Shown here: in pieces, positions 1 through 64,000 of the stretch
Layout of the letters: the number at the start of each line of letters is the position of its first letter
How positions within the stretch are numbered: the stretch's first letter is position 1
Assembly (NCBI RefSeq): GCF_028307215.1
Contig: NZ_JAQMHV010000004.1
Location: forward strand, 124,001 to 188,000
Direction of reading: 5' to 3'
Origin: Falsirhodobacter sp. 20TX0035
Lineage (GTDB): Bacteria > Pseudomonadota > Alphaproteobacteria > Rhodobacterales > Rhodobacteraceae
DNA length: 64,000 nucleotides
Translations under genes and position numbers: made by a program
Notes under the pieces: model-generated
Databases searched by the model: none
The model's input: only the letters and a program-made list of their open reading frames with translations
Told to the model about the DNA's origin: nothing

Positions 1-163
1 CGTGGAACGAGGCCGACTTTTCCTGGTGGAACGGGCATGGCGCCCACCAGTCGCCCTTGCCCTGGTTCGACTTGCGCACGTCCCAGGTGACCTTGCGCCC
101 CACGACCTGGGACAGCGAGATCCGGGTGCGCAATTCGTCAAGGAAACCGTTCGGAAGGGACAT
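1..163 (-). CDS. dnaG: DNA primase, N-terminal part (runs off the window)
   Basis: Only the first 54 codons are inside the window. They read as the zinc-binding domain of bacterial DNA primase, which makes RNA primers for replication. Seen: a helical start (MSLPNGFLDELRTRI) of the kind that opens DnaG, then 'VVGRKVTW', then the zinc-ribbon start 'APCPFHQEKSASFH' at about residues 41-54, matching the family's CPFHxExxPSF signature. The remaining zinc ligands, the TOPRIM catalytic domain and the helicase-binding domain lie outside. Alanine replaces the usual proline of the T/S-P-S-F element, a mild variation. Confidence 0.9.
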   Translation of the reverse strand, partial: MSLPNGFLDELRTRISLSQVVGRKVTWDVRKSNQGKGDWWAPCPFHQEKSASFH

Positions 164-236
164 GCCGTCTATATCGGGTCAACGCCGCCCCGTGTCCATA
201 GGGTGCGCGCGCCGGAAGGCCCCGGCGCCCACACCA

Positions 237-1664
237 TCAGAGGCCCTTGGACTGGTAGGTCGCGGCCACGCGGCTGATGGACACGATATAGGCCGCCACG
301 CGCAGATCCTCGACATCGTCACGCCCGTGCCACACCTCGCGCATGGCCTGATAGGCCGTCCGCATCGTGTCATCGAGGCCCGAACGCACCAGCTCCAGCT
401 CTCCGGCGCCGTGCAGGTAGCGCTTCTTGAAGTCGGGCGACAGCGTCCAGCCAAGGCCCTTGTCGGCCGACAGGCGTTCCAGCTCGTTCACCAGAAGCTC
501 GTGGCGCGCCTCCTCGGCCCGGCGCTGCATCCGGCCGAAGCGGATGTGCGACAGGTTCTTCACCCATTCGAAATAGGACACCGTCACGCCACCGGCGTTG
601 GCGTACATGTCGGGGATGATCAGCGTGCCTTTCTTGCGCAGGATCTCGTCTGCGCCAAATGTCACGGGGCCGTTCGCGGCCTCGATGATCAGGGGGGCCT
701 GGATGCGTTCGGCGTTGCCCCGGTGGATGGCGCCTTCCATGGCCGCCGGGATCAGGATGTCGCATTCCGATTCCAGCAGCTTCGCGCCATCCTCCACGAA
801 CTGCGCGCCCGGATAGTCGCGGACCGATCCGGTCTTGACGATCCACTGGCGCACATCCTCCACGTCCAGCGCGTCGCCGACAAGGGCGCCGTCACGTTCG
901 ATGATGGCGGTGATCTTGGCGCCGTCCTCCTCGGACAGGAACTTCGCGGCGTGATAGCCCACGTTGCCCAGGCCCTGCACGACCACGCGCTTGCCGTCCA
1001 GCTTGCCCGACAGGCCGGCCCTTGCCGCATCTTCGGGGTGACGGAAGAACTCGCGCAGCGCGAACTGGATGCCGCGGCCCGTCGCCTCTACCCGGCCCTG
1101 GATGCCGCCGGCGTTCAGGGGCTTGCCGGTCACGCAGGCTTTGGCGTTGATGTCGGTCGTGTTCATCCGGGCGTACTGGTCGGCGATCCAGGCCATCTCG
1201 CGCTCGCTCGTGCCCATGTCGGGGGCGGGCACGTTCTGGGCGGGGTTGATCAGGTCGCGCTTGATCAGCTCATAGGCGAAACGGCGGGTGATCAGCTCCA
1301 GCTCCCGCTCGTCATACTGGCGGGGGTCGATGCACAGGCCGCCCTTGGACCCGCCGAAGGGCGTTTCCACCAGCGCGCACTTGTAGGTCATCAGCGCGGC
1401 CAGCGCCTCGACCTCGTCCTGGTTGACGTTCAGCGCAAAACGGATGCCGCCCTTCACGGGCTCCATATGTTCCGAGTGGACGGAGCGGTAGCCCGTGAAC
1501 GTTTCGATCTTGCCGCGCAGCCGCACGCCGAACCGCACCGTGTAGGTGGAATTGCAGACACGGATCTTCTGCTCCAGCCCCGGCGACAGGTCCATGTGCC
1601 GGACGGCACGGTTGAACATCAGATCGACGGACTCGCGGAAACTCGGCTCACCGGCAACGACCAT
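237..1664 (-). CDS. Glu/Leu/Phe/Val dehydrogenase (glutamate dehydrogenase family)
   Basis: A 475-residue amino-acid dehydrogenase that most likely interconverts glutamate and 2-oxoglutarate plus ammonia in the cytoplasm. Seen: substrate-domain motif 'KGGIRFA', then 'FGGSKGGL' with the catalytic lysine region, 'PAPDMGT', and the Rossmann motif 'VQGLGNVG' for the dinucleotide. The downstream 'PAAMEGAI' and 'EAANGPVT' blocks are typical of the family. The ATG at 1664 is chosen over an upstream GTG/ATG because GGGAGGAG sits just 5' of it. Cofactor preference (NAD or NADP) cannot be decided by eye. The size fits bacterial single-domain GDHs. The gene is on its own, with dnaG downstream on the same strand. 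Confidence 0.88.
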   Translation of the reverse strand: MVVAGEPSFRESVDLMFNRAVRHMDLSPGLEQKIRVCNSTYTVRFGVRLRGKIETFTGYRSVHSEHMEPVKGGIRFALNVNQDEVEALAALMTYKCALVETPFGGSKGGLCIDPRQYDERELELITRRFAYELIKRDLINPAQNVPAPDMGTSEREMAWIADQYARMNTTDINAKACVTGKPLNAGGIQGRVEATGRGIQFALREFFRHPEDAARAGLSGKLDGKRVVVQGLGNVGYHAAKFLSEEDGAKITAIIERDGALVGDALDVEDVRQWIVKTGSVRDYPGAQFVEDGAKLLESECDILIPAAMEGAIHRGNAERIQAPLIIEAANGPVTFGADEILRKKGTLIIPDMYANAGGVTVSYFEWVKNLSHIRFGRMQRRAEEARHELLVNELERLSADKGLGWTLSPDFKKRYLHGAGELELVRSGLDDTMRTAYQAMREVWHGRDDVEDLRVAAYIVSISRVAATYQSKGL

Positions 1665-1802
1665 GACAGGCTCCTCCCATTGCTTCGTAGGGCGGACGCT
1701 AGCGCTTGGGCCCGGCTGCGCCAACCCTGAAACGCCTGCCGCGCCGGGAAACCGAATCCGCCGCCGCGGGGTTCAGGAACGCAAGCCCATCGGAGATGTC
1801 CC

Positions 1803-2003
1803 ATGCCCCGCCCGTCCCTTCGCGACACGAACCGCGCCGCCCTTCACCTGCGCACCCGTCACCTGCGCGCCGACCTGGAGCTGGAGGTGACCCCGGCCGG
1901 GCTGGCCTCGATCGGCCTTCTGGTGTCGGGGATCCTGCTTTCGGTGGTGCCGATCGTGTGGGTGTCGACCCGCAAGCTGCCGGATCGCGACACGTCGAAG
2001 TAG
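1803..2003 (+). CDS. Small single-span membrane protein, unknown function
   Basis: A 66-residue protein I do not recognise. It has a basic, Arg-rich first 25 residues, a short acidic stretch (DLELEV), then one strongly hydrophobic segment at about residues 32-54 (GLASIGLLVSGILLSVVPIVW), followed by a polar tail (STRKLPDRDTSK). The positive-inside pattern puts the N terminus in the cytoplasm. A weak purine-rich site (GGAGATG) lies upstream of the ATG. It stands alone between the glutamate dehydrogenase gene, transcribed away from it, and a hydrolase. The composition looks coding, but homology was not tested. Confidence 0.5.
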   Translation: MPRPSLRDTNRAALHLRTRHLRADLELEVTPAGLASIGLLVSGILLSVVPIVWVSTRKLPDRDTSK

Positions 2004-2075
2004 CATCCGCGTGATCCTGCGGAACGCGCGGCACCGGACCGGGTTACCGCCGACATTCATTTTCAGGAGACGGCC

Positions 2076-2912
2076 ATGCCCTTCATCGAGACGCGCGACG
2101 GCACCAACCTCTACTATAAGGATTGGGGGACGGGGCGCCCGGTCCTCCTGCTGCACGGCTGGCCGCTGTCGTCGGACAGCTGGGACGACGTGGCCCTGCC
2201 CCTGGCGGAGGCGGGCTTCCGCGCCATCGCCTATGACCGCCGCGGCTTTGGCCGGTCCGATCAGCCGTGGGACGGCTACACCTACGACACGCTGGCCGAC
2301 GATCTGGCCGACGTGATGGAGGCCGTCGGCGCGCAGGACGCGGCCCTTGTCGGCTTTTCCATGGGCGGTGGCGAGGTGGCCCGCTACATGTCGCGCCACG
2401 GCGGCCGGAACGTGCGGCAGGCGGCGCTGATCGCGTCGGTTGTGCCCTACATGCTGAAGACCGACGACAATCCGGACGGCACTCCGCAATCCGTGTTCGA
2501 CGGCATGGCCGAAGGGATGAAGAAGGACCGCGCGCATTTCTTCGCATCGTTCTTCAAGACCTTCTACGGCACCACCCTTCTGCAGGGGGCTGGCCTGCGG
2601 TCGGGTGTCAGCGCCGAGATGGTGGAATGGTCCCGCGACACGGCGATGAAGGCGAGCCTGAAGGCGACATTGGACTGCGCGACGGCCTTTGCCACGACCG
2701 ACTTCCGCCCTGACCTGCCCCATTTCCGGGTGCCCACCCTGATCATCCACGGCACGGCGGACGAGACGGTGCCGATCGACGCCGCCGGACGCGCCGCGGC
2801 GCGCGGCATCGCCGGATCCACCCTGATCGAGTACGAGGGCGCCCCGCACGGCCTGTTCGCCAGCGACAAGGAGCGGCTGATCGGGGATCTGCTGACGTTC
2901 CTGCGATCCTGA
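2076..2912 (+). CDS. Alpha/beta hydrolase, non-haem chloroperoxidase/esterase type
   Basis: A 278-residue cytoplasmic alpha/beta-hydrolase. Seen: oxyanion motif 'LLHGWP' at 26-30, 'YDRRGFGRSDQP' at 53-64, the nucleophile elbow 'GFSMGG' with Ser95, the acid-loop motif 'HGTADETVP' near 228-236, and the catalytic His in 'EGAPHGLF' (His258). The triad is therefore complete. The pattern, especially GFSMGGGE and the C-terminal HGL, is that of cofactor-free haloperoxidases/aryl esterases, whose halide activity is usually incidental to ester or perester hydrolysis. The start has a good site (CAGGAGA). The natural substrate cannot be deduced, and it is not in an operon. Confidence 0.85.
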   Translation: MPFIETRDGTNLYYKDWGTGRPVLLLHGWPLSSDSWDDVALPLAEAGFRAIAYDRRGFGRSDQPWDGYTYDTLADDLADVMEAVGAQDAALVGFSMGGGEVARYMSRHGGRNVRQAALIASVVPYMLKTDDNPDGTPQSVFDGMAEGMKKDRAHFFASFFKTFYGTTLLQGAGLRSGVSAEMVEWSRDTAMKASLKATLDCATAFATTDFRPDLPHFRVPTLIIHGTADETVPIDAAGRAAARGIAGSTLIEYEGAPHGLFASDKERLIGDLLTFLRS

Positions 2913-3064
2913 CCGGATGGTGCGGCAGTGCGGTCGATCAGCAGCCTGCGTTTGGGACGTTCCTCTTGGCCCGAAGTCTTGGCTGCTGATGGCACTGCCT
3001 TCCACCCATTGTTTCGGGCAGGAGGCGGTCTTCACGGGCGCCAACACGCCGCTCTGCAGGAAAA

Positions 3065-3140
3065 TGGTGCCCCCAGACGGACTCGAACCGCCGACCCGCT
3101 GATTACAAATCAGCCGCTCTACCAGCTGAGCTATAGAGGC
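3065..3140 (-). tRNA. tRNA-Thr (UGU anticodon)
   Basis: The minus strand folds as a 76-nt cloverleaf with genome-encoded CCA. The acceptor stem pairs GCCTCTA with TGGGGGC (two G-U pairs and one U-G pair). The anticodon loop is TTTGTAA, giving UGU, which reads ACA and other ACN codons. The T arm carries GGTTCGAGTCC and the D arm AGCTCAGCTGGTAGAGC. Discriminator base A73 fits threonine tRNAs. Confidence 0.96.
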
Positions 3141-3250
3141 GCCGTGCCGTCTGTAGCCTGCGCGGCGGCGGCTGGCAACCCTTTCGGTAGATGGTTCACG
3201 CGCCGGATTTCGGGCGCTATACCAAGGCGAAAGCTGTTGGAAGGACACAG

Positions 3251-4123
3251 ATGCAGATCGCATTCCATGTGGGCGTTCATTGCACGGATGACGGACGGTT
3301 GCTGCGTTGCTTGCAGGCCAACGCCGAGGCCCTTGCGGCCGAGGGAATCGCGGTGCCCGATCCCGACATCTACCGCAACCTGCTGCGCGACGCGGCCAGC
3401 ACCCTTCAGGGACAGATCGCCAGCGGCGACACCGAAACCCTCATGATCGAGCAGATCATGGACGAACAGGCCGCCGACCGCATCGTCCTGTCCTGGGACA
3501 GCTTTCTGGCCTATCCGACCTGGGCCGTGCGCGGGCGGCTGTATTCCAAGGCCGGGGAACGGGTGCGCGGGTTGCAGAACACGTTCCCGTCGCACGACAC
3601 CCACATCTACATGGCGATTCGGAACCCGGCGACGTTTCTGCCGGACCTGTGCTCGCGCAAGCGCAACTCTCCGGTGTCGGAGGTGATCGGCGATGTCGAT
3701 CCGCTGGACCTGCACTGGTCCGAGGTGGTGAACGACCTGCGCTCGCTTGCGCCCGAAGCCGCGCTGACCGTCTGGTGCGACGAGGACACGCCCCTGATCT
3801 GGCCCGAGGTTCTGGCCGCCGTGGCGGGGATCGAGGACGGGACCGCGCTGACAGGGTGGGATGACATCCTGCACCACGTGATGGAGGATGAAGGCCTGCG
3901 CCGCCTCCAGACCATCATGGCGGAATCGCCGGTGCCGGACGTGGAGCGCCGGCGCGACATGATCGGCAACTTGCTGTCAGAATTCGTGCGCCCCGAGGCG
4001 GTCGAGGCCGAGTTCGAGATGCCGGGCTGGACCCAGGATCTGGTGGACGAGATGACGGCCCGCTACGAGGCCGACATCGAGCGCATCCGGCGCACGCCGG
4101 GGGTGACGTTCCTTACCCCCTGA
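3251..4123 (+). CDS. Conserved-looking protein with degenerate sulfotransferase-like start
   Basis: A 290-residue soluble protein that I cannot assign firmly. The opening 'IAFHVGVHCTDDGRLLRCL' has the spacing of the 5'-phosphosulfate loop of PAPS-dependent sulfotransferases (HIGxxKTGTTxLQ). The Lys-Thr-Gly-Thr core is missing, so the fold may be retained without the activity. Later 'IYMAIRNPATFLPDL' resembles the 3'-phosphate-binding strand (R-N/D-P). ATG 3251 is preferred over a far upstream start because AAGGA lies 5' of it. The gene follows a tRNA on the opposite strand and converges on gapR with a 3-base gap. The family call is inference from motif spacing only. Confidence 0.6.
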   Translation: MQIAFHVGVHCTDDGRLLRCLQANAEALAAEGIAVPDPDIYRNLLRDAASTLQGQIASGDTETLMIEQIMDEQAADRIVLSWDSFLAYPTWAVRGRLYSKAGERVRGLQNTFPSHDTHIYMAIRNPATFLPDLCSRKRNSPVSEVIGDVDPLDLHWSEVVNDLRSLAPEAALTVWCDEDTPLIWPEVLAAVAGIEDGTALTGWDDILHHVMEDEGLRRLQTIMAESPVPDVERRRDMIGNLLSEFVRPEAVEAEFEMPGWTQDLVDEMTARYEADIERIRRTPGVTFLTP

Positions 4124-4126
4124 CGG

Positions 4127-4381
4127 TCACTGCATGCCGAGCGCAGCCTTGTACATGTCCATGATCGCCTCTTCCTCGGCGATCTCGTCGGGCTTGCGGC
4201 GGCGCAGGGCGATGACCTTCTTCATCACCTTGGTGTCGTAGCCCCGGCCCTTGGCTTCGGCCATCAGCTCTTTCTGCTGTTCGTTCACGTCCTTCTTTTC
4301 GGATTCAAGCTGCTCGAAGCGCTCGATGAACTGGCGCAGTTCGTCTGCGGTGACATTGTAGGAATCGAGGGGATCGCTCAT
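4127..4381 (-). CDS. gapR: GapR-family (DUF2312) nucleoid-associated protein
   Basis: An 84-residue protein of the DUF2312 family, whose Caulobacter member GapR clamps overtwisted DNA ahead of replication and transcription and stimulates topoisomerases. Seen: an N-terminal coiled-coil helix (ADELRQFIERFEQLESEKKD), then the hallmark 'EAKGRGYDTKVMKKVIALR' near residues 46-64, then a C-terminal helix pair ending 'EEEAIMDMYKAALGM'. Length and motif order match the family. The start ATG follows 'MSDPLDSYNVTA' after an unremarkable leader. It converges on the upstream unknown gene with almost no gap. Role by homology; the motif is very distinctive. Confidence 0.9.
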   Translation of the reverse strand: MSDPLDSYNVTADELRQFIERFEQLESEKKDVNEQQKELMAEAKGRGYDTKVMKKVIALRRRKPDEIAEEEAIMDMYKAALGMQ

Positions 4382-4526
4382 GTCTTCTCGGCCCGGATGC
4401 TGTGGGTGATGTCGTGGACGCGGCCCCGGATGGGCCGCCGCGAACGGCAAGGCCGCGCACGCTGCGCGCTTGCCAGTTGCCGGTGACGGGGTTACCCCCT
4501 CGGCCGATGGAATGGAAGGGGTTGCG

Positions 4527-4742
4527 ATGGAATGGCTGGTCTGGATCGGCGCGGTGTTGTGCCTGGGCGGGATCGTGGGGCTGGCGCGCTGCATCCAGCT
4601 GGCGCTGCGGGCGCGCAACGAAGGCTTGGAGGGCGCGGCCTTGCAGGAGCGGTTCCGCAAGCTGACGCTGCTGAACACGGCCTCGCTCGGCATCTCGGCG
4701 CTGGGGCTGATGATGGTGGTGGCGGGGGTGATCCTGTCCTGA
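4527..4742 (+). CDS. Two-span small membrane protein, unknown function
   Basis: A 71-residue protein with two hydrophobic segments, about residues 3-20 (WLVWIGAVLCLGGIVGLA) and 48-70 (LLNTASLGISALGLMMVVAGVIL). A charged cytoplasmic-looking loop (RARNEGLEGAALQERFRK) joins them. ATG 4527 is preferred because GGAAGGGG precedes it. An in-frame ATG 18 bases upstream is possible. It sits divergently from gapR and about 70 bases ahead of a phosphatase-like gene, which may be co-transcribed. I do not recognise the family. Confidence 0.65.
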   Translation: MEWLVWIGAVLCLGGIVGLARCIQLALRARNEGLEGAALQERFRKLTLLNTASLGISALGLMMVVAGVILS

Positions 4743-4813
4743 CCATTGCGGGGGGCGGGTTGGGGCGGTAACGTTCCTCCGAATTTCAGGGCCGGTTTCA
4801 GGAAGGACCCCGC

Positions 4814-5233
4814 ATGGACATCCGCAAGATCACCGACAGCTACGCCGTCTCTCCGCAGATTGCACCCGAGGATGTGGCGGCCCTGCGCGCGGCGGGCTTC
4901 ACCACGGTCATCGACAACCGTCCGGATGGAGAAATCCCCCTCCACCTGCACACCGATGCCATGCGCGCGGCGGTGGAGGCCGAGGGCCTGCGCTTTGTCG
5001 CCAACCCCGTCATTCCCGGCCAACTGACGCACGAGATGCTGGACGCCCAGCGTGCCGCCATCGACGAAGCGGAAGGCCCGGTTCTGGCCTACTGCGCCTC
5101 GGGCAACCGCAGTTCAATCCTGTGGGCGCTGGTTCATGCGGGGCAGATGCCGATCGACGACCTCGTGGGTCTGCCGGCGCAGCACGGATACGACCTGAAT
5201 CACCTGCGCCCCACGCTGGAGCGCATGGCCTAA
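4814..5233 (+). CDS. TIGR01244 / DUF442 protein-tyrosine-phosphatase-fold protein
   Basis: A 139-residue protein of the small DUF442 family, which has a dual-specificity-phosphatase-like fold and is often annotated as a sulfur transferase. Elsewhere it is found fused to metallo-beta-lactamase domains as in BLH. Seen: start 'MDIRKITDSYAVSPQIAPED', strand 'FTTVIDNRPDGE', and the active-site loop 'YCASGNRSS' (C-x5-R, around residues 96-104). The full Cys-x5-Arg P-loop implies catalytic competence. In bacteria the family is tied to sulfide and persulfide handling, but no sulfide genes are adjacent. It ends in a 4-base convergent overlap with the next gene. Confidence 0.85.
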   Translation: MDIRKITDSYAVSPQIAPEDVAALRAAGFTTVIDNRPDGEIPLHLHTDAMRAAVEAEGLRFVANPVIPGQLTHEMLDAQRAAIDEAEGPVLAYCASGNRSSILWALVHAGQMPIDDLVGLPAQHGYDLNHLRPTLERMA

Positions 5234-6108
5234 GCCACCCCGCGCAGGGGCACGACCTCGGCCGACCGGGGTCGCTCCTCCGTCATCAGGCGGAGGGCGC
5301 GCATTCCCCGATTCTGTCCTAGCCGCCCCTGCCCGACCCCCTGACCGGCGGCCGTCTCCAGACGCACCTCCTCCAGCGAGGCGCGGGGCAAGGGGATCGT
5401 TTCCCCCACCCGCAGCTGCATCACGGCGGACAAGGGCGCCGTGAACTGACATAGCACCGCGTGCAGAAGCGTTTCAGACCCCAGCACCTGTTCGGCGAGG
5501 TCGGCGCGAAAGGCCGTATCCTCGGCCTGCGCCTCGGGCATGGCCGCACGGGCGGGCAGGATCAGCCACAGGCTGGCCGCGCGGCCGCCGCTGGCCGCCC
5601 CCGCCAGAACCACCTTGCTGTGCATCACCCGCAGATCGTCGGCGGACAGGGCCAGGATCAGCGCCTCGACATCCGGCAGGAAGGTGTCGCTGCGAAAGCC
5701 CGCGGCCCAACGATCCGCATCGGCCGTCACCCCGGCCCCAAGCGCCTCAAGTGCTGCGTCCATCGCGCCGCTGCACAGCGTGGCGTCGATGCGCGTGGGG
5801 CGCCGGGCGGCCGTATCCGTCGGGATGCGGCCCGTCATCTGCATCCCCACGATGCAGGCCGTCAGTTCCGCCGACAACAGGATCGCCCCGCGCGCGCCCC
5901 CTTCGTCATGCAACGACAGGATCAGCGCGTGATCAGGAACCAGCGCCGGAAGGTCCGCCGGTCCCACCGGCTCCACCGTGGCCGCCGTCACCACGACGTC
6001 CAGACCCACCGCTTCCAGCAGGGCGCGGGGCAGCGCCTGCCGCCACGCACGCACGGCGCCGTCTTCCTGCGGGGCCGGACGCGAAAGCTTCTGGCGGATG
6101 ATCGTCAC
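5230..6108 (-). CDS. Lone protein with C-terminal FliM/FliN (SpoA) domain
   Basis: A 292-residue protein whose last 80 residues look like the surface-presentation-of-antigens (SpoA) fold of flagellar C-ring proteins FliM/FliN. The signature is 'VGETIPLPRASLEEVRLET' followed by 'GQGRLGQNRGMRALRL', the usual strand-turn-strand with a conserved 'G.LGQ..G..ALR'. The first 200 residues are alanine-rich and do not show the FliM GGxG motifs clearly. No other flagellar gene is near. The start is GTG 6108 with AGGAGGGG upstream. It could be a detached switch component or a divergent, repurposed one. Domain call fairly firm, role open. Confidence 0.7.
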   Translation of the reverse strand: MTIIRQKLSRPAPQEDGAVRAWRQALPRALLEAVGLDVVVTAATVEPVGPADLPALVPDHALILSLHDEGGARGAILLSAELTACIVGMQMTGRIPTDTAARRPTRIDATLCSGAMDAALEALGAGVTADADRWAAGFRSDTFLPDVEALILALSADDLRVMHSKVVLAGAASGGRAASLWLILPARAAMPEAQAEDTAFRADLAEQVLGSETLLHAVLCQFTAPLSAVMQLRVGETIPLPRASLEEVRLETAAGQGVGQGRLGQNRGMRALRLMTEERPRSAEVVPLRGVA

Positions 6109-6263
6109 GGGGCCCCTCCTTCGGTTCGGCGCAGGATGCCACGATATTCCCTAACGAAACGTTAGGCACCGGCGAAGACCCGCGGCTGCGGCACAACAGC
6201 GCTTGCAAGCGACGGAAAAGGGGGCAACATCCGCCGCAACGCAATTCCGCCCCGAGGTTTCAC

Positions 6264-7862
6264 TTGCCGCACTCGACGTTCCGGATCCTGGCCGCCACCG
6301 CCCTTTCTCTGTCGCTGATCGCGCCGGCGGCGCAGGCGCAGACCACCGCCCCCACAGCCCCCGTCGAGGATGCGGCCCTGCACCGGTTCGGCGAGGCGCA
6401 GCCCTTCAGCTTCGACCAGCTGGCCGCCCGGGCGCGCGACCTGTCCACCCGGCCCTTCCAGCCGGTGGAGCCTGTGCATTCCGACATCCTGAGCCAGATC
6501 GACTTCAACGCCCACTGGCGCATCCGCTTCAAGAACGAAGAAACGGTGAAGATCGGCGACGCCCCGGTGCAGTTCTTCCACCTGGGCAAGTATTTCCAGC
6601 AGCCCGTGAAGATCTTCGAGGTGGCGGACGGACAGGCCCGGCAGATCCTGTATCACCGCAACTACTTCACCATGCCCGAGGACAGCCCCGCGATGCAGCT
6701 GGGCGATGATACGGGCTTTGCGGGCTTCCGCGTGATGCGGCCGGACCTGAAGACGGACTGGATCTCGTTCCTCGGCGCATCCTATTTCCGCACGGACGGC
6801 TTTGCGCGCCAGTACGGCCTGTCGGCCCGTGGCCTTGCCCTGAACACCGGGACCGCCCAGACCGAGGAATTCCCGCGCTTCACCGAGTTCTATCTGGAAA
6901 CGCCCACCGATCCGTCGCAGGACCTGATCATCAACGCCCTGCTGGACAGCCCCAGCGTCGCCGGCGCTTACCGGATCACCCTGACGAACCGCAACGGTCT
7001 GGGTCAGGTGGCCGAGGTGCAGAGCCGCCTCTTCTTCCGCAACGGGGTGGAACGTCTGGGCGTGGCGCCGCTGACCTCGATGTTCTGGTTCTCGGAAACC
7101 AACCGCTTCGCGTCGTCGGATTGGCGGCCCGAGGTGCACGACACCGACGGGTTGATGATGGTGACCGGCAACGGCGAGGAGATCTGGCGTCCGCTGAACA
7201 ACCCCGACCGGGTCGTGACCTCCACCTTCTCGGACGAGAACCCGCGCGGGTTCGGGCTGCTGCAACGCGACCGCAACTTCGAGAACTATCAGGACGACGG
7301 CATCTTCTACGACAAGCGCCCTTCCGTCTGGGTGGAGCCGACCTCGGACTGGGGCAAGGGCGCCGTCACGCTGGTAGAACTGCCGACGAATGACGAGGTC
7401 TATGACAACATCGGCGCCTTCTGGACCCCGGCCGAAGCGCCGAAGCCGGGACAGGAGATAGACTTCAACTATCGTCTGCACTGGGCCAAGGACGCGCCGA
7501 TCCCGGAAAACGTGGCTCGCACCTCGGCCACGCGGATCGGCGAAGGCGGCTATCCCGGCAACCCGCGCCCCGACAACCAGGTGAAGATGCATGTGGAATT
7601 CACGGGCGACGTGCTGAAGGGCCTGACGCGCGACGACGTGGACTTCAACGTGGAAATCTCCAACGGCGTGCAGGCGATCGAGCCGGGGGTCGTGGCCGTG
7701 GTCGGCAAGAACGACACGTTCCGGCTGACCTTCGACGTAGCGTCGGACGCCGACACGCTGGACATCCGGGCCAACCTCGTCAGCCCGAACGGGGAGCCGC
7801 TGACCGAAACTTGGCTGGGGCAGATCCACCCCCGCCAGATCCAGTATCTGCGCAAGCACTGA
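6264..7862 (+). CDS. opgG: Periplasmic glucan biosynthesis protein OpgG/MdoG
   Basis: A 532-residue exported protein of the MdoG family, needed in the periplasm for making branched beta-glucans that accumulate at low osmolarity. Seen: a Sec signal peptide (RILAATALSLSLIAPAAQA, cut near residue 25), then the family blocks 'FSFDQLAARARDLS', 'HWRIRFKNEE', 'GASYFRTDGFARQYGLSARG' near 171-190, 'FWFSETNR' and 'GFGLLQRDRNFENYQD'. The C-terminal Ig-like domain ends 'LTETWLGQIHPRQIQYLRKH'. The start is TTG with GAGG six bases upstream. I saw no in-frame ATG that would keep the signal peptide intact. The usual glucosyltransferase partner opgH is not adjacent. Confidence 0.93.
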   Translation: MPHSTFRILAATALSLSLIAPAAQAQTTAPTAPVEDAALHRFGEAQPFSFDQLAARARDLSTRPFQPVEPVHSDILSQIDFNAHWRIRFKNEETVKIGDAPVQFFHLGKYFQQPVKIFEVADGQARQILYHRNYFTMPEDSPAMQLGDDTGFAGFRVMRPDLKTDWISFLGASYFRTDGFARQYGLSARGLALNTGTAQTEEFPRFTEFYLETPTDPSQDLIINALLDSPSVAGAYRITLTNRNGLGQVAEVQSRLFFRNGVERLGVAPLTSMFWFSETNRFASSDWRPEVHDTDGLMMVTGNGEEIWRPLNNPDRVVTSTFSDENPRGFGLLQRDRNFENYQDDGIFYDKRPSVWVEPTSDWGKGAVTLVELPTNDEVYDNIGAFWTPAEAPKPGQEIDFNYRLHWAKDAPIPENVARTSATRIGEGGYPGNPRPDNQVKMHVEFTGDVLKGLTRDDVDFNVEISNGVQAIEPGVVAVVGKNDTFRLTFDVASDADTLDIRANLVSPNGEPLTETWLGQIHPRQIQYLRKH

Positions 7863-8870
7863 TCAGGCGGCCTGCGCGATCCCGACCAGATCGCGCAGCG
7901 CGTCCGCCGCGATGGCAAAGCTGCGCTTGCGGGCGACATGGTCGTGGATCATGCCGGTCACCATCACCTCGTCGGGCCGGTAGCGGTCCACGAGGATGCC
8001 CAACTGCTTCCTGACCGTTTCGGGCGATCCGGTGGCCGACACGGCCAGCGCCTCGTTCGAGGAGGCGAGATAGGGCGCGGGCACGATCTCCTCGATGTTC
8101 CTCACCGGGCGCGGCAGGCGGCCGGGGCGCCCCAGACGCAGATTGGCAAAGGCCTGCTGCTGCGAGGTGCGCAGATACGCCCCCTCCTCGTCCGTGTCGG
8201 CGGCGAAGACGTTGGCGGCCAGCATGAAGTGCGGCTTGTCGAGGAAGCGCGACGCGCGGAACGTTTCGCGATACGTGGCGATCGCGTCCTCCAGCGCCTG
8301 AGGGGCGAAATGCGACGCGAAGGCGTAGGGCAGACCCAGATACGCCGCCAGCTGCGCCCCGAACAGGCTGGAGCCGAGGATCCAGACCGGCACCTGCGTC
8401 CCCTCGCCCGGGATGGCGCGGATCTGGGCGTTCAGGGGCGCTTCGTCGAAATACTCGATCAGTTCGACCACGTCCTGCGGGAAAGTATCGCCCGCCTGCA
8501 GGTTGCGGCGCAGGGCGCGGGCGGTGCCCATGTCGGTGCCAGGCGCGCGGCCCAGTCCCAGATCCACCCGGCCGGGGAACAGCGTCGCCAGCGTGCCGAA
8601 CTGTTCAGCGATCACCAGGGGGGCGTGGTTCGGCAGCATGATCCCGCCCGCGCCCACGCGGATGCGCGACGTGTGCGCCGCCACCTGCCCGATCACCACC
8701 GCCGTCGCGGCCGAGGCGATGCCCGGCATGTTGTGATGCTCGGCCAGCCAGAAACGGTGATAGCCCGCAGCCTCGGCGGCCTGCGCCAGATCGACGGTCT
8801 GGGCCAGCGCCTCGGCCGGGGTCTGCCCCTCGGGCACGGGCGACAGGTCGAGCATGGAATAGTGTTGCAT
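7863..8870 (-). CDS. LLM-class flavin-dependent oxidoreductase (luciferase-like)
   Basis: A 335-residue TIM-barrel FMN-dependent monooxygenase of the bacterial-luciferase family (MsnO8/YhbW-like branch). Seen: '[12 protein letters not shown]' start, '[22 protein letters not shown]' near 34-55 with the conserved Ala-Glu-His-His, '[16 protein letters not shown]', '[14 protein letters not shown]' and the terminal '[11 protein letters not shown]'. These enzymes oxidise organic substrates with reduced flavin supplied by another protein. The actual substrate is not predictable. It abuts the opgG stop codon on the opposite strand with no gap. Confidence 0.9.
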
Positions 8871-8913
8871 GGGAATCCCCTTTCCCGCCCGATATAGGCG
8901 ACCGTCCGTTCGG

Positions 8914-10791
8914 TTAAAGGGTCATCTGCTGTCCCAGCATGATCGTCCGGTTCGACGGCAGCCGGTAGAAGTCCGTCGCGTCCGAGGCCGAGCGCGTCAT
9001 GGAGATGTAGAGCCGCTTCTGCCAGGAGGGCAGTGCGTGGCTGGTGCCGGTGCGGAAACTGCGGCGGTTCACGAAGAACGACGTGCTCATGATGTCGAAG
9101 CTCTTGCCCTCGCGCCGCACCAGCATCAGGGCCTTGGGCACGTTGGGCGTTTCCATGTAGCCAAAGGACATGCGGATGCGCGAAAAGCGCCCGTCGATCG
9201 GTTCCAGCGCAATACGCGCGTCGTCGGTGACATAGGGCGCGTCGGCCACACTGACCGTCACGATGAAGTTCTGCGCGTGCAGGACGTGGTTGTGCTTGAG
9301 GTTGTGGAGAAGCGCCGGGGGTGCGGCCTCGCTTTCGGACGTCAGGAACACGGCCGTCCCCGGCGCCGTCAGGGGATGGGACTTGTCCAGCATTTCGATC
9401 AGCGAGGTCAGCTTCAGCTGCCCCACCCGCGCCTTTTCCACGACATGGCGGGTGCAGCGCACCCATGTCCACATCAGGACGCACAGCACGGCCGAGATCA
9501 GGACGGGGATGTAGCCGCCATCGGCGAGCTTCGCGGCGTTCGCCATCAGGAACAGCACCTCGATCAGCAGGATGGGCACCATCAGCGCGATCACGCCCAG
9601 AAGCGGCCAGCGCCAGCCCTTGCGGAACAGGATGATGGCAAGGAGGGAGGTGATGACCATGTCCCCCGACACGGCGATCCCGTAGGCGCTGGCAAGATCC
9701 GAGGAGCTTTGGAACACCAGCACCAGCACGATCACCCCGACGGCCAGGATGAAGTTGATGCGCGGGACGTAGATCTGCCCCGCCTGCGTTTCGGACGTGT
9801 GCAGGATGTCCAGCCGCGGCAGAAGCCCCGTCTGCACCGCCTGCTGCACCATCGAAAACGCGCCCGAGATCACAGCCTGGCTCGCGATCACGGTGGCGAA
9901 AGTGGCAAGGATCACCAGCGGCACCAGGGCCCAGGGCGGCGCCATCAGGAAGAACGGATTCTCCGCCATTTCAGGATGGGCCAGCACGGCCGCGCCCTGT
10001 CCCAGATAGGACAGCGCCAGCGCGGGCAGCACGATGGCCGTCCAGGCGATGCGGATCGGGCGGCGGCCGAAATGGCCCATGTCGGCGTACAGCGCCTCAC
10101 CCCCCGTGACGGCGAGGAACACAAGGCCCATGACCGCCAGCGCGCCCGTGCCGTTGGCCGCCACATAGCCCACCGCGTGCAGGGGGTTGAAGGCGTGCAG
10201 GATGCCAGGGTCGTCGCCGATGTGCAGCAGCCCCGTCACCGCCATGGTGACGAACCACACCAGCATGATCGGCCCGAAGAAGATGGACACCTTTCCCGTG
10301 CCCTTGTTCTGCACCAGAAACAGCCCGACGATGATCGCCAGCGTGATGGGCAGCACATAGCGCGCAAGATCCGGCGAAATCAGGCGCATCCCCTCCACGG
10401 CGGACAAGACGGACATGGCGGGCGTGATCATCGCATCCCCGAAGAAGAGCGAGATGCCGACGACGCCGAGCGCCAGCAGCCAGTTCGGCCGCCGCGCCAG
10501 CGCGCGCATGACCAGCGCGACCAGCGACAGCGTTCCGCCCTCGCCCTTGTTGTCGGCGCGCATGACCAGCAGCACGTATTTCAACGACACGATCAGCATG
10601 ATCGTCCACAGAAGAAGCGAGATGATGCCCAGAACCTCGGCCCGCGTGGCGGAGGCGCCGCCGGCGGCGTGCAGCGATTCCCGCAGCGCGTAGATCGGGC
10701 TGGTGCCGATGTCGCCATAGACCACGCCGATGGACCCCAGCACGAGCGCGCGGCCCGACATCGGCGGATGGTGATGGGTCGCGTCGGTCAT
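8914..10791 (-). CDS. kup: Low-affinity potassium uptake transporter Kup
   Basis: A 625-residue inner-membrane K+/H+ symporter of the KUP/HAK/KT family. Seen: the hallmark '[18 protein letters not shown]' near residues 22-39, about twelve hydrophobic segments over the first 460 residues, '[18 protein letters not shown]', '[18 protein letters not shown]' and a hydrophilic C-terminal domain of about 150 residues. ATG 10791 is chosen (GGAAGG upstream). Reading further 5' enters the DedA gene in another frame. Its ATG overlaps the DedA stop as ATGA, so the two are probably translated together. Confidence 0.95.
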
Positions 10792-11345
10792 CGTGCACCT
10801 TCCGAAGGGGACGCGGTGAACAGGTTCCAGAGCCAGCCGAGGACGTTGCCCCCGATCTCTCCGGATTTGGGGACAAGGAAGGCCCAGGCCAGCGCGCCCA
10901 GGATGTTCCACCCGATGAAGCGGCGGAAGGGCATCCGCGACAGGCCCGCCATCAGGAAGACGATCGCGCGCAGCGGCCCGAAGAAATGGCCGATCAGCAG
11001 CGCGGCGCCGCCCCAGCGGGCGAAGGCCGAACGGCCCCGTTCGGCCATCTGCGGGTCCTTCGACATCGGCCATTGGTTCAGCACCCAGTGGCCGTAGCGC
11101 CGGCCGAGCCACCAGCTGAAGCTGGAGCCGAGAAGCGCCCCAATCGACGCGCCCGCCCAGATCGGCCCGAAGTCGACGCCGCCCGTCGCGACCAGTGCCC
11201 CCACGCCCACAAGGATGGCGGTGGAGGGGATGAGGATCGACACGATCGGCATCGTTTCGGCCAAGGCAAAGAACAGCGCGATCCAGAAGACCCAGCGGCC
11301 ATGCGCCTCCACGAAGGCGATGATGGTGTCGATCAGGCTGTCCAA
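10788..11345 (-). CDS. DedA/VTT-family membrane protein
   Basis: A 185-residue integral membrane protein of the DedA (SNARE-associated/VTT) family. Members act as proton-linked transporters or lipid flippases, including undecaprenyl-phosphate recyclers. Seen: 'FALAETMPIVSILIPSTAIL' near 24-43 (the family's E-x8-P-G/S-E/T re-entrant region), 'GALLGSSFSWWLGRRYG' and 'IGHFFGPLRAIVFLMAGLSRM' near 117-137, matching the second re-entrant 'F-R/G-P-x-R' motif. The start is read as TTG 11345, with GGAGG eight bases upstream. Longer frames add an Arg-rich tail with no family similarity. It is upstream of, and overlaps, kup. Confidence 0.85.
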   Translation of the reverse strand: MDSLIDTIIAFVEAHGRWVFWIALFFALAETMPIVSILIPSTAILVGVGALVATGGVDFGPIWAGASIGALLGSSFSWWLGRRYGHWVLNQWPMSKDPQMAERGRSAFARWGGAALLIGHFFGPLRAIVFLMAGLSRMPFRRFIGWNILGALAWAFLVPKSGEIGGNVLGWLWNLFTASPSEGAR

Positions 11346-11520
11346 ACGCCGCGCCTCCGGTTGCGATGCCCCTGAACTAGAACGCCGCCGCCCCCGCCGC
11401 AAGCGCGGGATTTGGGCGCTTTCCCTTGGGGTTCGTGTCGCGTATAACCCCTGCAATCGCGCGCCCGGCGGGCGCCTTCACCCAACAAAGGCCGAACGGC
11501 CAAAGCACCCCGAGGACGGC

Positions 11521-12006
11521 ATGAGCAAGCAATCCCCCGAACAGGACGTCGATTTCATCAAGGCGCTGGCTGAACTGCTGAACGCCAATGAGCTGACCGA
11601 ACTGTCGGTGAAGCGCGAATATGGCGATGACGACAGCCTTGAGGTGCGGGTGGTCAAGCAGGTGAACGTGGTCACGACGTCGGTGGCCGCGGCCGCCCCG
11701 GCCCCCGTGGCCGTTGCGGCGCCGTCCGCCGCCCCCGTGGCCGTGGCCGCCGTGGAAGATCCTGCCCAGCATCCGGGCGCCGTCACCTCGCCCATGGTCG
11801 GCACCGCTTATCTGGCCGCCGAACCGGGGGCGGCACCCTTCGTGACCGTGGGGGCCACCGTGTCCGAAGGCCAGACCGTCCTCATCATCGAGGCGATGAA
11901 GACCATGAACCATATCCCCGCCACGAAGTCGGGCACGGTGAAGCGCGTTCTGGTGGCCGATGGCACCCCTGTCGAATTCGGCGCCCCCCTGCTGATCATC
12001 GAGTGA
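11521..12006 (+). CDS. accB: Biotin carboxyl carrier protein of acetyl-CoA carboxylase
   Basis: A 161-residue carrier that holds biotin for acetyl-CoA carboxylase, the first step of fatty-acid synthesis. Seen: an N-terminal helical region (VDFIKALAELLNANELTELSVKREYGD), an Ala/Pro/Val-rich flexible linker at about 57-87, then the biotinyl domain with 'SPMVGTAYLA' and the biotin-lysine motif 'IIEAMKTMNHI' near residues 120-130. The usual EAMKMMN has Thr instead of the second Met, which is common. It is followed after 7 bases by accC. Confidence 0.96.
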   Translation: MSKQSPEQDVDFIKALAELLNANELTELSVKREYGDDDSLEVRVVKQVNVVTTSVAAAAPAPVAVAAPSAAPVAVAAVEDPAQHPGAVTSPMVGTAYLAAEPGAAPFVTVGATVSEGQTVLIIEAMKTMNHIPATKSGTVKRVLVADGTPVEFGAPLLIIE

Positions 12007-12013
12007 GGGGCGG

Positions 12014-13363
12014 ATGTTTTCCAAGATCCTGATCGCCAACCGCGGCGAGATCGCGCTGCGCGTTATCCGGGCCTGCCGCGAGATGGGCATCACCTCGGTC
12101 GCCGTGCACTCCACGGCCGACAGCGACGCGATGCATGTCCGCATGGCCGACGAATCCGTCTGCATCGGGCCGGCGTCGTCTTCGGAAAGCTACCTGAAGA
12201 AGGCGGCCATCATCTCCGCCTGCGAGATTTCGGGCGCGGATGCGGTGCATCCGGGCTATGGCTTCCTGTCGGAAAATGAAGGTTTTGCGCAGGCGCTGGC
12301 CGATCACGGGATCACCTTCATCGGCCCGACGGCGGAACATATCCGCATCATGGGCGACAAGATCACCGCCAAGGAAACCGCCAAGGCGCTGGGCATTCCC
12401 GTTGTGCCGGGATCGGACGGTGGCGTGCCGGACTATGAAACGGCTATCGGTGTGGCGGAAAAGATCGGCTTCCCGGTCATCATCAAGGCCACCGCCGGCG
12501 GTGGCGGGCGCGGCATGAAGGTCGCCCGCAACCCGTCCGAGTTGGAGATCGCCTTCCGCACGGCCCGGTCCGAAGCGAAGGTCGCCTTCGGCAATGACGA
12601 AGTGTATATCGAGAAATACCTTCAAAAGCCGCGTCATATCGAGATTCAGGTCTTCGGGGACGGCAAGGGCAACGCTGTCCATCTGGGCGAACGCGATTGC
12701 TCGCTTCAGCGGCGTCACCAGAAGGTGTTCGAGGAAGCCCCCGGTCCCGCCCTTTCGGCCGAATTGCGCGCGCGCATCGGCAAGATCTGCGCCGAGGCCG
12801 TGGCCAAGATCAACTACATCGGCGCCGGCACGATCGAGTTCCTGTACGAGGATGGCGAGTTCTATTTCATCGAGATGAACACCCGTCTGCAGGTGGAACA
12901 TCCCGTGACCGAGGCCATTTATGGCGTCGATCTGGTGCGCGAGCAGATCCGCGTCGCCTCCGGCCTGCCGCTGTCCTTCACGCAGGATGACCTGGTGATC
13001 AACGGCCATGCCATCGAGGTGCGGATCAACGCCGAGAAGTTGCCGAACTTCTCGCCCTGCCCAGGCCGCGTGAACGTCTATCACGCCCCCGGCGGGCTGG
13101 GCGTGCGCATGGATTCGGCGCTTTACAGCGGCTATTCGATCCCGCCCTATTACGACAGCCTGATCGGCAAGCTGATCGTGCATGGCCGCGACCGGGACGA
13201 GGCGCTGGCCCGCCTGAACCGCGCGTTGGGCGAGCTGATCGTGGACGGGGTGGACACAACGGTTCCGCTGTTCCACGCACTTCTGGAAAACCCCGACATC
13301 CAGGCGGGCGACTACAACATCCACTGGCTGGAAAGATGGCTGGAGGCCACCTACGGCAAGTAA
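12014..13363 (+). CDS. accC: Acetyl-CoA carboxylase, biotin carboxylase subunit
   Basis: A 449-residue ATP-grasp enzyme that carboxylates the biotin on AccB. Seen: 'KILIANRGEIALRVIRACREMGI' start, 'GADAVHPGYGFLSEN', the glycine-rich ATP lid 'ATAGGGGRGMKV' near 160-171, 'ERDCSLQRRHQKVFEEAP', and the catalytic/metal segment 'FIEMNTRLQVEHPVTE' near 286-301. Length and all motifs are standard. Its stop is one base from the GTG of aat, so accB-accC-aat form one tight transcription unit. Confidence 0.98.
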   Translation: MFSKILIANRGEIALRVIRACREMGITSVAVHSTADSDAMHVRMADESVCIGPASSSESYLKKAAIISACEISGADAVHPGYGFLSENEGFAQALADHGITFIGPTAEHIRIMGDKITAKETAKALGIPVVPGSDGGVPDYETAIGVAEKIGFPVIIKATAGGGGRGMKVARNPSELEIAFRTARSEAKVAFGNDEVYIEKYLQKPRHIEIQVFGDGKGNAVHLGERDCSLQRRHQKVFEEAPGPALSAELRARIGKICAEAVAKINYIGAGTIEFLYEDGEFYFIEMNTRLQVEHPVTEAIYGVDLVREQIRVASGLPLSFTQDDLVINGHAIEVRINAEKLPNFSPCPGRVNVYHAPGGLGVRMDSALYSGYSIPPYYDSLIGKLIVHGRDRDEALARLNRALGELIVDGVDTTVPLFHALLENPDIQAGDYNIHWLERWLEATYGK

Positions 13364-13364
13364 G

Positions 13365-14006
13365 GTGCTGACGCCCGATCTGCTTTTGCGGGCCTACGCC
13401 ATGGGGATCTTCCCCATGGCGGACAGTCGGGACGATCCGGACCTGCGCTGGATCGAGCCGCAGCGGCGCGGCATGATTCCGCTTGACGGCTTCCACATCT
13501 CGACCTCCCTGTGCCGGCACCTGCTGAAGGCGGAGTATGAGGTGCATGTGGACCGGGACTTTTCCGCCACTGTCCGGGCCTGCGCCGCGCGGGACGAGAC
13601 GTGGATCAGCCACCGGATCGAGGGGCTTTATCGCGACCTGCACAACGCGGGCCACGCCCATTCGGTGGAGGTGTGGAGCGACGGCCGCCTGATCGGCGGC
13701 ACCTATGGTGTCACCTTAGGCGCGGCGTTCTTCGGGGAAAGCATGTTCTCCCACCGCACGAACGGATCAAAGGTGGCGCTGGCCTGGCTGGTGCATCGCC
13801 TGAACGCGGGGGGCTTCCGGCTGTTCGACACCCAGTTCCTGACGCCGCATCTGGCCAGTCTGGGCGGGCAGGAGATCGGGCGCGCCCGGTACCAGACCCT
13901 TCTGCGCGCGGCCCTGCGGCAGCCGGCAGAATTCCTACCTGTGGGTTACGCACCCACCGCGCAAGACATCGTTCAGCCGTCGCAGTCCAGAACCCAGACG
14001 TCGTAG
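13365..14006 (+). CDS. aat: Leucyl/phenylalanyl-tRNA-protein transferase
   Basis: A 213-residue N-end-rule enzyme that transfers Leu or Phe from tRNA to proteins with N-terminal Lys or Arg, marking them for ClpS/ClpAP. Seen: 'LLLRAYAMGIFPMAD' near 6-20, 'DLRWIEPQRRGMIPLD', 'TWISHRIEGLYRDLH', 'GGTYGVTLGAAFFGESMFS' near 110-128 and 'LFDTQFLTPHLASLGGQEI'. The start is GTG, one base after accC. The 3' end overlaps the oppositely oriented DUF2155 gene by 34 bases. The overlap is real, since both proteins have their conserved ends there. Confidence 0.95.
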   Translation: MLTPDLLLRAYAMGIFPMADSRDDPDLRWIEPQRRGMIPLDGFHISTSLCRHLLKAEYEVHVDRDFSATVRACAARDETWISHRIEGLYRDLHNAGHAHSVEVWSDGRLIGGTYGVTLGAAFFGESMFSHRTNGSKVALAWLVHRLNAGGFRLFDTQFLTPHLASLGGQEIGRARYQTLLRAALRQPAEFLPVGYAPTAQDIVQPSQSRTQTS

Positions 14007-14332
14007 CGCGGATGATCCAGCGCCGACAAGGCAGGGCTGGACGCGATCATCCAGCCGGAAAATACAGGCGTCGCCACCCGTGTGTCCATGATCGTCAGAT
14101 GGGCGTAAGCGTCCGAGGACGGATCGGCCGCCGGAACGCGGCAATCGTCCATCTGGATGGTCAGGAAGCCCTGCGTCACCGTCTGCCCGCGCGACATCGA
14201 AAGGTCGGTCGTGGCGCCGGTAACCTTGTCCAGCCAGCGCACGGTGCCGCCGGCCTGGCTGACCGCGCGTTCCACGTCCTGCGCGGCGACCGGGGTCGCC
14301 AGCAAGGCCAACACCAGACACAGCCGTCTCAT
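13973..14332 (-). CDS. DUF2155 exported protein
   Basis: A 119-residue protein with a signal peptide (MRRLCLVLALLATPVAA) followed by the DUF2155 domain. That domain is common in alphaproteobacteria next to complex I accessory and aat genes. Seen: 'VRWLDKVTGATTDLSM' and the strongly conserved end 'FSGWMIASSPALSALDHPRYDVWVLDC' (positions about 90-117, key residues GWM-SSP-L-HP-YD-W-C). Two cysteines, near residue 65 and at the end, could form a disulfide. Its ATG overlaps the stop of the mlaD-like gene (ATGA). Function is not established for the family. Confidence 0.88.
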   Translation of the reverse strand: MRRLCLVLALLATPVAAQDVERAVSQAGGTVRWLDKVTGATTDLSMSRGQTVTQGFLTIQMDDCRVPAADPSSDAYAHLTIMDTRVATPVFSGWMIASSPALSALDHPRYDVWVLDCDG

Positions 14333-14811
14333 GGCGTGACCGGATCCGTCGCCGCGGCGTCGTCATTGCCGCCCTTGCCGCCGACAAAGGCCAGCAGAAG
14401 CGAGATCAGGCTGACGGAGCCTTGAGTGTCCTCTATCTCGCCACCCGGCTCCACATTCTCAAGCGCGCCACCGGGTTGGATCTCCACGAAGTTCCCGCCC
14501 AGAAGCCCTTCGGAGGAGATGAGGAGCGAGGAATCCACCGGCACCTGGATGTTCTGCGGCACGCTGATCGTCGCGTCTGCGAAGAAGGTCTGAGGGTTCA
14601 GGCTGATATCCGTGACGGTGCCGACCTTGACGCCGGCCAGACGCACATCCGTGCCCACGCCGATGCCGTCCGCCGTGCGGAAGCTGCCATGAAGCGTATA
14701 ACTGCCCGAATGGCCGCCGAGCCCCGCCACCTGCCCTGCATACAGGACGAACGCCGCCGCCACGGCCAGAACCGCACCGCCAACCACCACTTCTGTTGTG
14801 TTCTGAGCCAT
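14329..14811 (-). CDS. mlaD: MlaD-type outer-membrane lipid asymmetry protein
   Basis: A 160-residue single-span MCE protein that forms the periplasmic lipid-binding ring of the Mla phospholipid transporter. Seen: 'EVVVGGAVLAVAAAFVLYAG' as the membrane anchor, then the MCE signature 'FRTADGIGVGTDVRLAGVKVGTV' near residues 43-65, and 'SEGLLGGNFVEIQPGG' near 97-112. It starts at ATG 14811, sharing one base with the NDUFA12 stop (TAATG). The other mla genes (E, F, B, C) are not in the window, an arrangement often seen in Rhodobacterales. Confidence 0.9.
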   Translation of the reverse strand: MAQNTTEVVVGGAVLAVAAAFVLYAGQVAGLGGHSGSYTLHGSFRTADGIGVGTDVRLAGVKVGTVTDISLNPQTFFADATISVPQNIQVPVDSSLLISSEGLLGGNFVEIQPGGALENVEPGGEIEDTQGSVSLISLLLAFVGGKGGNDDAAATDPVTP

Positions 14812-15188
14812 TATTCCGGTTGCCAAGCTTCGTAATCTTTGCGCTGCACGGGCTCCACCCGGCGCAGCGACCCGGCGGGCGCATAGGCCGCCGGGGTTCC
14901 CGTCAGGTTTTCCTGGCGCGGCTTTTCCCATGTCTTGTGAATCAGCGGACGGGTCGTCGGCGGGTCGTTCCAGGTGTGGTGCAGCCAGCCATGCCAGTTC
15001 GTGTCGATGCGGCTGGCCTCGGCCTCACCGTTGTAGATGACCCAGCGGCGCTTGCTGTCCCGGGTCTGGTAGAACACGTTGCCCTGATCGTCTTCGCCGA
15101 CCTTCTGGCCGTTGCGCCACGTCCAGAACTGCGTGTTCAGCGTCTGGCCGTTCCACCAGGTCAATGCCCGCATCAGTGTCTTCAACAT
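14811..15188 (-). CDS. NADH:ubiquinone oxidoreductase accessory subunit, NDUFA12 family
   Basis: A 125-residue homologue of the mitochondrial complex I subunit NDUFA12 (B17.2), found in alphaproteobacteria and attached to the peripheral arm of complex I. Seen: '[31 protein letters not shown]' region (residues about 11-41), '[15 protein letters not shown]', then the signature '[17 protein letters not shown]' near 61-77. The ATG has GGAGG six bases upstream. It heads a three-gene set with mlaD and DUF2155 (TAATG, ATGA overlaps), so all three are probably translated from one message. Confidence 0.93.
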
Positions 15189-15266
15189 GCCAAACCTCCG
15201 CCCTTGTTGCCGCATCTATGACAAAAGACGGGGATGGAATCCAGTTCCATCCCCGCCCTGCGTCGG

Positions 15267-16526
15267 TCAGCCCGCCGAAGCCGGCTCTTTCTTGTCGCTG
15301 TGCACGATCAGGGGCTTGGTGCCCTTGGTCACCGCATCCTCGTTCACCACGACCTCTTCCACGCCTTCCAGGCCCGGGAGTTCGAACATGGTGTCCAGCA
15401 GGATGTCTTCCATGATGGACCGCAGGCCGCGGGCACCCGTCTTGCGCTTGATCGCGCGCTTGGCGATCGCGGTCAGCGCGTCGTCGGTGAAGGTCAGGCG
15501 CGTGTCCTCGATGTCGAACAGACGCTGGTACTGCTTCACGAGGGCGTTCTTCGGCTCGGTCAAAATGGTGACCAGCGCCGCCTCGTCCAGATCGGTCAGC
15601 GTGGCCAGAACCGGCAGACGGCCGACGAATTCCGGGATCAGGCCGAACTTCAGCAGATCTTCCGGCTCCAGCTCCGAGAACAGTTCCCCCACGCCGCGGG
15701 CGTCCGGATCCTTGACGTCGGCGCCAAAGCCGATGCCCGACCCCTTGCCGCGCTGCGCGATGATCCGGTCCAGCCCGGCAAAGGCCCCACCGCAGATGAA
15801 CAGGATGTTCGTGGTGTCCACCTGCAGGAATTCCTGCTGCGGATGCTTGCGGCCGCCCTGCGGCGGGACCGACGCGACGGTGCCTTCCATGATCTTCAGA
15901 AGCGCCTGCTGCACGCCTTCGCCCGACACGTCACGAGTGATCGACGGATTGTCGGACTTCCGCGTGATCTTGTCGACCTCATCGATATAGACGATGCCGC
16001 GCTGTGCGCGTTCCACGTTGTATTCCGACGCCTGCAGAAGCTTGAGGATGATGTTCTCCACATCCTCGCCCACATAGCCGGCCTCGGTCAGCGTGGTCGC
16101 GTCGGCCATCGTGAAAGGCACGTCCAGGATGCGGGCCAGCGTCTGGGCCAGCAGCGTCTTGCCGCAGCCCGTCGGTCCGATCAGCAGGATGTTTGACTTC
16201 GAAAGCTCGATATCCGTCTTCGACGAATGGTTCAGACGCTTGTAGTGGTTGTGCACCGCGACCGACAACACGCGCTTGGCGTGCACCTGCCCGATCACGT
16301 AATCGTCCAGGACCTTGCAGATTTCCGCGGGCGCCGGAACGCCCCCCGCCGTCTTCAGGCCGGAGGTCTTCGTCTCCTCGCGGATGATGTCCATGCAAAG
16401 TTCCACGCACTCATCGCAGATGAATACGGTCGGCCCTGCAATAAGCTTGCGAACCTCGTGCTGGCTCTTTCCGCAGAACGAGCAGTAGAGGGTGTTCTTG
16501 CTGTCGCCGCCGGTCGTGTTCGCCAT
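15267..16526 (-). CDS. clpX: ClpX unfoldase, ATP-binding subunit of ClpXP
   Basis: A 419-residue AAA+ unfoldase feeding substrates to ClpP. Seen: the N-terminal zinc-binding domain with C-x2-C pairs 'CSFC' at about 15-18 and 'CDEC' near 37-40, Walker A 'GPTGCGKT' near 120, pore loop 'GYVGED', Walker B 'IVYIDEVDK', sensor 'RRPTGARGLR'-type box (here [19 protein letters not shown]) and the ClpP-docking 'IGFGAD' loop. The start follows GAGGACG. It lies 100 bases after clpP in the same direction, the usual order. Confidence 0.98.
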
Positions 16527-16626
16527 GTCGTCCTCTGGGGAAGCCCCCGGCCCCATGCGGGACCGGAACATTAAGGGTCCAATGTAGGCCAGTCACCCGG
16601 CCTCCACAATCGCAAAACGGGCGGCG

Positions 16627-17256
16627 TCAGGCCGCCGGTTCGGCCTTGCCGCGGCTTTCGACGATCTCGTCGATCAGGCCCCAAGCCTTCGCATCCTCGG
16701 CCGACATGAAGTTATCGCGCTCCAGCGCGGCTTCCACCGTCTCGTAATCGTTGCCGGTGTGGCGGACATAGATCTCGTTCAGGCGGCGCTTCAGCTTCTC
16801 GGTCTCGCGCGCGTGGATCATGATGTCGGTCGCCTGACCCTGATACCCGCCCGAGGGCTGGTGCACCATGACGCGGCTGTTCGGGAGCGAGAACCGCATC
16901 CCCTTCTCGCCCGCCGTCAGCAGGAGCGAACCCATGGAGGCCGCCTGCCCGATCACCAGCGTCGACACCTTCGGCTTGATGTACTGCATCGTGTCATAGA
17001 TCGACAGACCGGACGTCACCACGCCGCCGGGGCTGTTGATGTACATGCTGATCTCTTTCGAGGGGTTTTCCGCCTCGAGGAACAGGAGCTGCGCGCAGAT
17101 CAGGCTGGACATGCCGTCATGGACGGGGCCGGACAGGAAGATGATCCGCTCCTTCAGCATGCGCGAGAAGATGTCGTAGGCGCGTTCGCCGCGGCTCGTC
17201 TGTTCGACCACCATCGGGACGAGCGTGTTCATGTAAGTGTCGATCGGATCTTTCAT
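16627..17256 (-). CDS. clpP: ATP-dependent Clp protease proteolytic subunit
   Basis: A 209-residue serine protease that forms the 14-mer chamber of ClpXP and ClpAP. Seen: start '[20 protein letters not shown]', '[11 protein letters not shown]', '[19 protein letters not shown]', nucleophile Ser in '[11 protein letters not shown]' (about residue 104) and His in '[11 protein letters not shown]' (about 129). ATG 17256 is chosen because family members begin here and the longer reading frame adds an unrelated 27 residues. AAGGG lies just upstream. It is directly upstream of clpX. Confidence 0.97.
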
Positions 17257-17348
17257 CTGCCCTGCCCTTCGCATGCGTCGGAACCGCTGTTCCGCAATCT
17301 TCCCCCGAGTCTTAGTCATGCCGGACGGCACCTGCAAGGGCGCGCGGG

Positions 17349-18641
17349 TCAGCGCGCCAGCACGATCTCGGCCCGCAACCCGCCCAGATCGGCGCTTTCC
17401 AAAAGCCGGAGCTGGCCCCCATGGCTGCGCGCGATGTCGGCCGCGATGGACAGGCCTAGGCCCACGCCGCCGCCTTGGTTGGGGTCGCGTTCGGCCCCCA
17501 GACGGGCAAAGGGCGTCAACGCCTGATCGCGCATCTCCTTCGGGATGCCGGGGCCGTCATCCTCCACCACCAGCCGGATGTGGTGCGGACTGCCGATCAG
17601 GCTGACCCGCGCCACGGTGCCATAACGCACCGCATTGCCCACGAGGTTTTCCAGCGCCCGCTTCACCGCCTGCGGACGCAGGGGCACCGTGGCGTGCACG
17701 TCCATCGGCCCCTGCAGCACGTTCTGGCCCATCCGTTCGGCATTGGTCACGACCTGACGGGCCAGTTCGGCCGCGTCGGCATGCACCACCTCTTCGGTCG
17801 CGTCGCCGCGCGTGAAGGCGAGGAATTCGTCCACCAGCCGCTCCATCTCCTGCACGTCGCGGCGCAGGTCGGCGGTCTCGTCCTCGTCCATCATGGCGAG
17901 TTCCAGCTTCATCCGCGTCAGTGGCGTGCGCAGGTCGTGGCTGATGCCCGACAGCATCAGGGTGCGCTGCTCGATGAACCGCTCGATCCGGTGGCGCATT
18001 TCTAGGAACGCGTTGCCCGCGGCCCGCACCTCCAGCGCGCCGCGGGGGCGATAGGGCACGGTGCGGCCCTTGCCGAACGCCTCCGCCACCTGGGCCAGCC
18101 GGGCGATGGGGCGCAGCTGGTTCGACAGGAACAGAAAGGCGATCACCGTCATCAGGATCGAGGTCATGATCATCAGCACCAGCAGCTGATGCGGGTTGGA
18201 GGCGGAGATTCGACGCCGGTCCACCTCCACATTCACAGGGCCGCGCGGGGTGTCGAGCAGCAGCCGAACCTCGCCATTGTCGTGCTGAAGGTTCACGGCC
18301 GTCAGCGGCAACCCGTCCCGCAGCGTGGCGATCAGCGCCCGGCCCGACACGTCCCAGAAGTCCCTGTGGTCCTCGTGAAAGTCCCAAACCGCCGGGGCCA
18401 GAAGCCGGATATGCAGCGCCTTGGCCACGCGCTGCGCTTCCTCGGGATCGGCGGCATAGCTGTCCAGAAGATAGCTCAGCTCAATCTCCAGCCCCCGGGC
18501 CATCTGCTGGGTCACGCCTTCGTAATGGCGCTGGATGAACTGAAGCGAGAAGACGAGCTGGATCGTCAGGATAGGCACGATCAGGATCAGGGCGGCGCGG
18601 CCCGACAGGCTTCGCGGCAAGGGGGGACGGAACTTGGCCAT
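17349..18641 (-). CDS. Sensor histidine kinase, EnvZ-like, no adjacent regulator
   Basis: A 430-residue inner-membrane histidine kinase. Seen: TM1 near residues 15-34 ([20 protein letters not shown]), a periplasmic domain of about 115 residues, TM2 near 150-173, a HAMP linker, the H-box '[18 protein letters not shown]' (phospho-His near residue 234), N-box '[11 protein letters not shown]', G1 'VEDDGPGIP' and G2 '[20 protein letters not shown]'. The layout (short cytoplasmic tail, periplasmic sensor, HAMP, HisKA) resembles EnvZ osmosensors. No response regulator lies on either side. The upstream neighbour is a divergent metallo-beta-lactamase gene 60 bases away. Confidence 0.92.
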
Positions 18642-18701
18642 GACCGAAGCTTATCCCCACCCGCTGCCACGGCAAGACTTTATCCCGCCGTGCGATGCGA
18701 T

Positions 18702-19493
18702 ATGTTGCGGCGCATGATGGAACCCGGCCTCCGATGCCTTCTGGCACCCAACCCTTCGCCCATGACCTTTCGTGGCACGAACACCTACATCCTTGGCCGC
18801 GGCGAGGTGGCCGTTATGGACCCCGGCCCCGATGATCCCACCCATCTTCAGGCCATCCTGGACGCAACGCGCGGCGAAACGATCACCCATATCCTGATGA
18901 GCCATGATCACCACGACCACTCGGCGCTGGTGCCGAAGCTGAAGGAAGCAACGGGCGCGCCGCTGCTGGCCTTTCATGCGCCGACCTCGGCCCTTGTGCC
19001 GGACGTGGCGCTGCAAGACGGGGACCGCGTGGAGGGTGACACATGGGCGGTGGAGGTGATCCACACACCGGGGCACACCGATGACCATCTGTGCTTCGCC
19101 ACCGGCGATCTGTGCCTGACGGGGGATCACGTGATGGGCTGGGCCACCTCCGCCATCATTCCGCCGCGCGGCAACCTGAGAGCCTACATGGACTCCCTCG
19201 ACAAGATGGCCGCGCGGCCATGGCGGCGCTTCCTTTCCGCGCATGGCGACCCGATCGAGGAGCCGGCCCGGCGGCTGGAGGCGCTGAAGGCCAGCCGGCA
19301 GGCGCGCGAAGCGTCGATCCTGTCGCTGCTGGACAGTGGCGGGCTGACGCTGGACGATCTTGTCGCGCAGCTTTACCGCCGGCTGGGGCCCGGCCTTGCC
19401 CGGGCTGCCCGCCTGAACGTGGAGGCGCATGTGATCGCGCTGGCCGAAGATGGACGACTGCTGCGGGAGGGCGACCGGGTCGTCCGATCATAA
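18702..19493 (+). CDS. Metallo-beta-lactamase-fold hydrolase (LACTB2-like)
   Basis: A protein of up to 263 residues with an MBL domain and a C-terminal winged-helix-like tail, the layout of LACTB2/RNase-like and glyoxalase-II-like enzymes. Seen: 'LAPNPSPMTFRGTNTYILG' (residues about 12-30), zinc motif 'SHDHHDH' (H-x-H-x-D-H) near 66-72, 'HTPGHTDDHLCF', 'TGDHVMGW' and a final His in 'FLSAHGDPIEEP'. All metal ligands are present. The start is uncertain among ATGs at 18702, 18714 and 18717, and none has a convincing ribosome site. It is divergent from the histidine kinase. Substrate unknown. Confidence 0.88.
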   Translation: MLRRMMEPGLRCLLAPNPSPMTFRGTNTYILGRGEVAVMDPGPDDPTHLQAILDATRGETITHILMSHDHHDHSALVPKLKEATGAPLLAFHAPTSALVPDVALQDGDRVEGDTWAVEVIHTPGHTDDHLCFATGDLCLTGDHVMGWATSAIIPPRGNLRAYMDSLDKMAARPWRRFLSAHGDPIEEPARRLEALKASRQAREASILSLLDSGGLTLDDLVAQLYRRLGPGLARAARLNVEAHVIALAEDGRLLREGDRVVRS

Positions 19494-19564
19494 ACCCGCC
19501 AACGGCGGGAACATTTCCGAAGCACGCAACGTTTGCACGGGCAACATCCGAAAGGGACTTTCCA

Positions 19565-19702
19565 ATGCGTAAACTGACGCTTCTGCCGATCCTCGCTCTG
19601 GCCGCTTTGGCCGCATGCAACACGGTCGAAGGTGCAGGTAACGACCTCTCGGCCGCTGGCACCGCCATCAGCCAAGAGTCTCGCGAAGTGCAGGCACGCT
19701 AA
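19565..19702 (+). CDS. Entericidin-like small lipoprotein
   Basis: A 45-residue lipoprotein of the entericidin A/B type. Seen: signal peptide 'MRKLTLLPILALAALAAC' with lipobox L-A-A-C at 15-18, then the short 'NTVEGAGNDLSAAGTAISQ' stretch that is diagnostic for entericidins (N-T-x-x-G-x-G-x-D). AAGGGA precedes the ATG and a strong hairpin terminator follows. In enteric bacteria the pair EcnA/EcnB was described as antidote and toxin. Alphaproteobacterial relatives usually occur singly, as here, and are best viewed as stress-induced envelope lipoproteins. Confidence 0.9.
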   Translation: MRKLTLLPILALAALAACNTVEGAGNDLSAAGTAISQESREVQAR

Positions 19703-19709
19703 GACGAGG

Positions 19710-19741
19710 AAGGCCGGTCGAAAGACCGGCCTTCTTTCTTT
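19710..19741 (+). terminator. Rho-independent terminator after the entericidin-like gene
   Basis: AAGGCCGGTC and its exact reverse complement GACCGGCCTT surround a GAAA tetraloop, followed by CTTTCTTT. It serves the small lipoprotein gene, and the stop codon of the opposite-strand aldehyde dehydrogenase touches its 3' end. The A-rich 5' side is weak, so activity in the other direction is doubtful. Confidence 0.9.
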
Positions 19742-21174
19742 CAATGCGCGGCAGTTACGAACCGCGTGTCCAGATAGGCCATCACGGCCTCGGACCCGCC
19801 CTCGGTGCCGTAGCCACTGTCCTTGATCCCGCCGAACGGCGTTTCCGGCAGCGCCAGACCCACGTGGTTGATCGAGATCATGCCCGATTCCACCTCGCGC
19901 CCGATCCGCTCCACCGCTTCGTGGCTGCGGGCATAGGCATAGGCGGCAAGCCCGAATTCCAGCCGGTTCGCCTCGGCGATCATGTCATCCAGCGAGGCCA
20001 TGCGGTTCACGATGGCGACGGGGCCGAAGGGCTCCTCGTTCATGATGCGGGCGTTCAGCGGCACGTCGGCCAGAACCGTAGGTTCGAAGAACCAGCCCTT
20101 GTTGCCGATGCGGTGACCGCCGGTGACCAGGGTCGCCCCCTTCTCCACCGCGTCGCCGATCAGCTCCTCCATCATGGGGATGCGGCGTTCGTTGGCCAGC
20201 GGGCCCATCTCCACGCCTTCGTCAAAGCCGTTGCCCACCTTGATCTTCTGCAGACCCGAGGAGAACGCGTCGAGGAACTTGTCCGAGATCTTCTGATCCA
20301 CCAGGAACCGCGTGGGCGACACGCAGACCTGCCCCGCGTTGCGCGTCTTGCTGGCGGCCATCTGCGCGGCGGCCTTTTCCCAGTCGGCGTCGCCCGCCAC
20401 GATCACCGGCGCGTGCCCGCCCAGTTCCATCGTCGCGCGCTTCATGTGCTGGCCCGCCATGCCCGCCAGCAGCTTGCCCACGGGGGTAGAGCCTGTGAAG
20501 CTGATCTTGCGGATCACCGGGTGCTTGATCAGGTATTCCGAAATCTCGGCCGGGACGCCGTAGACGAGGCCGAGCACCCCGTTCGGGACGCCCGCATCGG
20601 CAAAGGCCCGGATCAGCTCGGCGGGCGAGGCCGGCGTTTCCTCGGGCGCCTTTACGATGAACGAGCATCCGGCGGCCAGCGCGGCGCACAGCTTGCGCAC
20701 CACCTGGTTGATGGGGAAGTTCCACGGCGTGAAGGCGGCCACGGGACCGACGGGATGACGGACGGCCAGTTGCTGGACACCCACCGTGCGGGCCGGGATG
20801 ATCTGGCCGTAGGTGCGGCGCGCTTCCTCGGCGAACCAGTCGATCGTGTCGGCGGCGCCCATCACTTCCATGCGGGCCTGCGCCAGCGGCTTGCCCTGTT
20901 CGCGCGTCATCATGGGGGCGATGGTGTCGGCGCGTTCGCGCAGGATCTCGGCCGCGCGGCGCATCAGCTTCGACCGGTCGAAGGGCGACGTCTTGCGCCA
21001 CACGTCGAACCCGCGCAGCGTGGCGGCCAGCGCGTCGTCCAGATCCGCCGTGCGGGCGTGGGCGACGTGGCCGATCACCTCCTCGGTTGCGGGATCGACC
21101 ACGGGGATCGTGGCACCGTCGCAGGCGGCGCGCCAGGTGCCATCGATGAACAGCTGCGTGTCAGGATAGGTCAT
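19741..21174 (-). CDS. NAD(P)-dependent aldehyde dehydrogenase, succinate-semialdehyde type
   Basis: A 477-residue ALDH-superfamily enzyme. Seen: '[34 protein letters not shown]' region (residues about 145-178) with the cofactor Lys, '[11 protein letters not shown]', the catalytic Glu in 'MELGGHAP' near 253, the catalytic Cys in 'NAGQVCVSP' near 286 and 'EEPFGPVA'. The '[20 protein letters not shown]' end fits the succinate-semialdehyde/2-ketoglutarate-semialdehyde dehydrogenase branch (GabD-like). There is no GABA transaminase or sugar-acid gene alongside, so the physiological aldehyde is not settled. Confidence 0.88.
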
Positions 21175-21251
21175 GCATCACTCTTTCGGAGGGCGGCGCC
21201 GTGGCCGCACGTCTTCGGATGCCTGAAACGTGGTCCCTGCACCGGGCGGCG

Positions 21252-22445
21252 TCAAGCCGCCTTGCGGCGCGGCAGCATCGGCGCGGTGGCAAGGATGGCG
21301 TATCCGACCAGCCCCGACAGGAGCGATCCCATCAGGATGCCGATCTTCACTTCCTCCTGAACGATGGGATCATCGAAGGCCAGAAGTCCGATGAACAGGC
21401 TCATGGTGAACCCGATGCCGCACAGGATCGACACGCCGAAGACCTGCCGCCATGTGGCGTCGGCCGGAAGATCCACGATGTTGGTCTTCACCAGAACGAA
21501 CACCGCCCCGAAGACGCCGATCATCTTGCCCGCGAACAGCCCGGCCGCCACGCCCAGCGTGGCCGGCGCGACGAAGACGGCGGGATCCACCCCGATCAGC
21601 GACACGCCGGCGTTCGCGAAGCCGAAGATCGGCACGATGAAGAAGGCCACCGGGTTGTGCAGCGCCTGTTCCAGACGGTGCAGGGGCGACACGTCGCCCT
21701 TCGCTTCGGGCAGGCCGGGGGTCCGCTGGATCGGGACGCACAGCGCCAGGATCACGCCAGCCAGCGTCGCGTGCACGCCTGAACGGAACACGAAAACCCA
21801 CAGGACGACGCCCAGGAGCAGATAGGGCCACAGGCTGCGCACCCCGCCCCGGTTCAGGACCAGAAGCGCCCCAATGACAAAGGCCGCCGCGATCAGGTCC
21901 GGGATCGACAGGCCCGAGGTGTAGAACACCGCGATGACCACCACCGCCCCCAGATCGTCGATGATGGCCAGCGCCGCGAGGAAGATCTTGAGCGAGACGG
22001 GCACCCGCGGGCCCAGAAGCGACAGCACGCCAAGCGCGAAGGCGATGTCGGTGGCGGAAGGGATGGCCCAGCCGCGCAGGACCTCCGGATGATCGCGGTT
22101 GATGAAGATGTAGATCAGCGCCGGCACCGCCATGCCGAACAGCGCGGCCACCCCGGGCAGGATGCGGCGCGGCCAGGTGGACAGCTGTCCATCCGTCATC
22201 TCGCGCTTGATCTCCAGCCCGACCATCAGGAAGAACACCGCCATCAGGGCGTCGTTGATCCAGTGCTGCAGGCTCAGCGGCCCGATATGTGCATGCAGCA
22301 CCGTCGAATAGACGAGGTGCAACGGCGAATTCGCGACGAGGATCGCCAGAACGGCCGTCACCATCAGGATGATGCCGCCCGACGATTCGCTTTGCAGGAA
22401 GGTGCGGAAGCTAAGATTGCCCTTTCCGGGCCGGGAGTTGGTCAT
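21252..22445 (-). CDS. nhaA: Na+/H+ antiporter NhaA
   Basis: A 397-residue inner-membrane antiporter that expels Na+ in exchange for protons. Seen: 'MVGLEIKREMTDGQLS' near residues 75-90, 'PSATDIAFALGVLSLLG' with the paired-Asp region 'AALAIIDDLGAVVVIAVFY' near 155-173 (the two transport aspartates Asp-Asp), and the C-terminal 'FGVSILCGIGFTMSLFIG' helix. About eleven hydrophobic segments are visible. The gene is monocistronic. ATG 22445 follows a short leader. Confidence 0.95.
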   Translation of the reverse strand: MTNSRPGKGNLSFRTFLQSESSGGIILMVTAVLAILVANSPLHLVYSTVLHAHIGPLSLQHWINDALMAVFFLMVGLEIKREMTDGQLSTWPRRILPGVAALFGMAVPALIYIFINRDHPEVLRGWAIPSATDIAFALGVLSLLGPRVPVSLKIFLAALAIIDDLGAVVVIAVFYTSGLSIPDLIAAAFVIGALLVLNRGGVRSLWPYLLLGVVLWVFVFRSGVHATLAGVILALCVPIQRTPGLPEAKGDVSPLHRLEQALHNPVAFFIVPIFGFANAGVSLIGVDPAVFVAPATLGVAAGLFAGKMIGVFGAVFVLVKTNIVDLPADATWRQVFGVSILCGIGFTMSLFIGLLAFDDPIVQEEVKIGILMGSLLSGLVGYAILATAPMLPRRKAA

Positions 22446-22579
22446 GGATCTGCGTCCCTTTGAACGAAAGGTTGTGTCAGTCTCCGTTCAGGGATGCCGA
22501 TCCGACGCACGCAGCACACGCCGGGACGGTTCGATCCTAAAGGCAGCGCATCAGGTTGCCAAGATGGCACCGCCCCGGA

Positions 22580-23971
22580 TCAGATATCGCCGGGCTGCGG
22601 CCCGCTGCGCCGGTCCCACGGCACTGGAAGGTTGCAGTTCTGGCAGATCTGCGACAGGGCCTTGCGCAGGCCCTCCTCCACTGTCGGGTGATAGATGGGC
22701 TGGTCCAGCATCTCGGCCGCCGTCATGCCCTGACTGATGGCGAGCGCGAAATAGTGGGCCACATGTTCGCCGTCGGGCATGCACAGGGTGGCCGACAGGA
22801 TCCGCCCCTCGGCGTCCCCTTCCAGCCGGACGAAGCCGCGGTTGCGCGCCTCCACCCGGGCGCGGCCTTGGTCAGCGTAATCGGCCTGGCCGGTGACGGT
22901 CTCCGTCCTCTCCGGCACATGGCCGACGGTGGCGACGTTGGGATGGGTGAAGGCGATGGCCATCGGCACCTTGCGCTGCGCCGACCGGATGTCCGACAGG
23001 TTCGCCGCGTTGCGGCCGGCGATGCTGCCCTCGGCCGTCGCTTCGTGCAGGACGGGACGGTCGTGATTGGCGTCGCCCGCGATGAAGATCGTGGAGGATC
23101 CGCAGCGCAGCGTGCCCTTGTCGAAGACGGGCGTGCCGTGGTCGTCCAGTTCGATCCCCGCCGCCTCCAGCCCCAGCCCTTTCAGCGCGGGCGGTCGGCC
23201 GGCGGCCACGAGGATCCGGTCCACCGTCACGGAGCCGCCGTCCCAGTCCAGCCGCGCGGCGGCGCCGTCGCGGGCCACCTTCACCTCCGCCTCCAGATGC
23301 ACAGCCATGTCCTCGCGCAGGAAATCGGCCATGCAGGCGGCCTCCTCTCCCTTCAGGCCCGCAACACCGGTGCCGGAATCCAGCAGCGTCACCTCGACGC
23401 CCAAGCGTGCGAAAGCTTGCGCCAGTTCGGCCCCGAGCGAGCCTGCACCGATCACACCCAGACGTTTCGGAAGGTCCTCAAGCTCAAACACCGTCTCGTT
23501 CGTCAGCACGAGGTCGGAGATGACCTCGTATTCCTTCGGCACCGAGGGGGCGGCCCCCGTCGCGATGACGATCGCCTTGGCCGTCACCTCTTCCCCGCTG
23601 TCCAGCTTCAGCGTGGTGGCGGAGGTGAAGCGCGCCCGGCCCTTCAGCTTCTGCGGAACCTCGTCATAGCTGTCCTTCACCCCGGCCACGAAATGGTCCC
23701 GCAGGGCACGCACGCGGGCCATGACCGCCTTGCCATCCACCGTGGCCTTGGCGTTCACCCCGAACTCCGGCGCCTGACGGACGGCGTGGGCCGCGCTGGC
23801 CGCCGCGATCAGAAGCTTCGACGGCATGCAGCCCACGGCGGCGCAGGTCGTGCCGCGAAAAGCGGGGTCAATCAGCACGGTGCGCGCCCCGTTCTTGCGG
23901 GCATGGCGTTCTGCCGCAAGCCCGGCGGTTCCCGCGCCGATCACGGCCACGTCGCAGTCGATGGATGTCAT
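22580..23971 (-). CDS. Dihydrolipoyl dehydrogenase-like flavoprotein disulfide reductase
   Basis: A 463-residue FAD- and NAD(P)-binding oxidoreductase of the class I pyridine-nucleotide disulfide family. Seen: FAD motif 'VAVIGAGTAGLAAE' at 8-21, the redox-active pair in 'GTTCAAVGCMPSK' near 41-53 (C-x4-C), 'VIATGAAPSVP', the NAD motif 'GVIGAGSLGAELAQAFARLG', and 'FIAGDANHDRPVLHEA'. The C-terminal 'IYHPTVEEGL' supplies the active His-Glu of the interface. CAAVGC replaces the usual CLNVGC. It stands apart from any 2-oxoacid dehydrogenase genes, so a stand-alone role (as in Lpd3/MerA-like proteins) is possible. Confidence 0.87.
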   Translation of the reverse strand: MTSIDCDVAVIGAGTAGLAAERHARKNGARTVLIDPAFRGTTCAAVGCMPSKLLIAAASAAHAVRQAPEFGVNAKATVDGKAVMARVRALRDHFVAGVKDSYDEVPQKLKGRARFTSATTLKLDSGEEVTAKAIVIATGAAPSVPKEYEVISDLVLTNETVFELEDLPKRLGVIGAGSLGAELAQAFARLGVEVTLLDSGTGVAGLKGEEAACMADFLREDMAVHLEAEVKVARDGAAARLDWDGGSVTVDRILVAAGRPPALKGLGLEAAGIELDDHGTPVFDKGTLRCGSSTIFIAGDANHDRPVLHEATAEGSIAGRNAANLSDIRSAQRKVPMAIAFTHPNVATVGHVPERTETVTGQADYADQGRARVEARNRGFVRLEGDAEGRILSATLCMPDGEHVAHYFALAISQGMTAAEMLDQPIYHPTVEEGLRKALSQICQNCNLPVPWDRRSGPQPGDI

Positions 23972-24069
23972 GGTGTTCTCCTTCCCGGCCGAAACACGCC
24001 GGTCGCGGCCCCGGTTCCGGGGGAACCCCTACGCGCCCGAACGGTTCACCACGTGCAAAGGAGATTCCG

Positions 24070-24225
24070 ATGACCCGCGAAGCCGATCCCCACGATGAAG
24101 CCGAGAAGATCCGGGACGAACGCGCCCGCGCCGCCCGGTCCGAAGAGGAACGCCAGAAGATCAAGGACAGCCCGGTGGAGCCGCTTCTGAAGGAGCCGGG
24201 ACGCGGCACGAAGGAATGGGACTGA
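24070..24225 (+). CDS. Small charged protein, unknown function
   Basis: A 51-residue, highly charged protein (Glu, Asp, Arg and Lys make up about half) with no hydrophobic segment. It probably forms one long helix (DEAEKIRDERARAARSEEERQKIKD) and ends 'LKEPGRGTKEWD'. AAGGAG stands six bases ahead of the ATG, a strong start. The stop is one base from the TTG of the next gene, so the two are probably one unit. Family not recognised. Confidence 0.7.
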   Translation: MTREADPHDEAEKIRDERARAARSEEERQKIKDSPVEPLLKEPGRGTKEWD

Positions 24226-24226
24226 T

Positions 24227-24871
24227 TTGTTACCCTTGCTTCTTGAATACGCGCCGCTGATCTCGGCCCTTCTGGCCGGCGTAACGGCGGTGATCTGGAT
24301 CGTCTACCTGAACGTCTTCCTGATGAGCTATCGGCGGCAGCACTGCCCGTCGATCCTCATCACCTCGGGCGCCGGGCGGGGGCTGAGCTCCCACTGCTTC
24401 GTGACGAACCTGGGGTTGGAGCCGGTGTTCCTTCTGGACATCGTGCTGGACGCCCGCACCACGGACGGACAGCGCCTGCACGCCGTGATCCCCGAACGCA
24501 ACGAACGCCACAGCGACGACGAAAGCCCCGAGACGGACGCCCGTGGTGCCACCAACCTCGGCCCGCTGGCGAGCGGCGAGGAAAAGGACATCGGCCGCTT
24601 CACGACGCTGATCCAGCGGGCGCATGCGGAAAATCCCGAATGGGCCGAGGATCTGACTTACAAATCGCTGAAGATCACCGTGGTCGCCGTCACGGCCAGC
24701 CGGGCGCGCCTGTATGGCGCCGAACGGGAATACATCATCGGAGAGGATCGGCACGGCCATCCCTGCCTGCGCCCCACCACCATCAAGGCGCGCCAGATCG
24801 ACAGCTTCCTGGGGCGCCGCGCCTTGGGCCGCGTGCTGCGCGAAGATCTGGGCCTGATGGAAGCGCAATAG
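24227..24871 (+). CDS. Membrane-anchored protein, unknown function
   Basis: A 214-residue protein with one N-terminal membrane segment (about residues 8-33, ISALLAGVTAVIWIVYLNVFL) followed by a soluble domain. The domain opens with beta-rich, lipocalin/TarF-unrelated sequence ('SSHCFVTNLGLEPVFLLDIVLD') and ends with helices ('IKARQIDSFLGRRALGRVLRED'). The positive residues YRRQH just after the segment suggest that the soluble part is cytoplasmic. The start is TTG, one base after the preceding stop, probably by re-initiation. I do not recognise the family. A hairpin terminator follows directly. Confidence 0.7.
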   Translation: MLPLLLEYAPLISALLAGVTAVIWIVYLNVFLMSYRRQHCPSILITSGAGRGLSSHCFVTNLGLEPVFLLDIVLDARTTDGQRLHAVIPERNERHSDDESPETDARGATNLGPLASGEEKDIGRFTTLIQRAHAENPEWAEDLTYKSLKITVVAVTASRARLYGAEREYIIGEDRHGHPCLRPTTIKARQIDSFLGRRALGRVLREDLGLMEAQ

Positions 24872-24905
24872 AAAAAGGCCCGCCATAAGGCGGGCCTTTT
24901 GATCG
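24872..24905 (+). terminator. Bidirectional-looking hairpin terminator
   Basis: AAAAGGCCCGCC, loop ATAA, GGCGGGCCTTTT: an almost perfect 12-bp stem with A-runs on one side and T-runs on the other. It lies between the convergent unknown membrane-protein gene and rpsI, so it can stop transcripts from both sides. Confidence 0.93.
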
Positions 24906-24918
24906 ACAATGAAGCGGA

Positions 24919-25404
24919 TCAGCGCTTGGAGAACTGGAAGCTGCGGCGGGCTTTGGCCTTGCCGTATTTCTTCCGTTCCACGACGCGGCTGTCGCGCGTC
25001 AGGAAGCCTGCGGCTTTCAGCGCACCACGCAGCGAGGGATCGTAGAGCTGCAGGGCCTTGGACACGCCGTGCTTCACCGCACCGGCCTGACCCGACAGAC
25101 CGCCGCCGGCGACCGTGGCCACCACGTCGAACTGGCCTTCGCGGTTCGCGATCGTGAACGGCTGGCGCAGGATCATCTGCAGCACGGGACGGGCGAAGTA
25201 GGCCGCCATTTCCTTGCCGTTGACCGTGACCTTGCCCGAACCCGGCTTGATCCAGACGCGGGCGACCGCGTCCTTGCGCTTGCCGGTGGCATAGGCGCGG
25301 CCCTGTGCGTCGCGCACCGGCTCACGGGTGATGGTCGCCACGGCTTCCGGAGCGGACTCCGACACGGCCGACTTCAGGTCGTCGAGGGATTTGATGTCAG
25401 CCAT
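24919..25404 (-). CDS. rpsI: 30S ribosomal protein S9
   Basis: A 161-residue ribosomal protein S9 with the roughly 30-residue N-terminal extension usual in alphaproteobacteria. Seen: '[29 protein letters not shown]' region (about 35-63), '[19 protein letters not shown]' near 99-117, and the invariant basic tail '[20 protein letters not shown]', whose last residues reach the P-site tRNA. It is two bases downstream of rplM, the standard operon. Confidence 0.98.
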
Positions 25405-25406
25405 GA

Positions 25407-25871
25407 TCAGGCGCTCCGCGTGTTTTTCGGGTTCAGCGACGCAACGTCGAGAACGGTCGGCTGCTGAGCTTCGTGCGGATGTTCGGCGCTGGCGTAGACG
25501 CGCAGGTTCGTCATCTGCTGACGGCCGAGGCTGTTGCGGGTGATCATGCGCTCGACGGCCTTGGTCACCACACGCTCGGGGTGGGCGCCGTCCAGCACTT
25601 GGGCTGCGGTGCGGAACTTGATCCCGCCCGGGTGGCCGGTGTGCCAGTAGTAACGCTTGTCGGCGCGCTTGTTGCCCGTCATCTGCACCTTGTCAGCGTT
25701 GATGACGATGACGTTGTCACCCATGTCCATGTGGGGGGTGAACGTCGGCTTATGCTTGCCGCGCAGGATGCTGGCGACGATCGTGGCGAGGCGGCCCAGA
25801 ACGATGCCTTCGGCGTCGATCAGGATCCACTTCTTCTCGATGTCCGCCGGAGTAGCGGTAAAGGTTTTCAT
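25407..25871 (-). CDS. rplM: 50S ribosomal protein L13
   Basis: A 154-residue ribosomal protein L13. Seen: '[30 protein letters not shown]' (about 12-41), '[30 protein letters not shown]' (about 52-81), '[30 protein letters not shown]'. ATG 25871 is chosen. A GTG one codon earlier is possible. The AGGG seven bases upstream suits the ATG. It is the first gene of rplM-rpsI, with a clear promoter upstream. Confidence 0.98.
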
Positions 25872-25924
25872 CACTGAACCCTAATCGAAGTGGGGCGAGG
25901 CAGGGCCCCGCGGATTGATGAGGG

Positions 25925-25953
25925 TATATCCATCATTGCCGCCACAGCGTCAA
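25925..25953 (-). promoter_or_regulatory. Sigma70-type promoter for rplM-rpsI
   Basis: On the minus strand TTGACG (-35) and GATATA (-10) are separated by exactly 17 bases, 50-odd bases ahead of the rplM start. This is the best promoter match I saw in the window and is where a strong ribosomal-protein promoter is expected. Confidence 0.65.
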
Positions 25954-26018
25954 GCACAAGGCCATTAATTTGATATAATAAAAACAATGGCTTGCGAAAA
26001 CGGTATTCTGCTACCCCA

Positions 26019-26792
26019 TCACCGTAGGCGCGGCGGACGTGTCGGATCGGTGCCCGGGGCCTGCGCGGCGGGACGTTCCTGCGCCTGCGGTGCCGGCATG
26101 TCCAGCCGCATCCCAATCTCGGCCATGCGGCGTGCAGCGGGACCATCGGGCAGGCACACCACGTCCATCTCCCCCGCGTCGATGCCCGAGAATGTGAGTG
26201 CCTCGGCCGCGGAACGGGCCAGCGCCTCCTCCGCCTCTTCCCGCGCGCCGATGAAGGCCAGAAGATGCCCGTGCCGGCCGTCGGAATAGGACACGCCCGC
26301 CAGCAGCGCGTGGCTGGCCAGACCGCCCGCATGGGCCAGCTTCTGCCCCAGGGCGTCCAGAAGGCGCTGCGGCACTTGCGGCGGAAGAAACGCCGTCGGC
26401 ACCGCTTCGGCCCGCTCAGGGGCGTGGTCCAGCGTGCCGGCCAGCCAGTCCACCGCCTCGGGCGGAAGCAGCATCGCGCTGTCGGCACCCAGGTTGACGG
26501 CCAGCCCCACCCCCTGCCCGGCCAGTTGCCGCGCGATCACCCGCCCCGGCAGCGCCGCGTAGGTGTTGGTGACGCCGGTGAAGGCCGACAGCTTGTCGTC
26601 GCTGTCGAAGGCCAGCACGTAGGGGCCATCGTCCAGGGGGAACAGCTTCGGCGTGACGGCGCCTTCCCGTGCCTCCCCTTCTGTCAGGCAGACCAGTTCG
26701 GCCTCGGCCAGACGTTCGTAATATGTCAGGCGCGCGGCATCGTCGGCGTCATTGGCGGCCATGTTCGCATAGGCATGATCAAGGGGGGTCAT
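26019..26792 (-). CDS. SseB-like N-terminal domain protein
   Basis: A 257-residue soluble protein resembling the SseB family N-terminal domain. Seen: 'YYERLAEAELVCLTEGE' near 24-40, 'PKLFPLDDGPYVLAFDSDDKLSAFTGVTNTYAALPGR' region (about 48-84), 'GLAVNLGADSAMLLPPEAVDWL'. This strand pattern, with a phenylalanine-led 'F.d.dkL..f', is typical. The C-terminal half carries a second, less conserved domain and a Pro-rich tail (PTRPPRLR). SseB-type domains are associated with secretion chaperones and enhanced-serine-sensitivity proteins, but the function here is unknown. It is monocistronic and divergent from the capsule export genes. Confidence 0.75.
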   Translation of the reverse strand: MTPLDHAYANMAANDADDAARLTYYERLAEAELVCLTEGEAREGAVTPKLFPLDDGPYVLAFDSDDKLSAFTGVTNTYAALPGRVIARQLAGQGVGLAVNLGADSAMLLPPEAVDWLAGTLDHAPERAEAVPTAFLPPQVPQRLLDALGQKLAHAGGLASHALLAGVSYSDGRHGHLLAFIGAREEAEEALARSAAEALTFSGIDAGEMDVVCLPDGPAARRMAEIGMRLDMPAPQAQERPAAQAPGTDPTRPPRLR

Positions 26793-26960
26793 CGCGTTCT
26801 CCGGGACGGCGGGGCTGGACCAGCCATCCTACGATTTCACGCGGAACGCCAGCCCCGCGCGGGCAGGATTCTTAACGATGTTCCGCGATGATTGTCATGT
26901 GGGCCAGCCTGTCGTAGAGGTTGGACGGGGGCGCCCCGATCCGCGGGACAGGAAACTCGG

Positions 26961-27620
26961 ATGATCGAATTCAACAATGTCAGCAAGTCCTTCTGGACCG
27001 GACAGCAGCGCAAGGTGATCCTCGACAACGCCTCCTTCCGGGTGGAGATCGGGAATTCGCTGGGCATCCTCGCCCCGAACGGCACCGGCAAGACGACCCT
27101 GATCAACATGATGGCCGGCCTTGAAAAACCCGACGAGGGCGAGGTGCGGCGCAGTTCGCGCGTGTCCTTTCCCCTGGGCTTCATGGGCGGCATCAACCCG
27201 AAGCATTCCGCGAACGAGAACGCCCGCTACGTGGCAAGGCTTTACGGCCTTGATCCCGATTACGTGGAAAGCTTCTGCCGCTGGCTGACCGACATCAACG
27301 AATATTTCGACCAGCCCGTGTCCACCTATTCGGCCGGGATGCGGTCGCGGTTCACCTTCTCGCTCATGCTGTCGCTGGAATTCGACATCTACCTGATCGA
27401 CGAAGGGATGCCGACCACGACGGATGTGCAATTCAACCGGAAGGCGGGTATGATCCTTCAGCAGCGGCTGGCGAACGGCACGATGGTCATCGTGTCCCAC
27501 CAGCCCAAGACGCTGGAGAAGTTCTGCAAGACCGCGGCCGTGCTGCGCAACGGCCAGCTCTACATGTTCGAATCTCTCGAGGAGGCGAAGCGCCTTTATG
27601 ACTACCAAGCTCACGGCTAA
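26961..27620 (+). CDS. kpsT: Capsule polysaccharide export ABC transporter ATPase (KpsT-type)
   Basis: A 219-residue nucleotide-binding subunit of an ABC-2 polysaccharide exporter. Seen: Walker A 'LAPNGTGKTTLIN' near 37-49, 'FPLGFMGGINPKHSANENARYVARLYG' (about 71-97, the KpsT/Wzt-type G-loop), atypical signature 'YSAGMRSRF' in place of LSGGQ, and Walker B 'DIYLIDEGMP' followed by the switch His in 'VIVSHQPKTL'. Short length without a C-terminal sugar-recognition domain fits KpsT/CtrD rather than Wzt. The partner permease KpsM is not adjacent. The 3' end overlaps kpsE by 23 bases. Confidence 0.92.
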   Translation: MIEFNNVSKSFWTGQQRKVILDNASFRVEIGNSLGILAPNGTGKTTLINMMAGLEKPDEGEVRRSSRVSFPLGFMGGINPKHSANENARYVARLYGLDPDYVESFCRWLTDINEYFDQPVSTYSAGMRSRFTFSLMLSLEFDIYLIDEGMPTTTDVQFNRKAGMILQQRLANGTMVIVSHQPKTLEKFCKTAAVLRNGQLYMFESLEEAKRLYDYQAHG

Positions 27621-29184
27621 GCGCTACCGCACCCGCCCGTCGGATGCGGCAACCCAGCATCCGGCCTCGCAGCTGCGCCCCGAGGATCTGTTCGAGGAAC
27701 CCGATGACGGCCTCGGGCCCGGCATCAACCGTGCCACACCCAGCCAGCCGCCGTCGGACCAGCGCATCACCGCGGACGAGATCGCGGCCGTGGAGGGTGA
27801 GAACCTGACGGGCCGCCAGCTGCGCCTGGCCCGCCGGATCGCGGCCAAGCACAACATTCAGGCGTCTTCGGACCACATGGCCGTCATCCTGCTGCGCCGT
27901 TCCGGGATCGACCCGTTCCAGCGCGCGTCGCTAATGGATCTGGTGGTGTCCTCCCGGCAGGCGGAAGGCCCTACGCCGAACCTGCCGCAAAAGATGCAGC
28001 CGATCCAGCTTCCCTCGACCGAGCAGCGGGCCCAAGACAGCCATCTGCGCGAGCTGCGGCAGATCCAGCAGGACATCGCGCGGCGTCGCCAGCGCAAGCT
28101 GATGCTTCTGGGGCTGCGGCTGGCCTTCTTCGTGCTGCTGCCGACCTTCATCGCGGGCTACTACTTCTACGCGATCGCGACGCCGATGTATTCGACCAAG
28201 TCGGAATTCGTGATCCAGTCATCACAGAACCCGACGCAGGCCAGCAGCAGCATGCTGTCGACCTCTCCGCTGCAGATCATCCAGGATTCCATTGCGGTGC
28301 AGGGCTACCTGCAATCGCGTGAGGCGATGGAACGGCTGAACGACGATCTAGGCTTCCGGGCGCATTTCGCCTCCTCCGACATCGACCCCATCCAGCGCAT
28401 TCCCGAAAGCGCGACGATGGAGGATGTGTATTCCGTCTACAAACGCAACGTGAAGATCTCGTTCGATCCGACCGACGGGATCGAGCGGATGGAGGTCATC
28501 GCCGAGGACCCGCAGACCGCCGTCGCGTTTTCCGAAGCCCTGATCGGCTATGCCGAAGAGCAGGTGGACCAGCTGACCCAGCGGATGCGGGAAGATCAGA
28601 TGCAGGGCGCGCAGCAGGGTTATGAAAACGCCGAGAAGGCAATGCTGGAGTCGCAGCAGAAGATGGTGGAGCTGCAGGAGCAGTTCCGCATGATCTCCTC
28701 GGACGTGGAGGTGTCGCTCATCACCTCGCAGCTGTCGACGCTGAATTCCCAGCTGCTGGAGGAGAAGCTTTCCCTGCAGCAGATGCAGTCGAACGCCCGT
28801 CCGAACGAGGCCCGGATGCAGCCGGTGCGCGACCGCATCCAGCGGCTGGAGGATCAGGTGACGGAACTGCGGGGTCGCCTCACGGCCTCCAGCGGCGGCG
28901 ACGAATCCATCGCCCGCCTGCAGGCGCAGCTGGCCCTGGCCCAGGGCGACGTGGAGATGCGGCAGATGATCCTCGGCGAATCGCTGCGCGCGATGGAAAC
29001 GGCACGGGTGGAAGCCGCCCGCCAGACGCGGTATCTGTCGCGCAACGTGAACCCGGTCGCACCGGACGCGCCCGTCTATCCCCGCGCTTTCGAGAACACG
29101 CTGGTCTCCCTGCTGGTGTTCCTCGGAATCTACCTGATGATCTCGATGACCGTCGCCATCCTGCGCGAACAGGTCTCCTCGTAA
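27598..29184 (+). CDS. kpsE: Capsule export inner-membrane protein (KpsE-type PCP) with long N-terminal extension
   Basis: A 528-residue polysaccharide co-polymerase that should bridge the inner membrane ABC exporter and an outer-membrane channel. Seen: TM1 about residues 180-203 (LGLRLAFFVLLPTFIAGYYFY), the periplasmic start 'YSTKSEFVIQSS', long coiled-coil stretches between about 320 and 480 (Gln/Glu/Leu rich), the KpsE end motif 'PDAPVYPRAFENTLVSLLVF' and TM2 near 500-520. Typical KpsE is about 380 residues. Here some 150 extra cytoplasmic residues precede TM1, containing 'LTGRQLRLARRIAAKHNI' and 'VILLRRSGIDPFQR'. Confidence 0.9.
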   Translation: MTTKLTAKRYRTRPSDAATQHPASQLRPEDLFEEPDDGLGPGINRATPSQPPSDQRITADEIAAVEGENLTGRQLRLARRIAAKHNIQASSDHMAVILLRRSGIDPFQRASLMDLVVSSRQAEGPTPNLPQKMQPIQLPSTEQRAQDSHLRELRQIQQDIARRRQRKLMLLGLRLAFFVLLPTFIAGYYFYAIATPMYSTKSEFVIQSSQNPTQASSSMLSTSPLQIIQDSIAVQGYLQSREAMERLNDDLGFRAHFASSDIDPIQRIPESATMEDVYSVYKRNVKISFDPTDGIERMEVIAEDPQTAVAFSEALIGYAEEQVDQLTQRMREDQMQGAQQGYENAEKAMLESQQKMVELQEQFRMISSDVEVSLITSQLSTLNSQLLEEKLSLQQMQSNARPNEARMQPVRDRIQRLEDQVTELRGRLTASSGGDESIARLQAQLALAQGDVEMRQMILGESLRAMETARVEAARQTRYLSRNVNPVAPDAPVYPRAFENTLVSLLVFLGIYLMISMTVAILREQVSS

Positions 29185-29195
29185 AAGGACCCAAG

Positions 29196-30026
29196 ATGAA
29201 AACCGTCGATATCGCTGGCCTTCGCGTTGGCAACGATCTTCCTTTGTGTCTGATCGCGGGCCCCTGCCAGCTGGAGAGCCTGGACCATGCCGAGATGATC
29301 GCCGGCCGCATGGCCGAGATCTGCGCCGCCGCGGGCGCGCAATACGTCTTCAAGGCGAGCTACGACAAGGCCAACCGCACCTCGCTGAACGGGCGCCGCG
29401 GGCTGGGGTTGGAGGCCGGGCTGTCCGTGCTTGAAAAGATTCGCTCCAGCGGCCTGCCAGTGCTGACCGACATCCACGACATCGCGCAGGCGCGCGAGGC
29501 GGCGACCGTGGTGGACGTCATCCAGATCCCCGCCTTCCTGTGCCGCCAGACGGACCTCTTGGTCGCGGCGGGCGAAACGGGCGCCGTGGTCAACATCAAG
29601 AAGGGCCAGTTCCTTGCGCCGTGGGACATGGCCAATGTGGCCGAAAAGGTGTCCTCCACCGGCAATGACCGCATTCTTCTGACGGAGCGCGGCACCTCCT
29701 TCGGCTACAACACGCTGGTGGCGGACATGCGCGGCCTGCCGACGATGGCGAAGACCGGCTACCCGGTCATCATGGACGCGACGCATTCGGTGCAGCAGCC
29801 GGGGGGTCTTGGCGGCGCGTCGGGTGGGCAGCGTGAATTCGCGCCGGTCATGGCGCGGGCGGCCGTCAGCCTCGGCATCGCGGGCGTCTTCATCGAAACG
29901 CACGAAGACCCGGACAGCGCCCCGTCAGACGGCCCGAACATGATCCGGCTGGACGAGATGCAGGCGCTTGTCGAACGACTGATGGCGTTCGACAAGCTGG
30001 CCAAGGCGGATCCGATCCGCGTCTGA
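29196..30026 (+). CDS. kdsA: 3-deoxy-8-phosphooctulonate (Kdo-8-P) synthase
   Basis: A 276-residue aldolase that joins phosphoenolpyruvate and arabinose-5-phosphate to make Kdo-8-P. Kdo feeds lipid A and the poly-Kdo linker of ABC-exported capsules. Seen: 'LIAGPCQLESL' near 19-29, 'FKASYDKANRTSLNGRRG', 'LTDIHDIAQA', 'QIPAFLCRQTDLL', 'NIKKGQFLAPWDM' and 'MDATHSVQQPGG', then 'FIETHEDPDSAPSDGPN'. The Cys in GPCQ marks the metal-dependent class (E. coli type has Asn). It follows kpsE by 11 bases. Placement with capsule export genes suggests a supply role for capsule linker. Confidence 0.96.
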   Translation: MKTVDIAGLRVGNDLPLCLIAGPCQLESLDHAEMIAGRMAEICAAAGAQYVFKASYDKANRTSLNGRRGLGLEAGLSVLEKIRSSGLPVLTDIHDIAQAREAATVVDVIQIPAFLCRQTDLLVAAGETGAVVNIKKGQFLAPWDMANVAEKVSSTGNDRILLTERGTSFGYNTLVADMRGLPTMAKTGYPVIMDATHSVQQPGGLGGASGGQREFAPVMARAAVSLGIAGVFIETHEDPDSAPSDGPNMIRLDEMQALVERLMAFDKLAKADPIRV

Positions 30027-30029
30027 GGC

Positions 30030-30290
30030 CTAGATCCAGCCGGTGATCTTGCCGGCCGTGGTGCCCGTCGCAAGGATGCGGCGGGCGAACATCGGATAGG
30101 TTCCGATCGGCAGTTCGGCGGTGGCATAGGTGACGCCGTCGGAGCTGACATACCGGACTGTCCCTGCCGTGCCGATCGTCAGGGCGCGGACATCCTCCGC
30201 CAAGTCGGCGCTGTCCGACGGCGTGACCGCCACCGCGCCGAACGCCGCTGCGGTGACGCCCTTTTCGGCCCCTGCAAATCTGTTGGCCAT
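30030..30290 (-). CDS. GTA-type head-spike base protein homologue (Rcc01079 family)
   Basis: An 86-residue beta-rich protein with the pattern of the spike-base protein of Rhodobacter capsulatus gene transfer agent. Seen: 'NRFAG.......' start, 'AVTPSDSADLAEDVRALTIGTAGTVRYVSSDG' region (about 21-52, key S-D-S-x-D-L and R-A-L-x-x-G-T-A-G), and the end 'PIGTYPMFARRILATGTTAGKITG' (about 61-84). Those spikes sit on the capsid and bind cell-surface polysaccharide. No capsid, tail or spike-fibre gene is nearby, so this is a solitary copy. It converges on kdsA with a 3-base gap. Family call by memory of motif order. Confidence 0.75.
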   Translation of the reverse strand: MANRFAGAEKGVTAAAFGAVAVTPSDSADLAEDVRALTIGTAGTVRYVSSDGVTYATAELPIGTYPMFARRILATGTTAGKITGWI

Positions 30291-30359
30291 CTTCCATCCT
30301 TCTTGCTGACACTGGCTTTCGCCGGGCGTCCAACTTCGCGCAGGAAGATGACCGAAAGC

Positions 30360-30383
30360 GGAAGGCCCCGGTCGGGGCCTTCA
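30360..30383 (-). terminator. Hairpin between two small minus-strand genes
   Basis: GAAGGCCCCG-(GTC)-GGGGCCTTC is a near-perfect 9-10 bp stem lying just past the stop codon of the small membrane protein gene. The tail on the minus strand (CGCTTTCGG) is only weakly T-rich, so it may be an inefficient terminator or a transcript-stabilising hairpin. Confidence 0.55.
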
Positions 30384-30402
30384 GATGCCGTAAAGGTTTG
30401 GA

Positions 30403-30567
30403 TCAGTTGGTCTGGGTGGCCGGACCCGTGGTGTCATCCGCTTGGGGACCACGGTCCGCGAAGAAGGAGGTCGCGACGATCGCGATGATGCCCACGATGA
30501 TGATGGCAAAGACGATGCGCATCGGCCCGCGTACGCCCTTCTTGCCCGTCTCGTCATTCTGTTTCAT
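30403..30567 (-). CDS. Small single-span membrane protein
   Basis: A 54-residue protein: a polar basic start 'MKQNDETGKKGVRGPMR', one membrane segment at about 17-36 (IVFAIIIVGIIAIVATSFFA) and a short acidic/polar outside tail (DRGPQADDTTGPATQTN). The topology is N-in. The nearby upstream ATG at 30588 would add seven residues. AGGGAAGG suits neither start perfectly. A hairpin follows the stop. It looks real by composition and topology, but no family is recognised. Confidence 0.6.
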   Translation of the reverse strand: MKQNDETGKKGVRGPMRIVFAIIIVGIIAIVATSFFADRGPQADDTTGPATQTN

Positions 30568-30638
30568 GCTGTGACCTTCCCTGGACATTGCGCATCACAG
30601 CGCCTGCGGAAGGATTTGGTTCCCTGACGTCGCCGTCA

Positions 30639-30715
30639 TGGTGGGCCGTGACGGGCTCGAACCGCCGACATTTTCGGTGTAAACGAAACGCTCTACCAAC
30701 TGAGCTAACGGCCCG
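30639..30715 (-). tRNA. tRNA-Val (UAC anticodon)
   Basis: A 77-nt cloverleaf on the minus strand with encoded CCA. Acceptor GGGCCGT pairs exactly with ACGGCCC, the anticodon loop TTTACAC gives UAC (reads GUA and GUG), and the T arm carries GGTTCGAGCCC. It is 13 bases from a second valine tRNA, so both probably come from one transcript. Confidence 0.96.
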
Positions 30716-30728
30716 CAATGTATCGGGA

Positions 30729-30803
30729 TGGTGGGCGATGAGGGATTTGAACCCCCGACATCTTCGATGTGAACGAAGCGCTCTACCACTGAGCTAATCG
30801 CCC
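30729..30803 (-). tRNA. tRNA-Val (CAC anticodon)
   Basis: A 75-nt cloverleaf with encoded CCA. Acceptor GGGCGAT pairs with ATCGCCC, the anticodon loop TTCACAT gives CAC (reads GUG only), and the T arm carries GGTTCAAATCC. Its anticodon arm closely resembles that of the adjacent UAC tRNA, suggesting an old duplication with a changed wobble base. A dedicated GUG reader fits the high-GC codon use. Confidence 0.95.
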
Positions 30804-30821
30804 GATGCCGGGGGTTTAGCC

Positions 30822-31181
30822 CTACTCGTCGTCCTCTGCAAGAGCCTTTTTTGCGCTTTTTGCATCCGTGTTCTGCGGGCGCAGTTTCAGCGTGACGACG
30901 CCGTTTTCCTCGTTGCGCTTGATCACCTTCAGGCGCCCCAGCGGCGGCAGGACCAGATCGTCGCCGGCGGTGATCTTGGCCGTCATCGCCGCCAGGAAGG
31001 CGTCGATGATCGGGCGCGCTTCCTTGCGGTTCTTTCCCGTGGCCTCCACGACCATGTCCACGAGGTCGGGCAGCTTCGTGACCTCGGCGGCTTCCTTCAG
31101 TTCGGCTTCCGGCTTGGCTTCGGCCTCGGGCGCTTTCGCCTTCGGGGCGCGGGTCGCGCGTGCGGTCGTCTTGGTGGCCAT
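30822..31181 (-). CDS. HU-family DNA-binding protein with Ala/Lys/Glu-rich N-terminal tail
   Basis: A 119-residue histone-like protein. The C-terminal 85 residues carry the HU/IHF fold: 'LPDLVDMVVEATGKNRKEARPIIDAFLAAMTAKITAGDDLVLPPLGRLKVIKR' region (about 37-89). The DNA-embracing arm is 'RNEENGVVTLKLRPQNTDAK'. It is preceded by about 33 residues of low complexity (TTARATRAPKAKAPEAEAKP), reminiscent of eukaryotic histone H1 tails and of some actinobacterial HUs. The start could also be an ATG 9 bases upstream. It is close to two tRNA genes and followed at a distance by lon. Bulk HU or a specialised nucleoid protein. Confidence 0.85.
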   Translation of the reverse strand: MATKTTARATRAPKAKAPEAEAKPEAELKEAAEVTKLPDLVDMVVEATGKNRKEARPIIDAFLAAMTAKITAGDDLVLPPLGRLKVIKRNEENGVVTLKLRPQNTDAKSAKKALAEDDE

Positions 31182-31245
31182 GCTGTTCATCCCAAACGTG
31201 ACAATCAGTCCGAACGATACCGCTTTTTCAGGCCTTGGAAAGAAA

Positions 31246-31272
31246 AAGACGCGCCCGAAGGCGCGTCTCTGG
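31246..31272 (-). terminator. Rho-independent terminator of lon
   Basis: On the minus strand AGACGCGCC-TTCG-GGCGCGTCT is followed by TTTTCTTTCC, directly after the lon stop codon. UUCG tetraloop plus T tract: a textbook terminator. Confidence 0.93.
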
Positions 31273-31274
31273 GA

Positions 31275-33680
31275 TCAGTGGGCCGTTTGCTGATGCACCG
31301 GCTGCTCGGCCATCCGGCGGGCCGCAGCGGCCTCCTCGGCCGCTTCGTCCCATTCCACCGGCTCCGGCATCCGCACCAGCGCCTCGCGCAGAACCTCACG
31401 GACATGGGTCACGGGGATGATCTTCAGCCCCTGCTTCACGTTGTCCGGGATCTCGGCCAGGTCCTTCTCGTTCTCGACCGGGATCAGCACCGTCTTGATG
31501 CCGCCCCGCAGCGCCGCAAGAAGCTTCTCCTTCAACCCGCCGATGGGGAGCGCGTTGCCGCGAAGCGTGACCTCGCCGGTCATGGCGATGTCCTTCTTCA
31601 CGGGGATTCCCGTCAGCACCGACACGATCGACGTCACCATCGCCAGACCGGCGCTCGGCCCGTCCTTCGGGGTGGCCCCTTCGGGAACGTGGACGTGGAT
31701 GTCCATCGTCTCGAACCGCGGGGGCTTCACGCCCAGTTCCGGCGCGATGGACCGGACGTAGCTGGACGCCGCGTCGATGGACTCCTTCATCACGTCGCCC
31801 AGCTTGCCGGTCGTCTTCATCCGGCCCTTGCCCGGCAGGCGCAGCGCCTCGATCTGCAGCAGTTCCCCCCCGACCGAGGTGTAGGCCAGACCGGTCACGA
31901 CACCGACCTGATCCTCCTTCTCGGCCAGACCGTGGCGATAACGCGGGACGCCCAGGAACTCGGCCACGTTGGCTTCCGTCACCTCGACGGACGTGGCCTT
32001 GCCCTTCACGATTTCCGTCACCGCCTTGCGGGCCAGCTTCGCGAGTTCACGCTCCAGGTTCCGCACCCCCGCCTCGCGGGTGTAGGACTGGATCACCTCG
32101 GTCAGCGCGCCATCCGTGACCGCGAATTCGCCCGCCTTCAGGGCGTGGTTCTCGATCTGCTTCGGCACGAGGTGGGTCTTCGCGATCTCGCGCTTCTCGT
32201 CCTCGGTATAGCCCGACAGCGGGATGATCTCCATCCGGTCCAGAAGCGGCCCCGGCATGTTGTAGGAGTTCGCCGTGGTCAGGAACATCACGTTCGACAG
32301 GTCGTATTCCACCTCAAGATAGTGGTCGGTGAACGTGCCGTTCTGTTCCGGATCCAGCACCTCCAGCATGGCCGAAGCGGGATCGCCGCGGAAGTCCTGC
32401 CCCATCTTGTCGATCTCATCCAGCAGGATGAGCGGGTTGGTGGTCTTGGCCTTCTTCAGCGCCTGGATGATCTTGCCGGGCATGGAGCCGATATAGGTCC
32501 GGCGGTGGCCCCGTATCTCGGATTCATCGCGCACGCCGCCAAGGCTGATGCGGATGAACTCGCGCCCCGTCGCCTTCGCGACCGACTTGCCGAGCGAGGT
32601 CTTGCCCACGCCCGGAGGGCCGACGAGGCACAGGATCGGCCCCTTCAGCTTCGTCGCACGCGCCTGTACCGCCAGATACTCGGTGATGCGTTCCTTGACC
32701 TTTTCCAGCCCGTGGTGATCGGCGTCCAGGATGGCCTGCGCCTTGCCCAGATCCTTCTTCACCTTGGACTTCACGCCCCACGGCACGCCCAAGAGCCAGT
32801 CGAGGTAGTTGCGCACGACGGTCGCCTCGGCGCTCATCGGGGACATCGACTTCAGCTTCTTGATCTCGGCGTCGGCCTTCTCGCGGGCTTCCTTCGACAG
32901 CTTGGTGGCCGCGATCCGGGCTTCCAGTTCGGACACCTCGTTCTGGCCGTCCTCGCCGTCGCCCAGCTCCTTCTGAATGGCCTTCATCTGCTCATTCAGA
33001 TAATATTCGCGCTGCGTCTTCTCCATCTGGTTCTTGACGCGGCTTTTGATGCGCTTCTCGACCTGAAGAACGCTCATCTCGCCCTGCATGTGGCCGTAGA
33101 CGCCTTCAAGGCGCTGACCCACGTCCAGCGTTTCCAAGAGCTTCTGCTTCTGCGCCACGTCCACGCCAAGGTGCCCGGCCACAAGGTCGGCCAGACGGGC
33201 GGGATCGGTCGATTCCGACACGGCCGACAGCGCCTCTTCGGGGATGTTCTTCTTGATCTTGGCGTAGCGTTCGAATTCGTCGGCCACGGCGCGCAGCATG
33301 GCGTCGACCGTTTCCTCGTTGCCCGCGACCTCGTCCTGCGTCTCGGCATGTGCCTCGAAGAAGCGGTCATTCGAGACGAAATCCGTGATGCGCACGCGCG
33401 ACTTGCCTTCGACCAGCACCTTCACGGTGCCGTCCGGCAGTTTCAGAAGTTGCAGCACATTGGCCAGAACGCCCGTGCGGTAGATGCCGTCGGTGCCCGG
33501 ATCGTCCACCGACGGGTCCATCTGCGACGACAGCAGGATCTGGCGATCCTCGGACATGACCTCTTCCAATGCGCGCACCGACTTCTCGCGGCCCACGAAC
33601 AACGGAACGATCATGTGCGGGAAGACCACGATGTCACGCAGCGGCAACACGGGGTAACTTGGAGCAAGTGTCTCGTTCAT
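31275..33680 (-). CDS. lon: ATP-dependent protease Lon
   Basis: An 801-residue AAA+ serine protease that degrades damaged and regulatory proteins in the cytoplasm. Seen: LON N-domain '[26 protein letters not shown]' region (about 9-34), long coiled coil '[23 protein letters not shown]', Walker A '[13 protein letters not shown]' near 353-365, Walker B '[10 protein letters not shown]', and the protease domain with catalytic Ser in '[10 protein letters not shown]' (about residue 676) and Lys in '[15 protein letters not shown]' (about 719). All catalytic residues and typical length are present. Single gene with own terminator. Confidence 0.98.
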
Positions 33681-33829
33681 CTTCGGTCCTTTCGCAGGAA
33701 GGCTCTGGTCCCGTGCATCGGCAACGCTCGGCCTTCCCCGGCTGAGTTCCCTATCTGGTGGTGCGACCCATCCAAGTCAACCATTCCGCTGGAACCAAGA
33801 CGGAACATGGCACGCGGTTCACGCAGCCG

Positions 33830-34957
33830 TCAAAGGGGATCGATGTCGCCTTCGGCACGGCGGGCGTGGAAGTCGGCCACAAAGGCCGGAAGGCGCTGTT
33901 CGGCGATCGCGTCGCGCAGGCCCTGCATCAGTTCCTGATAGTAGTGCAGGTTGTGCCAGGTCATGAGCATGGAGCTGATGATCTCCCCCGCGCGCATCAC
34001 GTGATGCAGGTAGCCACGGGAATAGTTGCGGCAGGCGGGACAGGTGCACTCCTCATCCAACGGGCGGGGATCGTCCATGTGGCGGGCGTTCTTGATGTTG
34101 ATGACGCCGCGCCGCGTGAAGGCCTGCCCCGTGCGCCCGGAACGCGACGGCAGCACGCAGTCCATCATGTCGATGCCGCGTTCCACGGCGCCCACGATGT
34201 CGTCGGGCTTGCCCACGCCCATCAGATAACGCGGCTTGTCCGCCGGCAGCATGCCTGGGGCGTAGTTCAGGACGTCGAACATCATCTCCTGCCCCTCGCC
34301 TACCGCCAGACCGCCGACGGCGTAACCATCAAAGCCGATGGATTGCAGCTTTTCCGCGCTTTCGGCGCGCTGGTCGGGGAAGACGCTGCCCTGCTGGATC
34401 CCGAACAGCGCGTGGCCCGGCTGATCGCCAAAGGCGTCGCGCGACCGTTGCGCCCACCGCATGGACAATTCCATCGACCGGCGCGCCGTTTTTTCATCAG
34501 CCGGAAATGGTGTGCATTCGTCGAAGGCCATCACGATGTCGGATCCCAGCAGGCGCTGGATCTCCATGCTCCGCTCCGGCGTCAGGTGGTGGGAAGAGCC
34601 GTCGATGTGGCTCTTGAAGCGCACCCCCTCCTCCGTCAGCTTGCGCAGGGCGGTCAGGCTCATCACCTGGAACCCGCCACTGTCGGTCAGGATCGGACGC
34701 TCCCAGTTCATGAAGCGGTGGAGCCCGCCAAGGCGGTCGATCCGTTCGGCCGTGGGCCGCAGCATCAGGTGATAGGTGTTGCCCAGAAGGATGTCCGCGC
34801 CCGTGGCCCGCACGTTTTCGGGCAGCATCGCCTTCACCGTGGCGGCGGTGCCAACCGGCATGAAGGCGGGCGTGCGAATCTCTCCACGCGGGGTGTGGAT
34901 CGTGCCCGTGCGGGCCTTTCCGTCGGTGGCGTGAATGTCGAAGCTGAAACCTGTCAT
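33830..34957 (-). CDS. tgt: Queuine/preQ1 tRNA-guanine transglycosylase
   Basis: A 375-residue enzyme that swaps guanine 34 for preQ1 in GUN-anticodon tRNAs on the way to queuosine. Seen: '[23 protein letters not shown]', '[14 protein letters not shown]' with '[12 protein letters not shown]' containing the catalytic Asp near residue 93, '[13 protein letters not shown]', nucleophile region '[21 protein letters not shown]', and zinc ligands C-x-C-x2-C in '[17 protein letters not shown]' (about 305-321). ATG 34957 has an excellent AAAGGAGG site. Monocistronic here. queA is not next to it. Confidence 0.98.
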
Positions 34958-35062
34958 GATCCTCCTTTGCGGCAAAACCGCCGATTTTGGAAGGGGTCCG
35001 ATGCAGCGTCGCAACATCCACTGGCGGAAGCCGGTGCGGGCATCCGCCGCGCCACAGAAAAA

Positions 35063-35089
35063 TTGCACAAGTGCCTTAAAGCGTATAAT
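35063..35089 (+). promoter_or_regulatory. Possible promoter of the dicarboxylate symporter gene
   Basis: TTGCAC and a perfect TATAAT are separated by 15 bases, about 60 bases before the TTG start. The -10 is consensus but the spacing is short, so either an activator is needed or the true -35 differs. The TTGCAC also recalls the -12 part of a sigma54 site, but I see no GG at the matching -24. Confidence 0.35.
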
Positions 35090-35151
35090 CGCTTACGACC
35101 ACTCTGACCGTACGCGGCAGGGCGCGAATGGGGACTTGAGGAGGACATCCA

Positions 35152-36519
35152 TTGCATTACGAACCGACAGCGGGTGAACCGCCCAAGAAAGCTGGACCAT
35201 TCTACACCCATCTGTATTTCCAGGTGATCGTGGCGATCATCCTCGGGATTCTGCTGGGACATTTCTATCCGCAATTCGCGGCCAGCCTGAAACCCCTGGG
35301 CGACGCCTTCATCAAGCTGGTGAAGATGATCATCGCGCCCGTGATCTTCCTGACCGTGTCGACCGGCATCGCCGGCATGACCGACATGAAGAAGGTCGGT
35401 CGTGTCGCCGGCAAGGCCATGATCTACTTCCTGACCTTCTCCACCCTGGCGCTGATCGTCGGCCTGGTGGTGGCGAACATCATCCAGCCGGGCTCCGGCA
35501 TGAACATCGATCCGGCGACGCTGGATGCAAGCGCGGTGAACGACTACGCCGCCAAGGCGCATGAAACGACGATCACCGGCTTCCTGATGAACATCATCCC
35601 GACCACGCTGGTCGGTGCCTTCGCGGCGGGCGACATCCTGCAGGTGCTGTTCATCTCCGTCCTGTTCGGCGTCGCGCTCGCCATGGTGGGCGAACGTGGC
35701 CGCCCGGTGACCGAGTTCCTGACCTCGCTCACCTATCCGATCTTCAAGCTGGTCGGCATCCTGATGAAGGCCGCCCCGATCGGCGCCTTCGGCGCGATGG
35801 CCTTCACCATCGGCCGCTACGGCATCGGTTCGGTCATCAACCTCGCGGCGCTGGTGATCTGCTTCTACATCACGGCCCTGCTGTTCGTGATCGTCATCCT
35901 GGGTGCCGTGGCCCGCTACAACGGCTTCTCGATCTTCAAGCTGATCAAGTACATCAAGGAGGAGCTGCTGCTGGTTCTGGGCACCTCGTCCTCCGAAGCG
36001 GCCTTGCCCTCGCTGCTGCAGAAGATGGAACGCGCCGGCGCCTCGCGCTCGGTCGTGGGTCTGGTCGTGCCGACCGGGTATTCATTCAACCTCGACGGCA
36101 CGAACATCTACATGACGATGGCCGCGCTGTTCATCGCGCAGGCCACGAACACCGACCTGACGCTTGGTCAGGAAATCCTGCTGCTGCTGGTCGCCATGCT
36201 GTCGTCCAAGGGCGCCGCGGGCATCACCGGCGCGGGCTTCATCACGCTGGCCGCCACGCTGTCCGTGGTTCCCACGGTTCCGCTGGCGGGCATGGCGCTG
36301 ATCCTTGGCGTGGACCGCTTCATGTCCGAATGCCGCGCCCTGACCAACTTCGTCGGCAACGCCGTGGCCACTCTGGTCGTCGCGAAGTGGGAGGGCGAGC
36401 TGGACATGGACAAGCTGCACGCCGCCCTGAACGGCGAACCGCAGCCCGTCGCCTCGATGACGCCGCCGCGCGACATCCCGGCCGGCCTGCAGGAAAACAT
36501 CCGCACCTCCACCGATTGA
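35152..36519 (+). CDS. dctA: Dicarboxylate/amino acid:cation symporter (DctA/GltP family)
   Basis: A 455-residue inner-membrane Na+ or H+ symporter, probably for C4-dicarboxylates. Seen: '[20 protein letters not shown]' start, '[19 protein letters not shown]' near 62-80, the serine-rich re-entrant loop '[17 protein letters not shown]' near 279-295, '[26 protein letters not shown]' (about 308-333, NLDGT substrate/cation motif) and '[20 protein letters not shown]'. The start is TTG with GAGGAGGA upstream. The DctBD two-component system that often controls dctA is absent. Glutamate transport cannot be excluded. Confidence 0.9.
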
Positions 36520-36526
36520 GAATGGA

Positions 36527-36552
36527 AAAGCCGCCCTTGGGGGCGGCTTCTT
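36527..36552 (+). terminator. First of two tandem hairpins after the symporter gene
   Basis: AAGCCGCCC-TTGG-GGGCGGCTT followed by CTTCC. It forms a 9-bp perfect stem seven bases after the symporter stop. The T tract is interrupted, so it may leak, which could explain the second copy downstream. Confidence 0.85.
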
Positions 36553-36570
36553 CCACAGACAAGAAACACC

Positions 36571-36600
36571 AAAGCCGCCCTTCGGGGCGGCTTTTCCTTT
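36571..36600 (+). terminator. Second tandem hairpin, nearly identical to the first
   Basis: AAAGCCGCCC-TTCG-GGGCGGCTTTTCCTTT. The stem is the same sequence as the one 44 bases upstream, but with a UUCG loop and a better T tract. It also faces the end of the small minus-strand gene and may terminate it in reverse. Confidence 0.9.
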
Positions 36601-36612
36601 GGATCAGACGGA

Positions 36613-36753
36613 TCACTCGGCGGGGTGATGTTTCCGCTGCGCCACTTCGGCCATCTTGCGGTCGAACCGGCGCGACATCTCTCGGACAACCAGAAGACCG
36701 CAGCCGCCCATGGCAAGCGCAATCAGCGGAAGGCCGTAATCGAAGAACGTCAT
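36613..36753 (-). CDS. Small membrane protein (46 residues), coupled to its upstream neighbour
   Basis: A 46-residue protein: one hydrophobic segment near residues 7-23 (GLPLIALAMGGCGLLVV) followed by a basic amphipathic helix 'REMSRRFDRKMAEVAQRKHH'. The N terminus is probably outside and the tail cytoplasmic. Its ATG overlaps the stop codon of the preceding small membrane gene (ATGA), a strong sign that it is translated. Third gene of a gatB-led group. Not recognised as a known family; it could assist the neighbouring membrane protein. Confidence 0.65.
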   Translation of the reverse strand: MTFFDYGLPLIALAMGGCGLLVVREMSRRFDRKMAEVAQRKHHPAE

Positions 36754-36974
36754 GGCGTCACTCCCTTCTTCATATAGCGGAGAATATAGAGCGCCAGTGC
36801 ATGAAAAGCCAGCCCGCCCGCGATCCAGATCGAAATTGCAAGCCCGCTGATCGCGGTACCCTCCGACAACGGCCGCAAAACCCCAACCGCGATCATCCCC
36901 AGACCGATGGCGTTGTAGAACGCCGCGACCAGCTTGACCCGCTCGTTATAGCTGGCGAGCGGGTCGGGCTGCAT
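36750..36974 (-). CDS. Small two-span membrane protein, coupled to gatB
   Basis: A 74-residue protein with two hydrophobic segments, about residues 16-34 (LVAAFYNAIGLGMIAVGVL) and 43-65 (ISGLAISIWIAGGLAFHALALYI), and a basic end (RYMKKGVTP). Start ATG shares a base with the gatB stop (TGATG), giving tight translational coupling. A TTG one codon earlier is also possible. Family not recognised. I note only that its partner gene overlaps it by ATGA in turn. Confidence 0.75.
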   Translation of the reverse strand: MQPDPLASYNERVKLVAAFYNAIGLGMIAVGVLRPLSEGTAISGLAISIWIAGGLAFHALALYILRYMKKGVTP

Positions 36975-38485
36975 CAAAGGCCAAGCTTCTTCAGCACGAT
37001 CTCGTTCACCATTGCGGGCGCAGCCTTGCCGCCGCTGGCCTTGATGACCTGCCCCACGAACCAGCCCGCCAGCTTCGGATTGGCCTTGGCCTTTTCCACC
37101 TGCGCGGGGTTCGCCGCGATGATGTCGTCCACCGCCCGCTCGATCGCGCCGGTGTCGGTCACCTGCTTCATGCCGCGCGCGGCCGCGATCTCGGCTGGGT
37201 CGCCGCCTTCCGTCCAGACGATCTCGAACAGGTCCTTGGCCATCTTGCCCGAGATGTCGCCCGAGGCCATCAGGTCCAGCACGCCACCCAACTGCGCCGC
37301 GGATACGGGGGACGCGTCGATCGCCAGCCCCTCCTTGTTCAGGCGGCCGAACAGCTCGTTGATGACCCAGTTCGCGGCCTGCTTGCCATCCCGGCCCTTC
37401 GCGACCTCCTCGAAGAAGCCCGCGGCGTCCAGTTCGGCGGTCAGCACGTTGGCGTCATAGTCGGTCAGCCCGAAGTCGCCCATGAAGCGGGCCTTCTTCG
37501 CGTCCGGTAGTTCCGGCATCGACGCCGCGACGTCGTCCACCCAAGCCTGCTCGATCTCCAGCGGCAGAAGGTCGGGATCGGGGAAATAGCGGTAGTCGTG
37601 CGCCTCCTCTTTCGACCGCATCGATCGCGTCTCGTTCCGGTCGGGATCGTACAAGCGGGTTTCCTGCACGACGGTGCCGCCATCCTCCAGAATGGCGATC
37701 TGGCGGCGTGCCTCGTAGTCGATGGCCGCCTGGATGAACCGCATGGAGTTCATGTTCTTGATCTCGCACCGCGTGCCAAGATGGCTGAAATCCTGCGTCG
37801 CCTGATACTTCTCGTACTGGCCCGGACGGCAGACCGAGACGTTCACGTCGGCGCGCAGGTTGCCGTTCTGCATGTTGCCGTCGCAGGTGCCCAGATAGCG
37901 CAGGATCTGGCGCAGCTTCGTGACATAGGCCGCCGCCTCTTCCGGCCCGCGGATGTCGGGACGGCTCACGATCTCCATCAGCGCGACGCCCGTGCGGTTG
38001 AAGTCGACGAAGCTGTTGGCCGGGTCCATGTCGTGGATCGACTTGCCCGCGTCCTGCTCCAGATGGATCCGCTCAATCCGCACCAGACGCGCGACGCCGG
38101 GCCCCATTTCCACCAGAACCTCGCCCTCGCCCACGATGGGGTGATACAGCTGGCTGATCTGGTAGCCCTGCGGCAGGTCCGGATAGAAGTAGTTCTTGCG
38201 GTCGAAGGCCGAACGCAGGTTGATCCCTGCCTTCAGGCCCAGACCGGTGCGCACCGCCTGTTCCACGCAGAATTCGTTGATGACGGGCAGCATCCCCGGC
38301 ATCGCGCTGTCCACGAAGGACACGTGGCTGTTCGGTTCCGCCCCGAATCCGGTGGACGCGCCCGAAAACAGCTTCGCATTGGACGACACCTGCGCGTGGA
38401 TCTCCATGCCGATCACCAGCTCCCAATCGTCGCGCGCACCGGCGATCACCTTGGGTTTCGGGGTCTCATAAGTCAGATCAAGCAT
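36974..38485 (-). CDS. gatB: Asp/Glu-tRNA amidotransferase subunit B
   Basis: A 503-residue subunit of GatCAB, which converts Glu-tRNA(Gln) and Asp-tRNA(Asn) to the amidated forms. Seen: '[24 protein letters not shown]' near 21-44, '[29 protein letters not shown]', '[19 protein letters not shown]', '[18 protein letters not shown]', '[13 protein letters not shown]' and the C-terminal YqeY-like tail ending '[18 protein letters not shown]'. gatA and gatC are not adjacent. Two small membrane protein genes follow with overlapping stops and starts. Confidence 0.98.
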
Positions 38486-38665
38486 GGGTCATCCTCTTGC
38501 ACGAGCGTCGTTTTAAGCCCTCCTTCCCCCCCCGGCAACCCTGTGCGCACACGCACATTCGGCGAGATCGCGCCGACCAATGCGCGTTCCGGTTGCCGGA
38601 AGGAACCTCTTCGTTCAAAAGCACCGAGCCGCCCACGGAGTGCGGTGCCACCCATGTCGGAACCG

Positions 38666-39262
38666 ATGAAGATCAGGACACTTGTTTTCGGCGCGTTGCT
38701 TGCGCTGCCCATCGCTGGCTGTGCAACCACCCAGACCTCGGCCACGCAGGCCACCGCCCTGCCCGCCATGCGTTGGGACTTCCGCCCCGAAGGCAAGACC
38801 TGGACCCAGCAGACCCTTGCGGCCGTCAGCCGCAACGACACGGATCTGAGCCGTCTTATCCCCGCTGACATCGACACCTGGTGCCCCGGCTACCGCACCG
38901 CCTCGGTCGACGAGCGCCGCGCCTTCTGGACGGCCATGCTGTCGGCGCTCGCCAAGCATGAAAGCACGTGGAACCCGGCGGCCGCTGGTGGTGGCGGCAA
39001 ATGGATCGGCCTTGTGCAGATCGACCCGCGCACGGCCCGCGCCTATGACTGCGAGGCCACCACTGCGTCGGAGTTGAAGAACGGCGCCAAGAACCTCGCT
39101 TGCGCCGTCAACATCGCCTCCACCCAGGTCGCGCGCGACAACATGGTTGCCGGACCGCAGGGCCGCAGCGGCATGGGCCGCGACTGGGCACCCTTCCGAT
39201 CTTCGGCCAAGCGGGTGGAAATGGCGAACTGGACCCGTTCGCAGGCCTACTGCGCCCTGTGA
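38666..39262 (+). CDS. Lipoprotein with transglycosylase-like (SLT) domain
   Basis: A 198-residue lipoprotein. Seen: signal peptide 'MKIRTLVFGALLALPIAGC' with lipobox I-A-G-C, then a domain like lysozyme/lytic transglycosylases: 'MLSALAKHESTWNPAAAGGGGKWIGLVQIDPRTARAYDC' region (about 91-129), with the catalytic-type Glu in 'KHESTWNP' and the 'G-L-x-Q-I' motif. It would act on murein at the outer membrane's inner face. An in-frame ATG 12 bases upstream is an alternative start. A strong terminator follows. Substrate specificity not provable. Confidence 0.82.
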   Translation: MKIRTLVFGALLALPIAGCATTQTSATQATALPAMRWDFRPEGKTWTQQTLAAVSRNDTDLSRLIPADIDTWCPGYRTASVDERRAFWTAMLSALAKHESTWNPAAAGGGGKWIGLVQIDPRTARAYDCEATTASELKNGAKNLACAVNIASTQVARDNMVAGPQGRSGMGRDWAPFRSSAKRVEMANWTRSQAYCAL

Positions 39263-39267
39263 AATGC

Positions 39268-39303
39268 AAAAGGCCTGACCGATCCGGTCAGGCCTTTTCT
39301 TTA
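39268..39303 (+). terminator. Strong hairpin terminator after the lipoprotein gene
   Basis: AAAAGGCCTGACC-GATC-CGGTCAGGCCTTTT, a perfect 13-bp stem, then CTTTATT. It lies between convergent genes and could also serve the acyltransferase gene in reverse (A-run on that side). Confidence 0.95.
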
Positions 39304-39317
39304 TTCGGCGACCGCCT

Positions 39318-40199
39318 TCAAGGCGTGGTCAGGGGCGGAACGGTCCGAAAGCTGGGCAGCTTCGTCATCTGAACCAGACTGACCGCCGGCGCGTACTCCC
39401 CGCCCAGCGCCAGCGTCTCGGCCCGCAGCATCTCGATCCCCTCCTCGGACTTCGCCGGAATGCGCTCGGGCGCGATGGGATGACCCACGGTCACGCGGTA
39501 GGGCTGGCGGTGCTTGTTCAGCACCTCGTGGAACAGGGTGATGTCGCGCAGCGTCGGGTGGATCAGGTCGAACAGATAGAACAGGGTGGAGTTGCGGGCC
39601 CGGATGTTCAGCGGGATCACCGGGACGTCGAACTTGCGCGCGATCATCGCAGCCGAGGCCATCCAGGGACGTTCCATCAGCTTCAGGCCCGTGCGCTTGG
39701 CCAGACGCCCCGAGGGGAAGATGACGCCCAGACGACCGGCCTCCATCGCCTTGCGAGTGTAGTCCATTGTTTCGCGCGTCTTCTGAAGCGACCGCTTTTC
39801 CATCCGCCATTCGACCGGGCAGATCAGGTCGATCATCTGCGGCATGACGCGCAGGATGTCGCTGTTGGCATAGAAGAACAAGTCCGGCCGCAGGGGCGAC
39901 AGCAGATGATGCAGGATCACACCGTCCGCAATCCCCGTCGGATGGTTTGCGACGATCATCGCCGGTCCGTTGCGCGGGATGTTTTCAAGCCCGGTGATCT
40001 GGATGTCCTTGGCGATGATCTTCGCAAGGCGCCCCATCATTTCGGGGGTGGGAAGATCACGGTATTCCTCGCCCAGAGTCAGGGTCCGCTCGTATCCCAG
40101 CATGCGGGTCAGGGCCGCATAGGCCAGACGATGGTGCGGGCGCCCACGGAAAAGCCAAGGCGCACGCTCGGCAATCAGGGGGTCAATACGGTCTCTCAT
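39318..40199 (-). CDS. Lysophospholipid acyltransferase family protein (PlsC fold)
   Basis: A 293-residue acyltransferase of the PlsC/OlsA superfamily, which moves acyl chains onto glycerolipids or ornithine lipids at the inner membrane. Seen: motif I 'VANHPTGIADGV' near 82-93 (N-H-x4-D, with His and Asp), motif III 'GVIFPSGRLAKRT' near 157-169 (E of FPEG replaced by Ser), and motif IV 'DVPVIPLNIRARNS'. The Ser substitution in block III and the 'HPTGIAD' version are typical of the hemolysin/ornithine-lipid branch. The acyl acceptor is unknown. Convergent with the lipoprotein gene. Confidence 0.85.
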   Translation of the reverse strand: MRDRIDPLIAERAPWLFRGRPHHRLAYAALTRMLGYERTLTLGEEYRDLPTPEMMGRLAKIIAKDIQITGLENIPRNGPAMIVANHPTGIADGVILHHLLSPLRPDLFFYANSDILRVMPQMIDLICPVEWRMEKRSLQKTRETMDYTRKAMEAGRLGVIFPSGRLAKRTGLKLMERPWMASAAMIARKFDVPVIPLNIRARNSTLFYLFDLIHPTLRDITLFHEVLNKHRQPYRVTVGHPIAPERIPAKSEEGIEMLRAETLALGGEYAPAVSLVQMTKLPSFRTVPPLTTP

Positions 40200-40293
40200 C
40201 GTCTTTCAACCTACACGGCGGCGTTATCATGACATGGCGCGGCGCAGCCCAAAAGGCAAGTGCGCCGCGCCTCCACCGGTTCATTTCCGCCTG

Positions 40294-42780
40294 TTATCCC
40301 GCCATCCGGCCCGCCATTTCAGCCAGATCGCGCGACAGGCCGGGCGCGGACAGGATGCGCGCCAGTTCCGCGTGCATGAGGGCTTGACGGTCGACGTCGT
40401 ACCGGCTCAGCCCGTCAAAGGCCTGCGACATGCGCGCGGCCGTCTGCGGGTTCAGCGGGTCCAGCCGGATCAGCCAGTCCGCCAGCAGCCGGTAGCCCGA
40501 GCCGTCCGCCTTGTGGAACCCGCGATGATTGGCCGACAGCGCGCCGAACAGGGCCCGGAAACGATTCGGGTTCTTCAGGTCGAACAGCGGGTGCCGCGTC
40601 AGGCGGTCGGCCACGGCCGGCGCGTCGGCCGCGTACAGGACCTGCAGCGTGAACCACTTGTCCATCACGATACGGTCGTCCTGCCAGCGCGCGTGGAACG
40701 CCTCCAGCGCCTCTGCGCCAGCGCCCACGTCCAGAAGGGCTGACAAAGCGCCGACCTCCTCGGTCATGTTGGTGGCGGTGTCGAACACCCCCTGCGCCGC
40801 CTGCCCCCCGTCCAGATGGGACAGAAGGCCCAGCGCCTGCATGCGAAGACTGCGCCGCCCCGCCTGCCCCGCATCCGGCGACCATGGTCCGGGCACGGGT
40901 GCGGTCAGCGCGGGAAGATCCGACTCCAGCCGTTCGGCCAGCGCACGCGTCATGCGACGGCGGGCCGCGTGGATCGCCTCCGGGTCGGGCGTCACGCCGG
41001 AACGGGCAAGGGTCTGGGCGATGTCCTCCTCCCCCGGCAGGCGCAGGGCCAGCGCGCGGAAGGCGGGGTCGAGGCTTTCGTCCGCGGCCAGCGCCCCCAG
41101 CGCGTCCAGCCACAGGGCGGGCGGCGCGCCGCCTTCCGTCGCCATCCGCGTCAGGCCGTCCTTGGCGAGCGCCCGTCCCGCTTCCCATCGGTTGAAGGGG
41201 TCGGTGTCATGGGCCAGCAGGAAGGCCCGCTCCTCGGCGCTCGTGGCCTTTTCCAGCACCACGGGGGCCGAGAAGCCGCGCAGGATCGACGCAACGGGGC
41301 GTTCCGTCAGCCCTTCAAAGCGGAAGCTCTGCTCCGGCTGGGTCAGTTGCAGCACCTCCGTGGCCCGCACCTCCGTTCCGTCCTGCCCCAGCAGGCCCGT
41401 GGCGAGGGGGATCACCTTCGGCCCCCCGGCGCCCGTCTGGCGGAAGGTCAGGGTGAAGGTGTGGCCGTCCCACGCCTCCTCGGCCACCACATGCGGGGTT
41501 CCGGCCTCCGTGTACCAGCGCTTGAACTGCGACAGGTCGCGGCCCGTGGCGTCTTGGAACACCGTCAGCCAATCCTCGATCGTGCAGGCCTGCCCGTCAT
41601 GCCGGTCGAAATAAAGGTTCAGCGCCTTGGCATACCCCTCATCCCCCACCAGACGCTTCAGCATGCCGATGACCTCGGCCCCCTTCTCGTACACCGTGGC
41701 GGTGTAGAAGTTGTTGATCTCCTCATACGCGGCCGGGCGCACGGGATGGGCCAGCGGACCCGCATCCTCGCGGAACTGGCGGGCGCGCAGGGTCAGCACA
41801 TCCTCGATCCGCTTCACGGGAGCACTTCGCATGTCGGCGCTGAACTGCTGATCGCGGAAGACGGTCAGCCCTTCCTTCAGGCACAGCTGGAACCAGTCGC
41901 GGCAGGTGATACGGTTGCCGGTCCAGTTGTGGAAATACTCGTGCGCGATGATCGCCTCGATCCGCGCGAAATCGTCGTCCGTCGCGGTTTCCGGCAGGGC
42001 CAGCACGTATTTGGAGTTGAAGATGTTCAGCCCCTTGTTCTCCATCGCGCCCATGTTGAAATCGTCCACCGCGACGATGTTGAACACCGACAGGTCATAG
42101 GGCCGGCGATACACCTCCTCGTCCCAGCGCATCGAGCGGATCAGGCTGTCCATCGCATAGGCGCAGCGGCCTTCATCCCCTGGGCGCACCCAGATGTTCA
42201 GCGCCACGTCGTCGCCGGTCATGGTGGTGAAGCGGTCCGAATGCGCCACCAGATCGCCCGCCACCAGCGCGAACAGATAGGCGGGCTTGGGCCAGGGATC
42301 GTCCCATTCGGCCCAGCCGTCGCCTTGCGCCACAAGGTTGCCGTTCGACAGCAGGACCGGCAGATCCCCTTCGACGCGCACGTGGAACCGGGCCATCACG
42401 TCAGGACGGTCGGGATAGAAGGTGATCTTGCGGAAGCCCTCCGCCTCGCACTGCGTGCAATACATGCCGTTCGACATGTAAAGGCCTTCCAGAGCGGTGT
42501 TGGCCGCGGGGGCGATCTCCACCTCCGTTTCCAGCACGAAGGGGCGATCGGGCACGGTCAGGGTCAGACCGGTGGCATCCGGCACGGCGTCCACCGGCAC
42601 GTCGTCGATGCTGCAGGCGATCAGGCGCAGCTGTTCCCCGTCCAGCCGCAGCGAGGTGCCGCCTTTCCCGAACTGGAACACAGCAAGAACGCGCGTGGCA
42701 TCGGGCGACAGGCGGAAGGTCAGCGCCACGCGGTCCAGCGGGTGTGAGAACGGGGTGTAGTCGGCAAGACGAACGGTCAT
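40294..42780 (-). CDS. pepN: Aminopeptidase N (M1 zinc metallopeptidase)
   Basis: An 828-residue cytoplasmic aminopeptidase. Seen: 'FVLETEVEIAPAANTALEGLYMSNGMYCTQCEAEGFRKITFYPDRPDVM' region (residues about 80-128), the exopeptidase motif 'GAMENKGLN' near 243-251, the zinc site 'HEYFHNWTGNRITCRDWFQLCLKEGLT' (about 279-305, HExxH-18-E), and the catalytic Tyr in 'FYTATVYEKGAEV'. The PepN-type C-terminal Arm domain is present. ATG 42780 is the family start; the upstream extension reads into bolA. It follows bolA by 13 bases. Confidence 0.97.
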   Translation of the reverse strand: MTVRLADYTPFSHPLDRVALTFRLSPDATRVLAVFQFGKGGTSLRLDGEQLRLIACSIDDVPVDAVPDATGLTLTVPDRPFVLETEVEIAPAANTALEGLYMSNGMYCTQCEAEGFRKITFYPDRPDVMARFHVRVEGDLPVLLSNGNLVAQGDGWAEWDDPWPKPAYLFALVAGDLVAHSDRFTTMTGDDVALNIWVRPGDEGRCAYAMDSLIRSMRWDEEVYRRPYDLSVFNIVAVDDFNMGAMENKGLNIFNSKYVLALPETATDDDFARIEAIIAHEYFHNWTGNRITCRDWFQLCLKEGLTVFRDQQFSADMRSAPVKRIEDVLTLRARQFREDAGPLAHPVRPAAYEEINNFYTATVYEKGAEVIGMLKRLVGDEGYAKALNLYFDRHDGQACTIEDWLTVFQDATGRDLSQFKRWYTEAGTPHVVAEEAWDGHTFTLTFRQTGAGGPKVIPLATGLLGQDGTEVRATEVLQLTQPEQSFRFEGLTERPVASILRGFSAPVVLEKATSAEERAFLLAHDTDPFNRWEAGRALAKDGLTRMATEGGAPPALWLDALGALAADESLDPAFRALALRLPGEEDIAQTLARSGVTPDPEAIHAARRRMTRALAERLESDLPALTAPVPGPWSPDAGQAGRRSLRMQALGLLSHLDGGQAAQGVFDTATNMTEEVGALSALLDVGAGAEALEAFHARWQDDRIVMDKWFTLQVLYAADAPAVADRLTRHPLFDLKNPNRFRALFGALSANHRGFHKADGSGYRLLADWLIRLDPLNPQTAARMSQAFDGLSRYDVDRQALMHAELARILSAPGLSRDLAEMAGRMAG

Positions 42781-42793
42781 TGAATTCTTTCCT

Positions 42794-43048
42794 TCAGGCG
42801 TCCACATCCAGTGCCAGCGCATGGATGCGCCGCACGATATCCCCAAGCGCCGCGTGCACGGCCCGGTGGCGGGCGATCCGCGACTGGCCCGCAAAGGCCG
42901 CGGCCCGGATCTTCACGTTGAAATGGGTCTCCTCCCCTTCGCGGAAACCGGAATGGCCGCGATGGCTTTCGCTGTCGTCGGTGACGACCAGCCGGGTCGG
43001 GTGAAAAGCGTCCTGAAGACAGGCATGTATCTGCTCGGTGATGGTCAT
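42794..43048 (-). CDS. BolA-family protein
   Basis: An 84-residue BolA protein. Family members pair with monothiol glutaredoxins to handle [2Fe-2S] clusters, and BolA itself regulates morphology genes. Seen: 'QDAFHPTRLVVTDDSESHRGHSG' near 12-34, then the conserved helix-turn with class-specific His in 'SRIARHRAVHAALGDIV' (here R-H-R-x-V-x, near 57-73). The class II 'Cys' is absent, so it is BolA1-like. Spaced 13 bases from pepN on the same strand and divergent from the J-domain gene. Confidence 0.93.
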   Translation of the reverse strand: MTITEQIHACLQDAFHPTRLVVTDDSESHRGHSGFREGEETHFNVKIRAAAFAGQSRIARHRAVHAALGDIVRRIHALALDVDA

Positions 43049-43122
43049 TGTGATGGCGGCCCCTCTTCTCCTCGGCGCTCAAATGTCTAAACTCACGCCT
43101 CCGACTCGGAAAGGCCCTGACG

Positions 43123-43734
43123 ATGACCAAATCCCCCTTCGACTTCGACATGCGCGTGTCCACGGACAAAAAACGCCGCAAGACAGGCCGGCGTGGCATG
43201 TCGGGGGCGCAGGAAACATCGACACGGACCTGTCAGGCCCCCGGCTGTTCCGAGGCGGGGCTGTACCGCGCGCCGCTGTCCCCAGATCACTTGGACCAGT
43301 ACGTGTGGTTCTGCAAGGAGCACGTCCGCGAGTACAACCTGAAGTGGAACTTCTTCCAAGGCAAGACAGAGGACGATTTTTCGGCCTTTCTGGAGCAGGA
43401 CCGGCAGTGGGGGCCGACCAAGCGGCCGGACGAAGGCCATGTCTGGTCCCGCCTAGGCGTGAACGACCCGCTTCAGATCCTCGGGGAAAAGGCGACCCAG
43501 AACCCCGGCAAGTCAACGGCCACCCGCAAGCTGCCGCCGACCGAACGCAAGGCGCTGGAAATCCTCGACGCGCGCGACACCTGGACGCGCATCGAGATCC
43601 GCAAGCAGTACAAGAGCCTTGTGAAGGACCTGCACCCCGACATGAACGGCGGCAACCGTGCGGACGAGGAGCGGCTGCAGGAGGTCGTCTGGGCCTGGGA
43701 CCAGATCAAGGACAGCCGCCACTTCCGCGAGTGA
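43123..43734 (+). CDS. DnaJ-domain protein with N-terminal zinc-binding-like region
   Basis: A 203-residue J-domain co-chaperone-like protein typical of Rhodobacterales. Seen: basic start 'DKKRRKTGRRG', a short cluster 'CQAPGCSEAGLYRAPLS' plus 'WFCKEH' (about 37-88) that offers three Cys and a His as possible metal ligands, and the C-terminal J-domain 'ALEILDARDTWTRIEIRKQYKSLVKDLHPDMNGG' region with the Hsp70-stimulating HPD at about residues 171-173. Its usual DnaK partner is not nearby. Divergent from bolA. Confidence 0.92.
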   Translation: MTKSPFDFDMRVSTDKKRRKTGRRGMSGAQETSTRTCQAPGCSEAGLYRAPLSPDHLDQYVWFCKEHVREYNLKWNFFQGKTEDDFSAFLEQDRQWGPTKRPDEGHVWSRLGVNDPLQILGEKATQNPGKSTATRKLPPTERKALEILDARDTWTRIEIRKQYKSLVKDLHPDMNGGNRADEERLQEVVWAWDQIKDSRHFRE

Positions 43735-44490
43735 TCATTGCGGGGGCTGCCCGTTGGAGGCCATGACGCCGCCATCGACGGGCAGGTTCACCCCGGTGAT
43801 CAGCCGCGCGTCGGGGGACGCAAGAAAGGCGATGGCGTCCGCCACGCCCGACGGATCGGCCGGCGCTTCCAGCGGCTGGCGTTCCCGGAACTTGGCCATC
43901 AGCGCCGCGTCGTCCAGCATGTCCTTGGTCATGTCGGACTTCGTCAGCGCCGGGTTCACGGCGTTCACGCGGATGCCCAGCTTCGCCCCGTCCAGCGCCA
44001 GCGCGCGCACCATGTTGGTGATCCCGCCCTTGGACGCGTTGTAGGCGAACATCTCCCAGTCGCCGCCAAGACCGGACACGGACGACGTCATCACGACGTT
44101 CCCCTTCTTGGCCTTCAGCTGGTCCCAGAAGAACTTTGTCACAAGGAAATAGCCGGTCAGGTTCGTCTGGATCTGCTTGTTCCAGTCTTCGACGCTCACC
44201 TCCTCGATCGTGCCGCCCACCGCGATGCCCGCATTGTTGACCAGAACGTCCGCGCCGCCCATCGCCTGCGCCTTTGCGGCCAACGCCCGGGCGCCTTCCT
44301 CGGTCGACAGGTCGGCGCTGATCCATTCGGTCCGGTCGGATGGCAGGCTGGCTGCCACCTTCGACAACTTCTCCTCGCTCCGTGCCACCAGAAGAACCGT
44401 GGCCCCGTCGGCCGAGAAGCGGCGGGCCGTCGCCTCGCCAATGCCCGAGCCCGCTCCGGTCACGACCACGATCTTGTTGTCAAAGCGCAT
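43735..44490 (-). CDS. SDR-family oxidoreductase
   Basis: A 251-residue short-chain dehydrogenase. Seen: cofactor motif 'VTGAGSGIGEATARRF' at about 9-24 (TGxxxGxG), 'NNAGIAVGGTI' near 88, catalytic Ser in 'VVMTSSVSGLGG' and the Y-x3-K in 'YNASKGGITN' near 151-160, and the C-terminal 'GVNLPVDGGVMASNG'. The full Asn-Ser-Tyr-Lys tetrad is present. The basic 'ARSEE' after strand 2 suggests NADP. Start ATG 44490 has GGAGGAG six bases upstream. Substrate unknown. It is convergent, immediately adjacent to the J-domain gene. Confidence 0.9.
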   Translation of the reverse strand: MRFDNKIVVVTGAGSGIGEATARRFSADGATVLLVARSEEKLSKVAASLPSDRTEWISADLSTEEGARALAAKAQAMGGADVLVNNAGIAVGGTIEEVSVEDWNKQIQTNLTGYFLVTKFFWDQLKAKKGNVVMTSSVSGLGGDWEMFAYNASKGGITNMVRALALDGAKLGIRVNAVNPALTKSDMTKDMLDDAALMAKFRERQPLEAPADPSGVADAIAFLASPDARLITGVNLPVDGGVMASNGQPPQ

Positions 44491-44607
44491 GGATAACTCC
44501 TCCGATGTTGCCATGAACGAAACGGGACACGCTTTCCGGGGTTCCGCCCTTGCACCACGTTTGTGAATGTTACATCAAACGGGTACGCCATCAGGAGAGA
44601 AGACGTC

Positions 44608-45582
44608 ATGCTGGACCTGCCCGCAAAACCCACCGAGGAAATCTCTGTCCGCGAGGTTTTCGGCATCGACACCGACATGAAGGTGAAAGGCTTCGCCGAA
44701 CGCACGGACCGCGTGCCCGAGGAGGATTCCACCTACAAGTTCGATCCGGACACCACGCTCGCCATCCTCGCGGGCTTTGCCTATAACCGGCGCGTCATGA
44801 TCCAAGGCTATCACGGCACGGGGAAATCCACGCATATCGAACAGGTGGCCAGCCGCCTGAACTGGCCGTCGGTGCGCGTGAACCTTGACAGCCACGTGTC
44901 GCGGATCGACCTGATCGGCAAGGACGCGATCAAGCTGATCGACGGCAAGCAGGTCACGGCGTTCCAGGAAGGCATCCTGCCCTGGGCGCTGCGCAACCCT
45001 TGCGCCATCGTCTTCGACGAATATGACGCGGGCCGCGCCGACGTGATGTTCGTGATCCAGCGCGTGCTGGAGGCGAACGGCAAGCTGACGCTGCTGGACC
45101 AGAACGAGATCATCACCCCCCACCCGTCCTTCCGCCTGTTCGCGACGGCCAACACCGTGGGCCTGGGCGACACGACGGGCCTGTATCACGGCACCCAGCA
45201 GATCAACCAGGGCCAGATGGACCGGTGGAGCCTGGTGGCCACGCTGAACTACCTGCGCCACGACGCCGAGGTGAACATCGTCCTGTCGAAGGCGCCCCAC
45301 TACAACACCGAGAAGGGCCGGAAAGAAATCGGCCAGATGGTGACGCTGGCCGACATGACCCGCACCGCCTTCATGAACGGGGACCTGTCCACCGTCATGT
45401 CGCCGCGCACCGTGATCGCCTGGGCCCAGAACGCCGAGATCTTCCGCAACGTGGGCTACGCGTTCCGCCTGACCTTCCTGAACAAGTGCGACGAGCTGGA
45501 ACGCCAGACCGTGGCCGAGTTCTACCAGCGCTGCTTTGGCGAAGAGCTGCCCGAAAGCGCCGCCTCGACCGCAATGAAGTGA
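44608..45582 (+). CDS. cobS: Cobaltochelatase subunit CobS
   Basis: A 324-residue AAA+ ATPase of the aerobic cobaltochelatase, which inserts Co2+ into hydrogenobyrinic acid diamide in B12 synthesis. Seen: N-terminal '[27 protein letters not shown]' region (about 12-38), Walker A '[18 protein letters not shown]' near 71-88, '[20 protein letters not shown]', Walker B '[12 protein letters not shown]' and sensor '[20 protein letters not shown]'. AGGAGAG precedes the ATG. It is followed 22 bases on by cobT. The large subunit cobN is not in the window. Confidence 0.97.
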
Positions 45583-45604
45583 GGCGCCCGCCCCCGGAGG
45601 CATC

Positions 45605-47464
45605 ATGAGCAAACAGCCCGATAACCCCGCCGACCCGTTCAAGAAGGCCTTGGCCGAGGCGACGAAGACCATGGCCCGGGACCGGGAGCTGACGGTCAGC
45701 TATTCGGTCGACCCGCCCGGCCTGACGCGCGAAGGCATGCGCCTGCCGCAGGTTACCCGCCGCATGACGCGGGACGAGGTTCTGCTGGCGCGCGGCACGG
45801 CGGACGCCTTCGCGTTGCGCCATCGCTATCACGACGAAGGAACCGCCGCCCGCTACGCCCCCACCGGGCCCATGGCGCGCGACATCCTGGAGGCGATGGA
45901 AACGGCCCGCTGCGAGGCGATGGGCGCGCGCGACATGCCCGGCACGGCGACCAACATCGACGCCAAGATCGCGCATGAGGCTGACCGCAAGGGCTATGGC
46001 CAGATCAAGAAGGCCGTGGACGCGCCGCTGGCGGTGGCCGCGGGCTACCTCGTGCGCCATCTGGCCACGGGGCGCGACCTGCCGGCTTCGGCCGCGAACG
46101 TCATGGAGTTGTGGCGCGACCGGATCGAGATGGGGGACCTGAGCGGCACGCTGGACGATCAGGCGGCCTTTGCCCGCATGGCGCGCAAGATGATCGCCGA
46201 CATGGGCTATGCCGACCAGCTGGGCGAAGACCCGGACATGGACGATCCGTCCGACGACGCCTCGGACGAGGCGGAGCAAGACGATCAGGAACCCGAATCC
46301 TCGGCCGATCAGGACGGCGCGGACGACCAGCCCGACGACGCCACCCCCGAACGCAGCCAGGAAGAGCAGCAGGACGCCAGCCAGGCGCAGGTCGCGACCG
46401 AGGAAAGCGACGAGCAGCAGGAGGGCGAAGAGGCCGAGATGCCCGAGGGCGAGGCGCCGAACGAGCCCCCGCCCCCCGCCGTGCATTCCGACGCCGATCC
46501 GAACTACGCCGCCTTCACCACCCGCTTCGACGAGGAGATCCACGCCGAGGATCTGGCCGACCCGGTGGAGCTGGAACGCCTGCGCGCCTATCTGGACCAG
46601 CAGCTGGAGCCGCTGAAGGGTGCTGTCAGCCGTCTCGCGAACAAGCTGCAGCGCCGCCTTCAGGCGCAGCAGAGCCGTGCGTGGGAGTTCGATCTGGAGG
46701 AGGGCATCCTCGACGCCGGCCGTCTGGCCCGGGTCATCGCCAACCCGACCACGCCCTTGTCCTTCAAGGTCGAACACGACACCGAGTTCCGCGACACCTG
46801 CGTGACGCTGCTTCTGGACAATTCGGGATCTATGCGCGGGCGTCCCATCTCCATCGCGGCGATCTGCGCAGATGTTCTGGCGCGCACGCTGGAACGCTGC
46901 CAGGTGAAGGTGGAGATCCTGGGCTTCACCACCCGCGCCTGGAAGGGCGGCCAATCGCGCGAGGCGTGGCTGGCCGACGGGCGCAAGCCTCAGCCCGGCC
47001 GCCTGAACGACCTGCGCCACATCATCTACAAGGGTGGCGACACGCCGTGGCGGCGCACGCGCCCGAACCTTGGCCTGATGATGAAGGAGGGCCTCCTGAA
47101 GGAGAACATCGACGGCGAGGCGCTGGAATGGGCGCACCGGCGCCTGACAGCCCGCCCCGAGGCGCGGAAGATCCTCATGGTCATCTCGGACGGGGCGCCG
47201 GTGGATGACAGCACCCTGTCGGTGAACCCCGCGAACTACCTTGAAAAGCACCTGCGCGACGTGATCGCGATGGTCGAACGCCGCAAGGCGTGCGAGCTGA
47301 TCGCCATCGGCATCGGCCATGACGTGACCCGCTACTACCAGCGTGCGGTCACCATCACCGATGTCGAACAGCTGGCGGGGGCCATGACCGAACAGCTCGC
47401 CTCGCTGTTCGACAGCGATCCGCGAAAACGCGCCCGCGTGCTGGGCATGAAGAAAGTCGGCTGA
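45605..47464 (+). CDS. cobT: Cobaltochelatase subunit CobT
   Basis: A 619-residue partner of CobS. Seen: CobT N domain (about 1-200), a highly acidic low-complexity linker at about 210-300 rich in Asp/Glu/Gln (a single unstructured block), then the C-terminal von Willebrand A-type domain with the metal-ion site '[15 protein letters not shown]' (D-x-S-x-S) near 400-414, '[12 protein letters not shown]' and '[14 protein letters not shown]'. The CobS-CobT ring powers the chelatase. Its stop overlaps the ATG of the peptidase gene (TGATG), so they are translated in series. Confidence 0.97.
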
Positions 47465-49236
47465 TGTTCCAGACCTTCACCTCCTCGGCCAGCCCCGAAC
47501 AGGGCCCGCCCCGGCTGGCCGCCCTGCGCCAGCAGATCCGCAACGAGGGTCTGGCGGGCTTCCTCGTGCCGCGCGCCGATGTCCATCAGGGCGAATACGT
47601 GGCGGCCCGGGACGACCGGCTGGCCTGGCTGACCGGTTTCACCGGATCGGCCGGGTTCTGCGTGGTGCTGGCGGATCAGGCGGGCGTCTTCATCGACGGC
47701 CGCTACCGCACGCAGGTGAAGGCGCAGGTGGCGCTGGATCATTTCACCCCCGTCCCCTGGCCCGACGTGCTGCCCGGCCCTTGGATCATGGACCGCACGC
47801 ATGGCGAGATCGGGTTCGACCCGTGGCTGCACACGCAGGACGACATCTCCAAGCTGCGCGAGGCCGGGGTGACCCTTCGCCCAGTGGCGAACCTCGTGGA
47901 CCGCATCTGGTCGGACCAGCCCGCGCCCCCGCAGGGTCTGGCCTTCCTTCATCCCGACGCGCTGGCCGGCCGCACGTCGCAACAGAAGCGTGAGGATCTG
48001 GCAAAGGACCTGAAGGGCAAGGCGGCCATCATCACCCTGCCCGACAGCGTGTGCTGGCTGTTGAACATCCGGGGTGCGGACGTTCCGCGCAACCCCGTCC
48101 TGCACGCCTTCGCCATCCTGCACGACGACGCGCGGGTGGACCTGTTCACCGATCCCGCCAAGATCCCGGCCGAGGTTCTGGATCATCTGGGCCCTCAGGT
48201 GTCGCTGCACGCGCCGACCGCCTTCACCGCCGCCCTGCGCGCGCTGAAGGGGCCGGTGCAGCTGGACCCGGCGACCGCCCCTCTTGCCTTGCGCCTGACG
48301 CTGGAGGAGGAAGGGACCAAGATCCTCGGCCTCGACGATCCGTGCCGCCTGCCGAAGGCCTGCAAGAGCGGGGCCGAGATCGCCGGCATGCGCGAGGCGC
48401 ATCTGCGCGACGCCGCCGCCGTGATCGAATTCCTCGCCTGGCTGGACCGGGAAGCGCCGAAGGGCCACCTGACCGAGATCGCCGTGGTCACCGCGCTGGA
48501 AGGCTATCGCCGCGCCACGAACGCCCTGCACGACATCAGCTTCGACACGATCTGCGGCGCGGGCCCCAATGGCGCGATGATGCATTACCGCGTGACCGAG
48601 GACACGGACCGCCCCGTGGGCCGGAACGAACTGCTTCTGGTCGATTCCGGCGCGCAATACGCCGACGGCACCACCGACATTACCCGCACCATGGCCATCG
48701 GCGATCCGGGGAACGAGGCGCGGGACGCCTACACCTGCGTGGTGCAGGGGCTGATCAACCTGTCGCGCGTGCGCTGGCCCAAGGGGCTGGCCGGGCGCGA
48801 TCTGGACCCGATCGCCCGCTTCCACCTGTGGCTGGACGGGCGCGACTTCAACCACGGCACGGGCCACGGCGTGGGCGCCTTCCTGTCGGTGCACGAAGGC
48901 CCGCAGCGCATCAGCCGCATTTCGGAAGTGCCGCTGCAAGCCGGCATGATCCTGTCGAACGAGCCCGGCTATTACCGCGAAGGGGCCTTCGGTATCCGGC
49001 TGGAAAACCTGATCGTGGTGGAACCGGCGCCCCCCGGCGCGGACGATCGCGACCAGCTGCGGTTCGAGACGCTGACCTTTGTGCCCTTCGACCGCCGCCT
49101 GATCCTTTCCGCCCGCCTTGCGCCGGACGAACGGGACTGGCTGGACGCCTATCACGCGCAGGTCCTGGAGCGGGTCGGCCCCCGCTTGTCGGACGCTGCG
49201 CGCGAATGGCTGGTCACGGCTGCGGCCCCGCTGTAG
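47464..49236 (+). CDS. Aminopeptidase P family protein (M24B)
   Basis: A 590-residue Xaa-Pro aminopeptidase-like enzyme with the three-domain layout of the large (XPNPEP1-type) branch. Seen: creatinase-like domain start 'RLAALRQQIRNEGLAGFLVPRADVHQGEYV', 'DDRLAWLTGFTGSAGFCVVL', and the catalytic pita-bread domain with metal ligands in 'LLLVDSGAQYADGTTDITRTM' (Asp, Asp), 'FNHGTGHGVGAFLSVHEGPQ' (His), 'ILSNEPGYYREGAFGIRLENL' (Glu, Glu). The dinuclear site is complete. It is coupled to cobT by TGATG, though no role in B12 synthesis is known. Confidence 0.95.
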   Translation: MFQTFTSSASPEQGPPRLAALRQQIRNEGLAGFLVPRADVHQGEYVAARDDRLAWLTGFTGSAGFCVVLADQAGVFIDGRYRTQVKAQVALDHFTPVPWPDVLPGPWIMDRTHGEIGFDPWLHTQDDISKLREAGVTLRPVANLVDRIWSDQPAPPQGLAFLHPDALAGRTSQQKREDLAKDLKGKAAIITLPDSVCWLLNIRGADVPRNPVLHAFAILHDDARVDLFTDPAKIPAEVLDHLGPQVSLHAPTAFTAALRALKGPVQLDPATAPLALRLTLEEEGTKILGLDDPCRLPKACKSGAEIAGMREAHLRDAAAVIEFLAWLDREAPKGHLTEIAVVTALEGYRRATNALHDISFDTICGAGPNGAMMHYRVTEDTDRPVGRNELLLVDSGAQYADGTTDITRTMAIGDPGNEARDAYTCVVQGLINLSRVRWPKGLAGRDLDPIARFHLWLDGRDFNHGTGHGVGAFLSVHEGPQRISRISEVPLQAGMILSNEPGYYREGAFGIRLENLIVVEPAPPGADDRDQLRFETLTFVPFDRRLILSARLAPDERDWLDAYHAQVLERVGPRLSDAAREWLVTAAAPL

Positions 49237-49311
49237 GGGCCGCCCGCTTTAAGGGGTGACAGCGTTAACATCCCATGTATGATGCCCCCATCGCAACAAA
49301 TGGAGGTGCCC

Positions 49312-49647
49312 ATGGCGTCTGATATCCGTATCCGCAAGGTTCCGGGCCGCTGGGTCGTTCGCAGCGATGGGGCGGTTCTGGCCGAAACGGCCGACGCGCT
49401 GGAGCTGGAGGAGGACACCCTCGCCCCCATCATCCTCTTCCCGCGCGAGGATGTGGCGATGGCCTTCCTGGACGCCGAAGGGCGCGAGGACCGCGCCTTG
49501 GGCACCACGCAGCACTTCGCGCTGGTGGACGCCTCCACCACCACCCCGGCCGTGGCGTGGAGCGTGGAGACCCCGCACGCCGACGCGGCCCGTCTGGCGG
49601 GCCACATCGCCTTCGACATGCGCAAGGTGACGGTGGAGCGGCTTTAG
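49312..49647 (+). CDS. DUF427 domain protein
   Basis: A 111-residue single-domain DUF427 protein. Seen: 'IRIRKVPGRWVVRSDGAVLAETADALELEED' region (about 4-34, the family's 'R-V-x-V-x-x-G-x-x-V-A-x-S'), then 'PIILFPREDVAMAFLDAE' (Y/L-F-P-x-x-D-V). The end is 'WSVETPHADAARLAGHIAFD' (normally 'YP.p...a..i.gyvaF'). GGAGG lies five bases ahead of the ATG. Function is unknown, and members are soluble beta-barrel-like proteins. It ends in a 4-base convergent overlap with sufE. Confidence 0.88.
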   Translation: MASDIRIRKVPGRWVVRSDGAVLAETADALELEEDTLAPIILFPREDVAMAFLDAEGREDRALGTTQHFALVDASTTTPAVAWSVETPHADAARLAGHIAFDMRKVTVERL

Positions 49648-50051
49648 GCCGCCGCCGCCACGTCCCGGATGCGCGTGACCATCGCGCGCACCCCGTTGGA
49701 CCGCTGCGCCGACAGGTGGCGGTCCAGCCCCAGCCGGGCCAGCTCGGCCCCGGCGTCGATCTTGCCGATCTCCTCCACCGGAACCCCCGCATAAAGTGCG
49801 TGCAGCACGGCGATCAAGCCACGCACGATCAGCGCGTCGCTGTCGCCCTCGAAGTCGAAGCGCGCATTCTCGATCCGCGGGTGCAGCCAGACCTGGCTGG
49901 CGCAGCCTTCGACCTTGGTTGACGGGGCCTTCAGCGCGTCCGGCATGGGCGGCATGGCCTTGCCCAGCTCGATCACGTGGCGATACCGCTCCTCCCAGTC
50001 GTCCAGAAACTCGAACGTGGCGGCGATGTCCTCGAAAGCCTGCGTGGCCAT
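49644..50051 (-). CDS. sufE: Cysteine desulfuration protein SufE
   Basis: A 135-residue sulfur acceptor that takes persulfide from SufS and passes it to the SufBCD scaffold. Seen: 'EFLDDWEERYRHVIELGKAMPPMPDALKA' region (about 13-42) and the reactive Cys in 'VEGCASQVWLHPR' near residue 50, and 'IVRGLIAVLHALYAGVPVEEI'. GGAGAG precedes the ATG. It lies 12 kb from sufS/sufD, i.e. outside the suf operon but in the same region. Confidence 0.96.
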   Translation of the reverse strand: MATQAFEDIAATFEFLDDWEERYRHVIELGKAMPPMPDALKAPSTKVEGCASQVWLHPRIENARFDFEGDSDALIVRGLIAVLHALYAGVPVEEIGKIDAGAELARLGLDRHLSAQRSNGVRAMVTRIRDVAAAA

Positions 50052-50169
50052 GATGCTCTCCTGTGTCCTCGGGTCAGAGGTATGCGAGCGGTGGGGCAAG
50101 GTCCAGCCCACCTTCCCAACACGGAAGCGATAGGCTAGCAACGTCGCGACGCAGAAGGAGAGTGCACCG

Positions 50170-50613
50170 ATGACCCGCCCGTTGCTTGCAGCCCTGATCC
50201 TGACCACCGCCCTTGCCGGCTGCGGGGGCCTGAATCCCGGACGATGGCTGAACTCGGGCGGAAACAGCCCGACGCCGGAGGGGATGGGGACCGCGAAGGT
50301 GGCGGAAGACACACGCGTCCTGATCCAGCAGGTCACGAGCGTGGAGGTCGACCGCACCCCCGACGGCGCGATCGTGCGGGCCGCGGGACAGGCCCCGACA
50401 CTGGGCTGGTACAGCCCCGCCCTTGTGGCGCAGCCGGTCGAAAACGGCACCCTGACGCTGGAGTTCCGGGTGAACGCACCCAAGGACCCGCAGCCGGCCG
50501 GCACCCCGGTCACCCGCACGATTTTAGCCGCGACGGCGCTGACCAACGAAACACTGGCCGGCGTGAACCGGATCGTGGTGCGCGGGGCGACGAACGCCCT
50601 GTCCAGCCGTTAA
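50170..50613 (+). CDS. Lipoprotein, unknown function
   Basis: A 147-residue predicted lipoprotein. Seen: signal peptide 'MTRPLLAALILTTALAGC' with lipobox L-A-G-C at 15-18, a Gly/Pro/Ser-rich linker, then a beta-rich domain ('VLIQQVTSVEVDRTPDGAIVRAAG', 'LTLEFRVNAPKDP') ending 'NETLAGVNRIVVRGATNALSSR'. GAAGGAGAG precedes the ATG. It converges on rnd with a 4-base overlap. The domain pattern is that of small outer-membrane lipoproteins, but I cannot name the family. Confidence 0.8.
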   Translation: MTRPLLAALILTTALAGCGGLNPGRWLNSGGNSPTPEGMGTAKVAEDTRVLIQQVTSVEVDRTPDGAIVRAAGQAPTLGWYSPALVAQPVENGTLTLEFRVNAPKDPQPAGTPVTRTILAATALTNETLAGVNRIVVRGATNALSSR

Positions 50614-51758
50614 AGCGTCACGACGCGGACGTTGTTGCCCTTTGCCGACAGGGCGATCTCGCCCCGGCACAGGCGCAGCGCGTCGTTTCCGAACGCCTCC
50701 ATCCGCCAGCCCTTCAGGGGCGCGATGTCCCGGTCGCCCGCCGCCAGCGCGTCCAGATCGGCGGAGGAGGCGATCAGCTTCGGCGCCACGCCCAGATCCT
50801 CGGACTTCGCCTTCAACAGAACGCGCAAGAGGTCGGCCAGAGCCGGGTTGACCTGCACCTGATCCTTCACCGGATCGGGCTTCGGCATCTTGTCGGCCGC
50901 CATCTCCTGTCCCGCCTTCACGGCGGCAAGGATGCCGTCCGCGATCTCTCCGCGCCGCGCTTCGCGCAGCAGCAGGCGCGACCGGCCCAGATCGTCGACA
51001 TTTGCGGGCTTGGTGGAGGCCAGCTCCAGCAGCGCGTCGTCCTTCATCACCCGCGACCGGGGCACGTTGTTGCCCTGCGCGTAGGTTTCGCGAAAGCGCG
51101 CCAGTTCCTTGACGATGGCCAGGAAGCGTCCCGAATTGGTGCGGGTCTTGATCCGCTGCCACGCGTCCTCGGGGTGGACGGTGTAGGTGGCGGGATCGAC
51201 AAGGATCGCTAGCTCCTCGGCCACCCAGTGTTCGCGCCCCGACTTCCGAATCTGCGCCGAAAGGTTCTCGTAGATCACCCGCAGATGCGTTACGTCGGCC
51301 AGCGCGTATTGCTTTTGCGCCTCGGACAGCGGGCGGCGGGACCAGTCCGTGAAGCGCGAGGTCTTGTCGAGGTTTTCGCGCGCGATCTTGCGGACCAGCG
51401 TTTCATACCCGACCTGTTCGCCATAGCCGCAGACCATGGCCGCGATCTGCGTGTCGAACAGGGGCTTCGGGAAGACCCCGCCTTCCACGAAAAAGATCTC
51501 CAGATCCTGACGGGCGGCGTGGAACACCTTGACCGTCTGTTCCCAGCGGAAAAGGTCATACAAGGGCGCCAGATCCATCTCCCCCTCAATCGGGTCGATC
51601 AGGACCGCGTCGCCCGAGGGCAGCGCCATCTGGATCAGGCACAGCTTGGACCAGTAGGTGCGCTCGCGCAGGAACTCGGTGTCCAGCGTGACATAAGCCT
51701 GGGCCTTCGCGCGCTGGCAGATGTCCTCAAGCTCTTGGGTGGTGGTGATGGTCCGCAT
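50610..51758 (-). CDS. rnd: Ribonuclease D
   Basis: A 382-residue 3'-5' exoribonuclease involved in tRNA 3' maturation. Seen: DEDDy exonuclease motifs 'VTLDTEFLRERTYWSKLCLIQMA' (Exo I, Asp-x-Glu near residues 24-28), 'VFHAARQDLEIF' (Exo II), 'TDWSRRPLSEAQKQYALADVTHL' (Exo III, Tyr-x3-Asp), and a C-terminal HRDC domain from about 205 on ('DAWQRIKTRTN...' then 'ELARFRETYAQGNNVPRSRVMKDDALLELA'). ATG 51758 preferred, with GAGGGCAG just upstream. It follows purN by 70 bases. Confidence 0.96.
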   Translation of the reverse strand: MRTITTTQELEDICQRAKAQAYVTLDTEFLRERTYWSKLCLIQMALPSGDAVLIDPIEGEMDLAPLYDLFRWEQTVKVFHAARQDLEIFFVEGGVFPKPLFDTQIAAMVCGYGEQVGYETLVRKIARENLDKTSRFTDWSRRPLSEAQKQYALADVTHLRVIYENLSAQIRKSGREHWVAEELAILVDPATYTVHPEDAWQRIKTRTNSGRFLAIVKELARFRETYAQGNNVPRSRVMKDDALLELASTKPANVDDLGRSRLLLREARRGEIADGILAAVKAGQEMAADKMPKPDPVKDQVQVNPALADLLRVLLKAKSEDLGVAPKLIASSADLDALAAGDRDIAPLKGWRMEAFGNDALRLCRGEIALSAKGNNVRVVTL

Positions 51759-51828
51759 CTCTGCCCTCTTGCCGCCGGTTTGTCCGACCATTTCCGTCTA
51801 GCCGAGATCGCGAACGGGGAAAAGCGCC

Positions 51829-52395
51829 CTAACGTGCGGCAAAGGCCCGAAGACAGTCGGGATACAGGCGATGCTCCTCCACCAGAACGCGCGCGGCGAG
51901 ATCGGCCGCCGTGTCCTGCGGCAGGACGGGCACGCGCGACTGGCCGAGGATCGGGCCGTTGTCCAGAACGGCCGTCACCTCGTGCACGGTGCAGCCGGCT
52001 TCGGCGTCGCCCGCGTCGATGGCGCGCTGATGGGTGTGAAGGCCGGGATATTTCGGCAGCAAGGACGGGTGGATGTTCAGCATCCGCCCTTCGAACCGCT
52101 GCACGAAACCGGGCGTCAGCACGCGCATGAAACCGGCCAGGCAGACGATGTCGGGCGCGGCCGCAAGGATCGGCTCCAGCAGCGCGGCCTCGAACGCGGC
52201 GCGGTCGCCCTTGAACGGGCGGTGATCGACCGCCGCCGTCGCGATGCCCATTTCGGCGGCCCGGGCCAGCCCCGTGGCCTGCGGATCGTTGGAGGCCACG
52301 AGCACGCAGCGCGCCGGGTGATCGCCCGTCATGCTGCGGGCCAGCGCCACCATGTTGGACCCGCCGCCCGAAATCAGGATCGCGACGCGCTTCAC
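51829..52395 (-). CDS. purN: Phosphoribosylglycinamide formyltransferase
   Basis: A 188-residue folate-dependent enzyme of purine synthesis (GAR to FGAR). Seen: '[19 protein letters not shown]' start, '[44 protein letters not shown]' block (about 83-126) holding the catalytic Asn-His-Asp set (N-I-H-P-S-L-L-P), and '[18 protein letters not shown]'. The start is GTG, overlapping the purM stop (GTGA). The order purM-purN is the usual one. Confidence 0.97.
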
Positions 52396-53435
52396 AGCAG
52401 GGCGCCGGTGTAGGAGACGCCCTCGCCCTCCACCACGTGGCCAAGGCGGGTCACGGTCTCGCCCTGCCCGGCCAGCAGCGCTTCCAGCGCCTCCGCCCGG
52501 TCGGCGGACACGGACAGGATCATGCCGATGCCGCAGTTGAACGTCTTCAGCAGTTCGGGCTGCTGGATGCCCGACACCTCGGCCAGCCAGCGGAAGACGG
52601 GCGGGAGGGTCCAGGCGTTCAGGTCGATTTGCGCGCCAAGGCCTTCCGGCAGCACGCGTGGCAGGTTCTCGGTCAGCCCGCCGCCGGTGATGTGGGCCAG
52701 CGCATGCACCCCACCTTCGCGGATGGCAGCCAGCGAGGGTTTCACGTAGAGCCGCGTCGGCGTCAGCAGGGCGTCGCCCAGCAAGCCTTCGGCAAAGGGC
52801 GCGGCGGCGTCCCAGCCAAGGCCCGACATCTCCACCACCTTGCGGACAAACGAATAGCCGTTGGAATGCACCCCGTCCGAGGCAAGGCCCAGAAGCACGT
52901 CACCCGCCACGACACCTTCCGGCAGCGCCGTGCCCCGCTCCATCGCCCCAACGGCGAAACCGGCCAGATCGAAATCGCCCTTGTGGTACATGCCCGGCAT
53001 CTCGGCCGTCTCGCCTCCGATCAGCGCGCAGCCCGAGGCTTCACAGCCCGCCGCGATCCCCTCGACGATGGCCGTCGCCTGATCCACGTCCAGCTTGCCG
53101 GTGGCGAAATAATCGAGGAAGAACAGCGGCTCCGCCCCTTGGCAGACAAGGTCGTTCACGCACATGGCGACAAGGTCGATGCCGATCGTGTCCACGCGGC
53201 CCGTGTCGATCGCGATGCGCAGCTTGGTGCCCACCCCGTCGGTGGCCGCCACGAGGATCGGGTCCGTGTAGCCCGCTGCCTTCAGATCGAACAGGGCGCC
53301 AAAGCCGCCAAGCCCGGACACCGTGCCGCTGCGCGCCGTGCGCTTTGCGGCCGGCTTGATACGCTCCACCAGCGCGTTGCCCGCGTCGATGTCCACGCCC
53401 GCCTCGGCATAGGTCAGTCCGTTCTTGCTTGTCAT
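52392..53435 (-). CDS. purM: Phosphoribosylformylglycinamidine cyclo-ligase
   Basis: A 347-residue AIR synthetase. Seen: '[21 protein letters not shown]' start, '[32 protein letters not shown]' region (about 44-75) with the ATP/metal loop, '[30 protein letters not shown]', '[24 protein letters not shown]' and '[20 protein letters not shown]'. All family blocks present. First gene of purM-purN(-rnd). A tRNA gene begins 100 bases upstream on the other strand. Confidence 0.98.
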
Positions 53436-53534
53436 GCCAGCCCCCAGGATCCTTTCGCCCGCGTTTAGACGATCACCGCCCGGCACGCAACGCGGCTTGA
53501 CCAGGGCCGAGCTTCGACGTAGGCACATTCTGCC

Positions 53535-53610
53535 GGGCCTGTAGCTCAATGGTCAGAGCAGGGCGCTCATAACGCCTTGGTTGGGGGTTCGAGTCCCTCC
53601 GGGCCTACCA
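53535..53610 (+). tRNA. tRNA with CAU anticodon, probably tRNA-Ile2 (lysidine-modified)
   Basis: A 76-nt cloverleaf with encoded CCA: GGGCCTG/CGGGCCT acceptor, anticodon loop CTCATAA (CAU), T arm GGTTCGAGTCC. CAU can be Met or, when C34 becomes lysidine, Ile (AUA). The 'GAGCAGGGCG...CGCCTTGGTTG' arm and variable region look like E. coli ileX (AGCAGGCG...TCGCTTGGTCG) and not like the elongator Met tRNA, so Ile2 is favoured. The first acceptor pair reads G1-U72, unusual. Foreign-looking DNA starts right after the CCA. Confidence 0.8.
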
Positions 53611-54291
53611 TCGGCTTGAATATGCAAATGACGGCAAATCTTCGTCTTGAACGGCTCCACACAGAAGAGCAGAGACATCATCACGCCGTGGCCTCGGACG
53701 TCCACGCGCACGTCCGGTCCCCACGCGCCAGGACATGCATCATCCATTTATCCATAAGGAAGCGTGACCGCTACATCCCACGTCACGCTTGCTGACGCTC
53801 GTGTGTTTCGTACGCAGAACTTGGGTCGAGAACAGTTGCCGCCGTTCACACGTTGTGCGGGCGCAAACGGTGTCGTTGCAATGAGTCATCCTGACGCTGA
53901 CGATACCTGCCTGAAACCAGCATCCGCTTCCTCCGTAGCGCCCTGTAAGGACCCCCTTGCGGCATCACCGACAACGGTTACGCGATCCCGCTGATCAGGC
54001 CCTTTTCTAGCAACTCAAGACTCTGCTCTTCCAGCCGGGTCAGCGGCACCGAAGGCGCACCCGCGTAGCGCTTGACCAACTCGGTCATCCCTGCAGGAAT
54101 AACAAAGCTATGCTTTGCGGACTCAGCGAACAGGCGCGATACTCACTAAATATTAAAATCGTAGCTAATTATCTGAGAAATTTACAACCCGTGCTACGTT
54201 ATTCGTATATGAGCACAACGTAGAGCCATACAAACAACTGGCACACTGCTGTGGAAACAACGCACTTTTTGGCGTTTTTATTTAGTAGATT
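53611..54291. other. Gene-free AT-rich stretch, left part of the island
   Basis: About 680 bases without a convincing complete gene. The first 340 bases have scattered short frames with atypical composition, and 53978-54142 holds a broken frame described separately. The last 150 bases are very AT-rich (runs such as TTAAAATCG and TTTTTATTTAG) and presumably hold the promoter of the acyltransferase gene. No repeat array or tRNA was seen. Confidence 0.6.
53978..54142 (-). pseudogene. Fragment of an unknown gene
   Basis: An open stretch of 54 codons on the minus strand ending at TAA, with no start of its own: upstream it hits TGA in the AT-rich DNA. The peptide (…AGMTELVKRYAGAPSVPLTR… then LEEQSLELLEKGLISGIA) has ordinary protein composition and looks like the C-terminal end of a helical protein cut off by recombination. 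I cannot name the family. Confidence 0.35.
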
Positions 54292-55386
54292 ATGATGAGT
54301 GAGAAGAGAGCGCATTACCTTTTGCTAGATGGCGCGCGCGGAATAGCGGCAATTTGCATTCTGCTATATCATCTGGGTGATTACTTCGGTGGCCTGAGAT
54401 TCCTCCAAGGCTCTTTCCTGGCCGTTGACATGTTCTTCCTCATGAGCGGTTTTGTCATCGCCCTCACGTATGAGCGCTCCTTGACGAACGGGAGCCGGCC
54501 ATTCCTGTCATTTGTATGGACCAGGGTTCTCAGGCTCTATCCGCTTTACCTTATGGCATGCTGCCTTGGTGCTTTTTATTTCATTACCAAGTATCTGATG
54601 AACATGGAGGGAGCGCCCACCGCTTCGGAGTTATTGAGGGTCTTGCCTGCGACTGTCTTCCTGGCTCCTTGGCCGGAGGCTGTAGAGTGGGGCTTTACGC
54701 CTTACCCATTCGCTTCGTCCGCGTGGAGCCTGAGCCTAGAACTCTGGTACAACATCCTTTACGCCATCCTCGCGATACATCTCGGGACAAGAATGCTTCT
54801 TGTCGTCATCGCCGTGTCTTTGGCAATTCTGCTCCAACAAGGCCTTCACTTCGACACCCTGGACATGGGCTGGAGCATGGCGACTGCCTTGGGCGGATCC
54901 GCCCGCTTCTGGCTATCATTCGGGGTGGGCATACTGATTTATCGGCATCAACTTCACAGGCTCGCTACGCCAAAACTTCCAATCTACGTGTACATGCTGT
55001 GCTTCGCATTCGTCTTCATTCCTCGAGACGCAATAGCATTGTCGATGTTTTGGATCGCAGTGGTGTTTCCTGTTACCGTTATAGCGGGTGGCGCCCGACA
55101 AGTTAATGGACTTGCCGCCTTCCTATGCAATCATCTGGGCCGCATGTCCTACGGGATCTACATTCTGCATGCTCCTGTTATTCTGCTTCAAACAGGAGTG
55201 CTCAAGATACTTCTTGGTAACTCATGGGAAGATTACAAAGCTCAGATCGGCATCTCCATCATTCTGTCGGTTCTTATCATCGCCTGGATCGGAACCTACC
55301 TTTTCGATGAGCCTGTCCGCCGCCGTCTGAAAGCGTGGAGTGGTAAACGATCTGGTACAACCTTGCCTCCCACCTTGTCGGCATGA
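54292..55386 (+). CDS. Membrane acyltransferase of the OafA/YrhL (acyltransferase 3) family
   Basis: A 364-residue integral membrane protein that most likely O-acetylates a surface or periplasmic glycan. Seen: the signature 'YLLLDGARGIAAICILLYHL' near residues 9-28 with the conserved Arg and active-site His, 'FLAVDMFFLMSGFVIALTYER' near 42-62 (F-F-x-x-S-G-F), 'FVWTRVLRLYPLYLM' (R-x-R-I/L-x-P), about ten hydrophobic segments and the end 'LGRMSYGIYILHAPVIL'. There is no C-terminal SGNH domain. No ribosome site is evident at the ATG pair. It is AT-richer than the neighbours and sits alone in a foreign-looking region, consistent with horizontal transfer. Confidence 0.9.
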   Translation: MMSEKRAHYLLLDGARGIAAICILLYHLGDYFGGLRFLQGSFLAVDMFFLMSGFVIALTYERSLTNGSRPFLSFVWTRVLRLYPLYLMACCLGAFYFITKYLMNMEGAPTASELLRVLPATVFLAPWPEAVEWGFTPYPFASSAWSLSLELWYNILYAILAIHLGTRMLLVVIAVSLAILLQQGLHFDTLDMGWSMATALGGSARFWLSFGVGILIYRHQLHRLATPKLPIYVYMLCFAFVFIPRDAIALSMFWIAVVFPVTVIAGGARQVNGLAAFLCNHLGRMSYGIYILHAPVILLQTGVLKILLGNSWEDYKAQIGISIILSVLIIAWIGTYLFDEPVRRRLKAWSGKRSGTTLPPTLSA

Positions 55387-56076
55387 CAGCTTCCTGCTTC
55401 GGAAGAAGTGGAAGAGGTAGTACGATAGGTCATCCTTGACCCCACAGGAGAAATTGTTCACCCGGCTCACGGCATCAAGGGGCACACCGATCCCGCCTTC
55501 GGATCAGCATATCATCAAGCCGCGTAGGCTACAGAGGTCACGAGTGCTTCCTGGACAACATGATCATCCTGAACCAACCATCACCTCGGTGATCAGCATG
55601 ACATTCATGACCCGCTTGATGTTGTGGAGCACAACTTTCCATAAGCGCGCAACATCGGGAGCAGATTTCACCAGTCGTCGCTGGGTCACCCTGAACGTCA
55701 GGCTGTCCTTATGGGCCTAAGGGTCATGTAGATGTTGTCGTCCGTAGCCCGATTCACCGTGCGCCCGCACGCTCGCGTCGGAGCGGATGACGATGATCTC
55801 TTGATCACTCAAACTCTCATGCCCGACAAAGATAACCTACATACTGATTGAACATCCCGGTGCAATTTAACTGCATTCGTTCGACGGGAGCCGAGATTGT
55901 AGGCCACCGCCACGTGCCTTGCCCCAGCAGATCGACACGGGCGTGCATTTATCCGGATCGAAGTGCCGATCCCTCATCAGCGGACATCAAAAGTCGCGGC
56001 CAATGCAGAGGTTTCGAGGGCCGGGATAGATAGACCTCCACATTTCAATCAATTTCAAATACACGAGCAGGCAATT
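55387..56076. other. Gene-free stretch, right part of the island
   Basis: About 690 bases with no complete gene. Frames are short and interrupted on both strands, as in decayed insertion-sequence DNA. One fragment (55564-55716, minus) is listed separately. The last 40 bases before the cysA stop are AT-rich and contain TTTCAATCAATTTCAAAT plus a nearby CAATTTCAA, a small run of TTTCAA-type direct repeats. Confidence 0.55.
55564..55716 (-). pseudogene. Possible transposase C-terminal remnant
   Basis: A minus-strand frame of about 50 codons bounded by TAG and TGA with no start. It contains 'VLHNIKRVMNVM', which recalls the helix near the C-terminal end of IS1182/IS5-group DDE transposases (Y-N-L-K-R-x-x-N-I-L). 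The match is short, and surrounding frames do not supply the catalytic residues, so it is at most a relic. It supports the view that this stretch is degraded mobile DNA. Confidence 0.25.
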
Positions 56077-56796
56077 TCAAGCCGAGATGAACTCCCGCAC
56101 GAAGGCCGTTGCCGGGGCGGCGCGGATGTCCTGGGGGCGGCCGACCTGCTCGATGCGGCCCATGGACATCACGACCACCAGATCCGCCAGTTCCATCGCT
56201 TCATCCTGATCGTGGGTCACGAAGACGGTGGTCAGGCCCGTCGTGTCGTGGATCTCGCGCAGGCCCTGCCGCAACTCCTTGCGGACACGTGCGTCGAGGG
56301 CGCCGAAAGGTTCGTCCAGCAGCAGCATCCGCGGCTCGATCGCAAGGGCCCGGGCCAAGGCCACGCGCTGGCGCTGACCACCCGACAGCTGGCTGGGATA
56401 GCGCTGCCCGATGTCCGGCAGCTGGATCAGGTCCAAGAGCTTCGTGACGCGACGGGTGATCTCGGCCGCTTCGGGGCGGGTCCGGCGGGGACGCGCGCGC
56501 AAGCCGTAAGCGATGTTCTCGAACACGGTCATGTGGCGGAACAGGGCATAGGACTGGAAGACGAAGCCCGCCCGCCGTTCCTGCACCGTCAGGCCGGTCG
56601 CGTCCACGCCGTCGAACAGCACCCGGCCAGAGGTCGGAAACTCCAACCCACCCAAAATGCGCAGCAGCGTCGTCTTGCCCGATCCTGAGGGCCCCAGCAG
56701 CGCCACCAGCGCGCCCGAGGGCAGGTTCAGTGCCAGGGGATGCAAAGCGGTGGTCGCGCCGAAGGTCTTGGCGATCTCGTCGATCTGGATGTGCAT
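56077..56796 (-). CDS. cysA: Sulfate ABC transporter ATPase CysA, C-terminally shortened
   Basis: A 239-residue nucleotide-binding subunit of the sulfate/thiosulfate importer. Seen: Walker A '[20 protein letters not shown]', Q-loop '[15 protein letters not shown]', signature '[16 protein letters not shown]' near 140, Walker B '[12 protein letters not shown]' and switch His in '[20 protein letters not shown]'. The ATPase core is complete. Family members usually run to about 330-365 residues with a TOBE-type regulatory domain. Here a stop follows 'AFVREFISA' exactly where AT-rich foreign DNA starts. The shortening is seen in length, but loss by insertion or deletion is inference. Confidence 0.9.
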
Positions 56797-56804
56797 GATG
56801 GACC

Positions 56805-57662
56805 TCAATGGCGGCGGGTGGCGGCAAGCTGGTCGGCATAGCGCCATTCCAGCAGGGACTTGATGGCAAGGGTGACCAGCGCCAGCAGGGCCAGCAGGGC
56901 GGCCATGCTGAAGGCGGCGACGGACAGGTATTCGTTGTACATCATCTCGATCGTGATGGGCATGGTGGCGGTTTCCCCCCGGATCTTGCCGGAGACGACG
57001 GCGACGGCCCCGAATTCGCCCATGGCGCGCGCGTTGCACAACAGCACGCCATACAGAAGCGCCCAGCGGATGTTCGGCAGCGTCACCGTCCGCAGCACCC
57101 GCCAGCCGGAGGCGCCGAGGGTCAGGGCGGCCTCCTCTTCGGCGCGGCCCTGTTCGATCATCACGGGGATCAGTTCGCGGGCGACAAAGGGAAAGGTCAC
57201 GAAGACGGTGGCCAGGATGATGCCCGGCAAGGCGAAGACGATGGGGTAGCCGTTGCCGATCAACCAGCTGCCCAGCAGGGAATGGCTGCCGAACAGCAGC
57301 ACGAAGCACAGCCCCGCCACCACCGGAGAGACGGAGAACGGCAGGTCGATCAGCGTGATCAGCACCGTCTTGCCCGGGAAGTCGAACTTGGTGATGGCCC
57401 AAGCGGCCGCGATCCCAAAGATCGCGTTCACCGGCACCGATACGGCGGCCACGATCAGCGTCAGGCGGATCGCCTCCCACGCGTCAGGCTGGGCCAGGGA
57501 GGCCACCGCCGCCCGCCCCCCGTCGGACAGGGCCTGGGCGAAGACGGCGATCAGCGGCGCGGCCACCAGGATCGCCAGGCCGCCCACGGCCAGAAGGATC
57601 AGGACAAGGCGCACGATCCGCGACTCTTCGGTGGCGGCGCGGGGCACTGGGATGTCAGACAA
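56805..57662 (-). CDS. cysW: Sulfate ABC transporter permease CysW
   Basis: A 285-residue inner-membrane permease subunit. Seen: about six hydrophobic segments, the permease coupling motif (EAA loop) '[31 protein letters not shown]' near 175-205, and CysW-type end '[31 protein letters not shown]' (about 220-250). The start is TTG 57662, which overlaps the cysT stop by 8 bases. No ATG fits without losing TM1. Eight bases separate it from cysA. It forms a heterodimer with CysT. Confidence 0.95.
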
Positions 57663-58479
57663 GACCGATCCTCCGACGGCTCCAGATCTGGACCGCGTTG
57701 ATGATGAACAGCATGGAGAAGGAGATCGCCAGCATCGCAAGACCGATCGCCGCCGCGCCCGCGATGTCGAACTCCTCCAGGCGGATGACGATCAGAAGGG
57801 GAGCGATCTCGGTCTTCAATGGAATGTTGCCCGCGATGAAGATGACGGATCCGTATTCCCCCACAGCCCGCGCCAAGGACAGCGCGAAGCCCGTCAGGGC
57901 GGCGGGCAGCAGCGTCGGCAGCACCACGCGGCGCAGCGTCATCCCGCGGCTGGCGCCCAGGCTGGCGGAGGCTTCCTCCACCTCGCGGTCCAGCTCCTCC
58001 ACCACCGGCTGGACGGTGCGGGTGACAAAGGGCAGGCCCACGAAGACCAGCGCCACGAAGATGCCCCACTGGGTGTAGGCGATCTTCCACGGCAGCGCGG
58101 CGCCCAGCACCCCGTTCGGCGCATAGAGCGCGGTCAGGGCGATCCCGGCCACCGCCGTCGGCAGCGCGAAGGGAAGATCCACCGCCGCGTCGATCAGCTT
58201 GCGGCCCGGAAAGCGGTAGCGCACCAGCACCCAGGCCAGCAGCACCCCGAACACGAGGTTAAACAGCGCCGCGAACAGCGCCAGCCGGAACGACAGGTAC
58301 AGCGCCGCCGCCACCCGCGGGCTGCTGACGGCCGCCCACCAGGCGGACGGGCCAAGGCTGGCCCCCTGAAGGATCAGCGCGGCGATGGGGAGGAGGACCA
58401 CCAGCGACAGCATCGTCACCGTGATCCCCATCGCCAGCCCGAACCCGGGCATGGGGGAGGAACGGGCGATCCGCATCAT
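57655..58479 (-). CDS. cysT: Sulfate ABC transporter permease CysT (CysU)
   Basis: A 274-residue inner-membrane permease. Seen: TM1 'GITVTMLSLVVLLPIAALIL', 'DAAVDLPFALPTAVAGIALTALYAPNGVLG' region (about 96-125), the EAA loop 'EVEEASASLGASRGMTLRRVVLPTLLPAALTG', and 'ARAVGEYGSVIFIAGNIPLKTEIAPLLIVIRLEEFD' (about 203-238), all typical of CysT. The ATG overlaps the cysP stop as ATGA; a second ATG is one codon downstream. Order cysP-cysT-cysW-cysA is the standard operon. Confidence 0.96.
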   Translation of the reverse strand: MMRIARSSPMPGFGLAMGITVTMLSLVVLLPIAALILQGASLGPSAWWAAVSSPRVAAALYLSFRLALFAALFNLVFGVLLAWVLVRYRFPGRKLIDAAVDLPFALPTAVAGIALTALYAPNGVLGAALPWKIAYTQWGIFVALVFVGLPFVTRTVQPVVEELDREVEEASASLGASRGMTLRRVVLPTLLPAALTGFALSLARAVGEYGSVIFIAGNIPLKTEIAPLLIVIRLEEFDIAGAAAIGLAMLAISFSMLFIINAVQIWSRRRIGLV

Positions 58480-59471
58480 TTCGCCGTGTAGATCTGGTCG
58501 AACACGCCGCCATCCCCGAACTGTTCGGCCTGAACCTTATCCCAGCCTCCCAGATCCGCGATGTTCACCAGTTCAAGCTGCGGCAGCCGTGCCACGTCTT
58601 CCGGATCGGCCTTGGAGGTGTCCCAGGCGCGGTAGTAGTGCTTGAACGCGATCGCCTGCGCCTCGGGCGTGTAGAGCCATTCGAGATAGCCCTGCGCGAG
58701 CGCCCGCTGATCGTCGGTCTTGATGTTGCCTTCGACCACCGCCACCGGCGGTTCGGCCAGGATCGACACCGAGGGGACCACGATCTCGAAATCGTCGCCG
58801 ATCTCGTTCAGGGCCAGGTAGGCCTCGTTTTCCCAGGCCAGCAGGACGTCGCCCATGCCGCGCTGAGCAAAGGTGGTCGTGGCGCCGCGCGCGCCGCTGT
58901 CCAGCACCGGCACATGCTTGAACAGCTCGCCCACAAAGGCCTTCGGGTCCTGCCCCGCCTTTTCCGCCCAGGCCCAGGCGGCCATGTAGTTCCAGCGCGC
59001 CCCGCCCGAAGTCTTGGGGTTCGGCGTGATCACCTCCACCCCGTCCTTGATCAGGTCCGGCCAGTCCTTGATGTTCTTCGGGTTGTCCTTGCGCACAAGG
59101 AACACGATGGTCGAGGTGTAGGGCGACGCGTTGTGCGGCAGCTTCGTCTGCCAATCCTCGGGGATCTTGCCCGTGTCGGCGATGCGGTCGATGTCGGGTG
59201 CCAGCGCCAGCGTCACCACCTGCGCGTCCAGCCCGTCCACCACCGCGCGGGCCTGGCTGCCCGATCCGCCATGGCTGGTCTGGATCTGGGGCTTGTCGTG
59301 GCCCTGCTTCACCCACCAGTCCGCGAACTGCGCGTTCACGTCGCGGTACAGCTCGCGCGTCGGGTCGTAGCTGACGTTCAGAAGCTGCTCGGCATAGGCC
59401 GCCTGCCCCGCCACCGAAAGCGCCATGGCCAAGGCGGCCGAGGTCAACCGAATGGAAAATCGCTGCATCAC
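58476..59471 (-). CDS. cysP: Sulfate/thiosulfate-binding periplasmic protein
   Basis: A 331-residue periplasmic substrate-binding protein. Seen: signal peptide 'FSIRLTSAALAMALSVAGQAAYA', then 'LLNVSYDPTRELYRDVNAQFADWW' near 30-53, 'SHGGSGSQARAVVDGLDAQVVTLAL' with the anion-binding Ser-Gly-Ser loop, 'ITPNPKTSGGARWNYMAAWAW' and 'AWENEAYLAL'. GTG 59471 is eight bases from GGAGG; the next codon is ATG, an equally possible start. First gene of the cys operon. Confidence 0.95.
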   Translation of the reverse strand: MMQRFSIRLTSAALAMALSVAGQAAYAEQLLNVSYDPTRELYRDVNAQFADWWVKQGHDKPQIQTSHGGSGSQARAVVDGLDAQVVTLALAPDIDRIADTGKIPEDWQTKLPHNASPYTSTIVFLVRKDNPKNIKDWPDLIKDGVEVITPNPKTSGGARWNYMAAWAWAEKAGQDPKAFVGELFKHVPVLDSGARGATTTFAQRGMGDVLLAWENEAYLALNEIGDDFEIVVPSVSILAEPPVAVVEGNIKTDDQRALAQGYLEWLYTPEAQAIAFKHYYRAWDTSKADPEDVARLPQLELVNIADLGGWDKVQAEQFGDGGVFDQIYTAK

Positions 59472-59503
59472 GGGGTCATCCTCCCTGTTCCGTTGTCTTA
59501 ATT

Positions 59504-59520
59504 ACGACAGGGCTTGTCGT
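59504..59520. promoter_or_regulatory. Short inverted repeat upstream of the sulfate operon
   Basis: ACGACA-(GGGCT)-TGTCGT, a perfect 6-bp inverted repeat with a 5-base spacer, 33 bases before the cysP start. On the minus strand a promoter-like TTGTAA lies just upstream and TAATTA just downstream, but 19 bases apart. Position and symmetry suit a repressor or activator site for sulfate-starvation control (a CysB/Cbl-type or other regulator). Identity not deducible. Confidence 0.35.
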
Positions 59521-59741
59521 GTTTTACAACAGAATGGATTCGGCAAAGTAGCGCCGAGAAAGAGAATGGTATTCCCTGATCCGGCCAGTCCGCAGCCTTT
59601 CGCATCAGGGCAACCGCCATTGCGATCATGATGCGCTGACGCTGCCTGCGGCCGTCCATGTGTTCGTCCATCGGTGCCGGATCCTGAATGCAAAGCGGGC
59701 CGCCCCTTGGGACGGCCCGCCAGATCAAACGAAGGGGATCA

Positions 59742-60662
59742 TCAGCCGTTCGCGACGGCTGGCGCCTTGCGCTGGGCGTTCAGCAGAAGACGCGCGGTCT
59801 TCCCGTTCATCGATGCCCACAGCTCATGCTCCCCCACAAGGGACGCGACAGCGCGCAACGCATCGCCATCCGACACGGACTGCGCCCGCGCGGCGATGTC
59901 CATCAGCGTGCCGGCCTCCGGCGCGGTGCGTGCGGATTGCAGCATGGTGGCCAGCGCGTTCTTCGTGTCGCCTTCGAACCACAAGGAAAGGCCCTGCGCC
60001 CACAGGCCCTTTGCACTGTTCGGCGCGAAGATGGGCTTCACCTTCTTCGGGACATAGCCGTTCAGGCTCTTCTCAAGAAAGGGAACAAGCTGCCCCGCCT
60101 CGTCCAGCGCCCGGGCGGTGTCCGTTCCCGCTAGAAACAACGGCTGCGATTGCGCTTGCGGATATGCCGGCTGCAACCATTGGGCGACAAGCGTCTGCGC
60201 CGCCGCGTCAGCCGGGTCGAAAACCACGGTCGCGGTTCCCTCATGCTTCGCAAGATCGGTCAGCGCTTCGGCATGGGTCCATTCGCCCCCCGCCGCACCC
60301 CGGCCCAGCGTCGGATGCCCGTCATGGCGCGGAGAGAAGGCGATGATCTGCGACGCGATCGCACTGCCGAAGTAGATGGCGGCATAGCCCCCCACCCCCG
60401 ACCCGCAGGTGATGGCCTTCCGCCCGTCCAAAACCGACGTCAGCGCCTCCGCAACATCTTCGACCTCCAATCCCTGATAAGCCGAGGCGGAGGAGATGTG
60501 GATCGTCTCGTGCCCCCGCTCCAGCGCCAGTTGCGTCCAGGGGCCAGCGTCCGACATTCCGCTCTCTCCGAAGGTGATCAGAACCCTCGTCTTCCGCGAC
60601 CGTTCGGGGCGATGATGAACGATGCGATGGTTCGGGCGGGTCAGAAGCACTTCGGAAGACAT
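59742..60662 (-). CDS. Unknown protein, alpha/beta-hydrolase-like fold, possibly non-catalytic
   Basis: A 306-residue soluble protein. The centre reads 'AITCGSGVGGYAAIYFGSAI' (about 92-111), which has the shape of a nucleophile elbow as in surface-glycan-associated hydrolases (C-G-S-S-M-G-G-Y-A-A). The position of the nucleophile Ser is Gly here. The start 'RKTRVLITFGESG' could be the first beta strand, and the C-terminal 90 residues look helical and repeat-like ('LWFEGDTKNALATMLQSARTAPEAG'), as in TPR units. ATG 60662 has AGGGACG upstream. Fold assignment is inference; function unknown. Confidence 0.65.
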   Translation of the reverse strand: MSSEVLLTRPNHRIVHHRPERSRKTRVLITFGESGMSDAGPWTQLALERGHETIHISSASAYQGLEVEDVAEALTSVLDGRKAITCGSGVGGYAAIYFGSAIASQIIAFSPRHDGHPTLGRGAAGGEWTHAEALTDLAKHEGTATVVFDPADAAAQTLVAQWLQPAYPQAQSQPLFLAGTDTARALDEAGQLVPFLEKSLNGYVPKKVKPIFAPNSAKGLWAQGLSLWFEGDTKNALATMLQSARTAPEAGTLMDIAARAQSVSDGDALRAVASLVGEHELWASMNGKTARLLLNAQRKAPAVANG

Positions 60663-60792
60663 TGGAACGTCCCTATGATGGATAGGAAAGGCGATAACAG
60701 CCCCAGTGGCCGATTCTGTCGAGGGCAAAACGCCGTGAGGTGGCGGCGCATGGCCGCTGGCGGGCCTGCCAACCGCCGGATATACGGGGCAC

Positions 60793-61128
60793 ATGACCCA
60801 AGATCTTCCCCCCTGCCCCGAATGCGCCTCGCCCCACAGCTATGAACAGGATCCGCTGCTGATCTGCCCCGAATGCGGGCATGAATGGCAGGTGTCCGCG
60901 GCCGAGGATGCCCCCGTGCGCGACGCCGTCGGCAACATCCTGCAGAACGGCGACACGGTGACGGTGATCAAGGATCTGAAGGTGAAAGGGTCGTCGCTGA
61001 CGGTGAAAGTGGGCACGAAGGTGCGCAATATCACCTTGGTGGACGGCGATCACGACATCGACTGCAAGATCCCGGGCATCGGCCCCATGGGTCTGAGATC
61101 GCAGTTCGTGAAGAAGGTTTCGGGCTGA
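60793..61128 (+). CDS. yjdM: Zinc-ribbon protein YjdM (PhnA family)
   Basis: A 111-residue protein of the YjdM/PhnA family, once thought to act in alkylphosphonate use. Seen: N-terminal zinc ribbon 'CPECASPHSYEQDPLLICPECGHEW' (Cys pairs at about 8-11 and 26-29), then the PhnA core 'VRDAVGNILQNGDTVTVIKDLKVKGSS' and 'KVRNITLVDGDHDIDCKIPGIGPMGLRSQFVKK' (about 76-108). Length and end are standard. Actual function remains unsettled. Divergent from the preceding gene. Confidence 0.95.
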   Translation: MTQDLPPCPECASPHSYEQDPLLICPECGHEWQVSAAEDAPVRDAVGNILQNGDTVTVIKDLKVKGSSLTVKVGTKVRNITLVDGDHDIDCKIPGIGPMGLRSQFVKKVSG

Positions 61129-61255
61129 TCCGGTCGGCAACCTGCAGACCAAAATAGACACCTCGGAGCCATGCAAATCATGCAGGCAACAAGACAGCAC
61201 AACCATAAGTTGTGGAGCACATTAACTATTTTTTAACGAATTGCCACTCTTGGGA

Positions 61256-61283
61256 TTGACGCAATTGCCGGTTGCGGTAGATA
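61256..61283 (+). promoter_or_regulatory. Promoter-like signal upstream of a structured element
   Basis: TTGACG and TAGATA separated by 16 bases in AT-rich DNA, with no coding sequence downstream. A transcript would begin near 61290 and run into the perfect hairpin at 61338-61397. Confidence 0.4.
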
Positions 61284-61289
61284 TCACTT

Positions 61290-61440
61290 ACCCGTCACCC
61301 GAGTAACGATTAGCTCCTTATGTGATGGCTAGCGGGTGTTGGAGCTAGGCGGTGAGGTCCGACGCCCTGCATCCAAGAATAGCCGCCTAGCTCCAACTTT
61401 TACAAATTTTATATATGTGAAGTCACGGCGTCGGGTTGAC
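61290..61440 (+). ncRNA. Candidate structured small RNA
   Basis: Downstream of the promoter-like signal, 15 bases at 61338-61352 (GTTGGAGCTAGGCGG) are exactly complementary to 61383-61397, closing a 30-base loop. Eight loop bases (61359-61366, CCGACGCC) are exactly complementary to 61427-61434 (GGCGTCGG) beyond the stem, which would form a pseudoknot. The stem is followed by CTTTTACAAATTTT, which could act as a loose terminator. No known RNA family is recognised. An insertion relic with inverted arms is the alternative. Only the base pairing is seen; transcription is inferred. Confidence 0.35.
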
Positions 61441-61726
61441 GTGTATCCTTCATGGGTGAACACTGGACGTCCGGGGTTATGCCCGCAGGCGGCGGTGCAT
61501 CGTACGGGATGCAACCGTCGCCGAGCATTCGAGCTGACATGACCCTCGCCGAGTGCGCAATGAACCGCTTCAGCCGCACTGTTTCAAAAGGAATGGGGAT
61601 CACTTCCGCCAGCAAGCTCGTGGGCAGATGCAGCCCACGCTGTAAACTGCTTGGTATCACCCAGACGCACAAAAGCAGCGTCCAGACTTCCACCAAGGGA
61701 TTCTTGCCGCGAATGTCTTTGGATAA

Positions 61727-61803
61727 TGGTGCACCCAGCACGATTCGAACGTGCGACCTTTGCCTTCGGAGGGCAACGCTCTATCCAGCTGAGCTATGGG
61801 TGC
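61727..61803 (-). tRNA. tRNA-Arg (CCG anticodon)
   Basis: A 77-nt minus-strand cloverleaf with encoded CCA. Acceptor GCACCCA pairs with TGGGTGC, the anticodon loop CTCCGAA gives CCG (reads CGG), and the T arm has CGTTCGAATCG. D arm AGCTCAGCTGGATAGAGC is standard. Confidence 0.96.
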
Positions 61804-61849
61804 CTTGGCCTGTCTGTAGCAGGGGTGTCGGCCGGTGACAAGCGGCCTT

Positions 61850-63070
61850 CTATCCGAAAAGATCGTGGCAAAGCTCGAGGCCCGAGACGAGGGCGTCGAT
61901 CTCACCTTCGGTGTTGTAAAGGCCGAAGCTGGCGCGGCAGGTGGCCCCCACGCCCAGATGCTGCAGCAGCGGCAAGGCGCAATGGGTGCCCGCCCGAACT
62001 GCGATCCCGCGCTGGTCCAGAATCGTGGACACGTCATGGGCATGGGCCGCCCCTTCCAGCGTGAAGGAGAAGATCGCGCCCTTGGTGTCGGACTGCCCCT
62101 GCACGTTCAGCCAGTTCAGCCCCGCCAGCCGATCCCGCGCCACGTCGCGCAGCCGCCGTTCATGCGCCGCGATGTTGTCCATCCCAAGCGCCATCATATA
62201 TTCCAGCGCCGCGCCGAACCCGATCTGGGACACGATGCCGGGCGTGCCCGCCTCGAACCGCAAGGGGGGACGGGCGTAGGTCACAGTGTCGCGGGTCACG
62301 GTGTCGATCATGTCGCCGCCGCCCATGAAGGGGCGCATCTCGGCCATCCGTTCTTTCCGGATGAAGATCGCGCCGGAGCTGCTGGGCCCGTAAAGCTTGT
62401 GGCCCGTGATCGCGTAGAAGTCGCAACCGATGGCCGACACGTCGACCGGCATGTGCACCGCCGCCTGCGACCCGTCCACCAGAACCGGAACCCCCTTGGT
62501 CTGCGCGCCCCGGCAGATCGCCGCCACGTCCAGCACGGTGCCCGTGACATTGGACATGTGCGTCACGGCCACCAGCTTCGTGCGCGGCCCGATGGCGTCG
62601 ATCACCGCCTGCGGATCGATGTCGCCCTTGGCATCGCACTCCACCCATTTCAGCACCACGCCCTGACGTTCGCGCAGGAAGTGCCACGGCACGATGTTGG
62701 CGTGATGCTCCATGATCGTCAGGACGATCTCATCCCCCGCCTGAAGCCGTGGCGCGGCCCAGCCATAGGAGACGAGGTTGATCCCGTTGGTGGACCCGGC
62801 CGTGTGGATGATCTCCTCTGGGTCCGCTACGTTCAGGAACCGCGCGACCGTGCCCCGCACCGCCTCGTACCGCTCGGTCGCGGTGGTGGACAGCGTGTGC
62901 AGGCCGCGGTGCACGTTGGCGTATTCGTAGCTGTAGGCCCGCGTGATCGCGTCGATCACCGCTTGCGGCTTCTGCGCCGAGGCACCGTTGTCGAGGTAGA
63001 CGAGCGGCTTGCCGTTCACCTCGCGCGACAGGATCGGAAAATCGCGGCGGACCGCCTGAACGTCATACAT
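61850..63070 (-). CDS. sufS: Cysteine desulfurase SufS
   Basis: A 406-residue PLP enzyme (class II cysteine desulfurase) that supplies sulfur to SufE and the SufBCD scaffold. Seen: 'FPILSREVNGKPLVYLDNGASAQKP' start, 'YANVHRGLHTLSTTATERYE' near 49-68, 'TIMEHHANIVPWH', the PLP-lysine motif 'YAITGHKLYGPSSSGAIF' near 220-237, and the catalytic Cys in 'VRAGTHCALPLLQHLG' near residue 362. GGGAGGCGG precedes the ATG, which overlaps the yip1 stop by 8 bases. Confidence 0.97.
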   Translation of the reverse strand: MYDVQAVRRDFPILSREVNGKPLVYLDNGASAQKPQAVIDAITRAYSYEYANVHRGLHTLSTTATERYEAVRGTVARFLNVADPEEIIHTAGSTNGINLVSYGWAAPRLQAGDEIVLTIMEHHANIVPWHFLRERQGVVLKWVECDAKGDIDPQAVIDAIGPRTKLVAVTHMSNVTGTVLDVAAICRGAQTKGVPVLVDGSQAAVHMPVDVSAIGCDFYAITGHKLYGPSSSGAIFIRKERMAEMRPFMGGGDMIDTVTRDTVTYARPPLRFEAGTPGIVSQIGFGAALEYMMALGMDNIAAHERRLRDVARDRLAGLNWLNVQGQSDTKGAIFSFTLEGAAHAHDVSTILDQRGIAVRAGTHCALPLLQHLGVGATCRASFGLYNTEGEIDALVSGLELCHDLFG

Positions 63071-63623
63071 TGCCGCCTCCCGCAAGGGATGTGAGCCATC
63101 CCAAAATGATGAACATCGCGAAGATAAAGCCGACGATGCCGAAACCGACGACCTGCACGCTTTTGAACCCGTGAACCTCGGCCAGGAAATGCGCGGCCAG
63201 CCACAGCGCCAGACCGATGGTGCAGATCCCCGCAAAGATGCCCATGAACGGCAGCGCCAGCTCCACGACCAGAAGCGCGGCCTGCACCGCGGCCATGATC
63301 ACCTGCAACCAGGCCAGTGCCGCAAGACAGTCAGAAAAGGTCCCGACCCCGCCCCGCCACCGGCACAGGCCATAGGCAAGCGCCGTGATCAGAAGAAGCC
63401 CCGCCACCTGCATCAGAAGCAGGATCAGCGGACCCGCGGGCGCCAGCGTCATGTCGCCCGACAGACCCAGCACAAGGAAGATCAGCAGTGTGGGCAGGAT
63501 GGCTGCCAGCAGGAACAGCTCCTGCCGGGCGCCCCGTTCCGGCAGCGCGGACAGAACCGCGCGCACCCCGGCGCGCGGTTCGCGGATCGACAGCGCGATG
63601 GCAGAACGGAGCGGTCCCGCCAT
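63063..63623 (-). CDS. YIP1-family membrane protein in the suf operon
   Basis: A 186-residue protein with about five hydrophobic segments, starting with a soluble basic stretch and 'ELFLLAAILPTLLIFLVLGLSG'. The YIP1 domain pattern includes 'AGPLILLLMQVAGLLLITALAYGLCRWRGGVGTFSDCLAALAWLQV' (about 62-107). It lies between sufD (2 bases) and sufS (8-base overlap), a position seen in alphaproteobacterial suf operons. Its role in Fe-S assembly is unknown. Confidence 0.85.
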   Translation of the reverse strand: MAGPLRSAIALSIREPRAGVRAVLSALPERGARQELFLLAAILPTLLIFLVLGLSGDMTLAPAGPLILLLMQVAGLLLITALAYGLCRWRGGVGTFSDCLAALAWLQVIMAAVQAALLVVELALPFMGIFAGICTIGLALWLAAHFLAEVHGFKSVQVVGFGIVGFIFAMFIILGWLTSLAGGGNV

Positions 63624-63625
63624 GA

Positions 63626-64000
63626 TCAGTCCTCGTGACGGTCAAGCCAGGATTCCAGACGCAGCTGCAGATCCTCGGCCAGCGTTTCGTCCTCGATCTC
63701 GGCCAGTGCCTCGGCCAGGAAGGCCAGCACCAAGAGGGACTGCGCCCGGCGCTGCGGCACCCCGCGCGAGCGGAGGTAGAACAGCGCCGTCTCGTCGATC
63801 GCGCCGGAGGTGGAGCCGTGGGAGCATTTCACGTCGTCGGCATAGATCTCCAGCTCAGGCTTGGCCAGGAACTGGCTGTCGCCGTCCAGAAGCAGGCTCT
63901 GGCTGATCTGGTAGCCATCCGTTTTCTGCGCGCCCGGCTTCACCAGGATCTTGCCCTGGAAGACGCCCGTGGCCCCGTTCTTCAACACCTTCTTGAAGAC
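63626..64000 (-). CDS. sufD: Fe-S cluster assembly protein SufD, C-terminal part (runs off the window)
   Basis: The last 124 residues of SufD, part of the SufBC2D scaffold. Seen: 'VFKKVLKNGATGVFQGKILVKPGAQKTDGYQISQSLLL' opening, 'PELEIYADDVKCSHGSTSGAIDETALFYLRSRGV' (about 53-86), which carries the conserved 'D-V-x-C-S-H-G-x-T' with the Cys and His used for cluster handling. It is 2 bases upstream of yip1. The beta-helix part lies outside. Confidence 0.95.
   Translation of the reverse strand, partial: VFKKVLKNGATGVFQGKILVKPGAQKTDGYQISQSLLLDGDSQFLAKPELEIYADDVKCSHGSTSGAIDETALFYLRSRGVPQRRAQSLLVLAFLAEALAEIEDETLAEDLQLRLESWLDRHED

Follow-up and report, generated by a model that had tools for sequence, protein, structure and literature searches.

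What is a perfect hairpin doing in a stretch without recognisable genes beside a tRNA gene of Falsirhodobacter sp. 20TX0035? The window, i.e., the whole stretch of 64,000 nucleotides that was analysed (assembly GCF_028307215.1, contig NZ_JAQMHV010000004.1, positions 124,001 to 188,000, forward strand), has near its right end a short interval between a phnA-like gene and tRNA-Arg in which a preliminary description, made from the letters of the DNA, saw a promoter-like signal followed by a possible pseudoknotted regulatory RNA, with the end of a mobile element as the main alternative. The interval and its neighbours, in window coordinates, are as follows.

60793 to 61128, plus strand: PhnA/YjdM-domain gene directly upstream of the gap (profile search)
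61129 to 61726, no strand assigned: the gap from the phnA-like gene to tRNA-Arg, lower in GC, gene-free and present as a single genome copy; probable residue of inserted DNA
61727 to 61803, minus strand: tRNA-Arg(CCG), its 3' end towards the gap; integration site in the genus
61850 to 63070, minus strand: sufS-like gene (presumably sufS, the name being our assumption), the conserved neighbour of tRNA-Arg(CCG) in relatives' loci

The gap DNA next to tRNA-Arg (597 bp) has a GC content of 0.42-0.64 per 100-base step, compared with 0.58-0.71 in the flanks. The preliminary description recorded no gene here, and this holds: at E≤1, four open reading frames (ORFs) of the gap give no match in Pfam or PHROG, and their third-position GC (0.51-0.68) is unlike that of three neighbouring genes (0.78-0.88). 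A coding remnant was considered and rejected: searches with the minus-strand ORF 61409-61741 in viral contigs, plasmids, and 294 other genomes of the family brought up no relative. By blastn the gap occurs once in its own genome. Other kinds of element weighed and dropped with this single copy in view were an insertion sequence, an oriT, a retron, and an integron attC site, the last also because the arms of the hairpin do not resemble what we take to be the attC motif.

Within the gap, the hairpin and the elements around it lie in the following order.

61338 to 61397 (arms 61338-61352 and 61383-61397), no strand assigned: perfect 15-bp inverted repeat with a 30-nt loop (sequence, fold, simulations)
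61359 to 61366, plus strand: loop bases complementary to 61427-61434, possible 5' strand of a pseudoknot
61398 to 61413, plus strand: TTTTACAAATTTTATA, a T-rich tail that adjoins the stem (sequence reading)
61427 to 61434, plus strand: complement of the loop bases, possible 3' strand of a pseudoknot (sequence)
61489 to 61524, no strand assigned: second strong hairpin in the gap, with a 6-nt loop (fold)

The hairpin is real and non-random. Its arms are exact reverse complements, with letters and coordinates as first described, and the plus-strand RNA forms 16 pairs, including one G-U pair inside, around a loop of 28-30 nt. The 60-nt hairpin folds at -33.8 kcal/mol (z -6.1), and none of 200 shuffles is equally stable. 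Five perfect inverted repeats of the window lie within the limits of at least 12 for the arms and 3-60 for the gap; this one is the longest, and three of the four others have loops of 3-8 nt. Repeats with 15-bp arms appear in none of 5 and none of 100 simulated windows (first-order Markov, 64 kb each). A fairer yardstick, in our judgement, is real DNA of related organisms: 821 kb from 80 loci of related named genomes hold three perfect repeats that reach 15 bp or more at a gap of up to 60, so that a perfect 15-bp hairpin is uncommon, not unique. The loops of these three are 19, 22, and 38 nt long, and two of the repeats share one locus. Two repeats were recorded in passing. One, perfect over 18 bp around a 19-nt loop, belongs to a Rhodobacter metagenome-assembled genome (L139:7765-7819), where it lies 1.4 kb downstream of tRNA-Arg(CCG); the other, at 36524-36597 of the window, is a larger repeat of 13 bp with a tandem pair of short terminator-like hairpins inside it.

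The perfection of the stem suggests recent arrival or selection. A neutral inverted repeat without function, arising for example from a replication template switch, agrees with the occurrence of such repeats in related genomes, where all loops are likewise 19 nt or longer, and with the fact that no conservation points to selection. We consider this origin unlikely, given 15 bp of perfect pairing in DNA otherwise without recognisable content and a T-rich tail that directly follows the stem. The hairpin is ordinary as a kind and lies in probable inserted DNA.

The loop is one part of the case for an RNA. As the preliminary description stated, 61359-61366 are exactly complementary to 61427-61434 over 8 nt, and the pairing extends to 10 of 11 positions (61359-61369 with 61424-61434); yet an 8-nt complement of a 30-nt loop arises in 29 of 1000 simulations with a partner region of 100 nt, and in 52 of 1000 with 200 nt. 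As evidence for a pseudoknot, the complement is weak, and it is probably a coincidence. Pseudoknot-free folds pair part of 61427-61434 with 61290-61294 or with bases further downstream.

Another part is a promoter-like signal upstream of the stem.

61256 to 61283, plus strand: promoter-like TTGACG-16-TAGATA (8 of 12 consensus bases)

The pair of boxes is present as described, but agrees with TTGACA/TATAAT, the one promoter type scored, at 8 of 12 positions, and the last T of the -10 box is missing. It is one of 169 placements in the window (11 of them within the gap) that reach at least 8 of 12 at a spacing of 16-18 on either strand, and a promoter scan at its threshold reports none; the pair is not above chance. 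Many of the weak blastn matches of 61185-61460 to family genomes fall on the promoter-like stretch. The idea that these mark a promoter of stable RNA genes was dropped because a tRNA lies within about 1.5 kb at none of the 15 loci inspected (of 29 foreign loci listed).

Folding of the wider segment bears on the same proposal, namely that a species-specific regulatory RNA of about 110-150 nt runs rightward from about 61290 and comprises a 5' hairpin (61297-61337, which appears in some folds), the long stem, and a pseudoknot from the loop to the 3' side. On the plus strand, 61290-61439 has a z of -2.9 and is equalled by 1 of 200 shuffles, and 61285-61545 has a z of -4.0 and is equalled by none of 200; these values, together with the exact 8-nt complement, speak for the proposal. 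Against it, the stem alone scores better than the whole (z -6.1), 61290-61337 by itself has a z of -0.4, the minus strand of 61290-61439 (z -4.7) outscores the plus strand, and the promoter-like pair is at chance level. The stretch after the stem (61398-61540) has a z of -3.5 in shuffle folding. Searches for relatives, given next, add to the points against, and a species-specific regulatory RNA at this position appears improbable.

At the gathering score, Rfam finds five tRNAs and nothing else in the whole window; at E≤5 there are two gap matches far below the gathering score (E 1.3 and 3.8). Of 101 relatives searched with the gap by blastn, three matched. One was the own genome; the matches in the other two, of 39 and 34 bases, fall within long ORFs at unrelated loci (presumably aldehyde-dehydrogenase-like and IF-2-like) and are taken as chance. 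Neither blastn nor a covariance model finds a relative of the hairpin in the six other genomes of the genus. When 61185-61460 was compared with 394 family genomes, at least 177 (own genome included) had a match at E≤1; among the matches listed, G415 alone falls below 1e-3 besides the own genome (9.6e-4, 29 bases), and the 393 other genomes yield no convincing relative of the hairpin among the matches listed, the rest being taken as chance. Hairpin and gap have no match in phages and plasmids. One arm, searched as a 15-mer, is found in 13 stretches of viral contigs; each of these shows one match with both strands counted, so that none carries both arms. The exact stem as a gapped pattern occurs in neither GTDB (one genome per species, 84,980 species) nor IMG/VR contigs, sets that may leave out the window's own record; since the pattern demands the exact letters of the stem, diverged homologues would be missed.

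A covariance search against related genomes had been proposed as a check on the RNA; among the seven genomes of the genus the own locus is its sole match, and 79 of the 94 fetched sufS/tRNA-Arg loci, searched in the same way, gave no match. One sequence, entered twice, was all that went into the model, so that its reach is short. With no homologue found, there is no covariation to see. The seven window genes from 54292 to 61128 have no counterpart at E≤1e-10 beside sufS or tRNA-Arg in the 94 loci. Title listings gave no paper joining Falsirhodobacter with a small RNA.

The searches directed at the tRNA side of the gap give a clearer answer. The closest named genome by SufS protein is Falsirhodobacter deserti (88% identity). 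The tRNA-Arg(CCG) adjoins sufS in all seven genomes of the genus and lies downstream of it in 69 of 80 loci of named relatives (within 0.3 kb in 56 of the 69), some of the 80 loci ending at contig ends. In each of the 14 relatives compared, similarity to the window stops 0-11 bases beyond the end of the tRNA, and with the gap as query against the fetched loci blastn gives no match at E≤0.05 in the stretches that follow.

In several genomes of the genus, an integrase or what looks like one lies beyond the tRNA. In G005 a PF00589 integrase comes right after tRNA-Arg(CCG), with a score of 27.4 bits at a cut-off of 27.1. The protein that follows the same tRNA in G002 has no Pfam match at 1e-5 and is 50% identical to the G005 integrase over 373 aa; in this genome a 51-bp stretch that begins at position 28 of the tRNA and extends one base beyond its end is repeated 6.09 kb away. 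The two repeats bound a 6.09-kb integrative element (L053:110-6246), whose tyrosine integrase points at tRNA-Arg(CCG). In the nearest relative (G006, L051:150-1300), tRNA-Arg(CCG) is directly followed by minus-strand pieces of a broken, integrase-like gene with stops, identified by reading of the motif. In G001 (L054:71-1402), tRNA-Arg(CCG) is followed 6 bases on by tRNA-Val(TAC) and then by a PF00589 integrase (4.6e-8), which may belong to tRNA-Val rather than to tRNA-Arg. No integrase was seen by eye among the first ORFs listed for G003 and G004. Across the wider set, PF00589 is found at 1e-5 in 4 of 125 ORFs (at most 2 ORFs per locus, 69 loci), and a genome of another genus (G012) has a serine recombinase at tRNA-Arg. 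Set against the findings within the genus, the 4 of 125 in the wider set indicate a hotspot that is plain in the genus and modest beyond. The use of tRNA-Arg(CCG) next to sufS for integration in this Falsirhodobacter-like genus is the better supported claim. Among close relatives, tRNA-Arg(CCG) (61727-61803 in the window) varies in the T-arm and in the base that precedes CCA, a variation that would be expected if elements had replaced the 3' end of the tRNA.

In the own genome of the window, an assembly of 54 contigs that is 98.6% complete, a search with 20 nt of the tRNA 3' end brings up a single copy at up to 3 mismatches, and neither Pfam nor PHROG gives an integrase match for the ORFs of the gap. 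We therefore infer an insertion in the window from its context, that is, from the hotspot, the lower GC, and the finding of no convincing homologue. Mobile-element DNA next to tRNA-Arg, which the preliminary description had put forward as the alternative to an RNA, gains contextual support from the integrases of relatives and the G002 element. Its interpretation as a whole stands in part: the hairpin is non-random and the mobile-element alternative is strengthened, but a promoter-driven pseudoknotted RNA finds no independent support.

An integration site also invites a reading at the level of DNA, in which the inverted repeat is a pair of binding sites from a mobile element (an operator, or an arm-type site of a recombinase or regulator) that acts as double-stranded DNA. 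Beyond the use of tRNA-Arg(CCG) for integration in a relative, this reading can point to the arm core TAGCTCC, which occurs a third time just upstream at 61311-61317, although such a 7-nt match (the longest complement of an arm within 61290-61337) is weak. The repeat lies at least 330 bp from the tRNA end, the gap ORFs match neither an integrase nor a regulator, and by blastn the genome contains the gap once; a binding site of this kind is possible but doubtful. Less probable still is a combination of the mobile and RNA readings, in which a young, species-specific pseudoknotted RNA would have arrived with an integrative element at tRNA-Arg(CCG) and been retained once the genes of the element were lost.

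The explanation that we favour, and hold tentatively, is that the gap is a residue of inserted DNA at the tRNA hotspot, with a hairpin that would be terminator-like if transcribed and a loop complement that is probably coincidental. An integrative element would have docked at the 3' end of tRNA-Arg(CCG), as seen in a relative and as may have happened in the window, and a non-native residue of about 600 bp carrying the hairpin would have stayed there. If the residue is transcribed from the phnA side, the 16-pair, -34 kcal/mol stem followed by UUUUACAAAUUUU would most likely end the transcript or protect its 3' end. The phnA-like gene is co-directional, and its stop codon lies 209 nt upstream of the stem. 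On the minus strand no T-rich tail adjoins the stem, so that the terminator-like arrangement exists on the plus strand only; there, TTTTACAAATTTT after the stem gives four T and is then interrupted. A terminator scan with a loop limit of 3-8 nt does not list the hairpin at 61338-61397, the loop of which has 28-30 nt, and a loop of 30 nt, long for an intrinsic terminator, speaks against a classical one.

The locus provides a worked negative: together, a perfect stem and a brief complement to its loop do not suffice to identify a regulatory RNA where the promoter signal is no better than chance and searches bring up no relative; the better-supported by-product is the role of tRNA-Arg(CCG) beside sufS as an integration site in the genus. 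Should the RNA be real, it would illustrate how a mobile element can leave a new RNA gene behind.

Three known systems offer a comparison. Pseudoknotted regulatory RNAs of bacteria include riboswitches and small RNAs, and the locus shares with them the layout of a stem plus a complement from the loop to the 3' side; it differs in having no Rfam match at the gathering score, no promoter above chance, and no homologue found. Intrinsic (Rho-independent) terminators resemble it in the strong GC-rich stem followed by a T-rich tract on one strand, and in the position downstream of a co-directional gene, but the loop of 30 nt is not short, the run of T breaks off after four, and the hairpin is 209 nt past the phnA stop codon and absent from the scan. 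Compared with integration by tyrosine recombinases at tRNA 3' ends, the window is without an integrase match, a second att copy, or a recognisable element gene; it has, likewise, a stretch flush with a tRNA 3' end that is unlike the DNA at this place in all 14 relatives compared, and a member of the same genus, G002, carries both an integrase and 51-bp repeats at the very same tRNA.
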